Assembly: GCF_013409345.1 (NCBI RefSeq)
Contig: NZ_JACCBB010000001.1
Location: 2,108,001-2,172,000 of the forward strand
DNA: 64,000 nucleotides
Direction of reading: 5' to 3'
DNA from: Kineococcus aurantiacus
GTDB taxonomy: Bacteria > Actinomycetota > Actinomycetes > Actinomycetales > Kineococcaceae
In this document: piece after piece, positions 1 to 64,000 of the stretch
Layout: each line of letters opens with the position of its first letter
Numbering within the stretch: position 1 is the first letter of the stretch
The notes under the pieces: generated by a model
What the model saw: the letters and a program-made list of their open reading frames with translations, nothing else
Database searches by the model: none
What the model was told of the DNA's origin: nothing
Program-made: the position numbers and the translations under genes

Positions 1-370
1 CGCGGGTCAGCAGCAGCAGCTTGGCCTCGGCGTTGACACCGGTGCGCTGCGCGCTGGGCGCGAGGAACGTCGAGCCGATCTCCAGCTTGCGGTCGGCGGG
101 GCGGACGTTCATGTAGGTCGTCGCCCCGCACACCGCGCCGGTGTCGCGGCGGCGGACCACCCACGGGGCCATGAGCCCCTGCCGCTGCAGGTCGAGGCGG
201 CGCTCGATCTCGGCCTCGACGGCGGCGGGGGCCGGGATCCTCGTGTACCAGGTGGTGTGCAGGTCGCCCTCGGCGACGACGGCGCGCAGGCCGTCGGCGT
301 GGTCGGCCGTGAGCGGCTCGAGGGCCGCTCGCTCACCGGTCAGGGGCACGGGGGTCGCGAACTGGTTCAC
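1..370 (-). CDS. GNAT family N-acetyltransferase, partial at the window edge
   Basis: Reading leftwards from a GTG at 370, the frame stays open to position 1, so the C-terminus lies outside the window. The visible 123 residues look like the N-terminal part of a RimJ/RimL-type GNAT enzyme: an opening LTGERAALEPLTADHADGL, then WVVRRRDTGAVCGATTYMNV, and a segment reading LEIGSTFLAPSAQRTGVN, which matches the acetyl-CoA-binding region of ribosomal-protein-alanine-acetyltransferase-like proteins. Such enzymes move acetyl from acetyl-CoA to an amine; the substrate here cannot be told. It lies 21 nt downstream of the CHAD gene on the same strand and may share its transcript. Confidence 0.75.
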   Translation of the reverse strand, partial: MNQFATPVPLTGERAALEPLTADHADGLRAVVAEGDLHTTWYTRIPAPAAVEAEIERRLDLQRQGLMAPWVVRRRDTGAVCGATTYMNVRPADRKLEIGSTFLAPSAQRTGVNAEAKLLLLTR

Positions 371-391
371 CCCCGTGACCCTACCGAGGGC

Positions 392-1969
392 TCACTTCAG
401 GAAGCGGCGCAGTTTCTTGCGGTTCGCGGCGTCCCAGGCGGTCTCGACGTCGTGGAACGCGACGGCGGAACGGACCTCCGCCAGGGCGTGCAGCCGGCCC
501 AGCACGAACGCGCCGGACCCGAACTCCTCGACGAGCCCGGCGAGGAACTCGCGCGCCACGACCGTGTCGGTGTGCTCGTCGAGCAGGTCGAGCAGTTCCT
601 TCAGGACGTCGACGTACTCCTCGGCGTCCTCCCCGACGAGGGGGGCCACGACCGCGGCCGCGTCGCGGGAGGCGGCGACGGCGTCGCGCAGGCGGGTCAG
701 GGCGGCGGTGTCGGCGTGGGCGTGGGTGTGGTCGACGTCGTGCTCGATCTCGACCTCGGCGTCGAGGTCGACGTCGCGGTAGGCGTCGCGGGCGGCGCGG
801 TGGGTGTCGGCGACCAGCGGCAGCAGGACCTTGCGCGCCGCGCGGCGGGCGGCCTTCACCGTGGGCGGGTCGGCGACGAACGCCTCCAGGGCGGCGACGA
901 GGTCGCGGTAGCGCTGGGAGTCCAGCGCCTCCAGGACCTGGGCGTGGGCGGCGGCGGCGCGGTCGGCGAGGGTCGCGCGGACCTTCTCGGCGACGACGGC
1001 GGGGTCGCCCGTGCCGCTGCCGGCGGTGTGCCCGGCGGCTTCCTCGTCGAGGTCCTCCAGCAGCTGCTCGGCCAGGACGTCGAGGTCGCGGGAGGGGCGG
1101 GTGACGTCCGCGATCCAGGTCAGCTCGGCGCGCAGCGCCTCGGTGGCGCCCTCGGTGAACAGGGGGGCGAACGTGCCCAGGACGTCGAGCAGTCGGCGGG
1201 ACGCCACGCGCAGCGAGCGCACCGCGTCGGGGGCGTCGATGCGGGCCAGCGGGTCCTGCGACAGCAACCAGCCGACGTCCTGCGCGAGCCGGCCCAGGAC
1301 GACGGCGCCGGCGCTGTCGTCGGCGGAGACCGCGTCCAGGCCCTCGTCGTCGTCGGGGCCGTCGAGCACGGCCCGCAGCTGGGCGGTGCGGTCGGACTCC
1401 TCGGCACCCAGGGCCTCCCAGGCGTCGGTGACGGCGTCGAGCAGGTCGCGGCGGCCGTCGACGACCTCGACCTGCCACTCGCCCCACGTCTGCGCCGAGG
1501 AGTCCTCCGGGGACAGCGCCCGGGCCTGGACCTGGCGGGTGGTCAGCCGCGCGACGACCTGCCCGTCGGCGTCGAGCAGGTCGCGCTGGTGGGCGTCGGT
1601 GGACAGCGCCAGCACCGGGCCCAGCGACCGGCCGCGCGCGGCCGCCCACGTGAGGCGCTGCAGCGCCGCGGGAGCGGTGCGCACGGCCCGGCCGAGGGCG
1701 TGCCGGACCTCGTGGGTGCGGGGGCCGCGGCCGGGCAGTTCCAGGACCCAGCCGCGGGGGGCGGGGCTGGTGCGCTCGGCCGTCTGCCGGCGCACCGAGA
1801 CCCCGGCCGCGGCCAGCGCCAGGTCGCTCGTGTCGTAGTGCGTCTCCTCGCTGGTCACCCCGACCTCGGGGCCGACGTCGGCGACGCCGGGCAGCTCCCC
1901 GCCGCCCGGCGCGGACCCGGCGGTCGGCGCGAGGTAGGTGCGGGTCAGGGCCAGGCGCGGGGACGGCAT
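392..1969 (-). CDS. CYTH and CHAD domain-containing protein
   Basis: About 525 residues. The first ~190 residues resemble a CYTH (triphosphate tunnel metalloenzyme) fold: HYDTSDLALAAAGVSVRR followed by WVLELPG is typical. The rest is a CHAD helical bundle rich in conserved histidines and arginines (RSLRVASRRLLDVLGTF, RPSRDLDVLAEQL). Family knowledge: CHAD domains bind polyphosphate, while CYTH domains hydrolyse or bind triphosphates. The usual N-terminal ExExK metal motif is not visible here; the start reads LALTRTYLAP, so catalysis by the CYTH part is doubtful. I chose the ATG at 1969; an upstream ATG at 2008 would add 13 residues that do not look like the family. Confidence 0.8.
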   Translation of the reverse strand: MPSPRLALTRTYLAPTAGSAPGGGELPGVADVGPEVGVTSEETHYDTSDLALAAAGVSVRRQTAERTSPAPRGWVLELPGRGPRTHEVRHALGRAVRTAPAALQRLTWAAARGRSLGPVLALSTDAHQRDLLDADGQVVARLTTRQVQARALSPEDSSAQTWGEWQVEVVDGRRDLLDAVTDAWEALGAEESDRTAQLRAVLDGPDDDEGLDAVSADDSAGAVVLGRLAQDVGWLLSQDPLARIDAPDAVRSLRVASRRLLDVLGTFAPLFTEGATEALRAELTWIADVTRPSRDLDVLAEQLLEDLDEEAAGHTAGSGTGDPAVVAEKVRATLADRAAAAHAQVLEALDSQRYRDLVAALEAFVADPPTVKAARRAARKVLLPLVADTHRAARDAYRDVDLDAEVEIEHDVDHTHAHADTAALTRLRDAVAASRDAAAVVAPLVGEDAEEYVDVLKELLDLLDEHTDTVVAREFLAGLVEEFGSGAFVLGRLHALAEVRSAVAFHDVETAWDAANRKKLRRFLK

Positions 1970-2080
1970 GGGGCCAGTGGTACCACGATCGGGTGAACAG
2001 CCCCGCATCCGCGCAGGTCAGAGGCGTTGCGGCTCAACGACGGATCGGCGGGGGCCGACGGCGGATCACCGGGGGGCGGG

Positions 2081-2734
2081 TCAGCGGCGGGCGAGCCGCA
2101 GCACCCCGTCCTGCCACACCCCCGTCGACCCGTCGTCGAACGTCGTGGTGCGTTCGAGGAGGGCGCTGCGGGTGGGCGACCAGTCCGCCGGCGGCAGGTC
2201 CAGCGCGGCGCGCAGCTCCTCCGGGCCGGGCAGGTCGACGACCGCGTCGGGGAAGGCGGGGTCGACGAGGGGGCCGAGCTGCTCGGGACGGGTGACGTGC
2301 CCGATGACGAGGAACGTGCCGCCGGGGGCGACGGCGGCCGCCGCGCGGCGCAGGACGGCGAGGCGGTCCAGGAAGGCGTAGGAGTGCAGGAAGGAGGCGG
2401 TGACGAGGTCGAAGGTGCCCGCGGGGAAGGAGACGCCGAGGTCGTGGCGCTCGAAGCGCGCGTCCACCCCGGCCTCCGCGGCGTGCTCGCGGGCGCGGGC
2501 CAGGGCGGTGTCGGAGACGTCGACGCCCGTGACCGTCCAGCCCCGCCGGGCCAGGAAGAGGACGTCACCGCCCTCCCCGCAGCCGAGGTCGAGGGCCGTG
2601 CCGGGGGTGAGGTCGTCGACCGCGTCGACGAGGGCGGCGTTGGGGCGCCCGCTCCACACGTGCCCGTGGTGCTGGGCGTACACCCCCTCCCACAGCTCTC
2701 GGGCGTCACGGGCGGTGGGGTCGAAGCGGGCCAT
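2081..2734 (-). CDS. Class I SAM-dependent methyltransferase
   Basis: 217 residues. Motif I is clear as LDLGCGEGGDVLFLARRGW, followed by the acidic residue of the second strand in VTGVDVSD, and a later FDLVTASFLHSYAFLD. This is the Rossmann-like methyltransferase fold of the UbiE/Tam type, cytosolic, using S-adenosylmethionine. The acceptor is unknown. The start at 2734 (MARFDPTARDARELWEGVY) fits the family better than the open frame that runs further upstream. It is divergent from the RsbW-like gene that starts at 2863. Confidence 0.8.
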   Translation of the reverse strand: MARFDPTARDARELWEGVYAQHHGHVWSGRPNAALVDAVDDLTPGTALDLGCGEGGDVLFLARRGWTVTGVDVSDTALARAREHAAEAGVDARFERHDLGVSFPAGTFDLVTASFLHSYAFLDRLAVLRRAAAAVAPGGTFLVIGHVTRPEQLGPLVDPAFPDAVVDLPGPEELRAALDLPPADWSPTRSALLERTTTFDDGSTGVWQDGVLRLARR

Positions 2735-2862
2735 GCCCCCGATCCTGCGCACCGCCACCCGCCCCGTCGAGCCTCCTTGCCGATCCGGCAAGACCCCGCT
2801 CGCGGCGGGTGCCCGGGGCGCTCGCCGCGACACCGCGCGTCCCGTCGCGCACAGTGGGACGG

Positions 2863-3261
2863 GTGTGCGAGATGACGCCGCCGGCGCGGGCCGAGCTGCC
2901 CCTCGACCTGCGGGCGGTGCGGGCCGCCCGCCGCTTCCTGGGCGAGCAGTTGTGCACCGCCCACCACAGCAGGGTCGAGGACGAGGCCGAGCTGCTGGTC
3001 TCCGAGCTCATCGGCAACGGCCTGCGCCACGGCCTGCCGCCGGTCGTGCTCACCGTCGAGTGCGACGGCCGCGCCGGGTTGCGGGTTTCGGTCCGCGACC
3101 ACGACCCGACCCCGCCGGTGCGGCGCGAGACCGGGCCGGAGGACGAGTCCGGGCGCGGGATGGGCCTGGTCGACCTGGTCTCGGACGAGTGGGGCGTGGA
3201 GACGTCGCCGCGCAGCAAGAGCGTGTGGTTCCGCCTGAACCGCTCCGCCCCGGCCGTCTGA
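2863..3261 (+). CDS. RsbW-like ATP-binding protein (HATPase_c_2)
   Basis: About 132 residues forming a single histidine-kinase-like ATPase domain of the anti-sigma/serine kinase type. The N-box is AELLVSELIGNGLRHG, the G1-like loop is VSVRDHDPTPP, and the G2 region is ESGRGMGLVDLVSDEWGV followed by the terminal KSVWFRLN strand. Actinobacterial proteins of this size act as anti-sigma factors or regulators in partner-switching pathways; no cognate sigma or STAS protein is adjacent. The start is GTG 2863 or ATG 2872. It is one of four such proteins in the window. Confidence 0.8.
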   Translation: MCEMTPPARAELPLDLRAVRAARRFLGEQLCTAHHSRVEDEAELLVSELIGNGLRHGLPPVVLTVECDGRAGLRVSVRDHDPTPPVRRETGPEDESGRGMGLVDLVSDEWGVETSPRSKSVWFRLNRSAPAV

Positions 3262-3304
3262 GGACCCCGTCCCGCTCCACCCGTCCCACCGCGGGGAGGG
3301 GCCG

Positions 3305-4291
3305 CTACGCGGGTCGCGCACCGCGCAGGACCTCCGAGAGCTGATCGGCCTGCCGGGCGATCCCGGCCCCGTCGATCGACCCCGGCAGGACCCGCACCTC
3401 CAGGACGTCCGGACCCGGCCGGACCCCCAGGACCCGCGTCAGGTTCACGTCGCTGAACTTGGTCACCGGCGTCCCGGCCGCCGCCTCGCGCAACGCGGCC
3501 CAGTCCGGCCAGTCCCGCTCGACGACGTCCAGCAGCTCCGCCGGCAGGGGCGCCAGCCGCCGGCACCGCGGGTTCGTCCCGAACAGGTCGCGCAGTTCCT
3601 CCCGGCGCCGGGCGAACGTCCGCACGACGTGCCGGAAGGCCGCCACGTCGCGGAACGGCCCGGCGTCGAGGTTGACGTGCACGGCGGCCTCGGCCGGCAC
3701 CGTGAAACCCAGGTCCCGGGCGGGTCCGAGCAGTTCCTCCAGGCGCCGCGCGTGGTCGTCGGCGAAGGGCGGGGTGACGACCTCGCACGGCCGTTCCCGC
3801 TCCCCCGGCAACGGCGCCGCCATCGCGATGGTCGCCCCGGCTCCGTCGTCGAGCCGGTGGACCCCGCCGACCTCGCGGACCGCCGTGCCGAACAACCCCG
3901 CCGTCGGCGCCAGCACCGACCCGATCCCCTCCGCCGGGTCGGCGTACCGCTGCACGAGCCGCAGCAACCGGGGTTCGTCGCTGACGATCCGGTACCACCC
4001 GGGGCGCGCGGGCGCCGCGGCGTCGAGGTCGGCGACGATCGTCGTGTCGTCGACGAGGGAGCAGCGCAGGTCCCCCGCGGCGTCCAGCACGTCGAAGGCG
4101 GGCGTCAGGTGCCAGAACGTGCGCACCCCGGGGGTGGCCGACCCCTCGGTGTCGACGTGGAACCGGCGCACGACGCGACCGGCGAACCGGCCGGCGAGCT
4201 CGGCGGCGAGGTCGGACCTGCTCGCCCCGCGCGGGGCGAGCAGCTCGACCTCGAAACCCTTCCGGGACAGGGGGTCGGACGAGGGTTTCAG
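3305..4291 (-). CDS. Putative amidoligase (PF12224-like)
   Basis: About 328 residues beginning just before GFEVELLAPRGASRSDL, the N-terminal signature of the ATP-grasp/glutamine-synthetase-like amidoligase family. Further conserved blocks are RRFHVDTEGS, WYRIVSDEPRLLRLV, CEVVTPPF and AAVHVNLDAGPFRD, ending in a region rich in TKFSDVNLTRV. Family knowledge: these enzymes form amide bonds in uncharacterised metabolite or peptide modification. No ATG, GTG or TTG lies between the stop of the upstream gene and the first conserved residues. The frame could start at a CTG that overlaps the upstream TGA (CTGA, 4288-4291), or at a GTG ~110 nt inside the upstream gene. It is the last gene of the sigma-factor operon. 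Confidence 0.7.
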   Translation of the reverse strand: MKPSSDPLSRKGFEVELLAPRGASRSDLAAELAGRFAGRVVRRFHVDTEGSATPGVRTFWHLTPAFDVLDAAGDLRCSLVDDTTIVADLDAAAPARPGWYRIVSDEPRLLRLVQRYADPAEGIGSVLAPTAGLFGTAVREVGGVHRLDDGAGATIAMAAPLPGERERPCEVVTPPFADDHARRLEELLGPARDLGFTVPAEAAVHVNLDAGPFRDVAAFRHVVRTFARRREELRDLFGTNPRCRRLAPLPAELLDVVERDWPDWAALREAAAGTPVTKFSDVNLTRVLGVRPGPDVLEVRVLPGSIDGAGIARQADQLSEVLRGARPA

Positions 4292-4440
4292 GGCGCGACC
4301 GGGAGCGTCTCGCCGGCGGTCAGCTTCTGCCCGCCGGTGACCTTCGCCTCCCAGGGGTCGACGTTCCACGTCTCGCCCAGGGTCACGGCGTCGTCGTAGG
4401 TGTACCCGGCCGCGAAGAACGCGTCGACCGCGGCCATGTC
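4288..4440 (-). repeat. ~150-nt direct repeat, copy 1 (3' part of exported repeat protein)
   Basis: This segment and 4897-5049 can be aligned end to end without gaps (offset 609 nt) and are almost identical. Both encode the terminal FFAAGY/WNVD module. A more diverged third module lies at about 4490-4640. The closeness of the first two at the nucleotide level implies recent duplication or gene conversion. Confidence 0.9.
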
Positions 4441-4818
4441 GTCGCCGTCGTCGGACGGCGCGAGCGGGGCGGCCGGCGCCGACCCCGGGGCGATGGGCAG
4501 GGTCCGGCCCGCGGCCAGCTCCCGGCCGCCCTCGGCCTTGGCCTCCCAGGGGTCGACGTTCCACCGGGCGCCCAGGACGACCGCGTCGTCGTAGTCGTAA
4601 CCGGCCGCGAAGAACACCTCGCGGGCGCTCTGGTCCGCGTCGACCGGCGGGACGGGTGCGGCGGCGGGCACGGCAGCGGCGGCCGCGGGGACGGGTGCGG
4701 CCTCCTGGGAGTTCGCGTAGGCGCTCCCCCCGGCCAGGGCCAGGCCGCCGGCGACGATGCTCGCGGTGACGAGGCGGGCGGCGCGGCGGTCGGCCGGGGT
4801 CTTCTGCGTTTCGCTCAT
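4288..4818 (-). CDS. Exported protein with two ~45-residue FFAAGY/WNVDPWEAK repeats
   Basis: 176 residues: a short basic cytosolic start, one hydrophobic segment at about residues 16-35 (signal anchor or signal peptide), an Ala/Pro-rich linker, and two tandem copies of a ~45-residue module. The module reads FFAAGYxYDDAV, then LGxxWNVDPWEAK, GGxxL and finally TLPxAP. The protein ends exactly at the end of the second module. I do not recognise a named family. The module recurs once in the neighbouring gene at 4897. It stands between the sigma-factor genes and the amidoligase and is probably co-transcribed. Its role is unknown; it could be an extracytoplasmic structural or sensing protein, or a substrate for the ligase. 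Confidence 0.75.
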   Translation of the reverse strand: MSETQKTPADRRAARLVTASIVAGGLALAGGSAYANSQEAAPVPAAAAAVPAAAPVPPVDADQSAREVFFAAGYDYDDAVVLGARWNVDPWEAKAEGGRELAAGRTLPIAPGSAPAAPLAPSDDGDDMAAVDAFFAAGYTYDDAVTLGETWNVDPWEAKVTGGQKLTAGETLPVAP

Positions 4819-4896
4819 GCCCTGGGAGACGTCCCCGCGGGGCTCCGCGTTGCCCCGGCCGGGGAGGAACTCCCGGGAGGACCGGGACGCCCCGGG

Positions 4897-5049
4897 TCAG
4901 GGCGCGAAGGGGAGGGTCTCGCCGGCCATGAGCTTCTGCCCGCCGGTGACCTTCGCCTCCCAGGTGTCGACGTTCCACGTCTCGCCCAGGGTCACGGCGT
5001 CGTCGTAGGTGTAGCCCGCGGCGAAGAACGCGTCGACCCGGGTCATGTC
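4897..5049 (-). repeat. ~150-nt direct repeat, copy 2
   Basis: Partner of 4288-4440, encoding the C-terminal module of the membrane-anchored protein. Differences are scattered single-base changes, and the reading frame is conserved. Confidence 0.9.
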
Positions 5050-5379
5050 GTTCTGGGCGTCGGGGGCGGTGGGACCCGCGTCGGGGACCGGGCCGGGAAG
5101 GGACGTCGGCGTGTCCTGCGCGGCCGTCCGCGGGGCCTGGGCGGCCGACTGCGCGGGCTCCACGGGCGGCGGCGCGGAACGCCCGGCCCCGGCCCACACC
5201 GCGCCCCCGGCCACCACGGCCGCGGCGGGCAGGCTCACGAGCGCCCGCCGGCGCCGCAGCCGTCGCCGCCCACCGGCCCGCACCGCGACGACGAGGTCGT
5301 CGTCCGCGCGCACCTCGCCGACGGCCGCGTCCAGTTCGTGCCGCAGCCGGTCCTCCCAGCCGCTCAGCCGTTCGTCCAC
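4897..5379 (-). CDS. Membrane-anchored protein with one FFAAGY/WNVD module; anti-sigma-like position
   Basis: 160 residues. The first ~45 are hydrophilic and predicted cytosolic (DERLSGWEDRLRHELDAAV), followed by the arginine-rich RRRLRRRR and a single transmembrane helix at about 46-65. An Ala/Pro-rich external linker leads to one ~45-residue module ending in ETLPFAP. The GTG start overlaps the last codons of the sigma-factor gene, so translation is probably coupled. By position and topology it could be the anti-sigma factor for that sigma, with the module as external sensor. That is inference: I see no zinc-binding anti-sigma motif (HxxxCxxC). Confidence 0.75.
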   Translation of the reverse strand: MDERLSGWEDRLRHELDAAVGEVRADDDLVVAVRAGGRRRLRRRRALVSLPAAAVVAGGAVWAGAGRSAPPPVEPAQSAAQAPRTAAQDTPTSLPGPVPDAGPTAPDAQNDMTRVDAFFAAGYTYDDAVTLGETWNVDTWEAKVTGGQKLMAGETLPFAP

Positions 5380-5861
5380 CGCGCACCCACCTCCTCACCC
5401 ACGAGCGTCCGCAGGGTGCTCAGCCCCTTGGACGCCTGGCTCTTGACCGTGCCCCGCGAGACGTCGAGCTGGTCGGCGATCTGCTCCTCCGACCAGTCCT
5501 CGAAGTAGCGCAGGACGATGACCGCCCGCTGCCGCGGGGGCAACCGGCGCAGGGCCTCGACGATCCGCGACCGCTCGGCCCGCTCGCCCGCCCCGTCCGG
5601 GACGACCTCGGCGTGCCAGTCCTCCAGCCCGACCTCGCGGGGCCGGCGCCGCCGGGCCCGCCAGCGGTCGGTGACCTTGCGGGTCAGCGCCGTCCGCGCG
5701 TAGGCGTGCGGGTCCTCGATCGTGCGCCACGACACGTACATGCGTTCCAGGACGTCCTGCAGCAGGTCCTCGGCGTGGCCGCGGTCGCCGGTCAGCAGCA
5801 GCGCGAAGCGCAGCAGCCGGTCGCTGCCGGTGCTCACGAACTCCTCGAACCCCTTCCCCAC
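5364..5861 (-). CDS. SigE-family RNA polymerase sigma factor
   Basis: 165 residues, the usual length for the actinobacterial SigE-family (group 4, ECF-like). Region 2 is seen in LLRFALLLTGDRGHAEDLLQ with YVSWRTIEDPHAYARTAL. Region 4 is seen in LRRLPPRQRAVIVLRYFEDW with an HTH in EEQIADQLDVSRGTVKSQAS. It directs core polymerase to a specific promoter set. The GTG at 5861 gives the family N-terminus (VGKGFEEFVSTGSDRLLRF). It heads a run of four minus-strand genes with two repeat-domain proteins and an amidoligase, so these are its likeliest partners and targets. Confidence 0.85.
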   Translation of the reverse strand: MGKGFEEFVSTGSDRLLRFALLLTGDRGHAEDLLQDVLERMYVSWRTIEDPHAYARTALTRKVTDRWRARRRRPREVGLEDWHAEVVPDGAGERAERSRIVEALRRLPPRQRAVIVLRYFEDWSEEQIADQLDVSRGTVKSQASKGLSTLRTLVGEEVGARWTNG

Positions 5862-5908
5862 ACCCTGGTGGACGACGGCGGGGGCCGCGGGGTTGCCCCG
5901 GTGCCGCC

Positions 5909-7213
5909 TCAACGTTCGTAGACGTCGGGGATCCCGTTGCCGTCGGCGTCCACGCCCTCCTCGGCCTCGATGCGCCGGTAGACGTGGTTGCGGCGCGAGA
6001 GCACGACGGCGGCCAGCGCGGCGGACAGGGCCGAGCCGATGAGGACGCCGAGCGTGACGTGCTGACCCGCCGGGCTGCCCTCGCCGAAGGCGAGGGACCC
6101 GATGAGCAGGGACACCGTGAAGCCCATGCCGGCGAGCAGCGCCATGCCCAGGACGTCCACGGGGTGCAGGCTCTCGTCGAGCTCGGCGCGGGTCAGCCGC
6201 GAGACGAGGAACGTGGTGAGGACGATCCCCACGGGCTTGCCGAGCACCAGCCCGGCGACGACGCCGAGGGCCACCGGGTCCTGCACCGCCTCGACGAGAC
6301 CGGAGGCGCCGCCGATCGCGACCCCGGCGGACATCAGGGCGAAGACGGGCACGGCGAACCCCGTCGAGATCGGCTGCCAGCGGTGGGCGAAGTGCTCCGA
6401 GAGCCCCGGGCCCGCCTCCGGGCCGCCGTTCGCCTCGCTGCGCAGCACGGGGACGACGAGGCCCAGCAGGACGCCCGCAACCGTCGCGTGGACGCCGGAG
6501 GCGTGCACGAGCGCCCAGGTCGCCACGGCCAGCGGCAGCAGGACCCACCACGTGCGGACCCGGCGCTGCACCGCGACGGCGAACAGCGCCAGCGTGACCA
6601 GCCCCAGCAGCAGCGGGAGCCACTGCACCCGCTCGGTGTAGAAGACGGCGATGACGGTGATGCCCAGCAGGTCGTCGACGACGGCGAGGGTCAGCAGGAA
6701 CGTGCGCAGCGCCGACGGCAGGCGGGAGCCCACCACGGCCAGGATGCCGAGGGCGAAGGCGATGTCGGTGGCCGACGGGATGGCCCACCCGACGAGGGCC
6801 CCCTCCACGGCGTCGGGGTGCAGCACGTTGACGAGGACGTAGAACAGCGCGGGGACGGCCATCCCCCCGACGGCCGCCGCGATGGGCAGCGCCGCGGCCC
6901 GCGGGTTGCGCAGGTCACCGGCGACGAACTCCTTCTTCAGCTCCAGCCCGGCGACGAAGAAGAAGACCGCGAGCAGGCCGTCGGCGGCCCAGTGCTCCAC
7001 GGACAGGTCCAGGTGCAGGGCGGCGGGCCCGAAGTGGAACTGCCGCACCTGCTCGTAGGTGTCGCCGGGGAGGTTGGCCCACACGAGGGCCAGCACGGTG
7101 CAGGCGAGCAGGAGCAGCCCGCCGGTCGTCTCGTTGCGCAGGACGTCGGCGATGCGCCGGGCCTCGGGCCAGGACCCGCGGGCGAACAGGCGGGGAGGGG
7201 CGGTGGAGGGCAC
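5909..7213 (-). CDS. nhaA: Na+/H+ antiporter NhaA
   Basis: About 434 residues with roughly eleven membrane helices. The paired catalytic aspartates are visible in [19 protein letters not shown], and the unwound-helix region reads [21 protein letters not shown]. It exchanges cytosolic Na+ for external protons for pH and sodium homeostasis. The C-terminus ends in a short acidic tail ([17 protein letters not shown]). I prefer GTG 7213, preceded by GGAAGCAGG; a GTG at 7270 would add 19 residues. It stands alone between the sigma operon and an oxidoreductase gene, both on the same strand. Confidence 0.9.
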
Positions 7214-7291
7214 GGGCGGGTACCTGCTTCCGGGGTCGACGACGTGATCGCCGACCAGACTTCCCGGCACACCCCGCGCTCAGCCTACCCG

Positions 7292-7334
7292 CCGCCGGAC
7301 GCCCGGGCGCGGGCGCGCCCGGGACGGCCGGCGG
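7292..7334 (-). terminator. Nested inverted repeat downstream of the Gfo/Idh gene
   Basis: Outer arms CCGCCGG (7292-7298) and CCGGCGG (7328-7334), inner arms CCCGGGCG (7302-7309) and CGCCCGGG (7316-7323). It follows the stop of the oxidoreductase gene at 7353 in the direction of transcription and has no T-tract, as is usual for GC-rich actinobacterial terminators. Confidence 0.55.
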
Positions 7335-7352
7335 CCCCCGGGGGGGGGTTGG

Positions 7353-8558
7353 TCAGGCCGGGTCGCCGAAGTCGGGGACGGGCAACCGCACCCCGCCCTG
7401 CTGGGCCGACTCGTTCGCGACGATCCCCGGGACGGTGAACCGGGCCGCGACCCAGGCGTTGACGGGCGGGTGGACGCGGTCGCGCACCGCCACGACGAAG
7501 TCGTCGGCCAGGAAGTGGTGGGCCCCCTCGTGGCCGTTGGGCGCCCCCTCGAACTCCTTCGGCAGCCGGCTGCGGTCGTGCACCTTCGCGGTGCCGGAGC
7601 GGAAGCTGCTCAGCAGGGCGGGGTCGATGTCGGTCAGGTCCTCGGGCACGTCGGAGTGCTCGCCGGGCTTCAGCTCGTCGCTGATGTCGAGGGTCTTGCC
7701 CTTCTGGTAGTCCTCACCCTCGGTCTTGACCGTGACGACCGTGCTGGTGACGGACTGCTCCATGACCTGCTCGGTGCCGTAGAAGCGGAACCGCGACTCC
7801 GGGCCGCTCCAGTACCCGACCCGGCGGAACTCGTTGGTGCGCATGACCCCGCCGTCGGCGAGCTCGAACAGCGCCGACATGTTGGAGAAGTCGTTGCCCC
7901 ACCGCGAGACCGCCTTGTCGAACACGCCGTCGCCGCGGGTGTCGCTGATGCCCGTGCAGCTGACGCTGACGGCGTGGGTCGGCCAGGCCCCCAGCACGCC
8001 GCCGACGGCGTGGGTCGGGTAGAGCATGGGCGGGTAGCTGGCCGTCTCCTTCCAGTCCTCCCCGCCGGAGTACTGGTACGCGGCGTAGAACCCGTTGTCC
8101 ATGTCGTGGACGTAGTCGCCCTCGCCGTAGAACACCCGGCCGAACTCCCCGGCCGCGATGTGCTCGCGGGCCCAGACGGTGGCGGGGTTGTAGTAGCTCG
8201 TCTCGCCCATCATGTAGACGAGCCCCGTCTCGCGCACCGCGGCCACGATGGCCTCGCAGTCCTCGACGGTGGTCGCCATCGGCACGGCGGAGTAGACGTG
8301 CTTGCCGGCGGCCAGCGCCTGGCGCACCAGCGGACCGTGCGACCAGCGCTGGGTCATGATGGCGACGGCGTCGACGTCGGAGGCCAGGGCGTCCTCGAAG
8401 CTGTCGAAGGACCCGGCCAGGCCGTGGTTCTCGACGTGCTGCCGGGCGCGTTCGGGGACGAGGTCGGTGACCCACACCTCCTGGACGTCGGGGTGCAGTT
8501 GCCACAGGGCGATGAAGCTGCGGGCGAACTGGCCGGTGCCGATGACAGCGATCTTCAC
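7353..8558 (-). CDS. Gfo/Idh/MocA family NAD(P)-dependent oxidoreductase
   Basis: 401 residues. The N-terminal Rossmann fold starts KIAVIGTGQFARSF, with the conserved AGKHVYSAVPMATT loop of this family. The C-terminal half (RVFYGEGDYVHDMDNGF, GGVLGAWPTHAVSVSCTG) is the substrate domain. Family members oxidise or reduce sugars, inositols or related polyols; the substrate cannot be inferred here. The GTG at 8558 has a good ribosome site, AGGAGAG, five bases upstream. No sugar transporter is adjacent, so it may act alone. Confidence 0.85.
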   Translation of the reverse strand: MKIAVIGTGQFARSFIALWQLHPDVQEVWVTDLVPERARQHVENHGLAGSFDSFEDALASDVDAVAIMTQRWSHGPLVRQALAAGKHVYSAVPMATTVEDCEAIVAAVRETGLVYMMGETSYYNPATVWAREHIAAGEFGRVFYGEGDYVHDMDNGFYAAYQYSGGEDWKETASYPPMLYPTHAVGGVLGAWPTHAVSVSCTGISDTRGDGVFDKAVSRWGNDFSNMSALFELADGGVMRTNEFRRVGYWSGPESRFRFYGTEQVMEQSVTSTVVTVKTEGEDYQKGKTLDISDELKPGEHSDVPEDLTDIDPALLSSFRSGTAKVHDRSRLPKEFEGAPNGHEGAHHFLADDFVVAVRDRVHPPVNAWVAARFTVPGIVANESAQQGGVRLPVPDFGDPA

Positions 8559-8698
8559 GGGGACTCTCCTGCGAGTCGGGGGTGCGAACGGTGACCAGCA
8601 TGGTCTACACGAGTCAATCCCGTCCAGGGGGGTCTCCGGGACGACCGCCCCGGCACGTCCGCAGCCCCTCACCGGCGTGCGGCGGGACCCGGGCGACG

Positions 8699-8738
8699 CA
8701 GGACGCCCCGGCTCGCGCGCGCGGGCCGGGGCGTCCTG
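8699..8738 (-). terminator. 14-bp stem-loop terminator of katG
   Basis: CAGGACGCCCCGGC at 8699-8712 pairs perfectly with GCCGGGGCGTCCTG at 8725-8738 around a 12-nt GC-rich loop, 20 nt past the katG stop. Confidence 0.75.
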
Positions 8739-8758
8739 TCGTCAGTGCCGAGCGGGGC

Positions 8759-11500
<2,742 letters not shown>

Positions 11501-11502
11501 TC

Positions 11503-11541
11503 ATCGTGCCCAGGCAGGCTGGAACCGGTCAAGAACCGGTC
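11503..11541 (-). promoter_or_regulatory. Probable furA promoter with AACCGGTC direct repeats
   Basis: On the minus strand, TTGACC (11532-11527) and CACGAT (11508-11503) are separated by 18 nt and end six bases before the GTG start. On the plus strand AACCGGTC occurs at 11523-11530 and 11534-11541, overlapping the -35 box, a good place for autoregulation by FurA. Confidence 0.5.
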
Positions 11542-11564
11542 CGCCCGGCCAGCGGTCCACCCCC

Positions 11565-11927
11565 TCAGAGCAGGCCCGCGACGCCGTACCCGCACGCCGC
11601 GGCCGGCACGGTCGTCGCCAGGGTCCCCACCAGGTTCCCGGCGGCCAGCCGCCACGCGCGCTCCCGCGCCAGCCGGGCGGTGTCGGTCATCGCGGTGCTG
11701 AACGTCGTGAAGCCCCCGCAGAAGCCCACCCCGAGCACGAGCCGCCAGCGCGGGTCCGCGCCGCCGGCCACGAGGCCGGTGAGGAACCCCAGGAGCAGCG
11801 AGCCGAGGACGTTGACCAGCAGGATCCCCCACGGGAACCGCGAGGGCCGGCGCGTCCGGACGGCCCCGTCGAGGGCGAACCGGCACGCGGCCCCCAGGCC
11901 CCCGCACAGCGCGAGCAGCACGGTCAC
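11565..11927 (-). CDS. crcB: Fluoride ion transporter CrcB (second of a pair)
   Basis: 120 residues, four predicted helices. The Fluc signature is GVGFCGGFTTFSTAM, with an N-terminal GLGAACRFALDGAV and the conserved asparagine in LLVNVLGSLLLGFLTG. Fluc channels export fluoride as dual-topology dimers, and tandem pairs such as this commonly form heterodimers. Its GTG start overlaps the stop of the preceding crcB by GTGA. Confidence 0.9.
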   Translation of the reverse strand: MTVLLALCGGLGAACRFALDGAVRTRRPSRFPWGILLVNVLGSLLLGFLTGLVAGGADPRWRLVLGVGFCGGFTTFSTAMTDTARLARERAWRLAAGNLVGTLATTVPAAACGYGVAGLL

Positions 11928-12328
11928 CGGGTCCTCCGGGCGGCCAGCACGGTCCCCGCGGCCACGGCCAGCAGACCCCCGGCGAGCGAGGCGGCCGAGT
12001 ACCCCAGCGCGGTCCCGACCGCCCCGCCGCGCAGGAGCCGGTCGAGCTCGACGGCGAAGCTCGACCACGTCGTCAGGCCGCCGCACACGCCCGTCCCCAG
12101 CCCCAGCCGCCAGCGCCGCAGGGCGGGCGTCTCGGCGCCGCGGCGCAGCAGCTCCTCGAGCAGGAACCCGAGCACGAAGGACCCGGCGAGGTTCACGGCC
12201 AGGGTCGCCAGCGGGAACGCGCCGAGAGCCGGGACGACCTCGGAGGCCGCCCAGCGCAGCAGGGTGCCGACGGTCCCGCCCGCACCGACGAGCAGCAGCA
12301 GCCGCGGGTCCCGGTGCGGGACCGTCAC
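11924..12328 (-). CDS. crcB: Fluoride ion transporter CrcB (first of a pair)
   Basis: 134 residues. The Fluc motif is GTGVCGGLTTWSSFA, with VGTLLRWAASEVVP at the N-terminus and AVNLAGSFVLGFLLEELL. It lies between a PNPOx-like gene and the second crcB, with GTGA overlaps on both sides, so the three are one translationally coupled unit. I chose GTG 12328 because it makes the coupled overlap; another GTG four codons upstream is possible. Confidence 0.9.
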   Translation of the reverse strand: MTVPHRDPRLLLLVGAGGTVGTLLRWAASEVVPALGAFPLATLAVNLAGSFVLGFLLEELLRRGAETPALRRWRLGLGTGVCGGLTTWSSFAVELDRLLRGGAVGTALGYSAASLAGGLLAVAAGTVLAARRTR

Positions 12329-12867
12329 GACCGCGTCCACCCCTCGCCCGAGCGCACGTACCGCACCCGCACGTGGTCGCGGGAGGCCGCGGCCTGCCAG
12401 AACTCCACCGAGACGGGCCGCACGACGAACACCCGCCACGTCCCGGCGGGGACCCGCGCCCGGGCCGAGGCCGACCGGGCCAGGAAGTCGGCCTCGCTGA
12501 CCTCCGGGGGCGCCTCCTGCACGCGACCGCGGACCCGGACCTGCCGGCCCAGCTGCGTCCAGTACGTCGACAGCGCCGCCACGGGCGAGGCGAGCAGCTG
12601 CGCGCCCGCGGAGCCGGCCGTCGTCGTCGCCACCGACCACCCGTCGGCCGAGACGTCCTTGAGGATCAGCACGCGCGCGTCGGGCAGCCCGTCGGCGTCG
12701 ACGGTGCTCAGGGTGACGGCGTGCGGTTCGGCCACGCTCGCGTCGAGGGCGTCGGCGAACCAGGACCGGAACAGGTCGAGGGGGTCCGCCGGGGCGGTCG
12801 AGGGGTCGAACGCCGGCAGCTCGCGGTCGAAGACGGGCAACGCGCGCAGGGTCTCCCGGAACGGCAC
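12325..12867 (-). CDS. Pyridoxamine 5'-phosphate oxidase family protein (PdxH-like)
   Basis: 180 residues with the FMN-binding split barrel (AVTLSTVDADGLPDARVLIL) and the C-terminal PNPOx dimerisation motif VEFWQAAASRDHVRVRY. PdxH oxidises pyridoxine or pyridoxamine phosphate to PLP. The protein is shorter than E. coli PdxH, and FMN-contact residues were not all checked, so it may be a paralogue with another flavin reaction. It is the first gene of a coupled unit with two crcB genes, with no obvious functional link. Confidence 0.75.
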   Translation of the reverse strand: MPFRETLRALPVFDRELPAFDPSTAPADPLDLFRSWFADALDASVAEPHAVTLSTVDADGLPDARVLILKDVSADGWSVATTTAGSAGAQLLASPVAALSTYWTQLGRQVRVRGRVQEAPPEVSEADFLARSASARARVPAGTWRVFVVRPVSVEFWQAAASRDHVRVRYVRSGEGWTRS

Positions 12868-12895
12868 GGCGCCACCCTGCCACAGCCTGGACGCG

Positions 12896-12931
12896 CCGGA
12901 GCCGCGGTCCCGGGCGGGACCGCGGCTCCGG
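12896..12931 (-). terminator. 16-bp perfect hairpin after the DUF3349 gene
   Basis: CCGGAGCCGCGGTCCC (12896-12911) and its exact complement (12916-12931) flank a GGGC loop. It separates the DUF3349 gene from the PNPOx-crcB unit on the same strand. Confidence 0.75.
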
Positions 12932-12939
12932 GGGTGGGC

Positions 12940-13248
12940 TCAGAAGGGGCGGTCGGCCAGCGGCCAGCCCCCCGCGGCCAGGTGGGAGGAGACGCGGGCG
13001 ATGTCGGCCTCGGACGGCTCGTCGAGGGTGGCCTCGTTGATGAGGCGCTCGACGTCGGCGACGGTCGTGACCTCGCCCTGCTGGGCCAGGCCGACGACCG
13101 CGGTGGCGATCTCGTGGACCTCGGCGTCGGTGAGCTTGCGGCGCAGCAGGCCGAGCAGCACGACGTAGTCCTGCCGCGGGACGCCGGAGGGGTACCCGGC
13201 GCGCAGCCAGTCGACGATGCGGCCGGTCAGGGTGGTGCTGGGGCTCAT
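12940..13248 (-). CDS. DUF3349 domain-containing protein
   Basis: 102 residues, all helical in character: IVDWLRAGYPSGVPRQDYVVLLGLLRRKL, written here only as motifs GVPRQDYVVLLGLLRRKL and EVHEIATAVV. This matches the small actinobacterial DUF3349 family found in mycobacteria, of unknown function. It starts with ATG 13 nt after a small membrane-protein gene that itself follows pit, so the three may be co-transcribed under phosphate control. Confidence 0.75.
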   Translation of the reverse strand: MSPSTTLTGRIVDWLRAGYPSGVPRQDYVVLLGLLRRKLTDAEVHEIATAVVGLAQQGEVTTVADVERLINEATLDEPSEADIARVSSHLAAGGWPLADRPF

Positions 13249-13261
13249 CGGTCGGCTCCCC

Positions 13262-13561
13262 TCACTTGTCCACGACGGTCGGGTAGACGTGCTCGAAGCT
13301 CAGGGCCTTGCCGAAGCCGCTGGCGACGATGAACGTGATGCCGAGGGCGACGGCCGCGACGACGACCGCGAAGCAGACCACGGCGAGGACCTTGCCGACC
13401 GGGTGACCCGGGGCGTGGTTCGTCTCGGCGTCCCCGCCGGCGCCGTAGGCCATGGCGCGCACGCCCGCGGAGAACAGGACCGGCAGGCCCGCCCCGAGGA
13501 TCAGCGCGGCCACGAGGATCTTCCACAGGGCTTCCCCGACGAGGGTCAGGTTCTGGACCAC
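13262..13561 (-). CDS. Small two-helix membrane protein next to pit
   Basis: 99 residues with two hydrophobic segments (ILVAALILGAGLPVLFSAG and VLAVVCFAVVVAAVALGITF) joined by a short polar loop. I do not recognise a named family, although small proteins of this shape commonly sit directly downstream of pit in actinobacteria. It starts 13 nt after the pit stop, so it is probably an accessory of the phosphate transporter or simply co-expressed. Confidence 0.65.
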   Translation of the reverse strand: MVQNLTLVGEALWKILVAALILGAGLPVLFSAGVRAMAYGAGGDAETNHAPGHPVGKVLAVVCFAVVVAAVALGITFIVASGFGKALSFEHVYPTVVDK

Positions 13562-13574
13562 GGTTCGGCTCCCC

Positions 13575-14807
13575 TCAGACCGCGGCCGGGGTGCGCTCGG
13601 CGCCCCGGCTCGCGTCCCACTCGTCGTTGACGTTGTCGGCGTGCACCGGGTTCCTGCGCGAGCGGCGCATCACCACGACCGCGAACACCAGCAGCAGCAG
13701 GCTGATGACCAGCGCACCGACGACGCCGCCGCCGAGGACGTTCCCGACCCACCAGGTGAGCGCGCCGACGAGCGCGGCGGCCGGGATGGTGGTGACCCAG
13801 GCCACGACCATGCGGCCGGCGACCTTCCAGCGGACGGTCGCGCCGGGCTTGCCGAGGCCGGCCCCCAGCACCGAACCGGTCGTCACGTGGGTGGTCGACA
13901 GGGCGAAACCCAGGTGGCTGGAGATGAGGATGACGGCGCCGGAGGACGTCTCGGCGGCCATGCCCTGCGGCGGGGTGATCTCGATGAGGCCCTTGCCCAG
14001 GGTGCGGATGATGCGCCAGCCGCCGAGGTAGGTCCCCGAGGCGATGGCGAGGGCGCAGACGGCCTTGACCCAGAACGGCACCGAACCGGTGTCGGACCAG
14101 TGCCCGGAGGCGATGAGGCCGAGGGTGATGACGCCCATGGTCTTCTGCGCGTCGTTGGTGCCGTGCGCGAGGGAGACGAGGGAGGCCGAGCCGATCTGGC
14201 CCCAGCGGAAACCCTGGTCGGTGTAGCGCTGGGCGACCCCGGCGACGACCTTGTGGACCACCCAGGTGCCGACGGTCGCCACGACGCAGGCCAGGACCGG
14301 GGAGGCGATGGCGGGGATGATGACCTTCCCCACGACGCCGTCGATCTTCGTGCCGTCGCCGTTCCAGTTCACGCCCGCCCACCCCAGGCCGGCGACGGTG
14401 GACCCGATGAGGCCGCCGAACAGGGCGTGGGAGGAACTCGAGGGCAGGCCGACGAGCCAGGTCAGGAGGTTCCAGACGATGGCGCCGACGAGACCGGCGA
14501 GGACGATGAGCAGGAGCGCCGAGCCCCCGCCGTCGAGCAGTTCGGGTTTCGGTGAGCCGTCCTTGTCCTGGATCTTGACGACGGCGTTCGAGACGGTGAG
14601 GGCGACCTCGACGGACAGGAAGGCGCCCACAAGGTTGAGGATCCCGGAGAGGGCCACGGCCGTCTTGGGCTTGAGCGCTCCGGTGGCGATGGACGTGGCC
14701 ATCGCGTTGGCGGTGTCGTGGAAGCCGTTGGTGAAGTCGAACGAGAGAGCGACCACCACGACCAGCACGAGGATGACGGTTGCGGTCTCCACGGTAAAAG
14801 GGTGCAC
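13575..14807 (-). CDS. pit: Low-affinity inorganic phosphate transporter Pit
   Basis: 410 residues with about ten helices and the two inverted PHO-4 signatures: DFTNGFHDTANAMATSIATG near the N-terminus and SLAHGTNDAQKTMGVI in the second half. Pit proteins import metal-phosphate with proton symport. The GTG at 14807 follows GGCGAGGT. Upstream is a two-unit PHO box. Downstream are a small membrane protein and a DUF3349 gene in the same direction. Confidence 0.93.
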   Translation of the reverse strand: MHPFTVETATVILVLVVVVALSFDFTNGFHDTANAMATSIATGALKPKTAVALSGILNLVGAFLSVEVALTVSNAVVKIQDKDGSPKPELLDGGGSALLLIVLAGLVGAIVWNLLTWLVGLPSSSSHALFGGLIGSTVAGLGWAGVNWNGDGTKIDGVVGKVIIPAIASPVLACVVATVGTWVVHKVVAGVAQRYTDQGFRWGQIGSASLVSLAHGTNDAQKTMGVITLGLIASGHWSDTGSVPFWVKAVCALAIASGTYLGGWRIIRTLGKGLIEITPPQGMAAETSSGAVILISSHLGFALSTTHVTTGSVLGAGLGKPGATVRWKVAGRMVVAWVTTIPAAALVGALTWWVGNVLGGGVVGALVISLLLLVFAVVVMRRSRRNPVHADNVNDEWDASRGAERTPAAV

Positions 14808-14851
14808 CTCGCCGGAACGTCCGGAGACCGCTGGAGGGCCTCCCTGGAAGA

Positions 14852-14869
14852 GTTCACCGGCTGTTCACC
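14852..14869 (+). promoter_or_regulatory. PHO box upstream of pit
   Basis: GTTCACC at 14852-14858 and again at 14863-14869, exactly 11 nt apart. This is the Streptomyces PhoP direct-repeat unit (GTTCACC plus four bases). It lies 45 nt before the pit start but reads on the opposite strand to the gene. Confidence 0.65.
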
Positions 14870-14912
14870 GCGGCGCGGGAACTGCCGGTGTCACCCCCGT
14901 GAACACCACGGA

Positions 14913-14936
14913 CCCACCCCGTGTTCCCGGGGTGGG
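14913..14936 (-). terminator. Stem-loop after ppk2
   Basis: CCCACCCCG (14913-14921) and CGGGGTGGG (14928-14936) around a 6-nt loop, 17 nt past the ppk2 stop and before the pit promoter region. Confidence 0.6.
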
Positions 14937-14952
14937 CCGGGTGGGTGCGACC

Positions 14953-15855
14953 TCAGGCGCCGGCCGTCGTCTCGGGCCGGCGGTCGGTCTCCAGGATCGT
15001 CCGGGCGTGCACGACGAGGAGCGGGTCGGGCTGCCCGACGACCCCGGCGTCCTTGCCGTCGTAGTCGAAGCGGGCCAGGACGTGCCGCATGGCGGCCAGC
15101 CGGGCGCGCTTCTTGTCGTTCGTCTTCACGACCGTCCAGGGCGCGAAGCCGGTGTCCGTCTTCTCGAACATCGTCTCCTTGGCCGCGGTGTAGTCGTCCC
15201 ACCGGTCCAGGCTCTCGAGGTCCATGGGTGACAGCTTCCACTGCCGGACCGGGTCGATCTGGCGGATGAGGAACCGGGTGCGCTGCTCGGCACGGGTCAC
15301 GGAGAACCAGAACTTGACCAGGTGGATGCCGTCATCGGTGAGCATCCGCTCGAACAGGGGCACCTGGGCGATGAAGCGGTCGTACTCCTCGGGGGTGGCG
15401 AAACCCATGACCCGCTCGACGCCGGCCCGGTTGTACCAGGAGCGGTCGAACAGGACGAACTCGCCGGCCGCGGGCAGGTGCTGGACGTAGCGCTGGAAGT
15501 ACCACTGGGTGGACTCGCGCTCGCTGGGCTTCTCCAGCGCCACGACGCGCGCGCCGCGCGGGTTCAGGTGCTCCATGAAGCGCTTGATGGTGCCGCCCTT
15601 GCCGGCCGCGTCGCGCCCCTCGCACAGGACCACGAGCCGCTCGCCGCTGGCCTTGAGCCACTTCTGCAGCTTCAGCAGCTCGATCTGCAGCAGGCGCTTG
15701 TCGTGCTCGTACTCGGCGCGGCTGAGCCGGGTGTCGTACGGGTAGTCCTCGCGCCAGGTGTCGGCCACGCGGCCGTCGGCGAGGAGGAGCTCGGGGTCGT
15801 CCTCGTCGTCTCGGACGGACATGCCCAGGTCGGGGGTCAGCAGCACGGCAGGCAT
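14953..15855 (-). CDS. ppk2: Polyphosphate kinase 2
   Basis: 300 residues, a one-domain PPK2. Walker A is CEGRDAAGKGGTIKRF, the lid/Walker B region is FDRSWYNRAGVERVMGF, and the family block RFLIRQIDPVRQWKLSPMD is present. PPK2 enzymes phosphorylate nucleoside di- or monophosphates with polyphosphate, or run in reverse. The C-terminal PWTVVKTNDKKRARL is typical. ATG 15855 is preceded by GGGAGGGG. A three-unit PHO box lies 36 nt upstream, so phosphate starvation control is likely. Confidence 0.93.
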   Translation of the reverse strand: MPAVLLTPDLGMSVRDDEDDPELLLADGRVADTWREDYPYDTRLSRAEYEHDKRLLQIELLKLQKWLKASGERLVVLCEGRDAAGKGGTIKRFMEHLNPRGARVVALEKPSERESTQWYFQRYVQHLPAAGEFVLFDRSWYNRAGVERVMGFATPEEYDRFIAQVPLFERMLTDDGIHLVKFWFSVTRAEQRTRFLIRQIDPVRQWKLSPMDLESLDRWDDYTAAKETMFEKTDTGFAPWTVVKTNDKKRARLAAMRHVLARFDYDGKDAGVVGQPDPLLVVHARTILETDRRPETTAGA

Positions 15856-15890
15856 GGAACCCCTCCCCCGTCGTCGGGAACGGACGCCCG

Positions 15891-15919
15891 GGTGACGTGC
15901 GGGTGAACATCACCTGAAC
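15891..15919 (-). promoter_or_regulatory. Three-unit PHO box upstream of ppk2
   Basis: On the minus strand GTTCAGG (15919-15913), GTTCACC (15908-15902) and CGTCACC (15897-15891) follow one another with an exact 11-nt period, in the same direction as ppk2. Confidence 0.7.
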
Positions 15920-15976
15920 AGGGCGGGCCGTCCCGCCGGGGGCCGCGGACCCGGCCGGGCTGAGCTCCACGCTCCA

Positions 15977-16010
15977 TTTGTCCTGACAAAAACGCGGCGG
16001 GCGCTACCCT
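15977..16010 (+). promoter_or_regulatory. Promoter of thioesterase gene with TTTGTC-GACAAA palindrome
   Basis: CTGACA (15983-15988) and TACCCT (16005-16010) are 16 nt apart, and the -10 box ends six bases before the ATG, which predicts a leaderless mRNA. TTTGTC (15977-15982) and GACAAA (15985-15990) form a palindrome over the -35 region, a possible operator. Confidence 0.5.
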
Positions 16011-16016
16011 GGGCGC

Positions 16017-16460
16017 ATGAACGCGGACCCCCGGCCCCTGACCGACGAGGAGTCGGTGAACTTCCGGACGAGGAAGTGGGTGCGCCCCGAGGACCTCAAC
16101 GCCAACGGGACGCTGTTCGGCGGCAGCCTGCTGCGCTGGATCGACGAGGAGGCCGCGATCTACGCGATCCTCCAGCTCGGCAACGGCAGGGTCGTCACGA
16201 AGTACATCTCCGAGATCAACTTCGTGTCCTCGGCCCAGCAGGGGGACCTCATCGAGATGGGGCTGCGCGCCACGCGCTTCGGCCGGACCTCGCTGACCAT
16301 GCGCGCCGAGGTCCGCAACATGATCACCCGGCAGAGCATCCTGACGATCGAGCAGATCGTCTTCGTCAACCTCGGCCCCGACGGCCTGCCGGCGCCGCAC
16401 GGGTACACGACGATCACCTACGACCGCGACCGGGTCCCGGGCACCTCCCCGACGGCCTGA
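16017..16460 (+). CDS. Acyl-CoA thioesterase (hotdog fold, YciA/BACH type)
   Basis: 147 residues. The hotdog motif is LNANGTLFGGSLLRWIDEEA, followed by VTKYISEINFVSSAQQGDLI and later RTSLTMRAEVRNM. These enzymes hydrolyse acyl-CoA thioesters to free acid and CoA in the cytosol. The ATG at 16017 has no ribosome site but lies just after a -10-like TACCCT. It converges with the GntR gene four bases further on. Confidence 0.88.
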   Translation: MNADPRPLTDEESVNFRTRKWVRPEDLNANGTLFGGSLLRWIDEEAAIYAILQLGNGRVVTKYISEINFVSSAQQGDLIEMGLRATRFGRTSLTMRAEVRNMITRQSILTIEQIVFVNLGPDGLPAPHGYTTITYDRDRVPGTSPTA

Positions 16461-16464
16461 CCGC

Positions 16465-17118
16465 TCAGCCGACGACCGCGACGCCCCGCCCGCGGAGCCG
16501 GAGCCGCTCGGCGTCGAGCTGGGCCAGCAGCCGGTCCCGCGTCCCGCGGCTGTGGGCGCGCACGAGGGCGACGGCCCGCTCGGCGTCGCGGTCGGCGACG
16601 GCCGCCAGGATCGCCAGGTGCTCGGCGCGGGCCTGCTCGCGCGAGCGCGGCGTGCGGACCTCCAGCCAGCGCGTGCGGGCCAGCCGGGTCAGCGCCCCCT
16701 GGACCGCTTCGGCGAGGAAGACGTTGCCGGACAGGCGGGCCAGCGCGACGTGGAAGTCCGCGCCGTCGCGCAGGCCGGTCTGCGCGTCGTCGGCGGCGGT
16801 GCCGGTCAGGGCCCGCAGCTCCTCCAGCTCGGCCTCGTCCGCGCGCTCGACGGCCAGCGCGACGGCCCCGCACTCGACGACCTCGCGGTGCTCCCCCACG
16901 GCGCGGACCTCGGCGAGGTCGATGGGCGCGACCTGCCAGCCGCGGCCGTTGCGGGCCGTCAGCCCCTCGTTCTCCAGGCGGACGAGGGCGGCGCGGATGG
17001 GGGTGCGGGAGGCGCCCAGCAGGTCCTCCAGGCCGCGCTCGCTGAGGCGCTCGCCGGGGAGCAGGTCGAGCGCGAGCACCGCGGTGCGCAGCTTCTCGTA
17101 GACGCCGGCCTCGCCCAT
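16465..17118 (-). CDS. GntR/FadR-type transcriptional regulator with FCD domain
   Basis: 217 residues. A winged helix (LLPGERLSERGLEDLLGASRTP is too long to cite whole; core SERGLEDLLGASRTPIRAAL) is followed by the all-helical FCD ligand domain with the metal-type histidines in DFHVALARLSGN and RAEHLAILAAV. FCD-type regulators sense small organic acids and are usually repressors. It is divergent from an MFS transporter gene, with a TGGTATACCA palindrome at the transporter start, so that transporter is the likely target. Confidence 0.87.
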   Translation of the reverse strand: MGEAGVYEKLRTAVLALDLLPGERLSERGLEDLLGASRTPIRAALVRLENEGLTARNGRGWQVAPIDLAEVRAVGEHREVVECGAVALAVERADEAELEELRALTGTAADDAQTGLRDGADFHVALARLSGNVFLAEAVQGALTRLARTRWLEVRTPRSREQARAEHLAILAAVADRDAERAVALVRAHSRGTRDRLLAQLDAERLRLRGRGVAVVG

Positions 17119-17133
17119 CGAACCCCCCACGAG

Positions 17134-17155
17134 TGGTATACCAATTTGGTATGCC
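17134..17155. promoter_or_regulatory. Probable GntR operator
   Basis: A perfect TGGTATACCA palindrome (17134-17143) followed by TTTGGTATGCC. It matches the kind of half-sites bound by FadR-like regulators and covers the start codon of the MFS gene at 17151. Confidence 0.6.
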
Positions 17156-18341
17156 GACAACCTACACCGGGACACCCGTGCCCCGCGGCGCGTGGCGGGT
17201 CCTCGCGCTCGGGATCGCCGCCCAGGCGGCCGGGACCCTCCTCGTGAGCACGCCGGTGTACCTCATCCCCCTCCTGCACGTCCGCGACGGCCTGTCCCTC
17301 GCCCGCGCCGGGACCCTCGCCGCCGCCCCCACCCTCGGCATGGTCCTGACCCTCGTCGCCTGGGGCGCCCTGGCCGACCGCCGCGGCGAGCGGTGGGTCA
17401 TCGCCGGCGGCCTGGCCCTGACCGCCGCCCTCGCCGCGGCCGCCGTCCCCGCCCACGGCCTGGTGGCGCTCGGGGTCCTGCTCGGCCTGGGCGGGGCCGC
17501 CGCGGCCAGCACCAACGCCGCCAGCGGCCGCGTCGTCGTCGGCTGGTTCCCCCGCGAGCGCCGCGGGCTGGCCATGGGGCTGCGGCAGGTGTCCCAGCCG
17601 CTGGGCGTCGCCGTCGCCGCCGTCCTCGTCCCGCCGCTGGCCGCCCGCCACGGCACCGCCGGGCCGCTGCTCGTCGCCGCCGTCGTCCTCGCCGTCCTGG
17701 CCGTCGCCTGCGCCGTCGGCATCCGCAACCCGCCCCGCCCGCCCGCCGCGGCCGCGCAGGACGTCCCCAACCCCTACCGGCGCGACGGGTTCCTCTGGCG
17801 CGTCCACGCCGTGTCCGTCCTGCTGGTGGTCCCGCAGTTCACGCTGTCGACGTTCGGCCTGGTCTGGCTCACCCTCGGGCTGGGCTGGGGCGCCGCCGCG
17901 GCCGGGCTGCTCGTCGGGCTCGCGCAGTTCGTCGGCGCGCTGGGCCGCATCGGCGTCGGCGTCCTCAGCGACCGCGTCGGCAGCCGCGTCCGGGTGCTGC
18001 GCTGGGTCGCCGTCAGCGGTGTCGCCGTCCTCCTGGCGCTGGCCGCCACCGGGCTCGTCGGCTGGGCCGTGCCCGCCGGGGTCGTCCTCGTCGTGGCGAC
18101 CACGGTGTCCGTGGCCGACAACGGCCTGGCCTTCACCTCCGTCGCCGAGGCCGCCGGGCCCCGCTGGTCCGGGCGGGCGCTGGGGGTGCAGAACACCGGG
18201 CAGTTCGTCGCCGCCTCCGCCGTCGGCCCCGGGATCGGCGCCCTCGTGACGGCCGTGGGGTTCGGGTGGGCGATCGCGCTCGTCGCGCTGGCCCCGCTCG
18301 CCGCGCTGCCGCTGGTCCCCCGGCGGGACGCGCACGGCTGA
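17151..18341 (+). CDS. MFS transporter
   Basis: 396 residues, twelve predicted helices. The inter-domain signature is WGALADRRGERWVIAGG, with VGWFPRERRGLAMGLRQVSQ in the N-half and ISDR-like LSDRVGSRVRVLRWVAV in the C-half. Resembles the cyanate/nitrate-like MFS families for small anions or drugs. The substrate is unknown, but control by an FCD-type GntR suggests an organic acid. The ATG at 17151 lies inside the operator region. Confidence 0.85.
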   Translation: MPTTYTGTPVPRGAWRVLALGIAAQAAGTLLVSTPVYLIPLLHVRDGLSLARAGTLAAAPTLGMVLTLVAWGALADRRGERWVIAGGLALTAALAAAAVPAHGLVALGVLLGLGGAAAASTNAASGRVVVGWFPRERRGLAMGLRQVSQPLGVAVAAVLVPPLAARHGTAGPLLVAAVVLAVLAVACAVGIRNPPRPPAAAAQDVPNPYRRDGFLWRVHAVSVLLVVPQFTLSTFGLVWLTLGLGWGAAAAGLLVGLAQFVGALGRIGVGVLSDRVGSRVRVLRWVAVSGVAVLLALAATGLVGWAVPAGVVLVVATTVSVADNGLAFTSVAEAAGPRWSGRALGVQNTGQFVAASAVGPGIGALVTAVGFGWAIALVALAPLAALPLVPRRDAHG

Positions 18342-18364
18342 GGCGCGTCGGGGAGGATGGGCGG

Positions 18365-18892
18365 GTGGAACTCCTGGGGGACGCGGTCCTGCACGGCGGT
18401 GGGCGGGCGACGCTGCGGCTGGCCCGCGACTACCCGCACTCGGTGGCGACGGTCTGGACGGCCCTGACCGACCCGGCCCTGACCCGGCTGTGGTGGGCCG
18501 ACCTGCGCGCCGACCTGCGCCCCGGCGGCCGGTTCGACCTGGAGTGGCTCACCGGGCCGCCCGGCGACCTGGAGTGGTGGCCCGGGCAGATCACCACCCT
18601 CGACCCGCCGCGGCTGCTGGAGCACACGAACTCCGAGCACGGCCTCCTGCGCTGGGAACTGGAACCCCTCGACGTCGGCGCGCTGCGCGCCCGCACCCGG
18701 CTGCGGCTGACGAACGACCTGGAGGGCGAGGACGAGTGGGTGCCGATGTCCCTCGCGGCCTGGCACCTGCACCTGGAGCAGCTCGACGTGGCGCTCGTGG
18801 GCGGGTCGGTGGACTGGAGCGCGTGGGGCACCGCGACGAACCTGCGCCTGCGCGACCTGCGCGCCGCCTACGCCGCCCACCTGCCCGGCTGA
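18365..18892 (+). CDS. SRPBCC/AHSA1-like domain protein
   Basis: 175 residues with the AHSA1 features: RDYPHSVATVWTALTDPALT followed by WWADLRADLRPGGRFDLEW and an acidic turn. The helix-grip fold binds hydrophobic ligands or acts as an Hsp90 co-chaperone-like domain. The GTG at 18365 is preceded by GAGGATGGG. It follows the MFS gene at 23 nt and may share its transcript; no clear partner is seen. Confidence 0.75.
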   Translation: MELLGDAVLHGGGRATLRLARDYPHSVATVWTALTDPALTRLWWADLRADLRPGGRFDLEWLTGPPGDLEWWPGQITTLDPPRLLEHTNSEHGLLRWELEPLDVGALRARTRLRLTNDLEGEDEWVPMSLAAWHLHLEQLDVALVGGSVDWSAWGTATNLRLRDLRAAYAAHLPG

Positions 18893-18967
18893 CCCCGCGG
18901 GCGCCGGACCCCGGGCGGCCGAGCGCGGGTCCCCGCCCCGCGGGCACGCCCCTGCCAGGATGACGCG

Positions 18968-19906
18968 GTGAGCGTCCTGCACCTGCGGGTGACCAGCCCG
19001 GCGGCCTCGACGGACGCCGTGCTGGCGACCCTGCACGCCGACCCCGGCGTGACCAACGTGACCCTGCACCGCGGCGTCGTCCTGCGCCCCGCGGGGGACC
19101 TCGTGGCCGCCGACGTGGCGCGGGAGGCGGTCGACACCGTCGTCGACGAGCTGCAGGCCCTCGACCTGGAACGCACCGGCAGCATCGTCCTGGAGACCGT
19201 CGACACCGCCCTGGGCCACGACGTCGAACGCGCCGAGGCCGCGGCGCCGGGCGAGGGGGACGACGCGCTCATCTGGGAACAGGTGGAACGGGCCGCCGAC
19301 GGCGGCGCGACGGGCTCGGCGGCCTTCTACGCCTTCCTCGTCCTGGCCACCCTCATCGCCGCCGTGGGTCTGCTCACCGACTCCCAGGTGCTCATCGTGG
19401 GCGCCATGGTGCTCGGCCCCGAGTTCGGCCCGCTCGCCGCGCTCGCCGTCGCCGTCGTCCGGCGGCGCCGGGACCGGGTGGGCGGGCCGGTGCGGGCCCT
19501 CTGCCTGGGTTTCCCGCTGGCCGTGGCGGTCACGGCCGCCGCGGTGCTCCTGCTGGACCGGGTGGGGCTCGTCCCGGAGGAGTTCCTCGCCGGGCGGCGG
19601 CCCCTGACGTCGTTCGTGGCCTCCCCGGACGCCTTCAGCGTCATCGTCGCCGTGCTGGCCGGGATCGCCGGGACGCTGTCGCTGACGTCGGCGAAGGCGG
19701 GACCGCTGGTGGGGGTGTTCATCAGCGTCACGACCGTCCCGGCCGCCGCCGACTTCGCCGCCGGCGTCGTCACCGCCCAGTACGGCACGGCGCTCGGCGC
19801 CCTGTGGCAGCTGGTGCTGAACCTGTGCTGCATCCTCCTGGCCGCCGTCGCGACGCTGCGGGTGCAGCAGGCCCTGTGGGCCCGGGTCCGCCGCCCCCGG
19901 CGCTGA
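18968..19906 (+). CDS. DUF389 membrane protein
   Basis: 312 residues. A cytosolic ferredoxin-like N-terminal part (residues 1-100) is followed by five or six helices. The DUF389 signature LIVGAMVLGPEFGPLAALAV is clear, as is TSAKAGPLVGVFISVTTVPA. The family is of unknown function, found in many actinobacteria. It ends facing the 2-keto acid decarboxylase gene, with a long hairpin between. Confidence 0.85.
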   Translation: MSVLHLRVTSPAASTDAVLATLHADPGVTNVTLHRGVVLRPAGDLVAADVAREAVDTVVDELQALDLERTGSIVLETVDTALGHDVERAEAAAPGEGDDALIWEQVERAADGGATGSAAFYAFLVLATLIAAVGLLTDSQVLIVGAMVLGPEFGPLAALAVAVVRRRRDRVGGPVRALCLGFPLAVAVTAAAVLLLDRVGLVPEEFLAGRRPLTSFVASPDAFSVIVAVLAGIAGTLSLTSAKAGPLVGVFISVTTVPAAADFAAGVVTAQYGTALGALWQLVLNLCCILLAAVATLRVQQALWARVRRPRR

Positions 19907-20012
19907 CCCCTCGGCCTCCCCTCCTCCCACCTCACCTCGCCCCTCCCCTCCTCGCCCCTTCCACCTCGCCCCTCCTCACCTCGCGCCCCTCCCCTCCTCG
20001 CGCCCGCCTCGT

Positions 20013-20083
20013 GTCCCGCTCGAAGCACACGAAGAGCCCTCAAACCCGCGTCTTGAGGGCTCTTAGCGTGCTTCGAGCGGGAC
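20013..20083. terminator. 31-bp near-perfect hairpin between convergent genes
   Basis: Arms 20013-20043 and 20053-20083 pair except for a three-base mismatch, around a 9-nt loop. The left flank (from 19910) is a C/T-rich tract of repeated CCTC/CCCCTCC words and the right flank is G-rich. It would terminate both DUF389 and the decarboxylase gene. Confidence 0.7.
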
Positions 20084-20120
20084 AGCGGGGACGGGGAGGC
20101 GGGGGGGCGGGGAGGCGGGG

Positions 20121-21785
20121 TCAGCGGACGGACCGGGCGAGCTGGACGAGGGAGTCGGGGGCGTCGTCGCGGGGCAGGACCAGTTCCACGAACGCCGCGT
20201 GGTCGGGGTCGGCCCGCACCTCGTGCAGCACCTTCACCAGCTGCGCCGGGGTCTCGGCGCGGAACACCGGGGTCCCCGGGGCCCCGAGGGCGGCGGGCAG
20301 CTTCGTCCAGTCCCACGCCACGACGTCCTGGTAGACGGCCTCGGGGCTGCGGATGGCGCGTTCGACGGTGTACCCGGAGTTGTTCACCAGCAGCACCGTC
20401 GGCGTCAGGCCGAGGGTGAGCAGCCGCCCCAGCTCCTGGATCGTCAGCTGCGCGGACCCGTCGCCGATGACCAGCACGGTCTCGCGGCCGGGGGCGGCGA
20501 GCATCGCCCCGAGCGTCGCGGGCAGGGTGTAGCCGATGGAGCTCCACACCGGCTGACCCAGCAGGTCGCACCCGTCGGGCAGGGTCACCTCCAGGGCCCC
20601 GTAGAACGACGTCCCGGCCTCGGCGACCAGCAGGGTCCCCGGGTTCAGCCAGTCCTGCAGCAGCGGCCACAGGTCGGCGTGGGTGAGCGGGCCGTCGGGG
20701 TGCGCGGGGACGTGCGGCACGACCTCGGTGACGGCCCGGCGCGGCAGCGGTCCCGGGCGGGGGGTCCGCACCTCCAGGACCTCCTCCAGGATCCGCAGCG
20801 ACTCCTCCAGGTAGAGGCCGTAGAACGCGGCGCCGGCGATCCGCGCGTGGTCGAGGTGCAGGTCGACGGCCGCGTCGGGGTCGAAGCCGTGGGTGAACGA
20901 CCCCGTGAGGAAGTCGGTCACCACGACCCCGGCCAGCACGAGGGGCGCGGCCTCGTCGACGCGGCGCCGGGTCTCGGGGTCGCGGGTGAACCGGCCCGCG
21001 TAGACGCCCAGCGTCGCCGGGTGCGACTCGTCGAGCAGGGCCTTCGACGCCGACTGCGTCGCGATCCGCACCCCGTTCTGGGCGGCGATGGCCCGCACCC
21101 GCTCCTCCAGCTGCCGGCGGTGCAGCCCCGGCCCGGCCAGCACCGTCACCTCGGGGGCGTCCCCGAGGAACTCCGCCAGCGCCGCGCGGAAGTCCTCGGC
21201 GACGGCCGGGTCGGTGTGCAGGACCCGCAGCGGCCGCTCCAGGGGCGCCGCCGGGACGGGCGCGACGGCGACGTCGGCGGGGATGCCGAGGTAGACGGGT
21301 TTGGACGACCCGACGGCCGTCAGCAGGGCGCGGTCGATCGCCGTGCACGCCCCCTGGGCGCGGACGACGACCGCGGTGGCGCACACCTCGCCGGCGACGC
21401 GGACGAAGTGCCCGAAGTCGCCGTCGGCCAGGGAGTGGTGCAGCAGCGCGCCGTCGGCCATCGCGCGCGTCGGGGGCAGGCCCACGACGTGGACGACGGG
21501 GACGTCCTCGGCGAAGCTGCCGGCGAGGGCGTTGACGGCGGACAGCTCCCCGACGCCGAAGGTGGTGACGAGGGCGGCCGGCCCGCGCCGCAACCGGGCG
21601 TGACCGTCGGCGGCGTACCCGGCGTTCAGCTCGTTGCTCGACCCGACCCAGCGCAATGACGACCCGCCCAGCACCTCGTCGAGCAGGGCGAGGTTGAAGT
21701 CGCCGGGCAGGCCGAAGAGGTGGGTGAGGCCGAGCTGCTCGAGGCGGCGGGCCAGGTACGCGCCGACGGTCACGGTGGGAGCCAT
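20121..21785 (-). CDS. 2-keto acid decarboxylase (indolepyruvate/phenylpyruvate decarboxylase type)
   Basis: 554 residues, normal for TPP decarboxylases of the PDC/IpdC/KdcA group. The activating glutamate is in SSNELNAGYAADGHAR and the TPP motif is GDGSAQLTIQELGRLL ending in NNSGYTVE. The tandem HH motif (LLHHSLADGDF) of pyruvate decarboxylases is present. It decarboxylates aromatic or branched 2-keto acids to aldehydes; the exact substrate is not predictable. ATG 21785 is chosen because it starts the conserved TVGAYLARRLEQLG. An Lrp regulator is divergent and probably controls it. Confidence 0.88.
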   Translation of the reverse strand: MAPTVTVGAYLARRLEQLGLTHLFGLPGDFNLALLDEVLGGSSLRWVGSSNELNAGYAADGHARLRRGPAALVTTFGVGELSAVNALAGSFAEDVPVVHVVGLPPTRAMADGALLHHSLADGDFGHFVRVAGEVCATAVVVRAQGACTAIDRALLTAVGSSKPVYLGIPADVAVAPVPAAPLERPLRVLHTDPAVAEDFRAALAEFLGDAPEVTVLAGPGLHRRQLEERVRAIAAQNGVRIATQSASKALLDESHPATLGVYAGRFTRDPETRRRVDEAAPLVLAGVVVTDFLTGSFTHGFDPDAAVDLHLDHARIAGAAFYGLYLEESLRILEEVLEVRTPRPGPLPRRAVTEVVPHVPAHPDGPLTHADLWPLLQDWLNPGTLLVAEAGTSFYGALEVTLPDGCDLLGQPVWSSIGYTLPATLGAMLAAPGRETVLVIGDGSAQLTIQELGRLLTLGLTPTVLLVNNSGYTVERAIRSPEAVYQDVVAWDWTKLPAALGAPGTPVFRAETPAQLVKVLHEVRADPDHAAFVELVLPRDDAPDSLVQLARSVR

Positions 21786-21887
21786 GGCACCGATGAGACG
21801 GGGGCCGGGCGGAACGCACAAGAGTCGCCGCCGACGTTGATCGATCTGACCGGTCCGGGAGGTCACCGAGCCCCTAGAGTGAGCGGT

Positions 21888-22343
21888 GTGACCACCCTGG
21901 ACGACACCGACCGGCGCATCCTGCTGGCGCTGGACGGCGACCCGCGCGCCACCGTGGCCCAGTTGGCGATCACGCTGGGCCTGGCGCGCGGCACGGTCCA
22001 CAGCCGCCTCGAACGGCTCGCCGCCGACGGCGCGCTGCGGCCGAACTCGACGCGGCTGGACCCGGCCAAGGTGGGGCTGCCGATGCGGGCCCTGGTCACG
22101 GCGGGTGTCGAGCAGGACGAGTTCGCGGGCCTCGTCGAGGACATCGCGCGCATCCCCGAGGTCGTCGAGTGCCTGGGGATCTCCGGCGACTCCGACCTGA
22201 TGATCCAGATCGCCGCGCGCGACGCCGACCACGTCTACGACATCACCCAGCGGATCATGCGCTGCCGCGGGATCCGCCGGACGTCGACGTCCATCGTGCT
22301 GCGCGAGCTGCTGGGCTACCGGATGGACCACCTGCTCCGCTGA
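21888..22343 (+). CDS. Lrp/AsnC family regulator
   Basis: 151 residues. An N-terminal HTH (LDDTDRRILLALDGDPR, VAQLAITLGLARGTVHSRLE) precedes the RAM ligand-binding domain with VVECLGISGDSDLMIQIAA. Lrp proteins respond to amino acids. It is divergent from the keto acid decarboxylase, a common pairing in amino-acid catabolism through the Ehrlich route. The GTG at 21888 lies seven bases after TAGAGT (21875-21880), so the transcript may be leaderless. Confidence 0.9.
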   Translation: MTTLDDTDRRILLALDGDPRATVAQLAITLGLARGTVHSRLERLAADGALRPNSTRLDPAKVGLPMRALVTAGVEQDEFAGLVEDIARIPEVVECLGISGDSDLMIQIAARDADHVYDITQRIMRCRGIRRTSTSIVLRELLGYRMDHLLR

Positions 22344-22392
22344 GCGCGACCACCCGCGCGGGTGAGCCGGCGCAACGCACCGTGCACCACTC

Positions 22393-22421
22393 GTTCCCGG
22401 CGAGTTCTCCGGGGGTTTCCC
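22393..22421 (+). promoter_or_regulatory. Imperfect three-unit PHO box upstream of alkaline phosphatase
   Basis: GTTCCCG (22393), GTTCTCC (22404) and GTTTCCC (22415) with an exact 11-nt period, same strand as the phosphatase, about 73 nt before its start. Less close to GTTCACC than the other boxes but with the same spacing. Confidence 0.55.
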
Positions 22422-22493
22422 GAACCCTGTCACGTTGTGCGTGCCTTTGGAGCCGGCGCAGCGTCGCCGGACAGCCCGAACGAGAGGTCCCCG

Positions 22494-24512
22494 GTGTCCG
22501 ACACCCAGTCCACCACGAACGACGAGAACCCGCAGGAGCGTCGCGGTTTCTTCACCCGTCGAGGCCTGCTCGGCACGGGCGGTCTCGCGACCGCCGTCGT
22601 GTTCGGCAAGGGCCTGGCCGATCCCTCCGCCGCCTCGGCCGCGCCCGCCTACGTGCCGGCCCAGCTGCACGTGAAGGACGCCCACTACACGACGACCTTC
22701 CGCCGCACCGCCCTGTCGGCCAGCGGCCGGACCGAGGTCAAGGTGCTGCCCATCAGCCGCGCCAAGTTCCAGGTCGGCGCGAAGTTCGACCTGCGCGTCG
22801 AGGCCACCGGGGTCGACCCCGAGACCACGAAGATCGTCATCAAGGTCAGCGACGGCCGCGGCCCCGCGCCGCTGCTGAGCCCGGCCCCGGTCCGCACCAG
22901 TTCCGCCCCGGACTCCGTCGAGGTCACCTTCAAGGACCTGGTGTACCCCACCGAGGGTTCCTACACGATCGCCGCCGCGGTGACCTCCTCGAAGGGTTCG
23001 GCCTCCCAGGAGGTCACCCACGAGGTCGTCCTGAGCAAGGCGGAGGGCAAGAAGGCCAAGAACGTCATCTTCTTCCTCGGTGACGGCATGGGCCAGGCCG
23101 CCATCACCGGCGCCCGCATCCTGTCCAAGGGCATCACGGAGGGCAAGTACGACGGCCTCCTGGAGATGGACACCATGGACTACCGCGGGAACGTCACCAC
23201 CTCGGGCGCCGACTCCATCGCGACCGACTCGGCGAACTCGATGTCGGCCTACATGACCGGCCACAAGTCGTCCGTGAACGCCATGGGCGTCTACGCGGGC
23301 AACTCCGAGGACCCGACCGCGAGCCCGCGCGTCGAGACCATGGCCGAGGTGCTCAAGCGCGCCAAGGGCATGTCCATCGGCATCGTCACGACCGCCGAGA
23401 TCCAGGACGCGACCCCCGCCGCGGTGTTCGCGCACACCCGCCGCCGCAGCGAGTACGCGGACATCATGGACCAGTCCCTCCAGCCGGGTCAGATGCCCGA
23501 CGTGTTCATGGGCGGTGGCCGCGCCACCCTGCTGCCCCAGTCGGAGGAGGGCTCCAAGCGCACCGACGACCGCAACCTCATCGAGGAGTTCAAGGACAAG
23601 GGCTTCGCGTACGCGGGGAGCCGGACGGAACTGGCCGCCGTCATGGCCGCCGGCACCCCCGACAAGCTGCTCGGGACGTTCACCCTCGGGAACCTCAACG
23701 TCTACATCGACCGCGAGATCACCCCGAACCCCGACGTCCTCGGCGAGTTCGACGACCAGCCCGGCCTGGTGGAGATGACCAGGGCCGCGCTGAAGGTCCT
23801 GCAGAAGAACGACAAGGGCTTCTTCCTCATGGTCGAGGGCGCCTCGATCGACAAGTCCGAGCACCCGCTCGACGGCCCCCGCGCCGTGTACGACACGATC
23901 GAGCTGGACCAGGCCATCGCCGTGGCCAAGGAGTGGGTGGCGGAGAACGACGAGGACACCCTCATCGTCATCACCGCCGACCACAACCACGCCATGAGCA
24001 TCGCCGGCACCCACACCCTGTCCAAGGAGGGGACGCCCGCGCGCCAGAAGAACGGCGTGTACGCCGACGCCGGGTTCCCCACCTACGTCGACGCGAACGG
24101 CGACGGGTTCCCGGACGACCCGAACCCCGACGTGCAGCTGTTCTTCGGCTGGTCGAACCACCCCGACCACCCGGACGACTTCGCGCACAACGCCGTCCTG
24201 GCGCAGCCGGCGCTGGAGGACCCCGCCACCGAGCAGGCGTACCCCAACCCCGAGCGCGACCCCGGCGCCGTCGTCCAGATCGGCAACCTGCCGCTGGAGG
24301 ACACGAACTGCGTCCACACCGTCGAGGACGTCTTCATCGGCGCGTCGGGCCCCGGTGCGCAGCGCTTCGCGAAGCTGCTGGACAACACCGAGGTGTTCCA
24401 CGCCATCTGCGCCGCCCTGGGCCTGCAGATCCCGACCTACTCGCTGAAGAGCTCGGCGGCCAGGACCGCCGAGGCGGAGGTCTCGGCGCAGGCCGCGTCG
24501 CTCGTCGGCTGA
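22494..24512 (+). CDS. Tat-exported alkaline phosphatase
   Basis: 672 residues. A twin-arginine signal (FFTRRGLLGTGG) leads to an ~150-residue beta-rich extra domain (residues 55-180), then the alkaline phosphatase fold: KNVIFFLGDGMG with the metal aspartate, TDSANSMSAYMTG with the nucleophilic serine, and TADHNHAMSIAG with metal ligands. It releases phosphate from monoesters outside the cell. It is longer than E. coli PhoA because of the N-terminal domain. GTG 22494 follows AGAGG. A PHO-like box is upstream and a strong terminator follows. Confidence 0.92.
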   Translation: MSDTQSTTNDENPQERRGFFTRRGLLGTGGLATAVVFGKGLADPSAASAAPAYVPAQLHVKDAHYTTTFRRTALSASGRTEVKVLPISRAKFQVGAKFDLRVEATGVDPETTKIVIKVSDGRGPAPLLSPAPVRTSSAPDSVEVTFKDLVYPTEGSYTIAAAVTSSKGSASQEVTHEVVLSKAEGKKAKNVIFFLGDGMGQAAITGARILSKGITEGKYDGLLEMDTMDYRGNVTTSGADSIATDSANSMSAYMTGHKSSVNAMGVYAGNSEDPTASPRVETMAEVLKRAKGMSIGIVTTAEIQDATPAAVFAHTRRRSEYADIMDQSLQPGQMPDVFMGGGRATLLPQSEEGSKRTDDRNLIEEFKDKGFAYAGSRTELAAVMAAGTPDKLLGTFTLGNLNVYIDREITPNPDVLGEFDDQPGLVEMTRAALKVLQKNDKGFFLMVEGASIDKSEHPLDGPRAVYDTIELDQAIAVAKEWVAENDEDTLIVITADHNHAMSIAGTHTLSKEGTPARQKNGVYADAGFPTYVDANGDGFPDDPNPDVQLFFGWSNHPDHPDDFAHNAVLAQPALEDPATEQAYPNPERDPGAVVQIGNLPLEDTNCVHTVEDVFIGASGPGAQRFAKLLDNTEVFHAICAALGLQIPTYSLKSSAARTAEAEVSAQAASLVG

Positions 24513-24530
24513 CCCGTCCGGCGTCGCCGG

Positions 24531-24577
24531 CACGTCGACCCCACGGCCCCTCCCACCGGGGCCGTGGGGTCGACGTG
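24531..24577. terminator. 20-bp perfect bidirectional terminator
   Basis: Arms 24531-24550 and 24558-24577 are exact complements around TCCCACC. It lies between the convergent alkaline phosphatase and GNAT-like genes. Confidence 0.85.
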
Positions 24578-24601
24578 CGTCCGCGCGGGGGGGGCCGGGC
24601 C

Positions 24602-25327
24602 TCAGGCGTGGAGGTGGACGTCGAGCGCGGCGGCTTCGGCGAAACCCAGCCGGGCCAGGGCCGGCGCCTCCGCGTCGCCGCCGGGGTGGGTGTGCGCGAA
24701 CCGGGCCCCGGCGGCGAAGGCCCGGCGCAGCAGCCACGTCCCCAGCGCCGGGACGTGACCGGTCAGGCCCCCGAGCAGCGCCGCGGGGCCGGCCCGGCCC
24801 TCGGAGGCGAGCACGTACCCCGTCGCGGCGGGGACGCCGTCGCGGCGGGCGAGCACGACGTCGGCCTCGGGCGCGGCCAGCAGCGGCGCGCACCACGCCG
24901 CGGTCAGCGCCGGGTCCCCGCCGAACACGGCGTGGTCCAGGGCGACGACGGTGCCCAGGTCCCCCGGCCCGGCCGCCGCGAGGTCGAGCCCGGCGGGCAG
25001 CGGCTGCGGGCGGAAGTCACCGCGCTCCAGCAGCAGCAGGCGCTTGCGGAAGAGGAACCGGCCGTGCGGCCACACCATCCCGGCGGGGACCCGGACTCCC
25101 CACGGCACGCCCCGGTGGCGGTACCAGGCGCGGACGGCCGCGACGTCCACGGCGTCGGGGTCGTCGACGTCGGCGTTGTTCCACTGCGCGCGCGGCAGGC
25201 CGCTGGCCATCAACCGCGCCCCGGGCAGCTCGGCGGCCCCGCCGCGCAACCGGCCGTGGACCTGCCAGGCGTCGCCGTGCGCCGTCAGCGCCCGCCACGG
25301 CGCCGGTCCCGGGGAGGAGTCCGTCAC
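24602..25327 (-). CDS. GNAT-like acetyltransferase domain protein
   Basis: 241 residues. The C-terminal half has a GNAT-like layout (VVLARRDGVPAATGYVLASE, followed by LGTWLLRRAFAAGARFAH and ARLGFAEAAALDV). The N-terminal ~100 residues (AWQVHGRLRGGAAELPGARL, LPRAQWNNADVDD) form the substrate part seen in a group of two-domain actinobacterial GNAT proteins. Substrate unknown. GTG 25327 is preceded by GGGAC but no strong ribosome site. Upstream lies the 470-nt gene-free region with the repeat and RNA candidate. Confidence 0.75.
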   Translation of the reverse strand: MTDSSPGPAPWRALTAHGDAWQVHGRLRGGAAELPGARLMASGLPRAQWNNADVDDPDAVDVAAVRAWYRHRGVPWGVRVPAGMVWPHGRFLFRKRLLLLERGDFRPQPLPAGLDLAAAGPGDLGTVVALDHAVFGGDPALTAAWCAPLLAAPEADVVLARRDGVPAATGYVLASEGRAGPAALLGGLTGHVPALGTWLLRRAFAAGARFAHTHPGGDAEAPALARLGFAEAAALDVHLHA

Positions 25328-25400
25328 GGGCCGAGCGTGGCGGAGCGGGTCCGCGCGGTCGACCGGTCCGCGCTGGTGCCGCCTCCACCCCCACCCCGGC

Positions 25401-25453
25401 GTGATCGAGCATCGCGGTGGTCGAGCACTCGTGGACGGAAGTGCTCGATCACC
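25401..25453. repeat. Palindromic repeat, copy 1 (GGTGATCGAGCACT family)
   Basis: GGTGGTCGAGCACT (25416-25429) pairs with AGTGCTCGATCACC (25440-25453) around CGTGGACGGA, with one G-U pair. Outer, weaker copies of the same 14-mer flank it. It shares arm sequence and the GTGGAC loop with 41058-41127. Confidence 0.8.
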
Positions 25454-25469
25454 GAGGGCTCGACCCGAG

Positions 25470-25485
25470 TGTGACGCAGGCCACA
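25470..25485. promoter_or_regulatory. Crp/GlxR-like palindrome
   Basis: TGTGACGCAGGCCACA is one base from TGTGA-N6-TCACA. It lies between the palindromic repeat and the structured RNA candidate, about 50 nt before the latter on the plus strand, so it may mark a promoter. Confidence 0.35.
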
Positions 25486-25529
25486 CTGGAGGGTGTGTAA
25501 CGCCCCGGCGGGGTCGCACGATGTCGCTG

Positions 25530-25640
25530 GTGAGCCCGGGGGGCGTGCTCGGGTCCGGGGGGACCAGGACACGTCGGGCTCTGGAGGAACTGCAGTACCC
25601 GTTCGGTGACCGGGGGGTCGGTCACCGGGTGAACGACCCC
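25530..25640. ncRNA. Tandem structured RNA candidate, unit A
   Basis: A ~110-nt unit with nested stems: GAGCCC (25532-25537) with GGGCTC (25576-25581); CGTG (25544) with CACG (25570); GGTCC (25552) with GGACC (25561) closing a GGGG loop. Then comes a hairpin GGTGACC (25605-25611)/GGTCACC (25620-25626) with loop GGGGGGTC, followed by GTGAACGACCCC. A G6 run follows the first strand of stem 1. The strand is unknown; on the minus strand the loops are C6. See unit B for covariation. Confidence 0.55.
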
Positions 25641-25750
25641 GCGAGTCGGGGGGGATGCGTCATGGGCCGGGGGGCCCGCTGCGGCGCACCGGACTCGCGG
25701 GACGTGGGGTGCCAGCCTGGTGGCCGGGGGGTCGGCCACCAGGCGAACCC
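25641..25750. ncRNA. Tandem structured RNA candidate, unit B
   Basis: Same architecture as unit A with different paired sequence. Stem 1 is GCGAGTC (25641)/GACTCGC (25692), followed by G7. Stem 2 is TGCG (25656)/CGCA (25685). Stem 3 is GGGCC (25664)/GGCCC (25673) with a GGGG loop. The last hairpin is GCCTGGTGGCC (25715)/GGCCACCAGGC (25734) with the identical loop GGGGGGTC, then GAACCCC. All four stems change compensatingly between units while loop sequences stay the same. Together with 25328-25529 this fills the only gene-free stretch above 300 nt. Confidence 0.55.
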
Positions 25751-25797
25751 CTCCCCTCGACCCCTCTCGTCGACACCGCCGTGACGCGACCGGCGGT

Positions 25798-26175
25798 TCA
25801 GTCCTCCGGCAGGTACAGGCAGAACAAGTGCCCGTGCGGGTCGCGCAGCACCCGCACCGTCTCCTGCGGCTGGAACTCCTCCACCACCGCCCCGGCCGCC
25901 ACGGCGTGCGCCACGGCCCCCGGCAGGTCGTCCACCGCGATGTCCAGGTGGTCCTGCACCTGCTGCTCCCCCGCGGACGCCGGCCACACCGGGCGCACGT
26001 ACCGCTCCTCGCGCTGGAAGGACAGCCCCGACCCGCCCCCCGGGTCGCGCAGCACCACCCAGTCCCCGCTCTCCTCGACCGTCTCGTAGCCCAGCAGGCG
26101 ACCGTAGAAGGCCGCGAGCGCCGGCGGGTCGGGGGTGTCGAGGACGGTCGCGGTCAGCCGCAGGGTCGCCACCAC
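25798..26175 (-). CDS. VOC family protein (glyoxalase/bleomycin-resistance fold)
   Basis: About 125 residues forming a paired beta-alpha-beta-beta-beta module: ATLRLTATVLDTPDPPALAAFYGRLLGYE at the start (cited core: PALAAFYGRLLGYETVEE) and DPHGHLFCLYLPED at the end, with QDHLDIAVDDLPGAV in the middle. Such proteins bind metals or small toxicants; the specific reaction is unknown. Two adjacent GTG codons (26175, 26172) can start it. It lies next to the structured RNA region, with its stop facing it. Confidence 0.85.
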   Translation of the reverse strand: MVATLRLTATVLDTPDPPALAAFYGRLLGYETVEESGDWVVLRDPGGGSGLSFQREERYVRPVWPASAGEQQVQDHLDIAVDDLPGAVAHAVAAGAVVEEFQPQETVRVLRDPHGHLFCLYLPED

Positions 26176-26189
26176 CCCAGCGTGACCCC

Positions 26190-26567
26190 TCAGCGGTGCA
26201 CGCGCACCCGGCGCCAGACGTCGCGCAGCGCCCACGACAGGATCACCGACGTCCACAGCGCGGCCCCGATCCAGCCGCCGACGGGGCTGAGGCAGAGCAT
26301 CCCCGGACCCACCGCGAGCAGCAGGGCCGTCAGCACGAGGCGGCCCACGGGCCCGAAGCTGACGGCGGTGCCGGCCCACCGCGAGTACCGGTGGGCGACC
26401 GGCGCGGGCGGCGGCGGGTCGTCGCCGCGGTGGGTGGCGACGGGACCGGCGGAGGCCGGCGCGGGGGCCGGGGTGAAGCACAGCGGGCACCACCGCTCGG
26501 TGGGCGCGAGGTCGCGCCGGCACTGCCGGCAGCCGGTGTCCGGGGCTCGACGTCCACACCGGTCCAT
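26190..26567 (-). CDS. Small membrane protein with N-terminal zinc ribbon
   Basis: 125 residues. The N-terminus carries a CxxC pair, CRQC, and a second CPLC about 13 residues later, forming a zinc-ribbon-like knot. A Pro-rich linker leads to two hydrophobic helices (LVLTALLLAVGPGMLCL and WIGAALWTSVILSWAL) and a basic tail. I do not recognise a named family. It lies 14 nt upstream of the VOC gene on the same strand and may be co-transcribed with it. Confidence 0.65.
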   Translation of the reverse strand: MDRCGRRAPDTGCRQCRRDLAPTERWCPLCFTPAPAPASAGPVATHRGDDPPPPAPVAHRYSRWAGTAVSFGPVGRLVLTALLLAVGPGMLCLSPVGGWIGAALWTSVILSWALRDVWRRVRVHR

Positions 26568-26642
26568 CGAGCGACCGGGGCGGCGCCTGAGCGGGGGGAC
26601 CCCTCCGTCGCGGTCCGCCGCCCGATGGGTCACCATCAGGGT

Positions 26643-27026
26643 GTGGTCGCCCGATCGGTGCCGTCGTCGCTGAGCCTGGAGCGCAGCCGGCGGGCCGCCT
26701 CCCGGGCGCGCTCCTACGTGCTGGAGCAGTGCGTGGGGGCCGGGGTGGCCGAGGACGTGTGCGACGCGGCGGTGCTGATGGTCAGCGAACTCGTGACGAA
26801 CGCCGTCGAGCACGCCCGCAGCCGCGTCGAGCTGGCGGTCGAGGTGGACCCGAGCCGCGTGCACGTGGAGGTCCAGGACCAGAACGCGGCGCTGCCGGCC
26901 GTCCAGGACGCCGACGCCGGCGCCGTCCACGGCCGCGGGATGGCGATCGTGGACGCGCTCGCCTCGGCGTGGGGCGTCCGCCCGGCCGCGCGCGGCAAGA
27001 CGGTCTGGTTCGACCTGCCCCGCTGA
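26643..27026 (+). CDS. RsbW-like ATP-binding protein
   Basis: 127 residues with a HATPase_c_2 domain: N-box AAVLMVSELVTNAVEHA, G1 region VEVQDQNAALP, G2 region VHGRGMAIVDALASAWGV, terminal KTVWFDLPR. Anti-sigma/regulatory kinase type. Start GTG 26643, or the in-frame ATG at 26625. Divergent from the zinc-ribbon protein gene; no sigma factor or STAS protein is nearby. Confidence 0.8.
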   Translation: MVARSVPSSLSLERSRRAASRARSYVLEQCVGAGVAEDVCDAAVLMVSELVTNAVEHARSRVELAVEVDPSRVHVEVQDQNAALPAVQDADAGAVHGRGMAIVDALASAWGVRPAARGKTVWFDLPR

Positions 27027-27065
27027 CCCCGCGCCGCCCCCGCCGACCCCGCGGGCCGCCGCGCG

Positions 27066-27773
27066 TCAGGGCTCGCGCAGGTCCCACGTCGCGCCCGCGG
27101 GACGGGCCCGCCGGCCGGCCGGGCCGAAGACGTGGACGGTCCCGGGACCGACGTTGCGCGCCGCGGTGCCCTCGACGACGACACCGCTGCGCTCGGGCAG
27201 GGCGAGGACCACCTGCCGGCGCGTCGTCGCCCAGCGCTGGAGCTCGGCGTCCTGCGCGGGGTCGTGGTGCGGTCGCACCACCGCCCCCGCCAGGCGGTCC
27301 AGGCCGCGGGTGTCCCGCACACCGACGCGGTCGGCGTCCTGCGTCGCGGCGACGGCGGTGTCCGCCCCCAGCAGGACCGCGCCGGCGCTGCCGCCGTACA
27401 CGCGGCCCCCGCCGTCGAGGAAGGCGCCCAGGGCGCCGAGCAGGTCGTGCCGCTGCAGGTGGTGCAGCAGGTCGAAGGTGTTCCCGCCGGGGACGGCGAC
27501 GACGTCGCTGCGGCGCAGGCGTTCAGCGCTGCGGTCGGTGTCGCGGTCGCTGCGGTCGCTGCCGTCCACCCCCCACGCGTCGACGGTGAAGCGCCCGCGG
27601 GGGCGCAGGGCGCCGGTGAACCACCGGACGGTGCGGTCCCGGGCCGGGCCGGGCGGCACGGCGAAGGGCCACAGGCTCACCCGCTGCCCGGGGGTGAACA
27701 CCTCGTTCCACAGGGCCGCTTCGTCGTCCTCGCTGCCGCCGCCGCCGAGGTGGATGCCCGCCACGGTGGTCAC
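27066..27773 (-). CDS. Peptidase E-like (S51 family) protein
   Basis: 235 residues. The S51 nucleophile elbow GGRVYGGSAGAVLLG holds the catalytic serine, preceded by VVAVPGGNTFDLLHHLQRH as in dipeptidase E and cyanophycinase-like proteins. It starts with a GGG motif (GIHLGGGGSEDD). The family cleaves Asp-X dipeptides or branched polymers. It is 44 nt downstream of the GGDEF gene on the same strand. GTG 27773 is chosen since the preceding frame has no conserved residues. Confidence 0.8.
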   Translation of the reverse strand: MTTVAGIHLGGGGSEDDEAALWNEVFTPGQRVSLWPFAVPPGPARDRTVRWFTGALRPRGRFTVDAWGVDGSDRSDRDTDRSAERLRRSDVVAVPGGNTFDLLHHLQRHDLLGALGAFLDGGGRVYGGSAGAVLLGADTAVAATQDADRVGVRDTRGLDRLAGAVVRPHHDPAQDAELQRWATTRRQVVLALPERSGVVVEGTAARNVGPGTVHVFGPAGRRARPAGATWDLREP

Positions 27774-27817
27774 CGTGCCCGACCGCGCCCGGCCCGTCCA
27801 CCGCGTCCGCGGCGGCG

Positions 27818-29344
27818 TCAGCGGACCGCGGCCGGTCCGACGACCCGGTCCCGGCCCCCGCGCTTGGCCTCGTACAGCCGGGCGTCGGCGCACCGCAGCA
27901 GGTCCGGCCAGCTGGCCCCGTCCTCGTCGCTGACGGCGAAACCGGCGCTCACCGTGACGGGCAGGCCACCGGCGCAGGCGGTCCAGTCGTGGGCGGCGAC
28001 GCCGGCGCGCAGCGCCTCGGCCGACAACCCCACCGCGACGGCGGTCCAGCCCTCCCACACGACGACGAACTCCTCCCCGCCCAGGCGCGCGACGAACTTC
28101 CCGGGCGCGCCCGTGACGTACGCGGTGAGCAGCACGCCGAGCTCGCGCAGGACGGCGTCCCCGGCGTCGTGGGAGCGCTCGTCGTTGATGCGCTTGAAGT
28201 GGTCGAGGTCGACGATCGCGAGGGCCACGGGACCGGGGCCCTGGAGGACGTCGCGGACGTGCTCCTCCACCGCGCGGCGGTTCGGCAGCCCCGTGAGGGA
28301 GTCGGTGAAGGCGAGCGTGCGGAACCGGTCCCGGTCGCGGCGGGCGGCGGAGGCCTCGAACTGCGCCTGCGCCAGCAGGGCGCGCGCGGCGTTCTGCCGG
28401 GCCTGCAGCCGCACGTGCTCGGCGTGGAAGCGGACGTGGGCGCGGTAGGCGCCCTCCCAGTCCCCCGTCGCGGCCCGGTACGTCGCCTCGGCCTCCTCGA
28501 CCTCGGAGAGCAGTCCCGGCAGGCGACGCTCGGTCCCCAGCCGGCGGGCCAGCTCCAGCTGCTCCAGGGCCTCGGTGGCCCGGCCCAGCCCGATGAGGAC
28601 GCGGAACGCGGTCAGCCGGGCGATGACCTGGTGGTCGGCGCCGATGTCGGGGGTGGAGGGGTCCAGGGCCTGGGAGATGGTGGTCCACGCCTCCTCCAGC
28701 CGGCCCGAGCGCAGCTGCACCGTCGCGACGGTGTCCAGGTCGGCGCTGCGCAGCGGCCGCTGCCCGCGGGCGGCGGCGCGGCGCATCCGCTCGGCCAGCC
28801 GCAGCGCCTCCTCCAGGCGGCCGTCCTCGGCCCGCTCCCACGTGAGGTTGTTGAGGGCGTACAGCTCCAGCCGGGGGTCGTCCTCGGCGGCGGCGATCTC
28901 CAGCACCTCGGTGAGGACGGACTCCAGGGAGTCGGTCGAGCGGTCCAGCACGACGCTGGCCCCCAGGAGGTGCTCGGCGCGCAACCAGGCCGGCGACGAC
29001 GGCGGCAGGACCTCCACCGACCGGACCGCGTGCCACCGGGACTCGGCCGCGTCCCCGGCCTGCAGGTGCAGGATCGCGCTGACGTAGTGGGCCCGGGCCG
29101 CCAGCTCGTCGTCGCCGCACTCCTCGGCGACCCGCACGGCGTCCTGCACGAGGGCGCTGGCGGTGTCGAGGTCGCCCGCCGAGCAGGCGAGGTCGGCGTG
29201 GACGAGGCGGGCCCGGGCGGCGGTGACCCGGTCGCCGGCCGCCTCGGCGCGCAGCGCGAGGTCGTGCGCCGGGTCACCCTGGTGGGGCAGGTCGTGGCCG
29301 CGGGCGCGCTCGAGCGCCCGCACCTGCTCCAGCAGGGGACCCAT
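27818..29344 (-). CDS. Diguanylate cyclase with N-terminal TPR-like region
   Basis: 508 residues. Residues ~1-330 are helical repeats (many LxxAxxLA and ALxQLELARRLG-like segments, TPR/SARP-like). The C-terminal ~170 residues form a GGDEF domain with the active motif GGEEF in FVARLGGEEFVVVWEG and the start FTDSLTGLPNRRAVEEHV. It makes c-di-GMP from GTP and is cytosolic, as no membrane segment is seen. The ATG at 29344 has GGAGG eight bases upstream and beats the earlier GTG/ATG at 29365/29362. Confidence 0.88.
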   Translation of the reverse strand: MGPLLEQVRALERARGHDLPHQGDPAHDLALRAEAAGDRVTAARARLVHADLACSAGDLDTASALVQDAVRVAEECGDDELAARAHYVSAILHLQAGDAAESRWHAVRSVEVLPPSSPAWLRAEHLLGASVVLDRSTDSLESVLTEVLEIAAAEDDPRLELYALNNLTWERAEDGRLEEALRLAERMRRAAARGQRPLRSADLDTVATVQLRSGRLEEAWTTISQALDPSTPDIGADHQVIARLTAFRVLIGLGRATEALEQLELARRLGTERRLPGLLSEVEEAEATYRAATGDWEGAYRAHVRFHAEHVRLQARQNAARALLAQAQFEASAARRDRDRFRTLAFTDSLTGLPNRRAVEEHVRDVLQGPGPVALAIVDLDHFKRINDERSHDAGDAVLRELGVLLTAYVTGAPGKFVARLGGEEFVVVWEGWTAVAVGLSAEALRAGVAAHDWTACAGGLPVTVSAGFAVSDEDGASWPDLLRCADARLYEAKRGGRDRVVGPAAVR

Positions 29345-29419
29345 GCGCACCTCCGACCGCATCACCCAGGGGTCATCGACCTCCGCTGCGCCGGACCTGA
29401 GCCCCGTCGACCGGCCCGT

Positions 29420-30400
29420 TCACCAGCGGTCGTGCACGTGCTCGGCGACGAGCTCGCGGTACACCTCCTGCACGGCGTCGAGCTGCTCGGCGGTGGGGGC
29501 GGGCACGTCGGCGGCCGCGGCGTTCGCGCGGGCCTGCTCGGGCGAGCGGGCGCCGGGGATGACGACGCTGACGCCGGGCTGCTCCACGATCCAGCGCAGC
29601 GTGAACGCGGCCAGGGGGACGTCACCGGCGACGGTGGCCAGCCGCCGGGCCGCCGCGACCCCGGCCTCCAGGGGGACCCCCGCGAACGTCTCGCCCACGT
29701 CGAAGGACTCGCCGTTGCGGTTGAAGTTGCGGTGGTCGTCGGCCGCGAACGTCGTGTTCTCGTCGATCTTGCCGGTCAGCAGGCCCGAGGCCAGCGGGAC
29801 GCGCACCACGACCCCGACCCCGGCCTCGGCGGCCGCGGGCAGGAACTCGGTGACGGGCTTGAGCCGCAACGGGTTCAGGATGATCTGGACGCTGGCGACG
29901 TTCGGCCGGGCCACCGCCGCCAGGCCCTCGGCGACGGTCTCGACCGAGACGCCGTAGGCGCGGGTGCGGCCCTCGGCGACGAGGGTGTCGAGGGCGTCGA
30001 AGACGGCGTCGGTGTGCAGCACCTCCGACGGGGGGCAGTGCAGCTGCACGAGGTCGAGGGTGTCGACGCCGAGGTTCTCCCGGCTGCGGTCGTTCCAGGC
30101 CCGGAAGGCGTCCAGGCCGTACGCCTGCGCCACGTGCGGGTCGGCGCGGCGGCCCATCTTGGTCGCCACGAACACCCCCTCGGGGGCGGTCGGCAGGAAG
30201 CGGCCCAGGAGGCGCTCGCTGCGGCCGTCGCCGTACACGTCGGCGGTGTCGAAGAACGTCACCCCCGCCTCGGCCGCGGCCTGCAGCGTCCCCAGGGCGG
30301 CGTCCTCGTCCACCGACCCCCAGTTGCCGCCGATCTGCCAGCAGCCCATGCCGACCACTCCGACGGCGCGTCCCGTCCTGCCCAACGTCCTCGTCTGCAC
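29420..30400 (-). CDS. Aldo/keto reductase
   Basis: 326 residues, TIM-barrel AKR. The tetrad is visible: Asp and Tyr in FFDTADVYGDGRSE, Lys in VATKMGRR, His in LVQLHCPPSE. NADPH-binding is indicated by VSVVIPGARSPEQ. It reduces aldehydes or ketones with NADPH. It precedes the class V aminotransferase by 19 nt in genome order (both minus strand), so it lies downstream of that gene in the transcript. The GTG at 30400 gives MQTRTLGRTGRAVGVVGMG, the normal AKR start. Confidence 0.88.
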   Translation of the reverse strand: MQTRTLGRTGRAVGVVGMGCWQIGGNWGSVDEDAALGTLQAAAEAGVTFFDTADVYGDGRSERLLGRFLPTAPEGVFVATKMGRRADPHVAQAYGLDAFRAWNDRSRENLGVDTLDLVQLHCPPSEVLHTDAVFDALDTLVAEGRTRAYGVSVETVAEGLAAVARPNVASVQIILNPLRLKPVTEFLPAAAEAGVGVVVRVPLASGLLTGKIDENTTFAADDHRNFNRNGESFDVGETFAGVPLEAGVAAARRLATVAGDVPLAAFTLRWIVEQPGVSVVIPGARSPEQARANAAAADVPAPTAEQLDAVQEVYRELVAEHVHDRW

Positions 30401-30419
30401 GGGGGGAGCCTACGAGCCG

Positions 30420-31583
30420 TCAGCCGCGCTCGCGCGACCACCCCACCAGGGCCGGGACGCACCGCCGCGCGAAGTCGGCGTAGTCGTCGAGGGTGTTGTA
30501 CGCGTGCGCCGACAGCCGGACGAACCCCTGCCCGCCGAAGGCGGTGAACGCGGCTTCGACGTCGAACGCGGCCAGGACGCGGTCGCGGACCGCGTTGCCC
30601 CCGCCGGGCCCGAGCCCCAGGCGCCCGGGCAGCCGCACGAGGCGGAAGGGGGTCGCCGGCATCCCCACGTCGACGCGGTGGTCCTCGCCGGTGAGCCCGG
30701 CGAAGGCGTCGGCGACCAGGCGGGCGCCCTCGGCCACGAGGGCCGCCGCGTCCTCGCGCACCACCTTCCAGCCGACCTCCCGCTCCACGGCGTCGAGGGC
30801 GTCGGGCGCGGCGAGCCAGCTGGTGAAGTCCAGGGTGCCCTGCTCGTCGAAGGAGGCCGGGAAGGGTTTGCCCGCGCCCCAGGAGTCGATGAGCGGGTGC
30901 AGCTGCCCGCGCACCGGGCCGCGGGCGACGAGGACCCCCGACCCCCGGGGCGCGCAGCCGAACTTGTGCAGGTTCCCGACCCACACGTCGCAGTCGACCC
31001 CGGCCAGCGGGTCGGCGAGCATCAGCGGGACGTGCGCGCCGTCGACGAGCACGGGGATCCCGCGCCCGCGCGCCGCGGCGCAGACGAGGTCGACGGGCAG
31101 GAACCGGCCCGTCGGGGAGGTCACGTGGTCGACGACGACCAGCACCGTCCGGTCGGAGAACTCCGCCGTGACGGCCGCCGCCGCCTCGGCCGGTCCCGCC
31201 GCCAGCGGGACGTGGGCCGTGCGGACGGTGCAGCCCCACCGGCGGGCGAACCGCTCGGCCCCGGCCGTCACCGCCCCGTAGCCGTGGTCGGTGACGACGA
31301 CCTCCCCGCCGGGGTCGGCGCGCAGCGAGGAGAACACGACGCTGGCGCCCGCACTGGCGTTCGGCACGAGGGCCAGGTCGTCCGGCGAGACGCCCAGGTG
31401 CGGGGCGATGCGGGCGCGGGCCTGCGCGATGCGCTGCGGCACACCGACGAACCACTTGACCGGCGCGCCCTCCATGAGGGCGCGGTAGGCGGACTGGGCC
31501 TGCAGGGCCGCCGTCGGGACGGCGCCGAAGGAACCGTGGTTGAGGTGCCGGACGGACGGGTCGAGGGCCCAGGTGAGCGTCAC
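30420..31583 (-). CDS. Class V aminotransferase (isopenicillin-N-epimerase-like)
   Basis: 387 residues. The PLP lysine is in VWVGNLHKFGCAPRGSGVL, the phosphate region in VPNASAGASVVFSSL, and the aspartate that binds the pyridine nitrogen in VLVDGAHVPLML. The opening HLNHGSFGAVP is typical of isopenicillin-N epimerase/CefD-like proteins. Substrate unknown; could be an amino-acid racemase, lyase or desulfurase. Start GTG 31583. Confidence 0.87.
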   Translation of the reverse strand: MTLTWALDPSVRHLNHGSFGAVPTAALQAQSAYRALMEGAPVKWFVGVPQRIAQARARIAPHLGVSPDDLALVPNASAGASVVFSSLRADPGGEVVVTDHGYGAVTAGAERFARRWGCTVRTAHVPLAAGPAEAAAAVTAEFSDRTVLVVVDHVTSPTGRFLPVDLVCAAARGRGIPVLVDGAHVPLMLADPLAGVDCDVWVGNLHKFGCAPRGSGVLVARGPVRGQLHPLIDSWGAGKPFPASFDEQGTLDFTSWLAAPDALDAVEREVGWKVVREDAAALVAEGARLVADAFAGLTGEDHRVDVGMPATPFRLVRLPGRLGLGPGGGNAVRDRVLAAFDVEAAFTAFGGQGFVRLSAHAYNTLDDYADFARRCVPALVGWSRERG

Positions 31584-31630
31584 CCGGCGCAGTCAACCAG
31601 CCCGCCGGGGCGCAGCGCGGGCGACCCGGG

Positions 31631-34201
31631 TCAGAGGCGGAGCAGGCCCGCGACCTCCAGGACGGCGGTGCCGGCCTCGTCGGAGGCGTCGAGGTCGACC
31701 TCGGCGACGATCCCCCAGTCCCGGTCCCCCGCGGGGTCCTCCAGGACCTGCCGGACGTACCAGCGCCGGGGCGAACCCTTGGCGTCGGGCCCGGACCCGT
31801 CGTCGACCTGCAGCAGGTGCGGGCCGCGGGCGTCGGGGCCGGTGCCGGTGCCGACGGTCTCGTGCTCCTCGTAGTAGGCGTCGAGCTGGTCGGCCCAGGT
31901 GTCCGCGTCGGGGGAACCGTCCAGGGCGGCCAGGGCCTCGGGGCGGTCCAGCGCGCACAGCTCCACGAACCGGAACACCGCGTTGCGGACCAGGACGCGG
32001 AAGGCGCGGGCGTTGGCGGTGACCGGCGGGGCCTCGTCCTCCTGCGGGGCGACGACGTTCTCGACGTCCTCCACGTCGACCCCGTCGCGCAGGGCCTCCC
32101 ACTCGGCCAGCAGCGAGGAGTCGGTCTGGCGCACCACTTCCCCGAGCCACTCGACGAGGTCGGTGAGCTCCTCGGTGCGGGCGTCGTCGGGGACCGTCTG
32201 CTTGAGCGCCTTGTAGGCGTCGGACAGGTAGCGCAGGACCAGGCCCTCGGACCGGGCGAGCTGGTAGTGCGCGACGTAGTCGCCGAACGTCATGGCCCGC
32301 TCGTACATGTCCCGCACGACGGACTTGGGCCGCACCTCGTAGTCCCCGACCCACGGGTTCCCGGCGCGGTAGGTCTCGTAGGCGCGGCGCAGCTCCTCGG
32401 CGAGCGGCTGCGGCCACTCGACGTCCTCGAGGAGTTCCATGCGCTCCTCGTACTCGATGCCGTCGGCCTTCATGCGCTGCACCGCCTCGCCCTTGGCCTT
32501 CGAGCGCTGCGCGAGCAGCACCTTCATCGGCTCGTCGAGCGTCGACTCGATGACCGAGACGACGTCGAGGGCGTACGTCACCGACTCGGGGTCCAGGAGG
32601 TCGTCGACGACGGCGAGCGCGAACGGCGACAGCGGCTGGTTGAGGGCGAAGTCGAGCTGCAGGTCGGCGACGAGCCGGACCTGGCGGCCGTCGGGCAGCG
32701 GTTCGGGGAGCTTCTCGACGATGCCCGCGTCGAGCAGGGCGCGGAACAGCTCCACGGCCCGGCGGACGTGCTTGAGCTGGTTCTTGCGGGGTTCGTGGTT
32801 GTCCAGCAGCAGGTGCCGCATCGCCTCCACGGGGTTCCCGGGCCGCTGCAGGACGTTGAGCAGCATCGACGTGGTGACCCGGAAGTGGGAGGTGAGCTGC
32901 TCGGGTTCGCCGCCGACGAGCTTGTCCATGGTCTGCTCGGACCAGGACACGAAACCCTCCGGCGCCTTGACGCGCTGGACGCGCTTGAGCTTCTTCGGGT
33001 CGTCGCCGGCCCGGGCGACGCGGCGCGCGTTCTCCACCTCGTGCTCGGGGGCCTGCACGACGACGGTGCCGGCGGTGTCGAACCCGGCGCGGCCGGCGCG
33101 GCCGGCGATCTGGTGGAACTCCCGCACGCGGTAGTGCCGGTTGCGGCGGCCGTCGAACTTCGTCAGCCCCGCGAACAGCACGGTCCGGATCGGGACGTTG
33201 ATGCCGACGCCGAGGGTGTCGGTGCCGCAGATGACCTTCAGCAGCCCCGCCTGGGCGAGGGTCTCCACGAGGCGGCGGTACTTCGGCAGCATCCCGGCGT
33301 GGTGGACGCCGACGCCCATCCGCAGCAGCCGGGACAGGACCTTGCCGAAACCGGCGGCGAACCGGAAACCGCCGATGGCCTCGGCGATCGCGTCGCGCTG
33401 CTCGCGGGTGGCGATCTTCGCGCTCGTGAGGGCCTGGGCCTGCTCCACGGCCGCGGCCTGGGTGGCGTGCACGACGTACACGGGGGCGCGGTCGGTGTGC
33501 AGGAGGTCCTCGACGGTCTCCTGCAACGGGGTCGTGGCGTAGGAGTAGTGCAGCGGGACGGGCCGCTCCACGGAGGTGACGAGGGCGGTGGCGCGGCCGG
33601 TGCGGCGGGTCAGGTCGTCGCGCAGCGCGGTGACGTCGCCGAGGGTCGCCGACATCAGCAGGAACTGCGCCTGCGGCAGCTCGATCAGCGGCACCTGCCA
33701 CGCCCAGCCGCGGTCGGGGTCGGCGTAGAAGTGGAACTCGTCCATGACGACCTGGCCGACGTCGGCGAAGGCCCCCGAGCGCAGGGCGAGGTTGGCGAGG
33801 ACCTCGGCGGTGCAGCAGACGATCGGCGCGCCGGGGTTCACGGACGCGTCGCCCGTCATCATCCCGACGTTGTGCGCCCCGAAGACCTCGATGAGGGCGA
33901 AGAACTTCTCGCTCACGAGCGCCTTGAGCGGGGCGGTGTAGAAGGACCGGATCCCGCCGGCGAGCGCCGCGGCGTGCGCCCCGGCGGCCACGAGCGACTT
34001 CCCGGACCCGGTGGGGGTGGCGAGGACGACGTTGGAGCCGGAGACGACCTCCAGGAGGGCCTCCTCCTGGGCGGGGTACAGCGTGATGCCGCGGGAGGCG
34101 ACCCACGTCGTGAAGGCCTCCAGGACGGCGTCGGGGTCGTCGGCGGCGGCGCTGCCCGCGGTCGGCAGGAGGTCGGGGAGGGTGGGGTCGGTGATCGTCA
34201 T
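31631..34201 (-). CDS. DEAD/DEAH-box helicase with DUF3516 C-terminus
   Basis: 856 residues. Motif I is ATPTGSGKSLV, motif II DEFHFY, motif III SATLGD, and motif VI QIAGRAGRAGFD. The C-terminal half matches DUF3516, a typical tail of these large actinobacterial superfamily 2 helicases, related to Ski2-like RNA helicases. Probably an RNA or nucleic-acid remodelling enzyme. ATG 34201 has a GGGAGC ribosome site upstream and begins MTITDPTLPDLLP. It faces away from the PAS-domain gene. Confidence 0.9.
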   Translation of the reverse strand: MTITDPTLPDLLPTAGSAAADDPDAVLEAFTTWVASRGITLYPAQEEALLEVVSGSNVVLATPTGSGKSLVAAGAHAAALAGGIRSFYTAPLKALVSEKFFALIEVFGAHNVGMMTGDASVNPGAPIVCCTAEVLANLALRSGAFADVGQVVMDEFHFYADPDRGWAWQVPLIELPQAQFLLMSATLGDVTALRDDLTRRTGRATALVTSVERPVPLHYSYATTPLQETVEDLLHTDRAPVYVVHATQAAAVEQAQALTSAKIATREQRDAIAEAIGGFRFAAGFGKVLSRLLRMGVGVHHAGMLPKYRRLVETLAQAGLLKVICGTDTLGVGINVPIRTVLFAGLTKFDGRRNRHYRVREFHQIAGRAGRAGFDTAGTVVVQAPEHEVENARRVARAGDDPKKLKRVQRVKAPEGFVSWSEQTMDKLVGGEPEQLTSHFRVTTSMLLNVLQRPGNPVEAMRHLLLDNHEPRKNQLKHVRRAVELFRALLDAGIVEKLPEPLPDGRQVRLVADLQLDFALNQPLSPFALAVVDDLLDPESVTYALDVVSVIESTLDEPMKVLLAQRSKAKGEAVQRMKADGIEYEERMELLEDVEWPQPLAEELRRAYETYRAGNPWVGDYEVRPKSVVRDMYERAMTFGDYVAHYQLARSEGLVLRYLSDAYKALKQTVPDDARTEELTDLVEWLGEVVRQTDSSLLAEWEALRDGVDVEDVENVVAPQEDEAPPVTANARAFRVLVRNAVFRFVELCALDRPEALAALDGSPDADTWADQLDAYYEEHETVGTGTGPDARGPHLLQVDDGSGPDAKGSPRRWYVRQVLEDPAGDRDWGIVAEVDLDASDEAGTAVLEVAGLLRL

Positions 34202-34319
34202 GGCGCTCCCATGGTCCCACCGCCCCGGGCGGTCGGTGGTGGGTGCGGGCGGTCGTGGTGCGCGGGGCCCGTCCTGCGCCATGCTGGGGACCTGCTCCAC
34301 GACCGTGACCCCGGAGGGG

Positions 34320-35006
34320 GTGAGCACCGTCACCGCTGACGACCGCCTGTCCCGGGAGCACCGCGCCCGCCGCCGGGCCGAGCTGGTCCGGGCCGACCTG
34401 GAGGCGCTGTGGGGGGACGGGCCACCGCCGGGTGCGGACCCCCAGCTGACGTCGCTGGTCGACGGCGTCGCCTTCGACGACGAGCACGGCCGGCGCAGCG
34501 GGCTGCTGGTCCAGGGGGACGCGCTGCCCTTCCACCTGCTGGTGCGGTTGCTGGTGACGAGCCCGGTCGGTGACGCCGTGCTCGGGGAGCTGTCGGCGGA
34601 GCTGCGGGCCCGCGTCGACCTGGCGGCGGCCGCGGTGGACCCGGGGGCCGCGGTGACGTGGGCCGCGACCCGGGGGCTGCCGCGGATGCCGTCGGGGGCC
34701 TTCGCGGTGCGCATGGACCTGCGGGTCGTCGACGTCGACGAGCGGGTCAGCGGGTTGCTGGGCCTGTCCGCCCGGCAGCGCCGGATGACGTGGGAGGAGG
34801 CGCTGGGCCCGGTGCACCCCGAGGACCGGGAGCGGCTGACCGGCGCGGCGCGCGAGTCGATCCGGCGGACCGGGTCGCTGAGCTCCCGGTTCCGCGTCGT
34901 GCACCCGGACGGGAGCGTGCACTGGCTCTCGACGGTCGGGCACGCCCTGGAGGGCGCGGACGGGGGGACCGACCAGGTCGTCGGGTTCACGATGCCCAGC
35001 CCGTGA
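34320..35006 (+). CDS. PAS-domain protein
   Basis: About 228 residues. The C-terminal ~110 residues are a PAS fold (PVHPEDRERLTGAAR, RFRVVHPDGSVHWLSTVGHA), as in PAS_3 sensors. The N-terminal half is Ala/Leu-rich and helical with no recognised domain. No output domain is present, so it is either a partner sensor or an orphan. The start is uncertain: GTG 34320, GTG 34305 and ATG 34281 are all in frame. It converges with the LuxR-type gene. Confidence 0.65.
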   Translation: MSTVTADDRLSREHRARRRAELVRADLEALWGDGPPPGADPQLTSLVDGVAFDDEHGRRSGLLVQGDALPFHLLVRLLVTSPVGDAVLGELSAELRARVDLAAAAVDPGAAVTWAATRGLPRMPSGAFAVRMDLRVVDVDERVSGLLGLSARQRRMTWEEALGPVHPEDRERLTGAARESIRRTGSLSSRFRVVHPDGSVHWLSTVGHALEGADGGTDQVVGFTMPSP

Positions 35007-35026
35007 GGGCCGCGCTCAGGTGGTGC

Positions 35027-35428
35027 TCAGGTGATGAGGCCGTCCTGGCGCGCGAGGGAGGCGGCCGCCGCGGAGGACCGGACCCCGTACTTGCGGCGGA
35101 CCGCCGCCAGGTGCTGGGCGACGGTGTTGGCGGCCAGGCCGAGGCGCTCGGCGACGACGGAGCCGGGGCAGCCGTCGGCGACGAGCTGCAGGACCTCCTG
35201 CTCGCGGGCGGTGAGGGTGACGTCGGGGCGCCCCGGGGTGCGGCTGCGCTCGGCGTCCTCCAGGGCGCGGTAGCGGTCCTCGGCGACGAGGACGAACCGG
35301 TTGCCGGTCTCGTCCTCGACGATCACGCGGCGTTCACCCTCGGCGACGGTGCGCAGGACGTCGCCCCACCAGTCGGTCCGGACCCTGACGCTGTCGCCGT
35401 CCACGATCGCCACGTCGTCGCGCTCCAT
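35027..35428 (-). CDS. Small LuxR-type HTH regulator
   Basis: 133 residues. A short N-terminal beta-rich part (GDSVRVRTDWWGDVLRTVAEG) precedes the LuxR HTH: LTAREQEVLQLVADGCPGSVVAERL with NTVAQHLAAVRRKYGVRSS. No receiver domain is present, so it is not a classical response regulator. ATG 35428 is chosen over an upstream in-frame start. Upstream sequence to 35551 holds no gene and probably the promoters. Confidence 0.75.
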   Translation of the reverse strand: MERDDVAIVDGDSVRVRTDWWGDVLRTVAEGERRVIVEDETGNRFVLVAEDRYRALEDAERSRTPGRPDVTLTAREQEVLQLVADGCPGSVVAERLGLAANTVAQHLAAVRRKYGVRSSAAAASLARQDGLIT

Positions 35429-35551
35429 CTGCCGCTGCTCCCTCGGTCGCCTCGTCTCGACGAACGTCCACCTCGCGGCGGCGCCCCCGCCCGGACGCAC
35501 CGGAGGGGTGGCCCAGGTGAGTGAGCCTTCACCGAGTTTCCCACACGGTGA

Positions 35552-37015
35552 TCAGATTGCAACCCTCCGTCGAAAGTACTTCGCCACAGCCACCGTCAGG
35601 ACCAGCGCCCCCCACGCCACCCACGGACCCACCTCGCGCCGGTACCCCAGCGTCAGCGCCTCCACGGCCGGGCTCATGCCGTCGACCAGGCCGGGCACGT
35701 ACGCCAGCCCCAGCAGCGTCAGCCGCCCCGCCAGCACCCCCGTCAGCGCACCCGCGGCACCCCCGCCGCCCCCGGCACCCCCGGCACCCCCGGCGCGCGC
35801 GGCGGGCGGCGGGACGAGGACGAGCGCCAGCGGCCCCCACAGCAGCAGGTCGTACCAGGGCAGCTCGTACGCCGCCCCCAGCAGGTACCCCGCCGCCAGG
35901 ACCGCCGTCACGCCCGCCGCGCGCTCCAGCTCCCCGCCGCGCACCAGCAGCGGCCACCACAGCACCGCCACCACGGCGACCACCAGGACCATCCCCGGCA
36001 GCAGCAGCCCGCGCGGCATCCCCGCCTCCACCAGCGGCCGCCACACCGTGGCCAGCGAGACGTAGCGGCTCGCCGTGCGCGTCTGGTCGTAGACGTGGGC
36101 ACCGGCCCACGCGTGGGCGGGCACCAGGACGACCAGCGCGCCCGCCGCGCCGCGCAGCAGCCACCCGGGGGTGCACCGCCGCGCCGCGACGGCCGCCACC
36201 ACGACCCCCACCGCCACCGCCCCGTAGGGCGCCTTCGTCCCCACCGCCACCGCCAGCGCCAGACCCGCCGCGACCGGGCGGTCCCGCGCCAGCAGCAGCA
36301 CCGCGACCGCGGCCGCCCCCGCCAGGACGTCGGCGTGCGCGCCGCCCAGCCCCACCGTCAGCAGCAGCGGGTTCGCCGTCCACAGCACGTCGAACCGGGC
36401 CCGCGCCGCACCCTCCAGCCGGCGCCGGGCCAGCCACGCCACGAGCGCCCACGCCGCCAGCAGCAGGACCTGCCACGCCCACACCGTCGTGCGCACCGAC
36501 GTCCCGCCCACCAGCGACGTCGCCGCCATGAGCAGCCCCCCGACCGGGCCGTACACCGACGTCGTCGACCGCCACGGGTCCCGGACGGCGGACGCGACGG
36601 GGTCGGTCCCGCCCGCGAAGGCGTCGGGGGCCTGGGCGTACGGGTCCCCGCCCAGCGCCGCGATCCGGCCGTAGGCGGCGTAGCTGAGGTGGTCGGCCGA
36701 CCCCACGGGCGGCAGGGACGTCAGGACCAGCGCGCCGGCGGCGGCCAGCAGCAGGGCGCGGCGGGGACGCCAGCCGCGGCCCAGGGCCCGCAGCCCCGCG
36801 GCCAACGCCGCCCCGCCGGACAGGACCGCCACCGCCAGCAGGGCCGTGACCGTCGCCGACGACGGCGCCCGGCCCAGGTCGAACGAGCCGAACCCGGCCC
36901 CCAGGTCCGGCACGGCCGCCGAGGGCCCCAGCACCGCGACCACGGCCCAGCACAGCAGGCACGCGGCGGCGCAGGCGGTGGCCCAGCGCGCCGGGCGGAC
37001 GGCGGGATCGGTCAA
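35552..37015 (-). CDS. GT-C type glycosyltransferase (polyprenol-phosphate mannosyltransferase MptB-like)
   Basis: 487 residues with about twelve hydrophobic segments. The extracytoplasmic loop motif SADHLSYAAYGRIAALGGDPY and VYGPVGGLLMAATSLVGG are typical of actinobacterial polyprenol-phosphomannose-dependent alpha-mannosyltransferases, which build lipomannan or mannosylated glycans. A low-complexity Gly/Ala stretch lies near residue 400. It starts four bases after the stop of a family 2 glycosyltransferase gene, with which it forms a unit. Confidence 0.75.
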   Translation of the reverse strand: MTDPAVRPARWATACAAACLLCWAVVAVLGPSAAVPDLGAGFGSFDLGRAPSSATVTALLAVAVLSGGAALAAGLRALGRGWRPRRALLLAAAGALVLTSLPPVGSADHLSYAAYGRIAALGGDPYAQAPDAFAGGTDPVASAVRDPWRSTTSVYGPVGGLLMAATSLVGGTSVRTTVWAWQVLLLAAWALVAWLARRRLEGAARARFDVLWTANPLLLTVGLGGAHADVLAGAAAVAVLLLARDRPVAAGLALAVAVGTKAPYGAVAVGVVVAAVAARRCTPGWLLRGAAGALVVLVPAHAWAGAHVYDQTRTASRYVSLATVWRPLVEAGMPRGLLLPGMVLVVAVVAVLWWPLLVRGGELERAAGVTAVLAAGYLLGAAYELPWYDLLLWGPLALVLVPPPAARAGGAGGAGGGGGAAGALTGVLAGRLTLLGLAYVPGLVDGMSPAVEALTLGYRREVGPWVAWGALVLTVAVAKYFRRRVAI

Positions 37016-37019
37016 GGGC

Positions 37020-37769
37020 TCAGCGGGCGAGGCGGCGCAGCGCGTCCACGACCCGGCGGCGGCCCAGCGCGCGGGCCACGTCGCGGTACTGCGCGGCGCG
37101 GTGCAGCTGGGCGCGCAGGTCCTTGCCCGTCACCCGGTGGTGCAGGTCGCAGGGCACCTCCACGACGCGGAACCCCGCGCGCAGCAGGTCGATCGTCAGG
37201 GCCGTCTCCACGCCCCACCCCGGAGCCAGCGGCAGCGCGGCCTCGAACGCGGCCCGCGTCAGGCAGCGCATCCCCGACAGCGGCTGCTGCGGGGACCAGC
37301 CCGCCGCGGCGACCGTCCCGCGCCGGGCCAGGCCCACCACGAGCCCCCGCCCGCCACCCGCGGTGGCCTGCGGGGGCAGCACCGCGATCGTCATGTCGGC
37401 CTCACCGGCCAGCACGGGCACCGTCAGGGGCTCGGTCCGCACGGCGCTGTCGGCCAGGTCGGCGTCGACGAACAGCAGCGGCCGGGCCCGCACGCCCGGG
37501 CGCGGGAGGGCGCGCTCGCGCTCGGCCACGGCCCGCGCGCCGGTCCGCATCGCGGCGGCCTTGCCCCGGTTGCGGGCGTGGGCGACGACGAGGGCCCCGG
37601 CGTCGCGGGCGACCTTCGCCGTCAGGTCCGCCGAACCGTCGTCGACGACCACGACGACGTCCACGACGGGCAGCGAGGACACCGCCCGCACGGTCGCGGC
37701 GATGCGCTCCTGCTCGTCCTTGGCCGGGATCACGACCGCGACGGTCGGGGACGGGCGCAGCGCGGGCAC
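37020..37769 (-). CDS. Family 2 glycosyltransferase
   Basis: 249 residues with a GT-A fold: VAVVIPAKDEQERIAATVRA, then VVVVVDDGSADLT and the metal motif LLFVDADLAD. It uses a nucleotide-sugar donor, for example to form polyprenol-phosphate sugars of the kind the adjacent GT-C enzyme uses as donor, although that link is inference. No membrane anchor is seen. ATG 37769. Confidence 0.85.
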   Translation of the reverse strand: MPALRPSPTVAVVIPAKDEQERIAATVRAVSSLPVVDVVVVVDDGSADLTAKVARDAGALVVAHARNRGKAAAMRTGARAVAERERALPRPGVRARPLLFVDADLADSAVRTEPLTVPVLAGEADMTIAVLPPQATAGGGRGLVVGLARRGTVAAAGWSPQQPLSGMRCLTRAAFEAALPLAPGWGVETALTIDLLRAGFRVVEVPCDLHHRVTGKDLRAQLHRAAQYRDVARALGRRRVVDALRRLAR

Positions 37770-37779
37770 GGCCGCGACG

Positions 37780-39915
37780 CTAGCGCAGCCGCAGTCCCAG
37801 GACCGTGACGTCGTCGTCCACCGCGGTGTCGGGGTCCCCCACCATGCGCCGCACGAGCGTCTCGACGACCTGCACCGGCTCCTCGCGGGCGCTCTCGCGG
37901 AAGTGCTCCAGCACCTCCTCCAGCCCCTGCGTCAGCGACCGCTCCCGCGTCTCGACGAGGCCGTCGGAGAACACGACGAGGGCGCTGCCGGGGGCCAGCC
38001 GCACGTCGAGGACGTCGGTGCGGGCGTCGCCGCCCACCCCGACCGGCAGCCCGGGCGGGACGTCGAGGTAGTGCGGGCCCCCGCTGCACGTCAGCGGGGG
38101 CAGGTGCCCGGCGCTGGCCGCCAGCAGGTGGCCGTCGCGGGACAGGACGCCGTAGAAGATCGTCACGAGGTCCTCCCCGCCGCCGGCCGCCGCGAGCGCG
38201 TCCAGCCCGCGCAGGACGGCCGCGGGGTGGGGGTCGACGAGGGCGAGGGTGCGGACCTGGGTGCGGACCTCGCCCATGACGGTCGCGGCCCGCGCGCCGC
38301 GGCCCATGACGTCGCCGAGCACGACGGCCACCCGGTCCACCCCGCCGGGGCCGGGCAGCGGGATGATCTCGGCCCAGTCGCCGCCGACCTCCACGCCCGC
38401 GCTCGTCGTGGCGACGCGGTGCGCGCTCAGCCACTCCACGGGCGGCAGCGGCCCGGGGCGCAGCGCCTCGGCCAGCACGGTCGCGGTGGCGCGCTGCTGC
38501 TGCAGCAGCTGCACCCGGTCCAGGGCGCCCGTGGCCTGCCGCGCGAACGTCAGGAGGAACTCGCGGTCCTCCTCGTCCTGGGCCTCGACCTCGGTGAAGC
38601 CCAGCGTGAGGGCCCCCAGCCACCGGGTCCGCGACGCCAGCGGCAGCACGGCCCACGACGTCTCCCCCTGCGCGGCGGCGGCCTCGAAGAAGGGCCGGAC
38701 GGGGGCGGGCAGGGCCGCGACACCGGCCGGGCCCACGGGGAAGACGCCCCGCTCCCCGGCCACCGCGACGAGGTCGTCGGTGGACAGCTCGGGCAGGTCC
38801 AGGGACTCGCGGGTGCCGTCGCCGAGCATCCGGTGCAGCCGCAGCACCGGGTCGCCCTGGCCCTCGACGACCGCGAGCGTGCCGCGGACGGCCCCGGCCC
38901 CCTCCAGGCAGGCGTGCAGGACGGCGTCGAGGACCTGCGGGTACGTCGTCGCCGTCGCCAGGGCGGCCGTCAGGGCGTTCAGGGTCCGGGTGCGACGGCG
39001 GGCCCGGACGCGCTCGGTGACGTCGTCGAGCGAGCCGACCCACTCGACGACCTCGGAGGTGGGGTCGGTGGGGTCGGCCAGCACGGGCACGGCGACGGCG
39101 GAGATCCACCGCCAGCCCGTGGTGCCGCGCACGCGCACCCGGAAGCGGGCCGCGGACCGGTCGCGGACGGAGTCGTAGAAGGTCTCCAGGACGCCGGGGA
39201 GGTCGTCGGGGTGGACGTCGCGCTGCCACTCCTTGCCGGTGACCGAGGGCCGTCCCGTCAGCGCCGCCCAGCCCGGCATGGGGCTGGTGATCCCCACGCC
39301 CGGCGTCGCGGTGAAGACGTCGACGGAGCCCAGCTCGGCCAGGGTGCGGTAGCGGCGGGCCGAGCGGCGGGCCTCCTCCAGCAGCCGGGCCCGCTCGACG
39401 GCGAGGGCGCACTGCCCGGCGAGGGTGGCGGCGAAGACCTGCTCCTGCGCGTCGAGCGACCCCTCGCGGCCGAACCCGAAGCGCAGGACGCCGACGAGCC
39501 GGCCGCGCGCGACCAGCGGGTACATGGCCCAGGAGTGCTCGCCGAGGTCGAGGACGCTGGCGTTCAGCCCCTGCGCCGGGCCGCCGAAGCGGGCGGTCAG
39601 CTCGGCGCGGTCGCGCAGCAGCACCGGGGTGAGGGTCCGGGCGGCCTCGGCGCTGGGGGTGGCGGAGTCGAGCGGGACGTCCCGGCCGGTGCCGAGGCCG
39701 GCGAGGTCGTCCTCGTGGGGGACCTGCGGGACCAGGACGGTGCCGGTCTCGTCGAGCAGGGCGATGCCGCAGGTGCTGGTGCGCAGCACGTCGCGGCCGG
39801 TGCGCAGGACGGCGGTGACGGCGTCGCGCACGTCGAGGGCGGCGGCCAGTTCGGCGGCGGTCCGCTGCAGCAGGTCCAGGGGCAGGGCGCGCGGCGCGGA
39901 CGTGGGGGTGTCCAC
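37780..39915 (-). CDS. GAF/PAS sensor SpoIIE-type protein phosphatase (PP2C)
   Basis: 711 residues: a GAF domain at about 15-165, a PAS domain at about 190-310, a second GAF at about 320-480, and a C-terminal PP2C/SpoIIE phosphatase with metal-binding motifs GGDWAEIIPL, VVLGDVMGRGARAA, VVFSDGLVE and DDVTVLGLRL. Such proteins dephosphorylate anti-anti-sigma (STAS) proteins in partner-switching systems. The RsbW-like ATPase gene lies 145 nt upstream on the same strand, so the two may form a module. No STAS protein is nearby. Confidence 0.9.
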   Translation of the reverse strand: MDTPTSAPRALPLDLLQRTAAELAAALDVRDAVTAVLRTGRDVLRTSTCGIALLDETGTVLVPQVPHEDDLAGLGTGRDVPLDSATPSAEAARTLTPVLLRDRAELTARFGGPAQGLNASVLDLGEHSWAMYPLVARGRLVGVLRFGFGREGSLDAQEQVFAATLAGQCALAVERARLLEEARRSARRYRTLAELGSVDVFTATPGVGITSPMPGWAALTGRPSVTGKEWQRDVHPDDLPGVLETFYDSVRDRSAARFRVRVRGTTGWRWISAVAVPVLADPTDPTSEVVEWVGSLDDVTERVRARRRTRTLNALTAALATATTYPQVLDAVLHACLEGAGAVRGTLAVVEGQGDPVLRLHRMLGDGTRESLDLPELSTDDLVAVAGERGVFPVGPAGVAALPAPVRPFFEAAAAQGETSWAVLPLASRTRWLGALTLGFTEVEAQDEEDREFLLTFARQATGALDRVQLLQQQRATATVLAEALRPGPLPPVEWLSAHRVATTSAGVEVGGDWAEIIPLPGPGGVDRVAVVLGDVMGRGARAATVMGEVRTQVRTLALVDPHPAAVLRGLDALAAAGGGEDLVTIFYGVLSRDGHLLAASAGHLPPLTCSGGPHYLDVPPGLPVGVGGDARTDVLDVRLAPGSALVVFSDGLVETRERSLTQGLEEVLEHFRESAREEPVQVVETLVRRMVGDPDTAVDDDVTVLGLRLR

Positions 39916-40060
39916 GCAACTGCCTCCCGCTCGGTCCAGACCGGCTCGTCACCGGGTGGTGACCTGACGGTAGCCGACCGAGCGCGGGCAGTGCCTGGGC
40001 GCGGGCTGGGGGTGGGCCGTCCGGGTGACCCCGGCGCGCGGGGGCGTCAGGGCTGAGGCG

Positions 40061-40510
40061 TCAGTGGGGGTGGTGGCGCGTGGGACCGCCGAAGGAGGCC
40101 CACACGGTGCGGCTGAGGTCGGAGAGGTTCTCCACGACGCCCCACTCGTCCGCGAGGCCGGCGACGATGAGCAGCCCCCGGCCGCTGGTGTCCGAGTTGC
40201 CCGCCGTGCGGGCCGCCACGGCCCGGCCCGGGGAGCCGCCGTCGGTCACGGCGATCTCCACGTGCGGGGGCGCCTCGGGCGTCACCTCGCACTGGACGTG
40301 GATCGCGCCGTCGCCCAGCGGGCGGGCGTGCCGCACGGCGTTGCCGACGATCTCGGACAGCACGATCTCGATCTCGGCGGTGGCCATCTCGTCCAGGCCC
40401 GCCCCGTCGAGGACCGAGCGCACCACGTGCCTGGCCCGGGGGACGGACGCCGCGTCGTGCGCGAACGTCGCCCAGTGCGTGGCCGGCACCGGCCGGGCTC
40501 CCGTCGGCAT
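40061..40510 (-). CDS. RsbW-like ATP-binding protein upstream of the SpoIIE phosphatase
   Basis: 149 residues: N-box EIVLSEIVGNAVRHA, G1 region EIAVTDGGSPG, G2 region TSGRGLLIVAGLADEWGV, end RTVWASFGG. Serine kinase/anti-sigma type. ATG 40510 follows GAAG. It lies just upstream of the SpoIIE-type phosphatase gene in the same direction; kinase and phosphatase would oppose each other on a STAS partner that is not encoded here. Confidence 0.85.
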   Translation of the reverse strand: MPTGARPVPATHWATFAHDAASVPRARHVVRSVLDGAGLDEMATAEIEIVLSEIVGNAVRHARPLGDGAIHVQCEVTPEAPPHVEIAVTDGGSPGRAVAARTAGNSDTSGRGLLIVAGLADEWGVVENLSDLSRTVWASFGGPTRHHPH

Positions 40511-40597
40511 CTTCAAGTCTTCCCCTCCAGCGCGCTGACGCTGCACCGGTACCCGGGGCCCCGGGAGGTCAAACCTGCGACCACCCGCACGGGCGAA

Positions 40598-40622
40598 CCG
40601 CCCCGGCGGGACCCCGGGGCGG
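40598..40622 (-). terminator. 9-bp stem-loop after the rhodanese gene
   Basis: CCGCCCCGG (40598-40606) and CCGGGGCGG (40614-40622) flank a 7-nt loop, eight bases past the rhodanese stop. Confidence 0.6.
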
Positions 40623-40629
40623 GGCCGGG

Positions 40630-40977
40630 TCAGCGGACGAAGGGCTCCTGACCGGACTCCGAGACCATGGCCCGGCCCGCCGCCGACCACGCCGACATCC
40701 CGCCGTCCACGTTCACCGCGTCGTACCCGTTGCGCTGCAGCCACTCGGCGGTGCGCCGCGAGCGCCCGCCCGAGCGGCACACGATGTGCAGCTCCCCCTG
40801 CGGCAGGTCCTGCAGCCGCTGCGGGACCTGACCCATCGGGATGTGCAGGGCCGAGGGGATGTGCCCGGCGGCCCACTCGTCGTCCTCGCGGACGTCGATG
40901 ATCACCGCGTCCTCGGCGAGGTCGGTCACCGTCGTGGTGGGGACGCCGTCGACGTCGAAGGTGCGCGAGTCGCTCAT
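40630..40977 (-). CDS. Rhodanese-like domain protein
   Basis: 115 residues, single rhodanese domain. The active loop is HIVCRSGGRSRRTA with the catalytic cysteine, preceded by VIIDVREDDEWAAGHI and followed by DAVNVDGGMSAWSAAG. It transfers sulfane sulfur to a thiophilic acceptor. Stands alone between the RsbW-like gene and the repeat element. ATG 40977. Confidence 0.9.
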   Translation of the reverse strand: MSDSRTFDVDGVPTTTVTDLAEDAVIIDVREDDEWAAGHIPSALHIPMGQVPQRLQDLPQGELHIVCRSGGRSRRTAEWLQRNGYDAVNVDGGMSAWSAAGRAMVSESGQEPFVR

Positions 40978-41057
40978 GGGCCGAGCCTACGGCCGGGCGC
41001 GCCGCCGCGCGCCGCCCCGCCACCGCCGCCACCGCTCCTCCCCTCCCCCGACCTCGC

Positions 41058-41127
41058 GGTGATCGAGCACTTCGGTGATCAAGCACTTGTGGACAGGAGT
41101 GCTTGATCACCGAAGTGCTTGATCACC
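41058..41127. repeat. Palindromic repeat, copy 2 (GGTGATCAAGCACT family)
   Basis: The left arm (41058-41087) and right arm (41098-41127) are near-perfect complements over 30 bp with a 10-nt loop TGTGGACAGG. Each arm consists of two tandem copies of a 14-mer (GGTGATCRAGCACT). It shares the 14-mer and the GTGGAC loop with 25401-25453. C/T-rich sequence lies to the left and G-rich sequence to the right. Confidence 0.85.
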
Positions 41128-41180
41128 GGGGGTGGGTCGGGGGGTGGGGCGAGGGTGAGGGTTGGGCGGGGCGGGGTGGG

Positions 41181-43220
41181 TCAGGGGGTGAGCTCGGCGG
41201 GCAGCGCGCGGGCGTGCAGCACCACCATCGCGCTGACCGCGCGCGTCAGGCTCACGTACAGCCGCCGCAGGCCCGTCCGCTCGTCCGGTTCCCCCGCGAC
41301 GATCGCGGCCGGTTCCACGACGACCACCCGGTCGAACTCCAGCCCCTTCACCAGGCCCGCCGGGACGAGCGAGACCCGCGGCTGCGTCTCCTGCGGGTCG
41401 TCGAGCCGGGAGAAGCCGACCCCGGCGGCGGTCAGGGCGGCGGCGGTCGCGTCGGCGTGCGCGGCCGCCACGACGACCCCGACCGACCCCTCCAGGTCCA
41501 GCAGCTGCCGCGTGACGTCCGCCGCCCGCGCGACGGGGTCGGCGACCTCGACGACCTCCAGCAGCCCCGGGTCCTCCCGGACCGACCTCGGCACCGTGAG
41601 GTCGGGGGCGATGCGCGGCAGCAGCCGCGCCGCGTAGTCGATGACGGCCGACGGCACGCGGAAGCCGCGGTCCAGGACCTCCAGGGACCCGTCGGGCTTG
41701 CCGAGGTGGGCGAGCACGTCCTCCCAGCTGCGCGCCGACCACGGCGTCGTCCCCTGCGCGATGTCGCCCAGGACCGTGGCCGCGCCCGTCGAGCAGCGGC
41801 GGCCGACCGCCCGCAGCTGCATGGCCGACAGGTCCTGCGCCTCGTCGAGCACGACGTGCGCGCGCGAGGGCGTGCGGTGCAGCTGGTCGGCGACCTCGTC
41901 GAGCAGCACGGCGTCGGCCGCGGTCCACTTCGCCGCCCCCGCCGTGCGCGGCGGCGCCGGCCACAGCAGCAGGTCCCGTTCGGCCCCGGTGAGCACGTCC
42001 TGCGAGCTGGCGGTGAGGAACTCCCGGTCCGACAGCAGCCGGAACAGCACCTTCGCCGCGTCCTGCGCGGGCATGAGCGCCTTGACGGCCCGCTTGACCT
42101 CCGCGCTGCGCGCGACCGCGTCCTGCACGACGTCGTCGGGCGAGTCCCCGGCCGCCTCCAGCAGCTGCAGCACGGCGTGCGCGAGGCGCTGCGGCAGGAG
42201 GTTGCGCGCCGCCTCGTAGCGGATCCCGCGCGTCGTGAGCTCGTCGAGGAGCTCGCGCACGAGGTACCCCGGGACCCGCCAGCGCCGCGACCCCCGGGTC
42301 ACGACGACGGCCCCGGCCTCCAGCACCCGCGCCGGGTCCCCCACGGCCGACCACACGGCGCGGCGCAGGACCTCCGCCATCCGGCCGTCGCCCTTCAGAG
42401 TCGCCACGGCGGCGGGTTCCTCGGCGCGGACGCGCACCTCCTTGCGGCCGTCGGCGGCGACGGTGAGCAGCTCGGCGACGGTGCGCTGCTCGACCTCGAC
42501 CTCGCCCAGGGCGGGCAGGACCGCGGAGATGTGCGTGAGGAAGGCGCGGTTGGGGCCGATGACGAGGACCCCCTGGCGCGTGAGGCGCTCGCGGTGCGCG
42601 TAGAGCAGCCACGCCGCGCGGTGCAGGCCGACGGCCGTCTTCCCCGTGCCGGGGGCGCCCTGCACGCACACCGTCGTCTGCGCGTCGGCGCGCACGAGGG
42701 CGTCCTGCTCGGGCTGGATGGTGGCGACGATGTCGCGCATGGGGCCCGACCGGGGCCGCTCGATCTCGCGGGCCAGGATGGCGCTGGCGGTGTCGGCCTC
42801 GTCGGCGTCGAGGAGGTGCTCGTCCTCGTAGGCCGTCAGCCGGCCCTCCTCCACGCCGAAGCGGCGCCGCAGCCGGACGCCCGCGCGGGCGTCGCGGGTG
42901 GCGCGGTAGAACCCGCGGGAGACGTCGGCGCGCCAGTCGACGACGACGGGGTCGCCCGCGGAGTCGGTGACGTGCCGGCGGCCGATGTGCAGGGACTCGC
43001 CGCCGTCGTGGTCGGTGCGGCCGAAGAACAGGGTGCTGGCCGGGTCGTCGACGAGGCTGGCCGCGCGGCGGTGCAGGGTCCAGGCCAGGGCCTCGTCGGC
43101 GAGGGCGTCCCCGCCGTCGGGGACCAGGGACAGGGTGTGCTCGCGCATCCGGGTCAGTTCGGCCCGGGCGCGGTCGAGGTGGGCCTGCTCGGCGGTCAGG
43201 ACGGGGTCGGGTGCGGGCAC
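41181..43220 (-). CDS. HelD-like superfamily 1 helicase/RNA polymerase-associated motor
   Basis: 679 residues. Walker A is VQGAPGTGKTAVGLHR, Walker B/motif II VLDEAQDLSAMQ, motif III LGDIAQGTTPW, and motifs V-VI VKGLEFDRVVVVEP and RRLYVSLTRAVSAM. The ~200-residue N-terminal coiled-coil-like part (EQAHLDRARAELTRM) and size fit HelD/HelR rather than UvrD. Family knowledge: HelD frees RNA polymerase from DNA; in streptomycetes HelR gives rifamycin tolerance. GTG 43220 has GGAGG close upstream. The region in front holds a palindrome and a stem-loop. Confidence 0.85.
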   Translation of the reverse strand: MPAPDPVLTAEQAHLDRARAELTRMREHTLSLVPDGGDALADEALAWTLHRRAASLVDDPASTLFFGRTDHDGGESLHIGRRHVTDSAGDPVVVDWRADVSRGFYRATRDARAGVRLRRRFGVEEGRLTAYEDEHLLDADEADTASAILAREIERPRSGPMRDIVATIQPEQDALVRADAQTTVCVQGAPGTGKTAVGLHRAAWLLYAHRERLTRQGVLVIGPNRAFLTHISAVLPALGEVEVEQRTVAELLTVAADGRKEVRVRAEEPAAVATLKGDGRMAEVLRRAVWSAVGDPARVLEAGAVVVTRGSRRWRVPGYLVRELLDELTTRGIRYEAARNLLPQRLAHAVLQLLEAAGDSPDDVVQDAVARSAEVKRAVKALMPAQDAAKVLFRLLSDREFLTASSQDVLTGAERDLLLWPAPPRTAGAAKWTAADAVLLDEVADQLHRTPSRAHVVLDEAQDLSAMQLRAVGRRCSTGAATVLGDIAQGTTPWSARSWEDVLAHLGKPDGSLEVLDRGFRVPSAVIDYAARLLPRIAPDLTVPRSVREDPGLLEVVEVADPVARAADVTRQLLDLEGSVGVVVAAAHADATAAALTAAGVGFSRLDDPQETQPRVSLVPAGLVKGLEFDRVVVVEPAAIVAGEPDERTGLRRLYVSLTRAVSAMVVLHARALPAELTP

Positions 43221-43269
43221 GGTTCCTCCAGGGATCGGCGGTCGATTCTGCCGGAACCGCTGCACGACA

Positions 43270-43279
43270 ACAACGTTGT
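43270..43279. promoter_or_regulatory. ACAACGTTGT palindrome in front of the HelD-like gene
   Basis: A perfect 10-bp palindrome in an otherwise GC-rich region, 50 nt before the start of the HelD-like gene and 155 nt before the divergent lipoprotein gene. Possibly an operator. Confidence 0.35.
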
Positions 43280-43287
43280 GATCAGCG

Positions 43288-43347
43288 AGGGGTTCGCGGG
43301 AGGATGTCCGTGGTGGAACCCGGCGAGGCCGGTCCCCGCGAAACCCT
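43288..43347. other. Long stem-loop in the HelD/SSI-lipoprotein intergenic region
   Basis: AGGGGTTCGCGGG (43288-43300) and CCCGCGAAACCCT (43335-43347) pair over 13 bp with one mismatch. They enclose an inner ACCCGGC/GCCGGT hairpin. It may be a leader structure of the plus-strand lipoprotein gene that starts 87 nt downstream, or of the divergent gene. Confidence 0.4.
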
Positions 43348-43433
43348 CACCATAACCGGGGGGTTCGACCCCTGTCACCCGGGGCGCGGCGGCACCGGGG
43401 GAACCGCTCCCGAGGGCACCGCGTCGTACCTCC

Positions 43434-43946
43434 GTGACCGTTCGGAGGACCGTTCAGCGCAGCGCCCGCGCCGGCGCCGCCGCCCTCGCGGTGGCGGGGC
43501 TCGCGGTGCTCGGCGGGTGCGGCCAGCAACAGGCAGGAGGACCGGGGATGACGAGCAGCGCGAGCCCGTCGGGTTCGGCGTCGGCGGCCGCCGCGGGCGG
43601 TTCCCTCACGGTCGTCGTCGACGACGGCAGCGGGAACCGGCTGACCTGGCAGCTGTCGTGCTCGGCCGACGGCGTCGTCGGCGGGGACCACCCCGACGCG
43701 CAGAACGCGTGCGCGGCCCTCGCCGCGGCGAAGCGCCCGTGGGCGCCCGTCCCGAAGGACGCGGTCTGCACGATGATCTACGGCGGTCCCCAGACGGCCA
43801 CCGTGAGGGGTTCCTGGGACGGGGTCGACGTCGACGCGTCCTTCGACCGCACCGACGGCTGCCAGATCGCCCGCTGGGACCGGATCGCCCCCCTGCTGCA
43901 GCCGGGGACTCCGGCCGGCCGTCGCGGGTCCGGAAGCGGTACGTAA
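43434..43946 (+). CDS. Lipoprotein with subtilisin-inhibitor-like (SSI) domain
   Basis: 170 residues. A lipobox (LAVLGGC) follows a basic signal peptide, then a Ser/Ala/Gly-rich linker. The C-terminal ~110 residues have SSI-family features: two disulfide pairs in LSCSADGVVGG...NACAAL and VCTMIYGGPQTATVRGSW with DGCQIARWD. SSI proteins inhibit serine proteases or transglutaminase. The reactive-site loop was not assigned. It is anchored in the membrane from the outside. GTG 43434. Confidence 0.75.
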   Translation: MTVRRTVQRSARAGAAALAVAGLAVLGGCGQQQAGGPGMTSSASPSGSASAAAAGGSLTVVVDDGSGNRLTWQLSCSADGVVGGDHPDAQNACAALAAAKRPWAPVPKDAVCTMIYGGPQTATVRGSWDGVDVDASFDRTDGCQIARWDRIAPLLQPGTPAGRRGSGSGT

Positions 43947-44141
43947 TGCATGCAACACGCTGAGTAGCCACAGCGGGATCTTTGGGGCAGTCTGTTCCTC
44001 GTTCGTCGAAAGAACGGCGAGGTCGACCCATCCGGGCAGTCCCCGGCGCCGAACACCCGACGTCCGATCACGACGGCGTGACGAGTGTCGCGTCGGGTTC
44101 CGGCGTCCAGCAGACGGCGCCCAGACTCCTAGGGCTGGCCC

Positions 44142-45068
44142 ATGTTCAAGAAGTCCCTCCTCGTCGACATGATCAACCGCAGTTCCGAGACCCCCGCCGA
44201 CCGCAGGAACTTCCTGCGCGGGATGGGGCTGCTGTCCGCCGGCGCCGTCGGCGCCGGCCTGGTCGGGGCCGCCACCGCCGCCCCGGCCAGCGCCGCCACC
44301 CCCAGCGAGGGCAGCGTGCTGAACTTCGCGCTGAACCTCGAGTACCTCGAAGCCGAGTTCTACTGCCACGCCGCGTACGGCCACGGGCTGGCCGAGGCGA
44401 TGGCCACCGGGACCGGGACGCAGGGTGGCGTCACCGGCGGGCACCGGGTGCCCTTCAAGTCCAAGGCGATGCGCTACTACGCCGAGGAGATCGCCAACGA
44501 CGAGATCGCGCACGTGAAGTTCCTGCGCTCGGCGCTGGGTTCGGCGGCCGTCTCCCGGCCGGCGATCGACCTCCAGGACTCCTTCACCGCGGCCGCCGTC
44601 GCGGCGGGCGTCATCGAGAAGGGCCAGCGGTTCGACCCGTTCGCCTCCGAGGCGTTCTTCCTGCTCGGCGCGTTCCTCTTCGAGGACGTCGGCGTCACGG
44701 CCTACAAGGGCGCCGCCCCGCTCATCTCCACCCCCGCCTACCTCGAAGCCGCCGCCGGGATCCTCGCCGTCGAGGCGTACCACTCCGGCATCGTGCGGAC
44801 CCTGCTGTACGAGAACGGGTTGAGCGCCCCGACGAACCTCATCTCCGACGCCCGCGACGCCCTCGACGGGTCCGGCGCGGACAAGGACCAGGGCATCACC
44901 GTGGGGTCCGGTGGCCGCGCGAACCTCGTCGCCGCCGACGAGAACGCCATCGCGTACAGCCGTTCCCCGCAGGAGGTCCTGAACATCGTGTACCTGACCC
45001 CGGGTTCGGGCGTCACCAAGGGCGGGTTCTACCCGGCCGGCCTCAACGGCGAGATCGCCACCAGCTGA
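44142..45068 (+). CDS. Tat-exported ferritin-like domain protein
   Basis: 308 residues. A twin-arginine signal DRRNFLRGMGLLSAG precedes a Ferritin_2-like four-helix bundle: LNLEYLEAEFYCHAAYG and EIANDEIAHVKFLRSALG carry the Glu/His metal ligands, and AVEAYHSGIVRTLL holds another set. Such proteins resemble the plant desiccation protein pcc13-62 and are common in stress-hardy bacteria. Start ATG 44142, with another ATG nine codons in. It is 17 nt upstream of the CWB2 gene. Confidence 0.85.
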   Translation: MFKKSLLVDMINRSSETPADRRNFLRGMGLLSAGAVGAGLVGAATAAPASAATPSEGSVLNFALNLEYLEAEFYCHAAYGHGLAEAMATGTGTQGGVTGGHRVPFKSKAMRYYAEEIANDEIAHVKFLRSALGSAAVSRPAIDLQDSFTAAAVAAGVIEKGQRFDPFASEAFFLLGAFLFEDVGVTAYKGAAPLISTPAYLEAAAGILAVEAYHSGIVRTLLYENGLSAPTNLISDARDALDGSGADKDQGITVGSGGRANLVAADENAIAYSRSPQEVLNIVYLTPGSGVTKGGFYPAGLNGEIATS

Positions 45069-45085
45069 GATCCGAGGAGAACCCG

Positions 45086-46096
45086 ATGAAGAAGTCCCTC
45101 ACCGTCACCGCCGCCGTCGCCCTGCTCGTGGGCCTGGGCACCGCCGCGCCCGCCCAGGCCGCGCCGGGTTTCGCGTTCGACCAACGCATCTCCGGGGCCG
45201 ACCGCTTCGCCACCGCCGTCGCCGCCTCGAAGCTGCTCGAACCCACCGACGGCTCGGCCACCGACGTCGTCGTCGTCAACGGCTACGCCACCGTCGACGG
45301 GCTCACGGCCTCCTACCTCGCGGGGCTGAGGTCGGCGCCGATCCTCTACACCGACACCGGTTCCGTCCCGGCCGTCACGGCCGCGGAGATCGACCGCCTC
45401 GGCGCGGACGACGTGTGGATCGTCGGCGGCACGAACCGGGTCCCGCAGGCCCAGCAGGACGCGTGGGCCGCGGCCGGCAAGACGGTGCACCGCATCGCCG
45501 GCGCCGACCGGTACGAGACCGCGGCGCTGGTCGCCGAGGCCGACGACTCCGGGGACGCCCCGGAGCAGGTGTTCATCGCCTCGGGCACGGGGACCGCCGA
45601 CGCCCTGGCCGCCGGGCCGGTCGCGTGGGCGCGGAACTACCCGATCCTGCTCACCGACCCGGCGTCGGTGCCCGCCGCCACGGCCGCCGCCCTCGGGGAG
45701 CTGGGGACGACGAACCGCGTGGTCCTCGGCGGTTCCATCACGGACGCGGTCTACGGCCAGCTCGGCGGGACCGAGCGCATCGCCGGGGCGAGCCGCCAGG
45801 AGACGGCCGCGAAGGTCGCCGACGACGCGATCGCGAACGAGAACTTCGACCCGCAGAGCGTGGCGCTCGTCGGCGGGACGGACGCCACCGCCGTCGACGC
45901 CCTCGCCGCGGCCCCCGTGGCCGGCAGCCAGGGCGTGCCGCTGCTGTTCACCGGTTTCGACGGCGGGGTGGGCGAGGGCACCTCGGCGTACCTGACCGCG
46001 CACCGGGCGGACTACGCCGGCACCGGCTGGGTGTTCGGCGGGGAGCCGTCGGTGTCGCAGGCGACGGCCGACGCCGCCTCCGCCCTGGCCCGGTAG
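45086..46096 (+). CDS. Secreted protein with cell-wall-binding repeats 2
   Basis: 336 residues. After a Sec signal (VALLVGLGTAAPAQA) come three ~95-residue CWB2 repeats, each starting RISGADRFATAVAAS, HRIAGADRYETAALV or ERIAGASRQETAAKV and containing V(W/F)IVGG or LVGG strands. Family knowledge: CWB2 triplets anchor proteins to the cell wall. No additional effector domain is present, so it may be a wall protein itself or work with the exported ferritin-like protein encoded just upstream. ATG 45086 has AGGAG at the right distance. Confidence 0.9.
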   Translation: MKKSLTVTAAVALLVGLGTAAPAQAAPGFAFDQRISGADRFATAVAASKLLEPTDGSATDVVVVNGYATVDGLTASYLAGLRSAPILYTDTGSVPAVTAAEIDRLGADDVWIVGGTNRVPQAQQDAWAAAGKTVHRIAGADRYETAALVAEADDSGDAPEQVFIASGTGTADALAAGPVAWARNYPILLTDPASVPAATAAALGELGTTNRVVLGGSITDAVYGQLGGTERIAGASRQETAAKVADDAIANENFDPQSVALVGGTDATAVDALAAAPVAGSQGVPLLFTGFDGGVGEGTSAYLTAHRADYAGTGWVFGGEPSVSQATADAASALAR

Positions 46097-46117
46097 CCCC
46101 GGGGCTCAGGGGTACTG

Positions 46118-46156
46118 CCGCGGGGGCCGGGGACGAGGGGTCCCCGGCCCCCGCGG
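46118..46156. terminator. 16-bp perfect hairpin, bidirectional terminator
   Basis: CCGCGGGGGCCGGGGA (46118-46133) pairs with 46141-46156 around a 7-nt loop, between the convergent CWB2 and small membrane protein genes. Confidence 0.8.
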
Positions 46157-46405
46157 TCAGGCGGCGTGCGCGCCCCCGCGTCGGCGGGCGCGGTGCTCGG
46201 CCAGGTGCACGACGGGGGCGTGCCGCTCCCGCTCGGCGCGCGCCGCCGCCAGCACGGCCCGCGACGCGTCGCCGAACCGGGCCCCGCGCGGGGCGACGAG
46301 CAGTTCCTGCCCGTCCCTGCCCTCGCGCGCGGCCCGCCCACCGGCGGTCAGCAGCACGAGCGCCACGGCGCCCACCACCCCGACGATCCCCACCACGACG
46401 TCCAC
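46157..46405 (-). CDS. Small membrane protein, unknown
   Basis: 82 residues with one hydrophobic helix at the N-terminus (VVVGIVGVVGAVALVLLTAG) followed by a basic, Ala/Arg-rich tail. No family recognised. The GTG at 46405 has GGGGGA five bases upstream; an ATG at 46486 would add 27 residues. It is followed by a terminator. Confidence 0.5.
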   Translation of the reverse strand: MDVVVGIVGVVGAVALVLLTAGGRAAREGRDGQELLVAPRGARFGDASRAVLAAARAERERHAPVVHLAEHRARRRGGAHAA

Positions 46406-46529
46406 CTGGTCCCCCGATCCCGCTGCTGCCCGCCGACCCCACGAGCCGACCCCCCGAGCATCGGCCTGGGGGCTGTGCGCGCGCATCGTGCCGGGGGTGG
46501 AAGCGCCAGGTCCTCCCGGGGGAGGAGTC

Positions 46530-47633
46530 TCAGCCGTGGGACTGCTCCCGGGCGAGGACGCCGAGGTCGGGGGCGTCGGTGAACAGGCCGTCGATGCCGG
46601 TCCCGAACAGCTGCCGGGCGTAGTCGAGCACCCGCCCCCACGCCGCGGGGTCGTCGCCGAGGCGGAACTCCTCGGGCAGGAACTGGTTCTCCGGCCGCAG
46701 CGTGTACGGGACGACCTGCAGCCCGGCGGCGTGGGCGTCCGCGACCAGACCGGTCGTCACCTGGGCCAGGGACGGGCCGATCTGGTCGACGTGGCGGGCC
46801 AGGTCGCACAGCGCGGACGGGGTGAGCAGGTCGGCGTACTGCCGCGGGTCGCCGGCGGCGACGAGGTCGGCGGGCGCTCCCTCGGCGGAGGTGAGGAACA
46901 CGGTCGGCGTGCGCAACCCGTACGTCGTCCGCAGCGTCACCAGGTTCGTCAGCTCGAAGGACTGCACGACGACGGGAGCGGCGGCGGAGTTCAGGCGGTG
47001 CTCGTCCAGGGCGTCCACGACGGCGGCCTCGACGTCGAACCCGAGGGAGCGGAAGTACGTCGAGTGCTTGATCTCGGGGACGATCCCGATGGTCCGGCCC
47101 AGCTCCTTCGACAGCCGGCGGCGGGTCTGGAGCGCCTCCCGGAAGGTCGGGACCGGCCAGAGCCCGTCGAACACCGTGTTGTGCGGGCGCAGCTCGGGGA
47201 GGCGTTCCACCGCGCGCAGGGTGCGCAGCTCGGCGTACGTGAAGTCCTCGGTGAACCAGCCCGTGTACTCGACGCCGTCGATGGTCTTGGTGGTCCGGCG
47301 GCCGGCGAACCCGGGGCGGTCGGCGACGTCGGTCGTGCCGGAGATCTCCGGTTCGTGGCGGCAGACGAGGACCCCGTCCTTCGTGGGCACGAGGTCGGGC
47401 TCGATGACGTCGGCGCCCAGGCGGGCGGCCAGCTCCCACGACGCGACGGTGTGCTCGGGGCGGTAGGCGCAGGCACCGCGGTGGCCGACGACGAACGGCG
47501 TCGGCCAGCCGTGGCCGGGGGCGGCCGAGGCGGCCCCGGCGGTCAGCGGGACCGCGGCGAGGCCGCCGAGGACGGCGGTCGCGGTCAGCAGGGTGCGGCG
47601 GGAGGGACGGAGGTCGGCGCTGCTCTCGGTCAT
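46530..47633 (-). CDS. Tat-exported glycerophosphodiester phosphodiesterase
   Basis: 367 residues with a twin-arginine signal (PSRRTLLTATAVLGG) and a GDPD TIM barrel: FVVGHRGACAYRPEHT with the catalytic His-Arg, and ADVIEPDLVPTKDGVLVCRHEP with the metal acidic residues. It releases glycerol-3-phosphate and an alcohol from glycerophosphodiesters outside the cell, feeding phosphate scavenging. A three-unit PHO box lies 33 nt upstream. ATG 47633. Confidence 0.92.
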   Translation of the reverse strand: MTESSADLRPSRRTLLTATAVLGGLAAVPLTAGAASAAPGHGWPTPFVVGHRGACAYRPEHTVASWELAARLGADVIEPDLVPTKDGVLVCRHEPEISGTTDVADRPGFAGRRTTKTIDGVEYTGWFTEDFTYAELRTLRAVERLPELRPHNTVFDGLWPVPTFREALQTRRRLSKELGRTIGIVPEIKHSTYFRSLGFDVEAAVVDALDEHRLNSAAAPVVVQSFELTNLVTLRTTYGLRTPTVFLTSAEGAPADLVAAGDPRQYADLLTPSALCDLARHVDQIGPSLAQVTTGLVADAHAAGLQVVPYTLRPENQFLPEEFRLGDDPAAWGRVLDYARQLFGTGIDGLFTDAPDLGVLAREQSHG

Positions 47634-47665
47634 CCCGGCAGTGAACCGCTCCTCAGCCCGCCCAG

Positions 47666-47694
47666 GGCGACGGCACAGCGAACTCCGGGGGAAC
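47666..47694 (-). promoter_or_regulatory. Three-unit PHO box upstream of GDPD
   Basis: On the minus strand GTTCCCC (47694-47688), GTTCGCT (47683-47677) and CGTCGCC (47672-47666), exact 11-nt period, same direction as GDPD. It abuts the stop of the Fpg-type gene. Confidence 0.6.
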
Positions 47695-48582
47695 TCACTT
47701 CAGCAGCCGGGACAGCCGCCGGTCCGCCAGGGGCTTGCCACCGGTCTGGCACGTCGCGCAGTACTGCGTGGACCGGTCGGCGAAGGACACCTCGCGCACG
47801 ACGTCCCCGCACTCCGGGCAGGGCTGGCCGGTGCGGCCGTGCACCCGCATCCCGGTGCGCTTGGCGTCCTTGAGGTCCTTCGCGGGCCGTCCGCCCGCGG
47901 CCGCGACGGCGTCGCGCAGGGTCGTGCGCAGCGCCGCGTACAACCGCTCGACGTCGGCGGGGGGCAGTTTCCCGGACGGGGCGTACGGCGACAGCTTCGC
48001 GACGTGCAGGACCTCGTCGGAGTAGGCGTTGCCGACACCGGCCAGGACCGACTGGTCGCGCAGCAGCCCCTTGACCTGCTGCCGCGACCCCGCGAGCAGC
48101 GCCGTGAACGCGGCGAGGTCGAAGGAGTCGTCGAGGGGGTCGGGGCCGAGCGAGGCGATGCCGGGGACGTCGCGGACGTCGCGGACGACGTGCACGGCGA
48201 GCCGCTTCTGCGTCCCGGCCTCGGTGAGGTCGAAACCGGGCGGGGCCGTCGGGTCCTCGTCGTCCTCGGGGGCCAGCCGCACCCGCAGGGCGACGGGGTT
48301 CTTCCCGCCGGGCCGCAGCGGCGCCCTGGGCAGCGCGTCGGACCAGCGCAGCCAGCCGGCGCGGGACAGGTGGACCGCCAGGTGCAGGCCGCCGACGTCG
48401 AGGTCGAGCCACTTCCCGCGCCGCCGGACCCCCTCGACCAGCAGCCCGTGCAGGGCCGTGGGCGGCGGGTCGTACGTCTTGAGGACGTTGAGGGCGCCGA
48501 CCTCGACGGCGGCGACGACGCGACCGACCGCGTGCTCGCGCAGGAACGCGGCGAGCCCTTCGACCTCGGGGAGCTCCGGCAC
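47695..48582 (-). CDS. Fpg/Nei family DNA glycosylase
   Basis: 295 residues. It starts with PELPEVEG, providing the N-terminal proline nucleophile and Glu2. The helix-two-turn-helix reads LRDQSVLAGVGNAYSDEVLH. A complete C-terminal zinc finger follows (CPEC and CATC). It removes oxidised bases and nicks the strand in base excision repair; whether it is closer to Fpg or Nei is uncertain. GTG 48582 has no clear ribosome site. Confidence 0.88.
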   Translation of the reverse strand: MPELPEVEGLAAFLREHAVGRVVAAVEVGALNVLKTYDPPPTALHGLLVEGVRRRGKWLDLDVGGLHLAVHLSRAGWLRWSDALPRAPLRPGGKNPVALRVRLAPEDDEDPTAPPGFDLTEAGTQKRLAVHVVRDVRDVPGIASLGPDPLDDSFDLAAFTALLAGSRQQVKGLLRDQSVLAGVGNAYSDEVLHVAKLSPYAPSGKLPPADVERLYAALRTTLRDAVAAAGGRPAKDLKDAKRTGMRVHGRTGQPCPECGDVVREVSFADRSTQYCATCQTGGKPLADRRLSRLLK

Positions 48583-48706
48583 GCCCCCAGTCTGGGGCAG
48601 CGGGTGACCGGCAACCACTTGTTCGGGCCGCCGAACGCGATTGCTGGGGTTTTCGCGGTCACCCCCCGCCGTGGTCGCATGGGGCGACCTACCCGGAGAG
48701 GAACCC

Positions 48707-49324
48707 GTGGATCTCGCCGTCCTGGCTGCCAGCTTCCTGCCGATCCTGCTGCTGGAGCTGCCCGACAAGACCTTCGTCGCCACCCTCGTGCTCGCGACGC
48801 GCTTCAGGCCGCTGACCGCCTGGACCGGCGTGGGGCTGGCCTTCGCCGTGCAGTGCCTCATCGCGGTCGTCGCGGGCCGGTTGCTGGCCCAGCTGCCGGA
48901 CCGTCCCGTCGCCGCCGTCGCGGCGCTGCTGTTCGCGATCGGCGCGTTCACGCTCTTCCGGGGGGCCGCGAAGGCGAAGCAGGCCGAGGAGGAGGCCCTG
49001 GCCGAGTACGAGGGCAAGGTGCGCGGCGGGGCGTCGGGCTGGCGCGGGGTGGCGGCCTGCTTCGGGGTCGTCTTCCTGGCCGAGTGGGGCGACCTGTCGC
49101 AGCTGTTCACCGCCGGGCTCGCGGCCCGCTACGACGACCCGGTCTCGGTGTTCGCCGGTGCGTGGGCGGCGCTGCTGGTCGTCTCCGGGCTGGCCGCGGT
49201 GGCCGGCGCGACGATCGTGCGCAAGCTCAGCGTGGCGGCGGTGAGCCGGGCCGGGGGCGTCGTGTGCGCCGTCCTGGCGCTGCTGACGGCCCTGGAGGTG
49301 GCGGGTCTGGACCTGCCGGTGTGA
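48707..49324 (+). CDS. GDT1/TMEM165-type (UPF0016) membrane exporter
   Basis: 205 residues, six helices in two inverted halves, each with the acidic motif: LELPDKTFVATLVLATRF and LAEWGDLSQLFTAGLA. The family exports Mn2+ or Ca2+. A cytosolic loop with AKAKQAEEEALAEYEGK separates the halves. GTG 48707 has GGAGAGG upstream. It is divergent from the Fpg/Nei gene. I looked for a yybP-ykoY Mn riboswitch in the 120-nt leader and do not see one. Confidence 0.88.
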   Translation: MDLAVLAASFLPILLLELPDKTFVATLVLATRFRPLTAWTGVGLAFAVQCLIAVVAGRLLAQLPDRPVAAVAALLFAIGAFTLFRGAAKAKQAEEEALAEYEGKVRGGASGWRGVAACFGVVFLAEWGDLSQLFTAGLAARYDDPVSVFAGAWAALLVVSGLAAVAGATIVRKLSVAAVSRAGGVVCAVLALLTALEVAGLDLPV

Positions 49325-49434
49325 GACCCCGGGACGTGGGGGCCCCTCACCGGTGCGGACAACCAGCGGGTCGAGTGATTGACTGTGCGTCACGCCGTGA
49401 TGACAGTGCTCACACGGACAGGGACTGGGCAGCC

Positions 49435-49869
49435 GTGGAGAAACCGCGGGTGGGGGCGAGCTGGGGAGGTCGAGGACCGGTGTTCCACGTGGTCCTCCCC
49501 CCGAGCCCACGGTCGGTCGGCGTCGCCCGCTGGCTCATCACCGAGTGGTGCGCGCCGTGGGTGGCGGCCGAGGAGGTCCCCGAGGACACCGTCGAGGCCG
49601 CGCTGCTGCTGGCCAGCGAGGTCGTGACGAACGCCGTCGTCCACGGCGACGGCATGGTGCAGCTGCACGTCCACCGCGTCGACGGGTCGGCCCTGCGCGT
49701 GGAGGTCTCCGACGACGGCGGCGGGATGCCCCTCATCGGCGCCCAGCGCGCCGACGCCGAGAGCGGCCGCGGCATGGCCATGGTGGAGCTGCTGTCCAGC
49801 CGCTGGGGCACCGACCTCGCCGTCGGGCCGACGGGCAAGACCGTCTGGTTCGAGCTCGCCACGGCCTGA
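49435..49869 (+). CDS. RsbW-like ATP-binding protein
   Basis: 144 residues: N-box AALLLASEVVTNAVVHG, G1 region EVSDDGGGMP, G2 region ESGRGMAMVELLSSRWGT, end KTVWFELATA. Anti-sigma/kinase type. It has a ~30-residue extension before the domain. GTG 49435. Follows the GDT1 gene by 110 nt on the same strand and converges with the AAA kinase-like gene. Confidence 0.82.
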   Translation: MEKPRVGASWGGRGPVFHVVLPPSPRSVGVARWLITEWCAPWVAAEEVPEDTVEAALLLASEVVTNAVVHGDGMVQLHVHRVDGSALRVEVSDDGGGMPLIGAQRADAESGRGMAMVELLSSRWGTDLAVGPTGKTVWFELATA

Positions 49870-49881
49870 CCGGGCGCCGCC

Positions 49882-50436
49882 TCAGGGGGCTCGGTGCCCG
49901 TAGGCGTCCGGCAGCGAGGGCCAGCGCGCAGCGGCCCACGCGGACCACGTCGCATGCGGGTGCGGGGCCGCGGGCAGGGGCGCACCGCTCAGCTCCCCGG
50001 CGGTCGGCTCCTGGAAGCGGCGGCGCCAGTCGAGCAGCTCCTCGGGGCTCATGGCGAAGGCCTGCTCCGGGGTACGGGCCGAACGCCGCCGGACCCGGGC
50101 CCGTTGCGTCTCGTGGTCCACGGGCAGGTACTCGACGCGGCAGTCGGCCCCCACCGCGGCGAACAGCCAGCGCAGGGCGGTGCGCTCGTCCCGGCCCCAC
50201 AGGCCGAAGTCGACGACGACGTCCAGCCCCCGCTCGGCGGCCCGCAACGCCGTCCACAGCAACCGGCCCTCCAGGACGTCCCGCCGGCCCTCGGGCTGGG
50301 TGCTGCCGAACAGGGGGATCATCCACTCGTCGGGGGTCAGCCGCAGCGCCCCCCGCTGCTCCTCCAGCTCGCGGGCGCGGGTGGTCTTGCCCGCCCCCGG
50401 CAGGCCCACCATCAGGATCGCTGTCGCGCGGCCCAC
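49882..50436 (-). CDS. P-loop kinase-like protein (AAA_33 type)
   Basis: 184 residues. Walker A is VGLPGAGKTTRAREL, followed by LRLTPDEWMIPLFG and a DVVVDFGLWGRDERTAL segment, as in the predicted kinases of the zeta-toxin/AAA_33 type. An RARVRRRSART arginine cluster supplies lid residues. Likely ATP-dependent phosphorylation of a small molecule (an antibiotic or nucleotide); unproven. GTG 50436 has GAGGGGAG five bases upstream. Confidence 0.78.
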   Translation of the reverse strand: MGRATAILMVGLPGAGKTTRARELEEQRGALRLTPDEWMIPLFGSTQPEGRRDVLEGRLLWTALRAAERGLDVVVDFGLWGRDERTALRWLFAAVGADCRVEYLPVDHETQRARVRRRSARTPEQAFAMSPEELLDWRRRFQEPTAGELSGAPLPAAPHPHATWSAWAAARWPSLPDAYGHRAP

Positions 50437-50535
50437 GCCCACTCCCCTCGCTGCGCCGGTCGGTGCCCGGACGCCAGGTTCCCTCAACCGCACGGGCAGC
50501 ACCCGGCCGGCACCGTGAGCCGTCCGCGACCGTCG

Positions 50536-51000
50536 TCAGCGCGCGGGGAACGGGGCGAGGTCCCTGCCCCACTGCTCGGCGGCCGCGAGCAGGTCGGCCC
50601 AGCCCAGGCTGAGCGGAACGCCGCACCCGCGCCCGCCGGGCCTGCGCGCCACAGCCTCCGCGGACAGGTGCACGCGCAGCACCGTCCGCTCACCCGCCAC
50701 CGCCGCCACGCTGAAGGCGAGGTTCGGCTCGGTGAAGGCCGGCAGGTCCTCGTCGCCGGGATCCTCAGCCGGCTCGACCCGCCCAGCGGCGACGGCGCGC
50801 AGCCACTCCCCCAGCTCCCCCGCCTCCCACGTGGTCAGGCTCGGGTCGTCGAACGTCCACGACTCCCCGCCCGCGGTGCGCACCTCCCCGCGCACGACGA
50901 GCCAGTTGGCGTCCCAGTCGCCGGGAGCGTCGAGGTCCGGGTACTGGTAGCCGCCGGGGCGCAGCGCGAAGGTCGCGCCGTCGGTGGAGGTGAGCTGCAC
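50536..51000 (-). CDS. WapI-like immunity family protein
   Basis: 154 residues. The layout LRPGGYQYPDLDAPGDWDAN, WLVVRGEVRTAGGESW, DDPSLTTWEAGELGEWL and FTEPNLAFSV fits small proteins annotated as WapI-family immunity, which would protect against a contact-dependent toxin. No toxin gene with it is visible here, so it may be an orphan immunity gene. Assignment from memory of the family, moderate. GTG 51000. Confidence 0.55.
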   Translation of the reverse strand: MQLTSTDGATFALRPGGYQYPDLDAPGDWDANWLVVRGEVRTAGGESWTFDDPSLTTWEAGELGEWLRAVAAGRVEPAEDPGDEDLPAFTEPNLAFSVAAVAGERTVLRVHLSAEAVARRPGGRGCGVPLSLGWADLLAAAEQWGRDLAPFPAR

Positions 51001-51145
51001 CCGGGCAGTGTCCCGCGCCCGCCTCCGGAACCCGGTCCCTCGCCGATCCGACGTCAAGCGCCGGTGTTCCCCAGCAGGCGTTGCACGGCGCGGCGGAGCC
51101 CGGGCAGGTCCTGGGTGACGGTGGCGGCGACGAGGGAGTGGGTGG

Positions 51146-51178
51146 AGGGGGTACCTCCCGCGCGAAGCGTGGGGGAGC
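51146..51178. repeat. Small interspersed palindrome, copy 1, in hepT
   Basis: GGGGGTACCTCCCGC followed by GCGAAGCGTGGGGGA; the arms TCCCGCGC/GCGTGGGGGA can pair imperfectly. It accounts for the frameshift. Confidence 0.7.
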
Positions 51179-51309
51179 GAAGTAGCGGTGGGCGAGGTGG
51201 TCGCGCATCCGGGCGATCTCCGACCACGGCAGGTCCGGCTCGTCGGCCAGCACCTGGTCCGGTACGGCTTTGACGGCCTCGCCGATCTCGATCAGCCGAA
51301 CACGGACGG

Positions 51310-51339
51310 CTGGGGGCACCTCCCGCTCGCGGGGGACGA
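51310..51339. repeat. Small interspersed palindrome, copy 2, in hepT
   Basis: GGGGGCACCTCCCGC followed by TCGCGGGGGA. It shares GGGGGYACCTCCCGC and the GGGGGA arm with copy 1. Here it inserts in frame, adding about nine residues (VPREREVPP) inside the HepT sequence. Confidence 0.65.
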
Positions 51340-51435
51340 AGACGAGACCGTCCGACAGGTCGCCGCGGCGGGTGTGGGCCTCGATGGCGTCCAGGGCAGC
51401 CAGCACGTCCAACAGGCGCTGGTGGGCGTGCCGGC

Positions 51436-51960
51436 TCACAGGGCCACCAGGTCCGCTTCGACGCTCGCGCGGACCTCGGGTTTGAGCCCGTCCTCGGGGA
51501 CCAGGTCGACAGGGGCGTCGAGGAGGTCTTCGAGTTCACGGCGGAGGCGCCCGAGGGCGAACAACCCTGTCCCGGCCGGAAGGTCCACGAGCAGGTCCAC
51601 GTCGGAGCCGGCGCGTTCGGTACCGCGGGCGGTGCTGCCGAAGACGCGGACGTGGTGCACGCCGTGGGCGGCGGCGACGGCTTTGACCCTGCGTCGGTGC
51701 CGGCGCAGGCGCTGCCCCAGGGGCCCGGACAGCGGGGCGGTGGGCGGGGCGTCGACGGCGACCAACGAGGCGTCGAGCACGTGTCCGCTGGCGCGCAGCA
51801 GGTGCAGCAACGTCGGCAGGGAGGGCTGCCGGTGGCCGGACTCGTAGGCGCTGATGACGCTCTGGGTCACTCCGGCGCGCTGACCCAGCTGAGCTTGGGT
51901 GAGCCCGGCGCGTCGGCGGGCCTCCCGCAGCAGCGCATCGGCGGAGTCGACGACCGGCAT
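51436..51960 (-). CDS. HTH-nucleotidyltransferase (MNT) antitoxin fusion
   Basis: 174 residues. An N-terminal XRE-type HTH (REARRRAGLTQAQLGQRAG, VISAYESGHRQPS) is fused to a minimal nucleotidyltransferase with the MNT motif GSTARGTERAGSDVDLLVD (GSx10DxD). In MntA-HepT systems MNT AMPylates and neutralises HepT. Here the HTH would add direct autoregulation. The partner HepT is broken, so the gene may be a remnant or now serve another use. ATG 51960. Confidence 0.85.
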   Translation of the reverse strand: MPVVDSADALLREARRRAGLTQAQLGQRAGVTQSVISAYESGHRQPSLPTLLHLLRASGHVLDASLVAVDAPPTAPLSGPLGQRLRRHRRRVKAVAAAHGVHHVRVFGSTARGTERAGSDVDLLVDLPAGTGLFALGRLRRELEDLLDAPVDLVPEDGLKPEVRASVEADLVAL

Positions 51961-52010
51961 GACGACAAAATAGCGGATCGTCGATGTACGGGGAGGACCG
52001 TCCCCGCCCC

Positions 52011-53171
52011 TCAGACCGTCGCGTCCCGGTGCGCCGCCCAGGCCGGCACGAACTGCACGACGGCGAACGCCGTCAGGACCGCCAGCGGCACCGTCCAGCC
52101 GCCCGTGAGCGCGTGCAGGGCCCCGAAGGCGATGGGCCCGACGGCCGCGAGGGCGTACCCGAGGGCCTGCGCCATGCCCGACAGCGCGGCCGCCCCGGGA
52201 CCGTCCGCGGCGCGCGCCGAGACGGCCGCCAGCGCCAGCACGACGGACCCGCCGCCGCCGAGACCGGCGAGCACGACCGCGGCGTGGGCCGCCGCGGGGG
52301 CCGCCAGCAGCAGCCCGATGCCCGCCACCGACAAGGCGGTCGAGCCGATCGCCGCGGCCCGCGCGCGCGGCACGGACCGGCCCGCGACCGCGGGCGCCAC
52401 GAGGGAGCCGACGACCCCGGCGACCTGCAGGACCGACAGCAGGACCCCGGCGCTCGTGGGGTCCACGCCGGAGCGGTCGCGCGCGATGGTGGCCAGCCAG
52501 GACAGCAGGACGTAGAACAGCAGCGACTGCGAGCCCGTGAAGGCCGTCACGGCCCACGCCAGGGGTGAGCGCCACGGCGTGGGGGCGTGCCCGCGGGCGG
52601 CGGCCGCGCGGTGGTCGCGCAGCAGCGGCAGCCACAGGAGGGCGGCGAGCAGCGCGGGCGCGGCCCACACGGCCAGCGCCGTCCGCCAGCCGCCCGCGAC
52701 GACGGTGGCCAGGGGCACGGCGACACCGGAGGCCAGGCTCCCGACGACCTGCATGAGGACGACGTAGGTGCTGGTCAGGAGGGCGATGCGGCCGGGGAAC
52801 TCGGTGCGCACGAGGGCGGGCACGAGGACGTTGGCGACGGCGATGGCGACGCCGACGACGGCGGTGCCGGCGAAGAGGGGGACGACGCCGGGGACCCAGC
52901 GCAGCAGGGCGCCGGCGCCCAGCAGGAGCAGCGCGAGGACGAGGGCGGGTCGCTGGCCGATGCGCCCGGCGACCTTCGGCACGACCAGGGAGCTGGCGGC
53001 GAAGGCCAGCAGCGGCAGGGAGGTCAGCGCGCCGGCGGCCGCGGCGGACAGGTGCAGGTCGGCGGTGACCAGGGGCAGGACGGAGCCGACGCCGGTCAGG
53101 GGGGCGCGCATGGCGCAGCCGACCAGGACGAGGCCGAGCAGCAGCAGGAGGGCGGTGGTGCGGCGGGTCAC
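52011..53171 (-). CDS. MFS transporter, CynX/NimT-like
   Basis: 386 residues, twelve helices. The opening LVGCAMRAPLTGVGSVLPLV is close to the CynX/NimT group (cyanate, 2-nitroimidazole), and the inter-domain loop and SLASGVAVPLATV follow. Substrate unknown. Small membrane protein genes lie upstream at a short distance, all on the minus strand. GTG or ATG at 53171 begins MTRRTTALLLLLG. Confidence 0.85.
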   Translation of the reverse strand: MTRRTTALLLLLGLVLVGCAMRAPLTGVGSVLPLVTADLHLSAAAAGALTSLPLLAFAASSLVVPKVAGRIGQRPALVLALLLLGAGALLRWVPGVVPLFAGTAVVGVAIAVANVLVPALVRTEFPGRIALLTSTYVVLMQVVGSLASGVAVPLATVVAGGWRTALAVWAAPALLAALLWLPLLRDHRAAAARGHAPTPWRSPLAWAVTAFTGSQSLLFYVLLSWLATIARDRSGVDPTSAGVLLSVLQVAGVVGSLVAPAVAGRSVPRARAAAIGSTALSVAGIGLLLAAPAAAHAAVVLAGLGGGGSVVLALAAVSARAADGPGAAALSGMAQALGYALAAVGPIAFGALHALTGGWTVPLAVLTAFAVVQFVPAWAAHRDATV

Positions 53172-53187
53172 GGGGGGAGGGGGCCGG

Positions 53188-53610
53188 TCAGCGGGTGCGG
53201 GCGGCCCGGGCCTCGCGGCGCAGGTAGACGAGGCCGAGGACGGGCAGGACGAGGGGGACGTACCCGTAGCCGCTGCCGTAGCGGGACCAGACGGCGGCGT
53301 CGGGGAAGGCGGCGGGGTCGGTGAGGCTGAGGGTGCCGACGGCGAGGACGCCGACGAGCTCGACGGTGCACGCCACCCACGCGACGCGCCGCCAGCGCTC
53401 GCCGGAGCGCCCGAGCCCGACGGTCGCCAGGACGTAGACGACGCCGGCGAACGCGGACAGCAGGTACGCGACGGGGGCCACGTGGAACTCGGTGGCGATC
53501 TGGACGGCGGCGCGGGAGACGGCCGCCACCGCGAAGACCGCGTAGAGGGCCACGAGGACCCGGCCGAGCCCGGTGGTGCGGCGCTCCTGAGCCAACTGGA
53601 CCTTCCTCAC
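53188..53610 (-). CDS. Integral membrane protein, unknown
   Basis: 140 residues with four hydrophobic segments (VLVALYAVFAVAAVSRAAV, VAYLLSAFAGVVYVLATVG, VAWVACTVELVGVLAVGTL, YVPLVLPVLGLVYL). Similar four-helix proteins are common in actinobacteria but I cannot name a family. The GTG at 53610 overlaps the stop of the 53607 gene by GTGA, so the two are coupled. Confidence 0.65.
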   Translation of the reverse strand: MRKVQLAQERRTTGLGRVLVALYAVFAVAAVSRAAVQIATEFHVAPVAYLLSAFAGVVYVLATVGLGRSGERWRRVAWVACTVELVGVLAVGTLSLTDPAAFPDAAVWSRYGSGYGYVPLVLPVLGLVYLRREARAARTR

Positions 53611-53969
53611 TGGGTGACCGCGAACAGCAGGAACGCGCGGTAGGCGATGACGACGACGGCCAGGCAGGCCACGACGAGGACGAGGGGGCTGGGCCGGGAC
53701 CGGTCGGTCAGGGCCCACAGGGTCGCGGCGGGCAGGACGAAGGGCGCCACGACGAGGTAGGCGACGGACGTCGCGGTCTCCACGGGGCGGGTCCCGCCGG
53801 CCAGCGCCGCGAAGCCGTCGACGGTGACCGCGAGCACGGCCAGCTCGACGACGCCGAGGCCGGCGAGGGTGGCGCGCCCGACGCGCCGGTCCCGGGCGAC
53901 GACCACGACCGCCCACCCGGCCATCACCAGGGCCAACAGGCTGAGGACGGCGACGAGGAGACCGGACAC
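53607..53969 (-). CDS. Integral membrane protein, unknown
   Basis: 120 residues, four helices (LLVAVLSLLALVMAGWAVVV, VVELAVLAVTVDGFAALAGG, SVAYLVVAPFVLPAATLWAL, LVLVVACLAVVVIAYRAFLL). No recognised domain. Coupled to the next membrane protein and probably to the MFS gene. Start 53969 (MSGLLVAVLSLL). Confidence 0.65.
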   Translation of the reverse strand: MSGLLVAVLSLLALVMAGWAVVVVARDRRVGRATLAGLGVVELAVLAVTVDGFAALAGGTRPVETATSVAYLVVAPFVLPAATLWALTDRSRPSPLVLVVACLAVVVIAYRAFLLFAVTQ

Positions 53970-54016
53970 GGGGGTGAACTCTACGTGCGCCGGGAATCCG
54001 GACCGCGGTCCGCTCG

Positions 54017-55120
54017 TTGCCCCTCAGCGTGGACACCGCCTCGCCCTTCCTCACGCCCGTCACCCTCGGGGACCTGGCCCTGCCCAACCGCCTCGTCATG
54101 GCACCGCTGACGCGCACGCGCGCCGGCGCGGCCGGCGTGCCCGGCCCGCTCGTGGCCGAGCACTACGCCCAGCGCGCCTCGCTGGGGCTGATCGTGGCCG
54201 AGGGCACGTACCCCAGCCACGAGTCCCGCTCCTACCCCGGCCAGCCCGGCCTGGTCACCGACGCCCAGCAGGAGGGCTGGCGCGCCGTCGCCGACGCCGT
54301 CCACGCCGCGGGCGGCCGGATCGTGGTGCAGCTCATGAACGGCGGCCGCGTCTCGCACACCGACATCACCGGCACCGACCGGATCGTGGCCCCCAGCGCG
54401 GTCGCGGTCTCCGGCGAGGCGCACACGGCCGACGGCAAGGAGCCGTACCCCGTGCCGCACGCGCTGACCGAGGAGGAGATCCCCGGAATCGTGGCGGAGT
54501 TCGTGGCGGCCGCGCGCCGCGCCGTGGACGCCGGACTGGACGGCGTGGAGGTGCACAGCGCCAACGGGTACCTGCTGCACCAGTTCCTGGCGCCGGGCTC
54601 GAACCACCGCACCGACGCCTACGGCGGGTCCCCGCAGAACCGGGCCCGGCTGGCCGTGGAGGTGACCCGCGCGGTGGCCGCCGAGATCGGCGCGGGCCGC
54701 GTCGGCATCCGCATCTCCCCCGCGCACAACATCCAGGACGCCCTGGAGACCGACCCCGCCGACGTCGAGGCCACCTACACCCACCTGGTGGAGCAGCTGC
54801 AGCCGCTGGGGCTGGCGTACCTGAGCGTCCTGCACGCCGACCCCTCGGGGGAGTTCGTCCAGGGGCTGCGCAAGCGCTTCGGCGGGCCGCTCATGGTGAA
54901 CAGCGGGTTCGCGCGGGTGACGGCCCGCGAGGAGGCCGCCGGGTACCTCGCCGACGGCGCCGCGGACGTCGTGGCCGTCGGCCGGGCCGTCATGGCGAAC
55001 CCGGACCTGCTGGAGCGCTGGGTCGGCGGTCACCCGGAGAACGAGCTGGACCCCTCGACGTCGTACGGGCAGGGCGCGGCCGGTTACACCGACTACCCGT
55101 TCCTGACGCCCCGCTCCTGA
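54017..55120 (+). CDS. Old Yellow Enzyme family alkene reductase
   Basis: 367 residues, FMN TIM barrel. Conserved blocks: LPNRLVMAPLTRTRAG, VVQLMNGGRVSH, DGVEVHSANGYLLHQFLAPG with the substrate-binding His/Asn pair, and NHRTDAYGGSPQNRARL. It reduces activated alkenes or nitro esters with NAD(P)H. In-frame starts TTG 54017 and GTG 54029 are both possible. It converges with the CapA-like gene. Confidence 0.9.
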   Translation: MPLSVDTASPFLTPVTLGDLALPNRLVMAPLTRTRAGAAGVPGPLVAEHYAQRASLGLIVAEGTYPSHESRSYPGQPGLVTDAQQEGWRAVADAVHAAGGRIVVQLMNGGRVSHTDITGTDRIVAPSAVAVSGEAHTADGKEPYPVPHALTEEEIPGIVAEFVAAARRAVDAGLDGVEVHSANGYLLHQFLAPGSNHRTDAYGGSPQNRARLAVEVTRAVAAEIGAGRVGIRISPAHNIQDALETDPADVEATYTHLVEQLQPLGLAYLSVLHADPSGEFVQGLRKRFGGPLMVNSGFARVTAREEAAGYLADGAADVVAVGRAVMANPDLLERWVGGHPENELDPSTSYGQGAAGYTDYPFLTPRS

Positions 55121-55139
55121 CGCCTGCCCCGACCGGGGC

Positions 55140-56171
55140 TCAGGAGGCCGCGAGGTCGGTGCACGAGCGCAGGGACTCCTTGTGCCGCACCGCCTCGTCG
55201 GCCGCCTCGCCCTCCAGCGGCACGGGCACCCCGCCGCGGATCGTCGCCGGTCGCCACCGCGCGGCCGACACCCCGCCCGTGCCGGGGAGGGTGAGTTCCA
55301 GGACCCCCGTCTCCACGGCGGCCCCCCTCTTGGCGTAGAACACGAAGTTGCCCAGGCCGTAGTCGACGAAACCCTTCCGCCCGCCCGACTCCAGGTACCC
55401 CTGGCCGAGCTGGACGTGGGCGTGGGACCCGACGACGGCGTCGGCCCCGGCGGCGACGAGCGCGGCCGCGAGGCCCTGCTGGTCGTCGGTGGGGCAGTCC
55501 CGGGACTCCCTGCCCCAGTGCAGGACCACGACGACCGAGTCGCTGCGGGACCGCTCGGCCTCCACCGCGTCGACGAGCCGCTGCCGGCCGGCGGCGGTCT
55601 GGACGGAGGCCAGCCCCGGCTGGGTGTCCGTCGCGGTCCACGCCGTCGCCAGGGAGGAGTCGAGCACCTGCGTCGCGTCGAACACCGCGATCCGGTTGTC
55701 GTCGACGGTGGCGCGGTGGGGGGCGAACGCGGCGTCGGCGTCGCGCCCCAGGCCGATGACCGGCAGGCCCTCGGCCTCCGCCGCGGCGAGGGTGTCGGTG
55801 AGCCCGGTGCGCCCGTAGTCGAGGCTGTGGTTGTTGGCCATGGCCGCGACGTCGACGCCCGCGGCCTCCAGCGCCCCGAGCGCGGACGCCGGCGCCCGGA
55901 ACGTGTACTTCTTCCCCGCGGCCTGCCCGCGGTCGGTGATGGCCGTCTCGACGTTGACGACCGCGAGGTCGGCGGCCCCCAGCACGGGCGCGATGGCCTG
56001 CAGCCCACCGGGTTCGAGCGCGGACGCGCTGGCCCCCTCGAAGTGGGTGTCCCCGGCGACGGCGATCGTGACGGGCCGCGGGTCGGGGCGGGCGGGTTCG
56101 TCGGGTCGGGAGCAGCCCCCCGCCACGACGAGGGTCGTGACCGCGAGGACCGCTCCGCACAGCTTGCGCAC
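55140..56171 (-). CDS. CapA-like metallophosphatase lipoprotein
   Basis: 343 residues. A lipobox VVAGGC ends a short signal, then the PGA_cap (CapA) fold: TIAVAGDTHFEGAS, VNVETAITDRG, ANNHSLDYGRTGL, VVVLHWGRESRD and VVGSHAHVQLGQGY, which carry the metal residues of the calcineurin-like fold. CapA proteins take part in capsule polyglutamate or other wall-polymer work. No cap operon is nearby. GTG 56171. Confidence 0.85.
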   Translation of the reverse strand: MRKLCGAVLAVTTLVVAGGCSRPDEPARPDPRPVTIAVAGDTHFEGASASALEPGGLQAIAPVLGAADLAVVNVETAITDRGQAAGKKYTFRAPASALGALEAAGVDVAAMANNHSLDYGRTGLTDTLAAAEAEGLPVIGLGRDADAAFAPHRATVDDNRIAVFDATQVLDSSLATAWTATDTQPGLASVQTAAGRQRLVDAVEAERSRSDSVVVVLHWGRESRDCPTDDQQGLAAALVAAGADAVVGSHAHVQLGQGYLESGGRKGFVDYGLGNFVFYAKRGAAVETGVLELTLPGTGGVSAARWRPATIRGGVPVPLEGEAADEAVRHKESLRSCTDLAAS

Positions 56172-56308
56172 GGGTGAACGGTAGTTCGCCCGCGGCGCCC
56201 GCCCCGGCGCCCCGCCGGGCACGAGGCTGACCCCGGCAGGGCCACCCGCCGGGAGACCGGGGAGGGCACCCGCGCGCCGTCCGCCGGTTCCTCGGTTAGC
56301 GTCCCTGC

Positions 56309-57115
56309 GTGCCCGAACTGCCCGAGGTCGAGACCGCCCGCGCCGTCATCGAGGCCGGTGGCCTGCACCGGGAGATCGCCGAGGTCGACGACAACGACAC
56401 CTACGAGTGCCGCCCGCACGCCCCCGGCGACATCGCCAAGGCCCTCGTGGGCCGCACGCTGACGGCGGCGCACCGCCGCGGGAAGTCGATGTGGTGCGAC
56501 ACCTCCGGCGACGGCCCGGCCCTGGGCATCCACCTGGGCATGAGCGGCCGCGTGTTCGTCACCGCACCGGACGGGACGCTGTCCGTCGGCGGTGACTACG
56601 CCGGGCCGCGGCCGGCCACCGGCCCGCAGAAGGAGGAGTGGTACCGCTTCTCGATCGTCTTCGCCGACGGCGGGTCGCTGCGGCTGTTCGACAAGCGGCG
56701 GCTGGGCCGGGTGCGGCTGGACCCCGACCTCGACGCCCTGGGGCCCGACGCCGAGCTCATCGGCCGCGAGGAGTTCCGTGCCCGGGTGGGCCGCGGCACG
56801 GCCCCGCTCAAGGCCCGGGTCATGGACCAGTCGGTGCTGGCGGGGGTGGGGAACCTGCTGGCCGACGAGGTGCTGTGGCGGGCCCGGCTGAGCCCCCTGC
56901 ACCCCGCGGGGGAGCTGACCGTGGAGGACCTGGACCGGCTGCGCCGGGAGCTGCGCGGCGGCATCCGGCACGCCGTCAAGCACGGCGGCGTCCACACCGG
57001 GGAGGTCGTCCCGCACCGCAGGGCCGGGGGGCACTGCCCGCGCTGCGGGGCGGAGATGGTGCGCGCCACGGTCGGGGGCCGCACGACGTGGTGGTGCCCG
57101 GCCGAGCAGGTCTGA
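56309..57115 (+). CDS. Fpg/Nei family DNA glycosylase, atypical zinc finger
   Basis: 268 residues. It starts PELPEVETARAVI with the catalytic proline and glutamate; the central KARVMDQSVLAGVGNLLADEV is the helix-two-turn-helix. The zinc finger reads HCPRCGAEM and then TTWWCPAEQV, so the fourth cysteine of the usual CxxC...CxxC is replaced by glutamate. It may bind zinc with Cys3Glu or be structurally weak. It removes oxidised bases. TAGCGT at 56296-56301 precedes the GTG start by seven bases, suggesting a leaderless mRNA. Confidence 0.88.
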   Translation: MPELPEVETARAVIEAGGLHREIAEVDDNDTYECRPHAPGDIAKALVGRTLTAAHRRGKSMWCDTSGDGPALGIHLGMSGRVFVTAPDGTLSVGGDYAGPRPATGPQKEEWYRFSIVFADGGSLRLFDKRRLGRVRLDPDLDALGPDAELIGREEFRARVGRGTAPLKARVMDQSVLAGVGNLLADEVLWRARLSPLHPAGELTVEDLDRLRRELRGGIRHAVKHGGVHTGEVVPHRRAGGHCPRCGAEMVRATVGGRTTWWCPAEQV

Positions 57116-57145
57116 GCCCGCGGGCAGCCCTGCGGACCGGGTCGC

Positions 57146-57775
57146 TCAGGACCGGGTGAAGCCCCGCCGGGACGTCTCGACGTGGCGGACCATCGCCCGC
57201 CCCGCCCGCGCCCCGTCCCCGCTGGCGATGGCCGCGACGATGCGCCGGTGCTCGGTCCAGGCGCGGTGCCCCTGCTGCGGGACGGTCGTGGCGTAGGCCC
57301 ACTGGATCTGCTCGCTGACGCGGCGCAGGACCATCGCCATGCTGTGCGACCCCGACAGCACCGCGATCGTGCCGTGGAACCGGGAGTTCAGCTCCGCCCC
57401 CAGGACCGGGTCGCCGGCGTCGAGGGCGGCGAAACCGGCCTCGACGATGCCGGTCAGCTCCTCGACCACGGCGGTCTCCCCCGCCGCGACCCGGTGGGCG
57501 CAGCGGCTGGCGGTGATCTCCTCCACGACGCACCGCACGGCGTACAGGTCGGCGAGGTCGTCGACGGGCACCTGCGCGACGCGGGCCCCGGCGTTGGGCC
57601 GCAGCTCCACGAAGCCCTCCCCGGCCAGCGCCCGCAGCGCCTCCCGCACCGGCACCCGGGAGGTGCCGTAGCGCTCCACGAGGACCGCCTCGGTCAGCCG
57701 CGCCCCCGGCGGGAAGAACCCGCCGAGGACGTCGCGGCGCAGCTGCCCGGTGACCCGCTCGGCCGAAGCCCCCAC
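57146..57775 (-). CDS. GntR-family regulator (FCD type) of the peptide operon
   Basis: 209 residues. HTH: LTEAVLVERYGTSRVPVREAL; FCD domain with ELNSRFHGTIAVLSGSH and RAWTEHRRIVAAI carrying the histidine residues. It starts 13 nt after the stop of the ABC ATPase gene, as last member of the transport operon, and is the likely local regulator. Family members sense small acids; here perhaps a peptide or amino acid. Confidence 0.85.
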   Translation of the reverse strand: MGASAERVTGQLRRDVLGGFFPPGARLTEAVLVERYGTSRVPVREALRALAGEGFVELRPNAGARVAQVPVDDLADLYAVRCVVEEITASRCAHRVAAGETAVVEELTGIVEAGFAALDAGDPVLGAELNSRFHGTIAVLSGSHSMAMVLRRVSEQIQWAYATTVPQQGHRAWTEHRRIVAAIASGDGARAGRAMVRHVETSRRGFTRS

Positions 57776-57788
57776 CCCCGCTCCCCCG

Positions 57789-59396
57789 TCAGGCCGCGGC
57801 CCGGCCCGGGATCGCCGACAGCAGCTGGGCGGTGTACTCCTCGCGGGGGTGGTCGAACACGTCCCCGATCATGCCCTGTTCCACGACCCTGCCGGACCGC
57901 ATGACGAGCACGCGGTGCGCCAGGTGCCGCGCGACGGCCAGGTCGTGGGTGATGAACAGGTACGTCAGGCCCAGCTCGTCCTGCAGCCGCTCCAGCAGCC
58001 CCAGCACCTGCTGCTGCACGAGGACGTCCAGGGCCGAGGTCGCCTCGTCGAGCACGACGACCTTGGGGTTCAGGGCCAGCGCCCGGGCGATGGCGACGCG
58101 CTGGCGCTGCCCGCCGGACAGCTCCACGGGGCGGCGCTGGGCCGTGGCGCGGCTCAGGGACACCTGGTCGAGCAGCTCCCCGACGCGGGCGCGGCGGCTG
58201 CGGGCGTCCCCGACGCGGGCGATCCGCAGCGGTTCGTCGATGAGCCGTTCCAGCGTCTTCGTCGGGTCCAGGGACCCGAAGGGGTCCTGGAACACCGGCT
58301 GGACGTCGCGGCGGCCGCCGTCGACGTCGATCCGCCCGCTCGTGGGGGCCTCCAGTCCCAGGACGAGCCGGGCGGTGGTCGTCTTGCCCGAGCCGGACTC
58401 CCCCACGACGGCGGTCGTGGTGCCCGCCGGGACGGTGAAGGACACCCCGTCCACGGCCCGCAGCCGCTCCCGCTGGCCCCGGACGCGGTACTCCTTCACC
58501 AGGTCCTGCACGACGAGGACGTCCGCGGCGGGCGGTTCGGGCAGCGCGCGCGGCGCGGTCCGCCCGGCCGTGGCGGGGGCCGCGGCCACCAGCGCCCGGG
58601 AGTACTCCGCGGCCGGCTCCCGCAGCACCCGCGCGGCCGGGCCGGTCTCGACGACCCGGCCCTCGGACATCACCACGACGTCGTCGCAGCGGTCCGCGGC
58701 CAGGGCGAGGTCGTGGGTCACCAGCAGCAGCGACGCCCCGCGGGCGGCGGTGAGCCGGTCGAGGTGGTCGAGGATCTGCCGCTGCACGGTGACGTCGAGC
58801 GCGGAGGTGGGCTCGTCGGCGATGAGCAGCTCCGGTTCGGCGGCCAGCGCCATCGCGATGAGGACGCGCTGGCGCATCCCGCCGGAGAACTCGTGCGGGT
58901 ACTGCCGCGCGCGCCGGCCGGCGTCGGGGATGCCGGCCTCCTCCAGCAGTTCCACGGCGCGGTCGCGGGCGGCCGAGCCCCGGGCCAGCCCGTGCATCGC
59001 CAGCGTCTCGGCGACCTGCCGGCCGACGCGGGCCGAGGGGTTGAGGTTCGACATGGGGTCCTGCGGGACGAGCCCGACCTGCCGTCCCCGCAGCCGCCGC
59101 AGCCGGTTCTCGTCGCGCTCGCGCAGCGCGGCGGTGACGTCGTCGCCGGCCACGACGACCCGGCCGCCGGTGACGCGGCCCGCGCCCTGCAGCAGCCCCA
59201 GGACGGCCGCGGCCGTCGTCGACTTGCCCGAGCCGGACGCGCCCACGACGGCGACGCGGTGGCCGCGGCGGACGCTCACGTCGACGCCGTGCAGCACGGT
59301 GGTCGCCCCGTAGGCGACCTGCAGCCCCTCGACCCGCAGCAGTTCCCCGCCCCTGGTCACCGGGTCCACCGGGTTTGTCGCGTCCACCGCGCTCAC
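57789..59396 (-). CDS. Dipeptide ABC transporter ATP-binding protein (fused DppD-DppF)
   Basis: 535 residues with two ABC ATPase domains in one chain: the first Walker A is VVGASGSGKSTTAAAVLG with signature FSGGMRQRVLIAMALA; the second is VVGESGSGKTTTARLVLG with LSGGQRQRVAIARALA. Walker B regions are LLIADEPTSALD and VVVLDEATSALD. It powers uptake of short peptides. The GTG start overlaps the gamma-glutamyltransferase stop by GTGA. Confidence 0.92.
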   Translation of the reverse strand: MSAVDATNPVDPVTRGGELLRVEGLQVAYGATTVLHGVDVSVRRGHRVAVVGASGSGKSTTAAAVLGLLQGAGRVTGGRVVVAGDDVTAALRERDENRLRRLRGRQVGLVPQDPMSNLNPSARVGRQVAETLAMHGLARGSAARDRAVELLEEAGIPDAGRRARQYPHEFSGGMRQRVLIAMALAAEPELLIADEPTSALDVTVQRQILDHLDRLTAARGASLLLVTHDLALAADRCDDVVVMSEGRVVETGPAARVLREPAAEYSRALVAAAPATAGRTAPRALPEPPAADVLVVQDLVKEYRVRGQRERLRAVDGVSFTVPAGTTTAVVGESGSGKTTTARLVLGLEAPTSGRIDVDGGRRDVQPVFQDPFGSLDPTKTLERLIDEPLRIARVGDARSRRARVGELLDQVSLSRATAQRRPVELSGGQRQRVAIARALALNPKVVVLDEATSALDVLVQQQVLGLLERLQDELGLTYLFITHDLAVARHLAHRVLVMRSGRVVEQGMIGDVFDHPREEYTAQLLSAIPGRAAA

Positions 59397-61198
59397 CGCC
59401 CCACCGCGTAGCCCTGGGCGCCGCGGGAGTTCGCGGCGGCGTGCAGCACCCCGGTGCGCGGGTCGCGCCCGGCGCAGGACAGCCGGCCCAGCGACCAGTC
59501 CCCCGAGCGGGTCACGACGTGCCCGCGCTCGGTCAGCCCGGCGATGACGTCCTCACCGATCCGGGCCTCGACGACGGCGCCGCCGGGGGTCCAGGTGCGC
59601 GGCCAGAACGAGCCCGGCATCGAGGTCGTGTGCAGGGCGGGCGCGTCGATGGCCTCCTGCGGGGAGTACCCGCCGACGAGGGTGCGCAGCAGGTACAGCA
59701 GCTGCCACTGGTCCTGCTGGTCCCCGCCGGGGGTGCCCAGCGCCTCGACGGGTTCGCCGTCGCGCAGCAGCAGCGTGGGGGTCAGCGTCGTGCGGGGCCG
59801 CCCGCCCGGGCGCAGCGAGGAGGGGCCCCCCTCCTCCAGCCAGGTCATCTGCAGCCGCGACCCGAGGCAGAACCCCAGTTCCGGCACGGTCGGGGAGGAC
59901 TGCAGCCAGCCGCCCGACGGGGTCGCGGACACGACGTTGCCCCAGCGGTCGACGACGTCGACGTGGCAGGTGTCGCCGCGGGTGGTGCCGGTGCTCTCCA
60001 CGGTGGGTTCACCGACGGTGGGTTCGCCCACGCCGACCGCGGACGGGGCGTCGGTGCGCAGCGGCGGCACGAAGGGTTCCCGGCCGCCGACGGTGCCGGG
60101 ACGGAACTCGTGGGAGGCGCGGTCGGTGATGAGGGCGCGCCGGGTCGCGGCGTACTCCTCCGAGAGCAGCTCGCGCAGGACGTCGGGGTCGGCCTCCGAG
60201 CCGTACCAGGCGTCGCGGTCGGCCAGCGCCAGCTTCAGCGCCTCCAGGACGGTGTGGGCGCCGCGGACGGTCGAGGGGTCGAGGTCGGCGTCGTCGAACC
60301 CGTCGAGCAGGCGCAGCGCCTGCAGCAGCACCGGGCCCTGGCCGAAGGGGCCGGTCTTGGCGACGGTGGTGCCGCGGAACTCGACCGTCGTGGCGGGTTC
60401 GTACCCGGCGGAGAACGCGGACCAGTCCGAGACCTCCAGGACGGCGGCGTGGTCGGTGCCGGAGGAGTGCCGGTGCGGGGTGCGCAGGAACTCCACGGCC
60501 TCGCGGGCGACGAAACCCTCGCGCCACTCGGTGCGGAACGCCTCGATCCGCTCCTCGCGGGACCCGGCGTCCTTCCCGGCGTCCAGGAGGCGCTGCAGCG
60601 TGCGCGCCCACGCGGGGTTGGTGATGACGTCGCCGGCCGCCGGGACGCGCCCGTCCGGCATCCACAGCGCGGCCGAGCTGGGCCAGTGCTCGCGGAACAG
60701 GCCGGCCACCGAGGCGATGGTCGTGCCGACCCGGCCGACGACGGGGTGCCCGTCGCGGGCGTACCCGATGGCCGGTTCCAGGACGTCGGCGAGCTCCCAC
60801 GTGCCGTGGTCGCGCAGCAGCACCACCCAGGCGTCGACCGCGCCGGGGACGGCCGCGGCCAGCCCACCCGCGCCGGGCACCGTGTCCAGGCCCTCGGCCC
60901 GGTAGTGCTCGATCGTGGCTCCCGCGGGCGCCGGGCCCTGCCCGTTGAGGACGACGGGCGTGGGGTCGTCCGCGGTGGCGAACACGCACGTCATGTCCCC
61001 GCCGGGTCCGTTGAGGTGCGGTTCGACGACGTGCAGGACGAACGCGGTGGCCACGGCGGCGTCGAAGGCGTTGCCGCCGCGCTCCAGGACCGACTGCCCG
61101 GTGGCCGAGGCCAGCCAGTGCGTCGAGGCCGTCATGCCGAAGGTGCCGCGCAGGGTGGGCCGGGTGGTGTGGTCGGCCGGGGGGACGAAGGCGCTCAC
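59393..61198 (-). CDS. Gamma-glutamyltransferase family protein
   Basis: 601 residues. The Ntn-hydrolase nucleophile region is TTRGDTCHVDVVDRWGN, where self-cleavage leaves an N-terminal Thr. The gamma-glutamyl binding loop is VSATPSGGWLQSS. It starts FVPPADHTTRPTLRGTFGM without a signal peptide, so it is probably cytosolic, unlike many secreted GGTs. It would hydrolyse imported gamma-glutamyl peptides such as glutathione or mycothiol-related ones. GTGA overlaps link it to the permease before and the ATPase after. Confidence 0.9.
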   Translation of the reverse strand: MSAFVPPADHTTRPTLRGTFGMTASTHWLASATGQSVLERGGNAFDAAVATAFVLHVVEPHLNGPGGDMTCVFATADDPTPVVLNGQGPAPAGATIEHYRAEGLDTVPGAGGLAAAVPGAVDAWVVLLRDHGTWELADVLEPAIGYARDGHPVVGRVGTTIASVAGLFREHWPSSAALWMPDGRVPAAGDVITNPAWARTLQRLLDAGKDAGSREERIEAFRTEWREGFVAREAVEFLRTPHRHSSGTDHAAVLEVSDWSAFSAGYEPATTVEFRGTTVAKTGPFGQGPVLLQALRLLDGFDDADLDPSTVRGAHTVLEALKLALADRDAWYGSEADPDVLRELLSEEYAATRRALITDRASHEFRPGTVGGREPFVPPLRTDAPSAVGVGEPTVGEPTVESTGTTRGDTCHVDVVDRWGNVVSATPSGGWLQSSPTVPELGFCLGSRLQMTWLEEGGPSSLRPGGRPRTTLTPTLLLRDGEPVEALGTPGGDQQDQWQLLYLLRTLVGGYSPQEAIDAPALHTTSMPGSFWPRTWTPGGAVVEARIGEDVIAGLTERGHVVTRSGDWSLGRLSCAGRDPRTGVLHAAANSRGAQGYAVGR

Positions 61199-62082
61199 CG
61201 GGTTGCTCCGCTCGGGTCGAGGGCGTCGCGCAGGGCGTCGCCGAACAGGTTGAAGGCCAGGCAGACCAGCAGGATCGCCAGGCCGGGGAACAGCGCCGCC
61301 GTCGGCGCGCGGAAGATGTACTGCTGGGCGTCGGACAGCATGATGCCCAGGCTCGGGGTGGGCGGCTGGATGCCCAGGCCGAGGAACGACAGCAGGGCCT
61401 CGCCGATGACGACGGCCGGCACGATGACGGTGGCCTGCACGACGATCGAGGGCACCGCGTTCGGCAGGACGTGGGTGGCCAGGACGCGCGCGCCGGAGGC
61501 GTCCATCGTCCGGGCGGCCAGCACGTACTCGGCCTCGCGCAGCCGCAGCGTCTCGGCGCGCACGACGCGGATGACCTGCGGCACGTGCGCGACGCCCAGG
61601 GCGATCGCCGCGTTGCCCAGGCTGGCCCCCCGGATCGCGGCCAGGCCGACGGCCAGGACGAGAAACGGGAAGGCCAGGACGACGTCGGTGAGCCGGGACA
61701 CCACGACGTCCAGCCCCCGCCAGTACCCCGCCGCCAGCCCCAGCGGGGTGCCGACGACGACGGAGAGCACGACGGCCAGGACGGCCACCTGCAGCGAGGC
61801 GCGCAGGCCGAACAGGATGCGGGACATCACGTCGCGGCCCAGGTCGTCGGTGCCCAGCCAGAACCCCACGGTGCGCGGCACCTGGAACGGGGTCTCGAAG
61901 TGGACCTGCGCCGGCGGGTACGGCGCGAGCAGCGGGGCCAGCAGCGCGGCGAGCACCACCAGGGCCACCAGGACCATCCCCACCACGCCGGAGGGGTTGC
62001 GCAGCATGCGCTTCAGGACGAGCCCGCGGCTGGACCCGAGGTCCACCTCGAGCCTGTCGGCGGCTTGCACGGTCTGGCTCAT
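61195..62082 (-). CDS. Peptide ABC transporter permease (DppC-like)
   Basis: 295 residues, six helices. The EAA loop is RAETLRLREAEYVLAARTMD, and GTDDLGRDVMSRILFGLRAS is typical of DppC/OppC. Its ATG overlaps the DppB stop (ATGA), and its stop overlaps the GGT start. Confidence 0.92.
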   Translation of the reverse strand: MSQTVQAADRLEVDLGSSRGLVLKRMLRNPSGVVGMVLVALVVLAALLAPLLAPYPPAQVHFETPFQVPRTVGFWLGTDDLGRDVMSRILFGLRASLQVAVLAVVLSVVVGTPLGLAAGYWRGLDVVVSRLTDVVLAFPFLVLAVGLAAIRGASLGNAAIALGVAHVPQVIRVVRAETLRLREAEYVLAARTMDASGARVLATHVLPNAVPSIVVQATVIVPAVVIGEALLSFLGLGIQPPTPSLGIMLSDAQQYIFRAPTAALFPGLAILLVCLAFNLFGDALRDALDPSGATR

Positions 62083-63035
62083 CGGGCACCTCCGGCGACG
62101 CGGATGCGGGGGTCGAGGACGGTGTAGAGCACGTCGACCACGAGGTTGATGACGACGTAGGCGAGGGTCACGACGAGGACGACGCCCTCGATGACGGGGT
62201 AGTCGCGGCTGAACACCGAGTCCAGCGTCAGCTTGCCGAAACCGGGCAGGCCGAAGATGCGCTCGGTGACGACGGCGCCGGAGATCAGCCCGCCCAGCTG
62301 CAGGCCGACGAGGGTGACGACGACGACGAGGGAGTTGCGCAGCGCGAACCGCAGCACGACGGCCGAGCGGGAGGCGCCCTTGGCGCGGGCGGTGCGGACG
62401 TAGTCGGCCGAGAGGTTCTGCAGCATCGAGGCCCGGGTCTGGCGCATGACGACCGCGGCGATCCCGGCGCCGAGGATGACCGCCGGCAGCGTGAGGTGGT
62501 GCAGGGACCGCAGCGGGTCCTCGGCCGGGGAGACGTACCCGGAGGCGGGGAACCAGCCGAGCCCTACGGCCAGGTAGAGGATCGCCAGCAGCCCCAGCCA
62601 GAAGCTCGGCACCGACAGCCCCAGCAGCGACAGCCCGTTGACGCCGGCCTCGGCCCAGGTCCCGCGGCGGACCGCGGCGACGACACCCATCGCCAGGCCC
62701 AGCACGACCGCGAAGAGCATGGCGTAGACGGACAGCCAGACCGTGACGGGCAGCGTCGCGCCGATGAGCTCGGTCACCGGCGTCCCCGTGCGCACCGAGG
62801 TCCCCAGGTCGCCGGTCAGGGCGTGGGTGAGGAACCTCCAGTACTGCACCCAGACCGGCTGGTCCAGGCCGAGGTCGGCGCGCACGGCCGCGAGCGCCTC
62901 CGGGGTGGCCTCCTCCCCGGCGGCGGCGAGGGCGGGGTCGCCGGGCAGCGCGCGCACCCCGGCGAAGACGACCACCGAGGCGAGCAGGAGCGTCACGACG
63001 CTCTGCCAGACCCGGGACAGCAGGAAACGTCCCAT
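62079..63035 (-). CDS. Peptide ABC transporter permease (DppB-like)
   Basis: 318 residues, six helices. The family motifs are ADYVRTARAKGASRSAVVLR (EAA loop) and GDLGTSVRTGTPVTELI; the opening is MGRFLLSRVWQSVVTLLL. ATG 63035 lies one base past the binding-protein stop; a GTG at 63044 overlaps it. Confidence 0.92.
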   Translation of the reverse strand: MGRFLLSRVWQSVVTLLLASVVVFAGVRALPGDPALAAAGEEATPEALAAVRADLGLDQPVWVQYWRFLTHALTGDLGTSVRTGTPVTELIGATLPVTVWLSVYAMLFAVVLGLAMGVVAAVRRGTWAEAGVNGLSLLGLSVPSFWLGLLAILYLAVGLGWFPASGYVSPAEDPLRSLHHLTLPAVILGAGIAAVVMRQTRASMLQNLSADYVRTARAKGASRSAVVLRFALRNSLVVVVTLVGLQLGGLISGAVVTERIFGLPGFGKLTLDSVFSRDYPVIEGVVLVVTLAYVVINLVVDVLYTVLDPRIRVAGGAR

Positions 63036-63036
63036 C

Positions 63037-64000
63037 TCACTCACTCCCCTGGAGGAAGGCGGCCCGCCCGAGGCGGACGACGCCGTCGGCGTAGGTCTCG
63101 ACCCCGGCGACGGCGTCCTCACCGGAACTGACGTACCCGGTGATGCTGCGCACGCGGTAGAGGTAGACGATCGGGTTGTCCCGCTGCACGATCGCGACGA
63201 CCTGCCCGTAGAGGTCGGCGCGGACGGCGGGGTCGGTGCTGCGGGCGGCCTGCTTGAGCAGCGCGTCGACCTCGGGGTCGGAGTACCCCGAGTAGTTGCT
63301 GCCCGCGCCGGTGGTCAGGAAGCTGGAGGAGTTCCCGTGCGGGTCGACGCGGCCGGACCAGCCGAGCTGGACGGCCTCGAAGTCGCCGGAGGACTGCTGG
63401 TCCAGCAGCGTGGAGTACTCGACGGGTTCGATCTCGAGCTGGAAACCGGCTTCGGCGACGCTGGCCTGCAGGGCCTGCGAGAGCCGCAGCGTGTCGGCGG
63501 TGTTCGAGGCGGACACCCTGATCCGGTACGGCAGTTCCACCCCGGCCTCGGTGAGCAGCTCCTCGGCCCGGGCCGGGTCGTGCGGCGGGCAGGCGTCGGA
63601 GGCCTCGGTGGCGTAGACGCTGTCGGGGGAGATGAACGAGCAGGCCGGCTGGTACCAGTCGTTGAACACCGAGTTCACGAGGGCCTGCCGGTCGACGGCG
63701 AGCGAGAACGCCTCGCGGATGCGCGGGTCCGTCGCCAGCGGGGTGTCGATGCGGCCCGGGGGTTTCCCCACGCCGTCGGTGTTCCCGAGGTTGAAGGTGA
63801 CGCCCTGGTACCCGAACGAGCCGGTCTGCAGCAGGCCGGTGCCCTCCTCCTGCCGCAGCGCGTCGACGTCCTGCGGGGACAGGCTGTCGGCGACCTGCAC
63901 GTCCCCGGACCGCAGGTTCGCGGCGCGGATGGTGGCGTCGGTCATGATCCGGTAGGTGATGGAGTCGAGGTGGACCTGGTCGGCCGCGTAGTAGCCGGGG
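63037..64000 (-). CDS. Peptide ABC transporter substrate-binding protein, partial
   Basis: The C-terminal ~320 residues of an SBP_bac_5 protein are visible; its start lies beyond the window. Typical segments: DPRIREAFSLAVDRQALVN, YVYATEASDACPPHDP-like linker region, DFEAVQLGWSGRVDPHGNS and IVYLYRVRSITGYVS. It is the extracytoplasmic binder for the downstream permeases and heads, or nearly heads, the operon. The ligand is unknown; the co-encoded gamma-glutamyltransferase suggests gamma-glutamyl peptides. Confidence 0.9.
   Translation of the reverse strand, partial: PGYYAADQVHLDSITYRIMTDATIRAANLRSGDVQVADSLSPQDVDALRQEEGTGLLQTGSFGYQGVTFNLGNTDGVGKPPGRIDTPLATDPRIREAFSLAVDRQALVNSVFNDWYQPACSFISPDSVYATEASDACPPHDPARAEELLTEAGVELPYRIRVSASNTADTLRLSQALQASVAEAGFQLEIEPVEYSTLLDQQSSGDFEAVQLGWSGRVDPHGNSSSFLTTGAGSNYSGYSDPEVDALLKQAARSTDPAVRADLYGQVVAIVQRDNPIVYLYRVRSITGYVSSGEDAVAGVETYADGVVRLGRAAFLQGSE

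Follow-up and report, generated by a model that had tools for sequence, protein, structure and literature searches.

The window analysed here, a 64,000-nucleotide stretch of DNA from Kineococcus aurantiacus, contains two tandem units of what is, on strong comparative evidence, a small RNA encoded on the plus strand, which we call the G-loop RNA. Its gene family, which occurs in Kineococcus and a near relative, has no Rfam match and is new to that database. The initial annotation had described a tandem structured RNA with compensating base changes, and the observation is confirmed: it is real, more than chance, and was understated. All four stem pairs that it named are present in the sequence, as are the identical loops GGGGGGTC (25612-25619 and 25726-25733) and the GAAC on their 3′ side (25631-25634 and 25745-25748), and the homologues agree with the pairing. 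Each unit combines a long-range stem 1 and a G run with a two-part hairpin that has G6 at its apex and with a long terminal hairpin whose loop is G6 (Table 1). Three to five runs of at least five Gs occur per unit (19 units); 13 of the 19 units have an extra G run, and the terminal G6 loop is broken in one. The predicted fold of the window leaves four of six Gs unpaired at the stem-3 and terminal apices. The gene is about 230 nt long in its tandem form and about 120 nt in its single form. In 912 kb of partly redundant sequence, the element CGCCGTGA-N3-5-ACCGGC was confined to five of the 15 G-loop RNA loci.

We used two covariance models, R1, built from eight units of other genomes with the window's own units excluded, and R2, built from all 19 units. 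Across the alignment (19 units, 15 loci), 92.3% of cells pair, both sides have changed at 21 of 34 pairs, and double-change cells number 79, against a shuffled mean of 24.8 and 7 to 20 in slid structures; the alignment is fitted to the model, which biases pairing counts upward. None of 500 shuffles reached any of five measures. Ten of the 19 rows are neither in R1 nor near-identical to an R1 row. The paired columns also speak to the strand. They hold 73 G-U cells and 8 A-C cells across the 19 units (47 and 7 in the ten rows independent of R1), and since a minus-strand RNA would show the opposite ratio, the transcribed strand is, judged from these base pairs, the plus strand. Folding energy does not single it out, because the z-score is stronger on the minus strand (−6.16) than on the plus strand (−3.17); we attribute this, tentatively, to how strongly shuffled G-rich sequence folds.

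RNA had been favoured over a repetitive peptide from the outset, and the homologues bear out that choice. One plus frame is open in 19/19 units, as is usual for GC-rich sequence, but neither frame nor peptide is kept: unit lengths break the frame, and mean identity is 35% for the peptides vs. 66% for the DNA. An encoded peptide is unlikely.

Table 1. Features of the G-loop RNA locus (positions in the window; R1 is the covariance model defined in the text).
Feature	Position	Strand	Remarks
−35 element TGTAAC, SigD/ShbA-type promoter	25496..25501	+	TGTAAC-N17-CGAT at 15/15 homologous loci
−10 element CGATG	25519..25523	+	CGAT to stem 1 exactly 9 nt, 15/15 loci
Unit 1 of G-loop RNA	25529..25638	+	R1 61.9 bits, E 2.1e-7; unit absent from R1 training set
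G6 run 1, unit 1	25538..25543	+	3′ of stem 1 5′ arm; predicted mostly paired in window fold
G6 run 2, unit 1	25557..25562	+	Apex of stem 3
Terminal hairpin, unit 1, loop GGGGGGTC	25605..25626	+	Helix 5: 98.4% of cells paired
Unit 2 of G-loop RNA	25640..25752	+	R1 69.7 bits, E 1.4e-8; unit absent from R1 training set
G7 run 1, unit 2	25648..25654	+	Inside TCGGGGGGGAT
G6 run 2, unit 2	25669..25674	+	Apex of stem 3
Terminal hairpin, unit 2, loop GGGGGGTC	25715..25744	+	Pairing in alignment and predicted fold
3′ element CGCCGTGACGCGACCGGC	25777..25794	+	Possible terminator hairpin

Homologues with kept pairing were found by covariance-model search, all within one family. A BLAST search of 59 genomes (the window's own and 58 relatives) recovered near full-length homologues in G005 (84%), G006 (75%) and G007 (73%), along with partial homologues in several more; in the own genome it gave only short matches and no second full copy. 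R1 identified 17 copies in 11 of 12 Kineococcaceae genomes, with none in G002, an assembly of 500 contigs. Across 297 genomes of the order the same 11 were the only positives, with zero matches in the 285 sampled genomes outside the family (strict filters), and in a sample of 394 genomes of the class the own genome alone was positive (strict filters). R2 again found 11 of the 297 order genomes, with 19 copies. A promoter-plus-motif pattern run on one genome per species (84,980 species) matched at least seven stretches, all in Kineococcus; the pattern is strict and may miss the window's own record, and the count is a lower bound. Rfam, 6C (RF01066) included, has no match in the window, nothing relevant appeared there at permissive thresholds, and 16 further loci, including 13 homologous ones, gave nothing at gathering level. 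A match to mir-7640 was below its cut-off and located on a palindromic repeat upstream of the RNA; imperfect palindromic repeats based on GTGCTYGATCACCG are found in the window at 25399-25456 and 41057-41130. Among the matches listed in our literature search, in which subscription journals are thinly covered, no title or abstract opening names the G-loop RNA.

Tandem copies occur in four genomes (G000, G005, G006, and G007) and the remaining 11 loci are single. Among the four tandem species, unit-2 copies resemble one another at 78-96% and unit-1 copies at 67-87%, and the two sets are 60-70% alike. These values suggest a tandem duplication that predates the four species. The copy L137 (contig C94 of G004) has an apparent internal duplication of the inner hairpin; its promoter spacing was read directly from its sequence.

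The promoter is constant across the 15 loci (Table 1), and transcription would start about 5-9 nt 3′ of the −10 element. The pattern TGTAACRC-N15-CGATG has two to six matches per genome in 12/12 family genomes (41 in total) and zero or one in each of the 47 other genomes, and a reversed-pattern control gave two matches in 59 genomes. By reading the sequences, we assigned the 41 strict sites to the G-loop RNA (12), dapA (12), shbA (10), and others (7). In the own genome the promoter also precedes a second, compact G-run hairpin RNA candidate, L101 (G000:C1 564727 onward; CACGGGGGGACTCCAAGTTGGGGGGGTCAACTTCCCGTG), that R1 does not match. The SigD consensus of Corynebacterium glutamicum is given, in the part of the source available, as −35 GTAAC(A/G) and −10 GAT (PMC6338062). 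Both elements are found at 15/15 loci. For Streptomyces coelicolor ShbA, the accessible portion of the report describes in vitro transcription of hrdB and shbA (PMC9205884). For mycobacteria the SigD consensus is given as GTAACG, and the Mycobacterium smegmatis small RNA F6 is reported to carry it (PMC8583896). The own genome encodes a sigma factor that scores 244.7 bits against the NCBIfam ShbA model (cut-off 209). Since the promoter resembles the SigD/ShbA consensus and ShbA is present, we infer that ShbA probably controls the G-loop RNA.

The stretch had been called gene-free. It does sit between two minus-strand ORFs, but mechanical ORFs cross it, e.g., 24951-25784 on the plus strand. Its neighbours in the window are a minus-strand ORF on one side and a minus-strand glyoxalase gene on the other; the ORF at 24602-25519 (minus) has no Pfam match. 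Alkaline phosphatase and glyoxalase genes surround the RNA in the window, and G005 looks alike. An aldo/keto reductase lies directly upstream in both G008 and G001 (Pfam was run on G008). There are several gene settings across the 15 loci, some of them common to different species. The likeness to tandem riboswitches that had been raised is not supported: 11 of 15 loci have a single unit, and the loci do not present a same-strand leader of one gene class. The varied settings, with the next gene in the window on the opposite strand, argue for an RNA gene that acts in trans. A same-strand ORF follows the RNA at two loci (L046 and L144, in genomes G008 and G001), and at individual loci the RNA may serve as a leader.

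6C is a small RNA widely conserved in actinobacteria. We propose that the G-loop RNA may be a ShbA-controlled sponge for C-loop RNAs, 6C first and the dapA leader second, and we put the probability of this reading at roughly 45%; set against all rivals together, a sponge role has about even odds. ShbA would transcribe the G-loop RNA, which would act in trans, its G loops forming loop-loop pairs with RNAs that expose C runs. The likeliest partner would be 6C, which uses a C-rich loop to repress mRNAs that carry G tracts close to their start; as a decoy, the G-loop RNA would free these mRNAs. One of them may be shbA, with CCGGGGGG at its start, which would create positive feedback. The dapA leader, through its C-rich loop, may be a second partner. 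In Mycobacterium marinum, 6C (B11) is reported to repress mRNAs through a C-rich loop that acts on G tracts close to the ribosome binding site (PMC12395582), which would make an RNA with G loops a natural decoy. In C. glutamicum, according to a partial account, mitomycin C raises 6C about two-fold.

6C scores above cut-off in 11 of 12 family genomes. The exception is G004, where it was not found in an assembly of 1060 contigs despite the G-loop RNA being present; in G002 (500 contigs), 6C and shbA are present and the G-loop RNA was not found. The own 6C has two C7 loops, both predicted to be unpaired. TCGGGGGGGAT, around the unit-2 G7 run, is an exact 11-nt complement of ATCCCCCCCGA in 6C hairpin 1, nine of these nucleotides lying in the loop. 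Predicted energies for the six G runs of the window against the 6C loops are −5.8 to −11.7 kcal/mol after opening costs, the best being the unit-2 G7 run, in a model that leaves out loop-loop geometry. For the terminal loops the predictions are −8.9 kcal/mol with 6C and −9.7 kcal/mol with the dapA leader, and energy does not separate the partners. The bases beside the G runs vary across units, so that G6:C6 alone is kept, and C6 is not rare: the window's plus strand has 17 C6 positions. Complementary runs and 6C are both present; other C-run RNAs fit too, and predicted access is partial. Among 47 relatives outside the family, 6C was found in 10, ShbA in 11 and both in 7 (Fisher p = 0.0005), counts that include three 6C matches and one ShbA match below cut-off and a p that kinship confounds. 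If the sponge reading is true, the G-loop RNA is a natural antagonist of 6C and a small-RNA arm for the ShbA/SigD regulon. No antagonist of 6C is named in the titles or abstract openings among the literature matches listed.

The feedback step draws on the shbA start itself. CCGGGGGG stands there in all 11 family genomes in which shbA was found; outside the family, 11 shbA starts include one (G057) with G7 at a similar place and two with G6 elsewhere. The promoter with CCGGGGGG within 30 nt has 27 matches in 13 of the 297 order genomes. The 12 family genomes hold 26 of them (13 at the RNA, 11 at shbA, and two at a repeat in G001), one of the 285 genomes outside the family has the other, and the control gave one match. 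The repeat in G001 is a near-identical stretch at C1 136154 and 223268, TGTAAC-N17-CGAT followed by CCGGGGGG. Of 45 promoter sites, 28 have a G6 no more than 60 nt away, vs. 2.4% of background positions, although 26 of the 28 are RNA or shbA sites, whose sequences had led to the motif. The first six fourfold codons of shbA are invariant in 11 genomes, vs. 27/95 overall, which is at most suggestive of a nucleotide-level signal in the G6. In a 90-nt fold the shbA G6 is predicted to be paired, and its predicted pairing with 6C is weaker (−5.7 kcal/mol). The promoter and CCGGGGGG shared by the RNA and shbA suggest feedback. A fully closed circuit, in which ShbA would make shbA mRNA, the C-loop dapA leader and the G-loop RNA, and the latter would titrate 6C that represses shbA via its start G6, is doubtful. 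Were it true, a two-sided homopolymer code would tie cell-wall precursor supply to a sigma factor and to a damage-linked sRNA.

The dapA leader is also the basis of a competing explanation. All 12 family genomes have the same promoter before dapA and then a hairpin, whose loop is C5 in 11 of them and C4 in G011, and GGGGGTC:GACCCCC between the G loop and this leader is predicted at −9.7 kcal/mol. The RNA might mainly target the leader, its loop kissing GACCCCCGAG and altering dapA translation or stability in a feed-forward loop. We consider this unlikely as the main role. The same hairpin and loop precede dapA in G033, G042, and G043, and a C6-loop version does so in G028; these genomes represent four other families, in whose sampled genomes the G-loop RNA was not found. 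The GTC flank that would lengthen the pairing is kept in only 8 of 19 terminal loops. A link to dapA alone cannot explain the RNA, since the dapA element is present where the RNA was not found. We examined 30 dapA loci (of 60 matches) and saw promoter and hairpin in 12 and the promoter without the hairpin in two more; three of the 12 are in other families and have an identical loop GACCCCCGAG on an altered stem. The hairpin, with apex CCCGGACCCCCGAGCGGG, a changing lower stem and a GTAAC/CGAT promoter, is seen in several families of the order (L225, L227, L232, and L237) and, in the own genome, at L103 (G000:C1 4117439 onward), the one locus compared with Rfam, where it had no match. It may itself be a separate regulatory element. 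A broader antisense role, in which the RNA would pair with C-rich stretches of many mRNAs as a mirror of 6C, would suit the several G runs per unit with their varied flanks, and the available portion of the M. marinum study has 6C itself acting in this way on G tracts (PMC12395582). It leaves the promoter type common with shbA and dapA unexplained, and we regard it as rather improbable.

Other rivals to the sponge reading carry less weight. CsrB-type decoys are repeated hairpins with one loop motif, which the G-loop RNA recalls, and CsrA requires GGA in loops. A protein decoy like CsrB/RsmZ, catching CsrA by its repeated hairpin loops, has in its favour csrA in 11 of 12 family genomes, two to five GGA per unit, and a csrA gene in the motility island of Kineococcus radiotolerans, as given in part of its description (PMC2587704). 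However, A, C and T all occur after the G runs; among the 18 units whose terminal-loop run is intact, just one has an A directly after it, and another unit has an A interrupting the run. It is the G run that is conserved in the repeated loops, not GGA, and this role is quite improbable. Three to five runs of at least five Gs per unit would also allow a G-quadruplex RNA, yet the minimum-energy fold stays at −142.4 kcal/mol when quadruplexes are allowed, and the paired changes keep the stems too, not the G runs alone; we give this idea very little credence. Equally hard to credit is the minus-strand, C-loop RNA related to 6C that the initial annotation had considered. That strand does carry C6 loops and has the stronger fold z-score. 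Against this stand the excess of G-U over A-C, the plus-strand promoter at 15/15 loci, and a permissive 6C search without a match. No match to 6C at or above the 47-bit cut-off was found in the window or at 13 homologous loci, while a similar search recovers the own 6C at 61.7 bits, and where 6C has two hairpins with loops of at least six Cs, the supported strand shows G loops instead.

The G-loop RNA shares some features with several known systems. Like 6C (RF01066; B11 in mycobacteria), it is actinobacterial and has GC-rich hairpins with homopolymer loops of at least six, one of them terminal. It differs from 6C in having G rather than C loops, a long-range stem 1 and no model match; the two are complementary, not alike. 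CsrB/RsmZ RNAs also repeat hairpins that share one loop motif, but in the G-loop RNA the motif is a G run and GGA is not conserved. With the SigD/ShbA regulons, as excerpted in our sources, it has the promoter elements GTAAC and GAT in common; the targets named in those excerpts are protein genes, unlike the G-loop RNA, and F6 is one possible small-RNA precedent. In sRNA sponges, several copies of a seed complement stand on one RNA, which is the mode proposed here. The G-loop RNA differs from them in being structured and in having a sigma-type promoter of its own; for it, sponging is a proposal.
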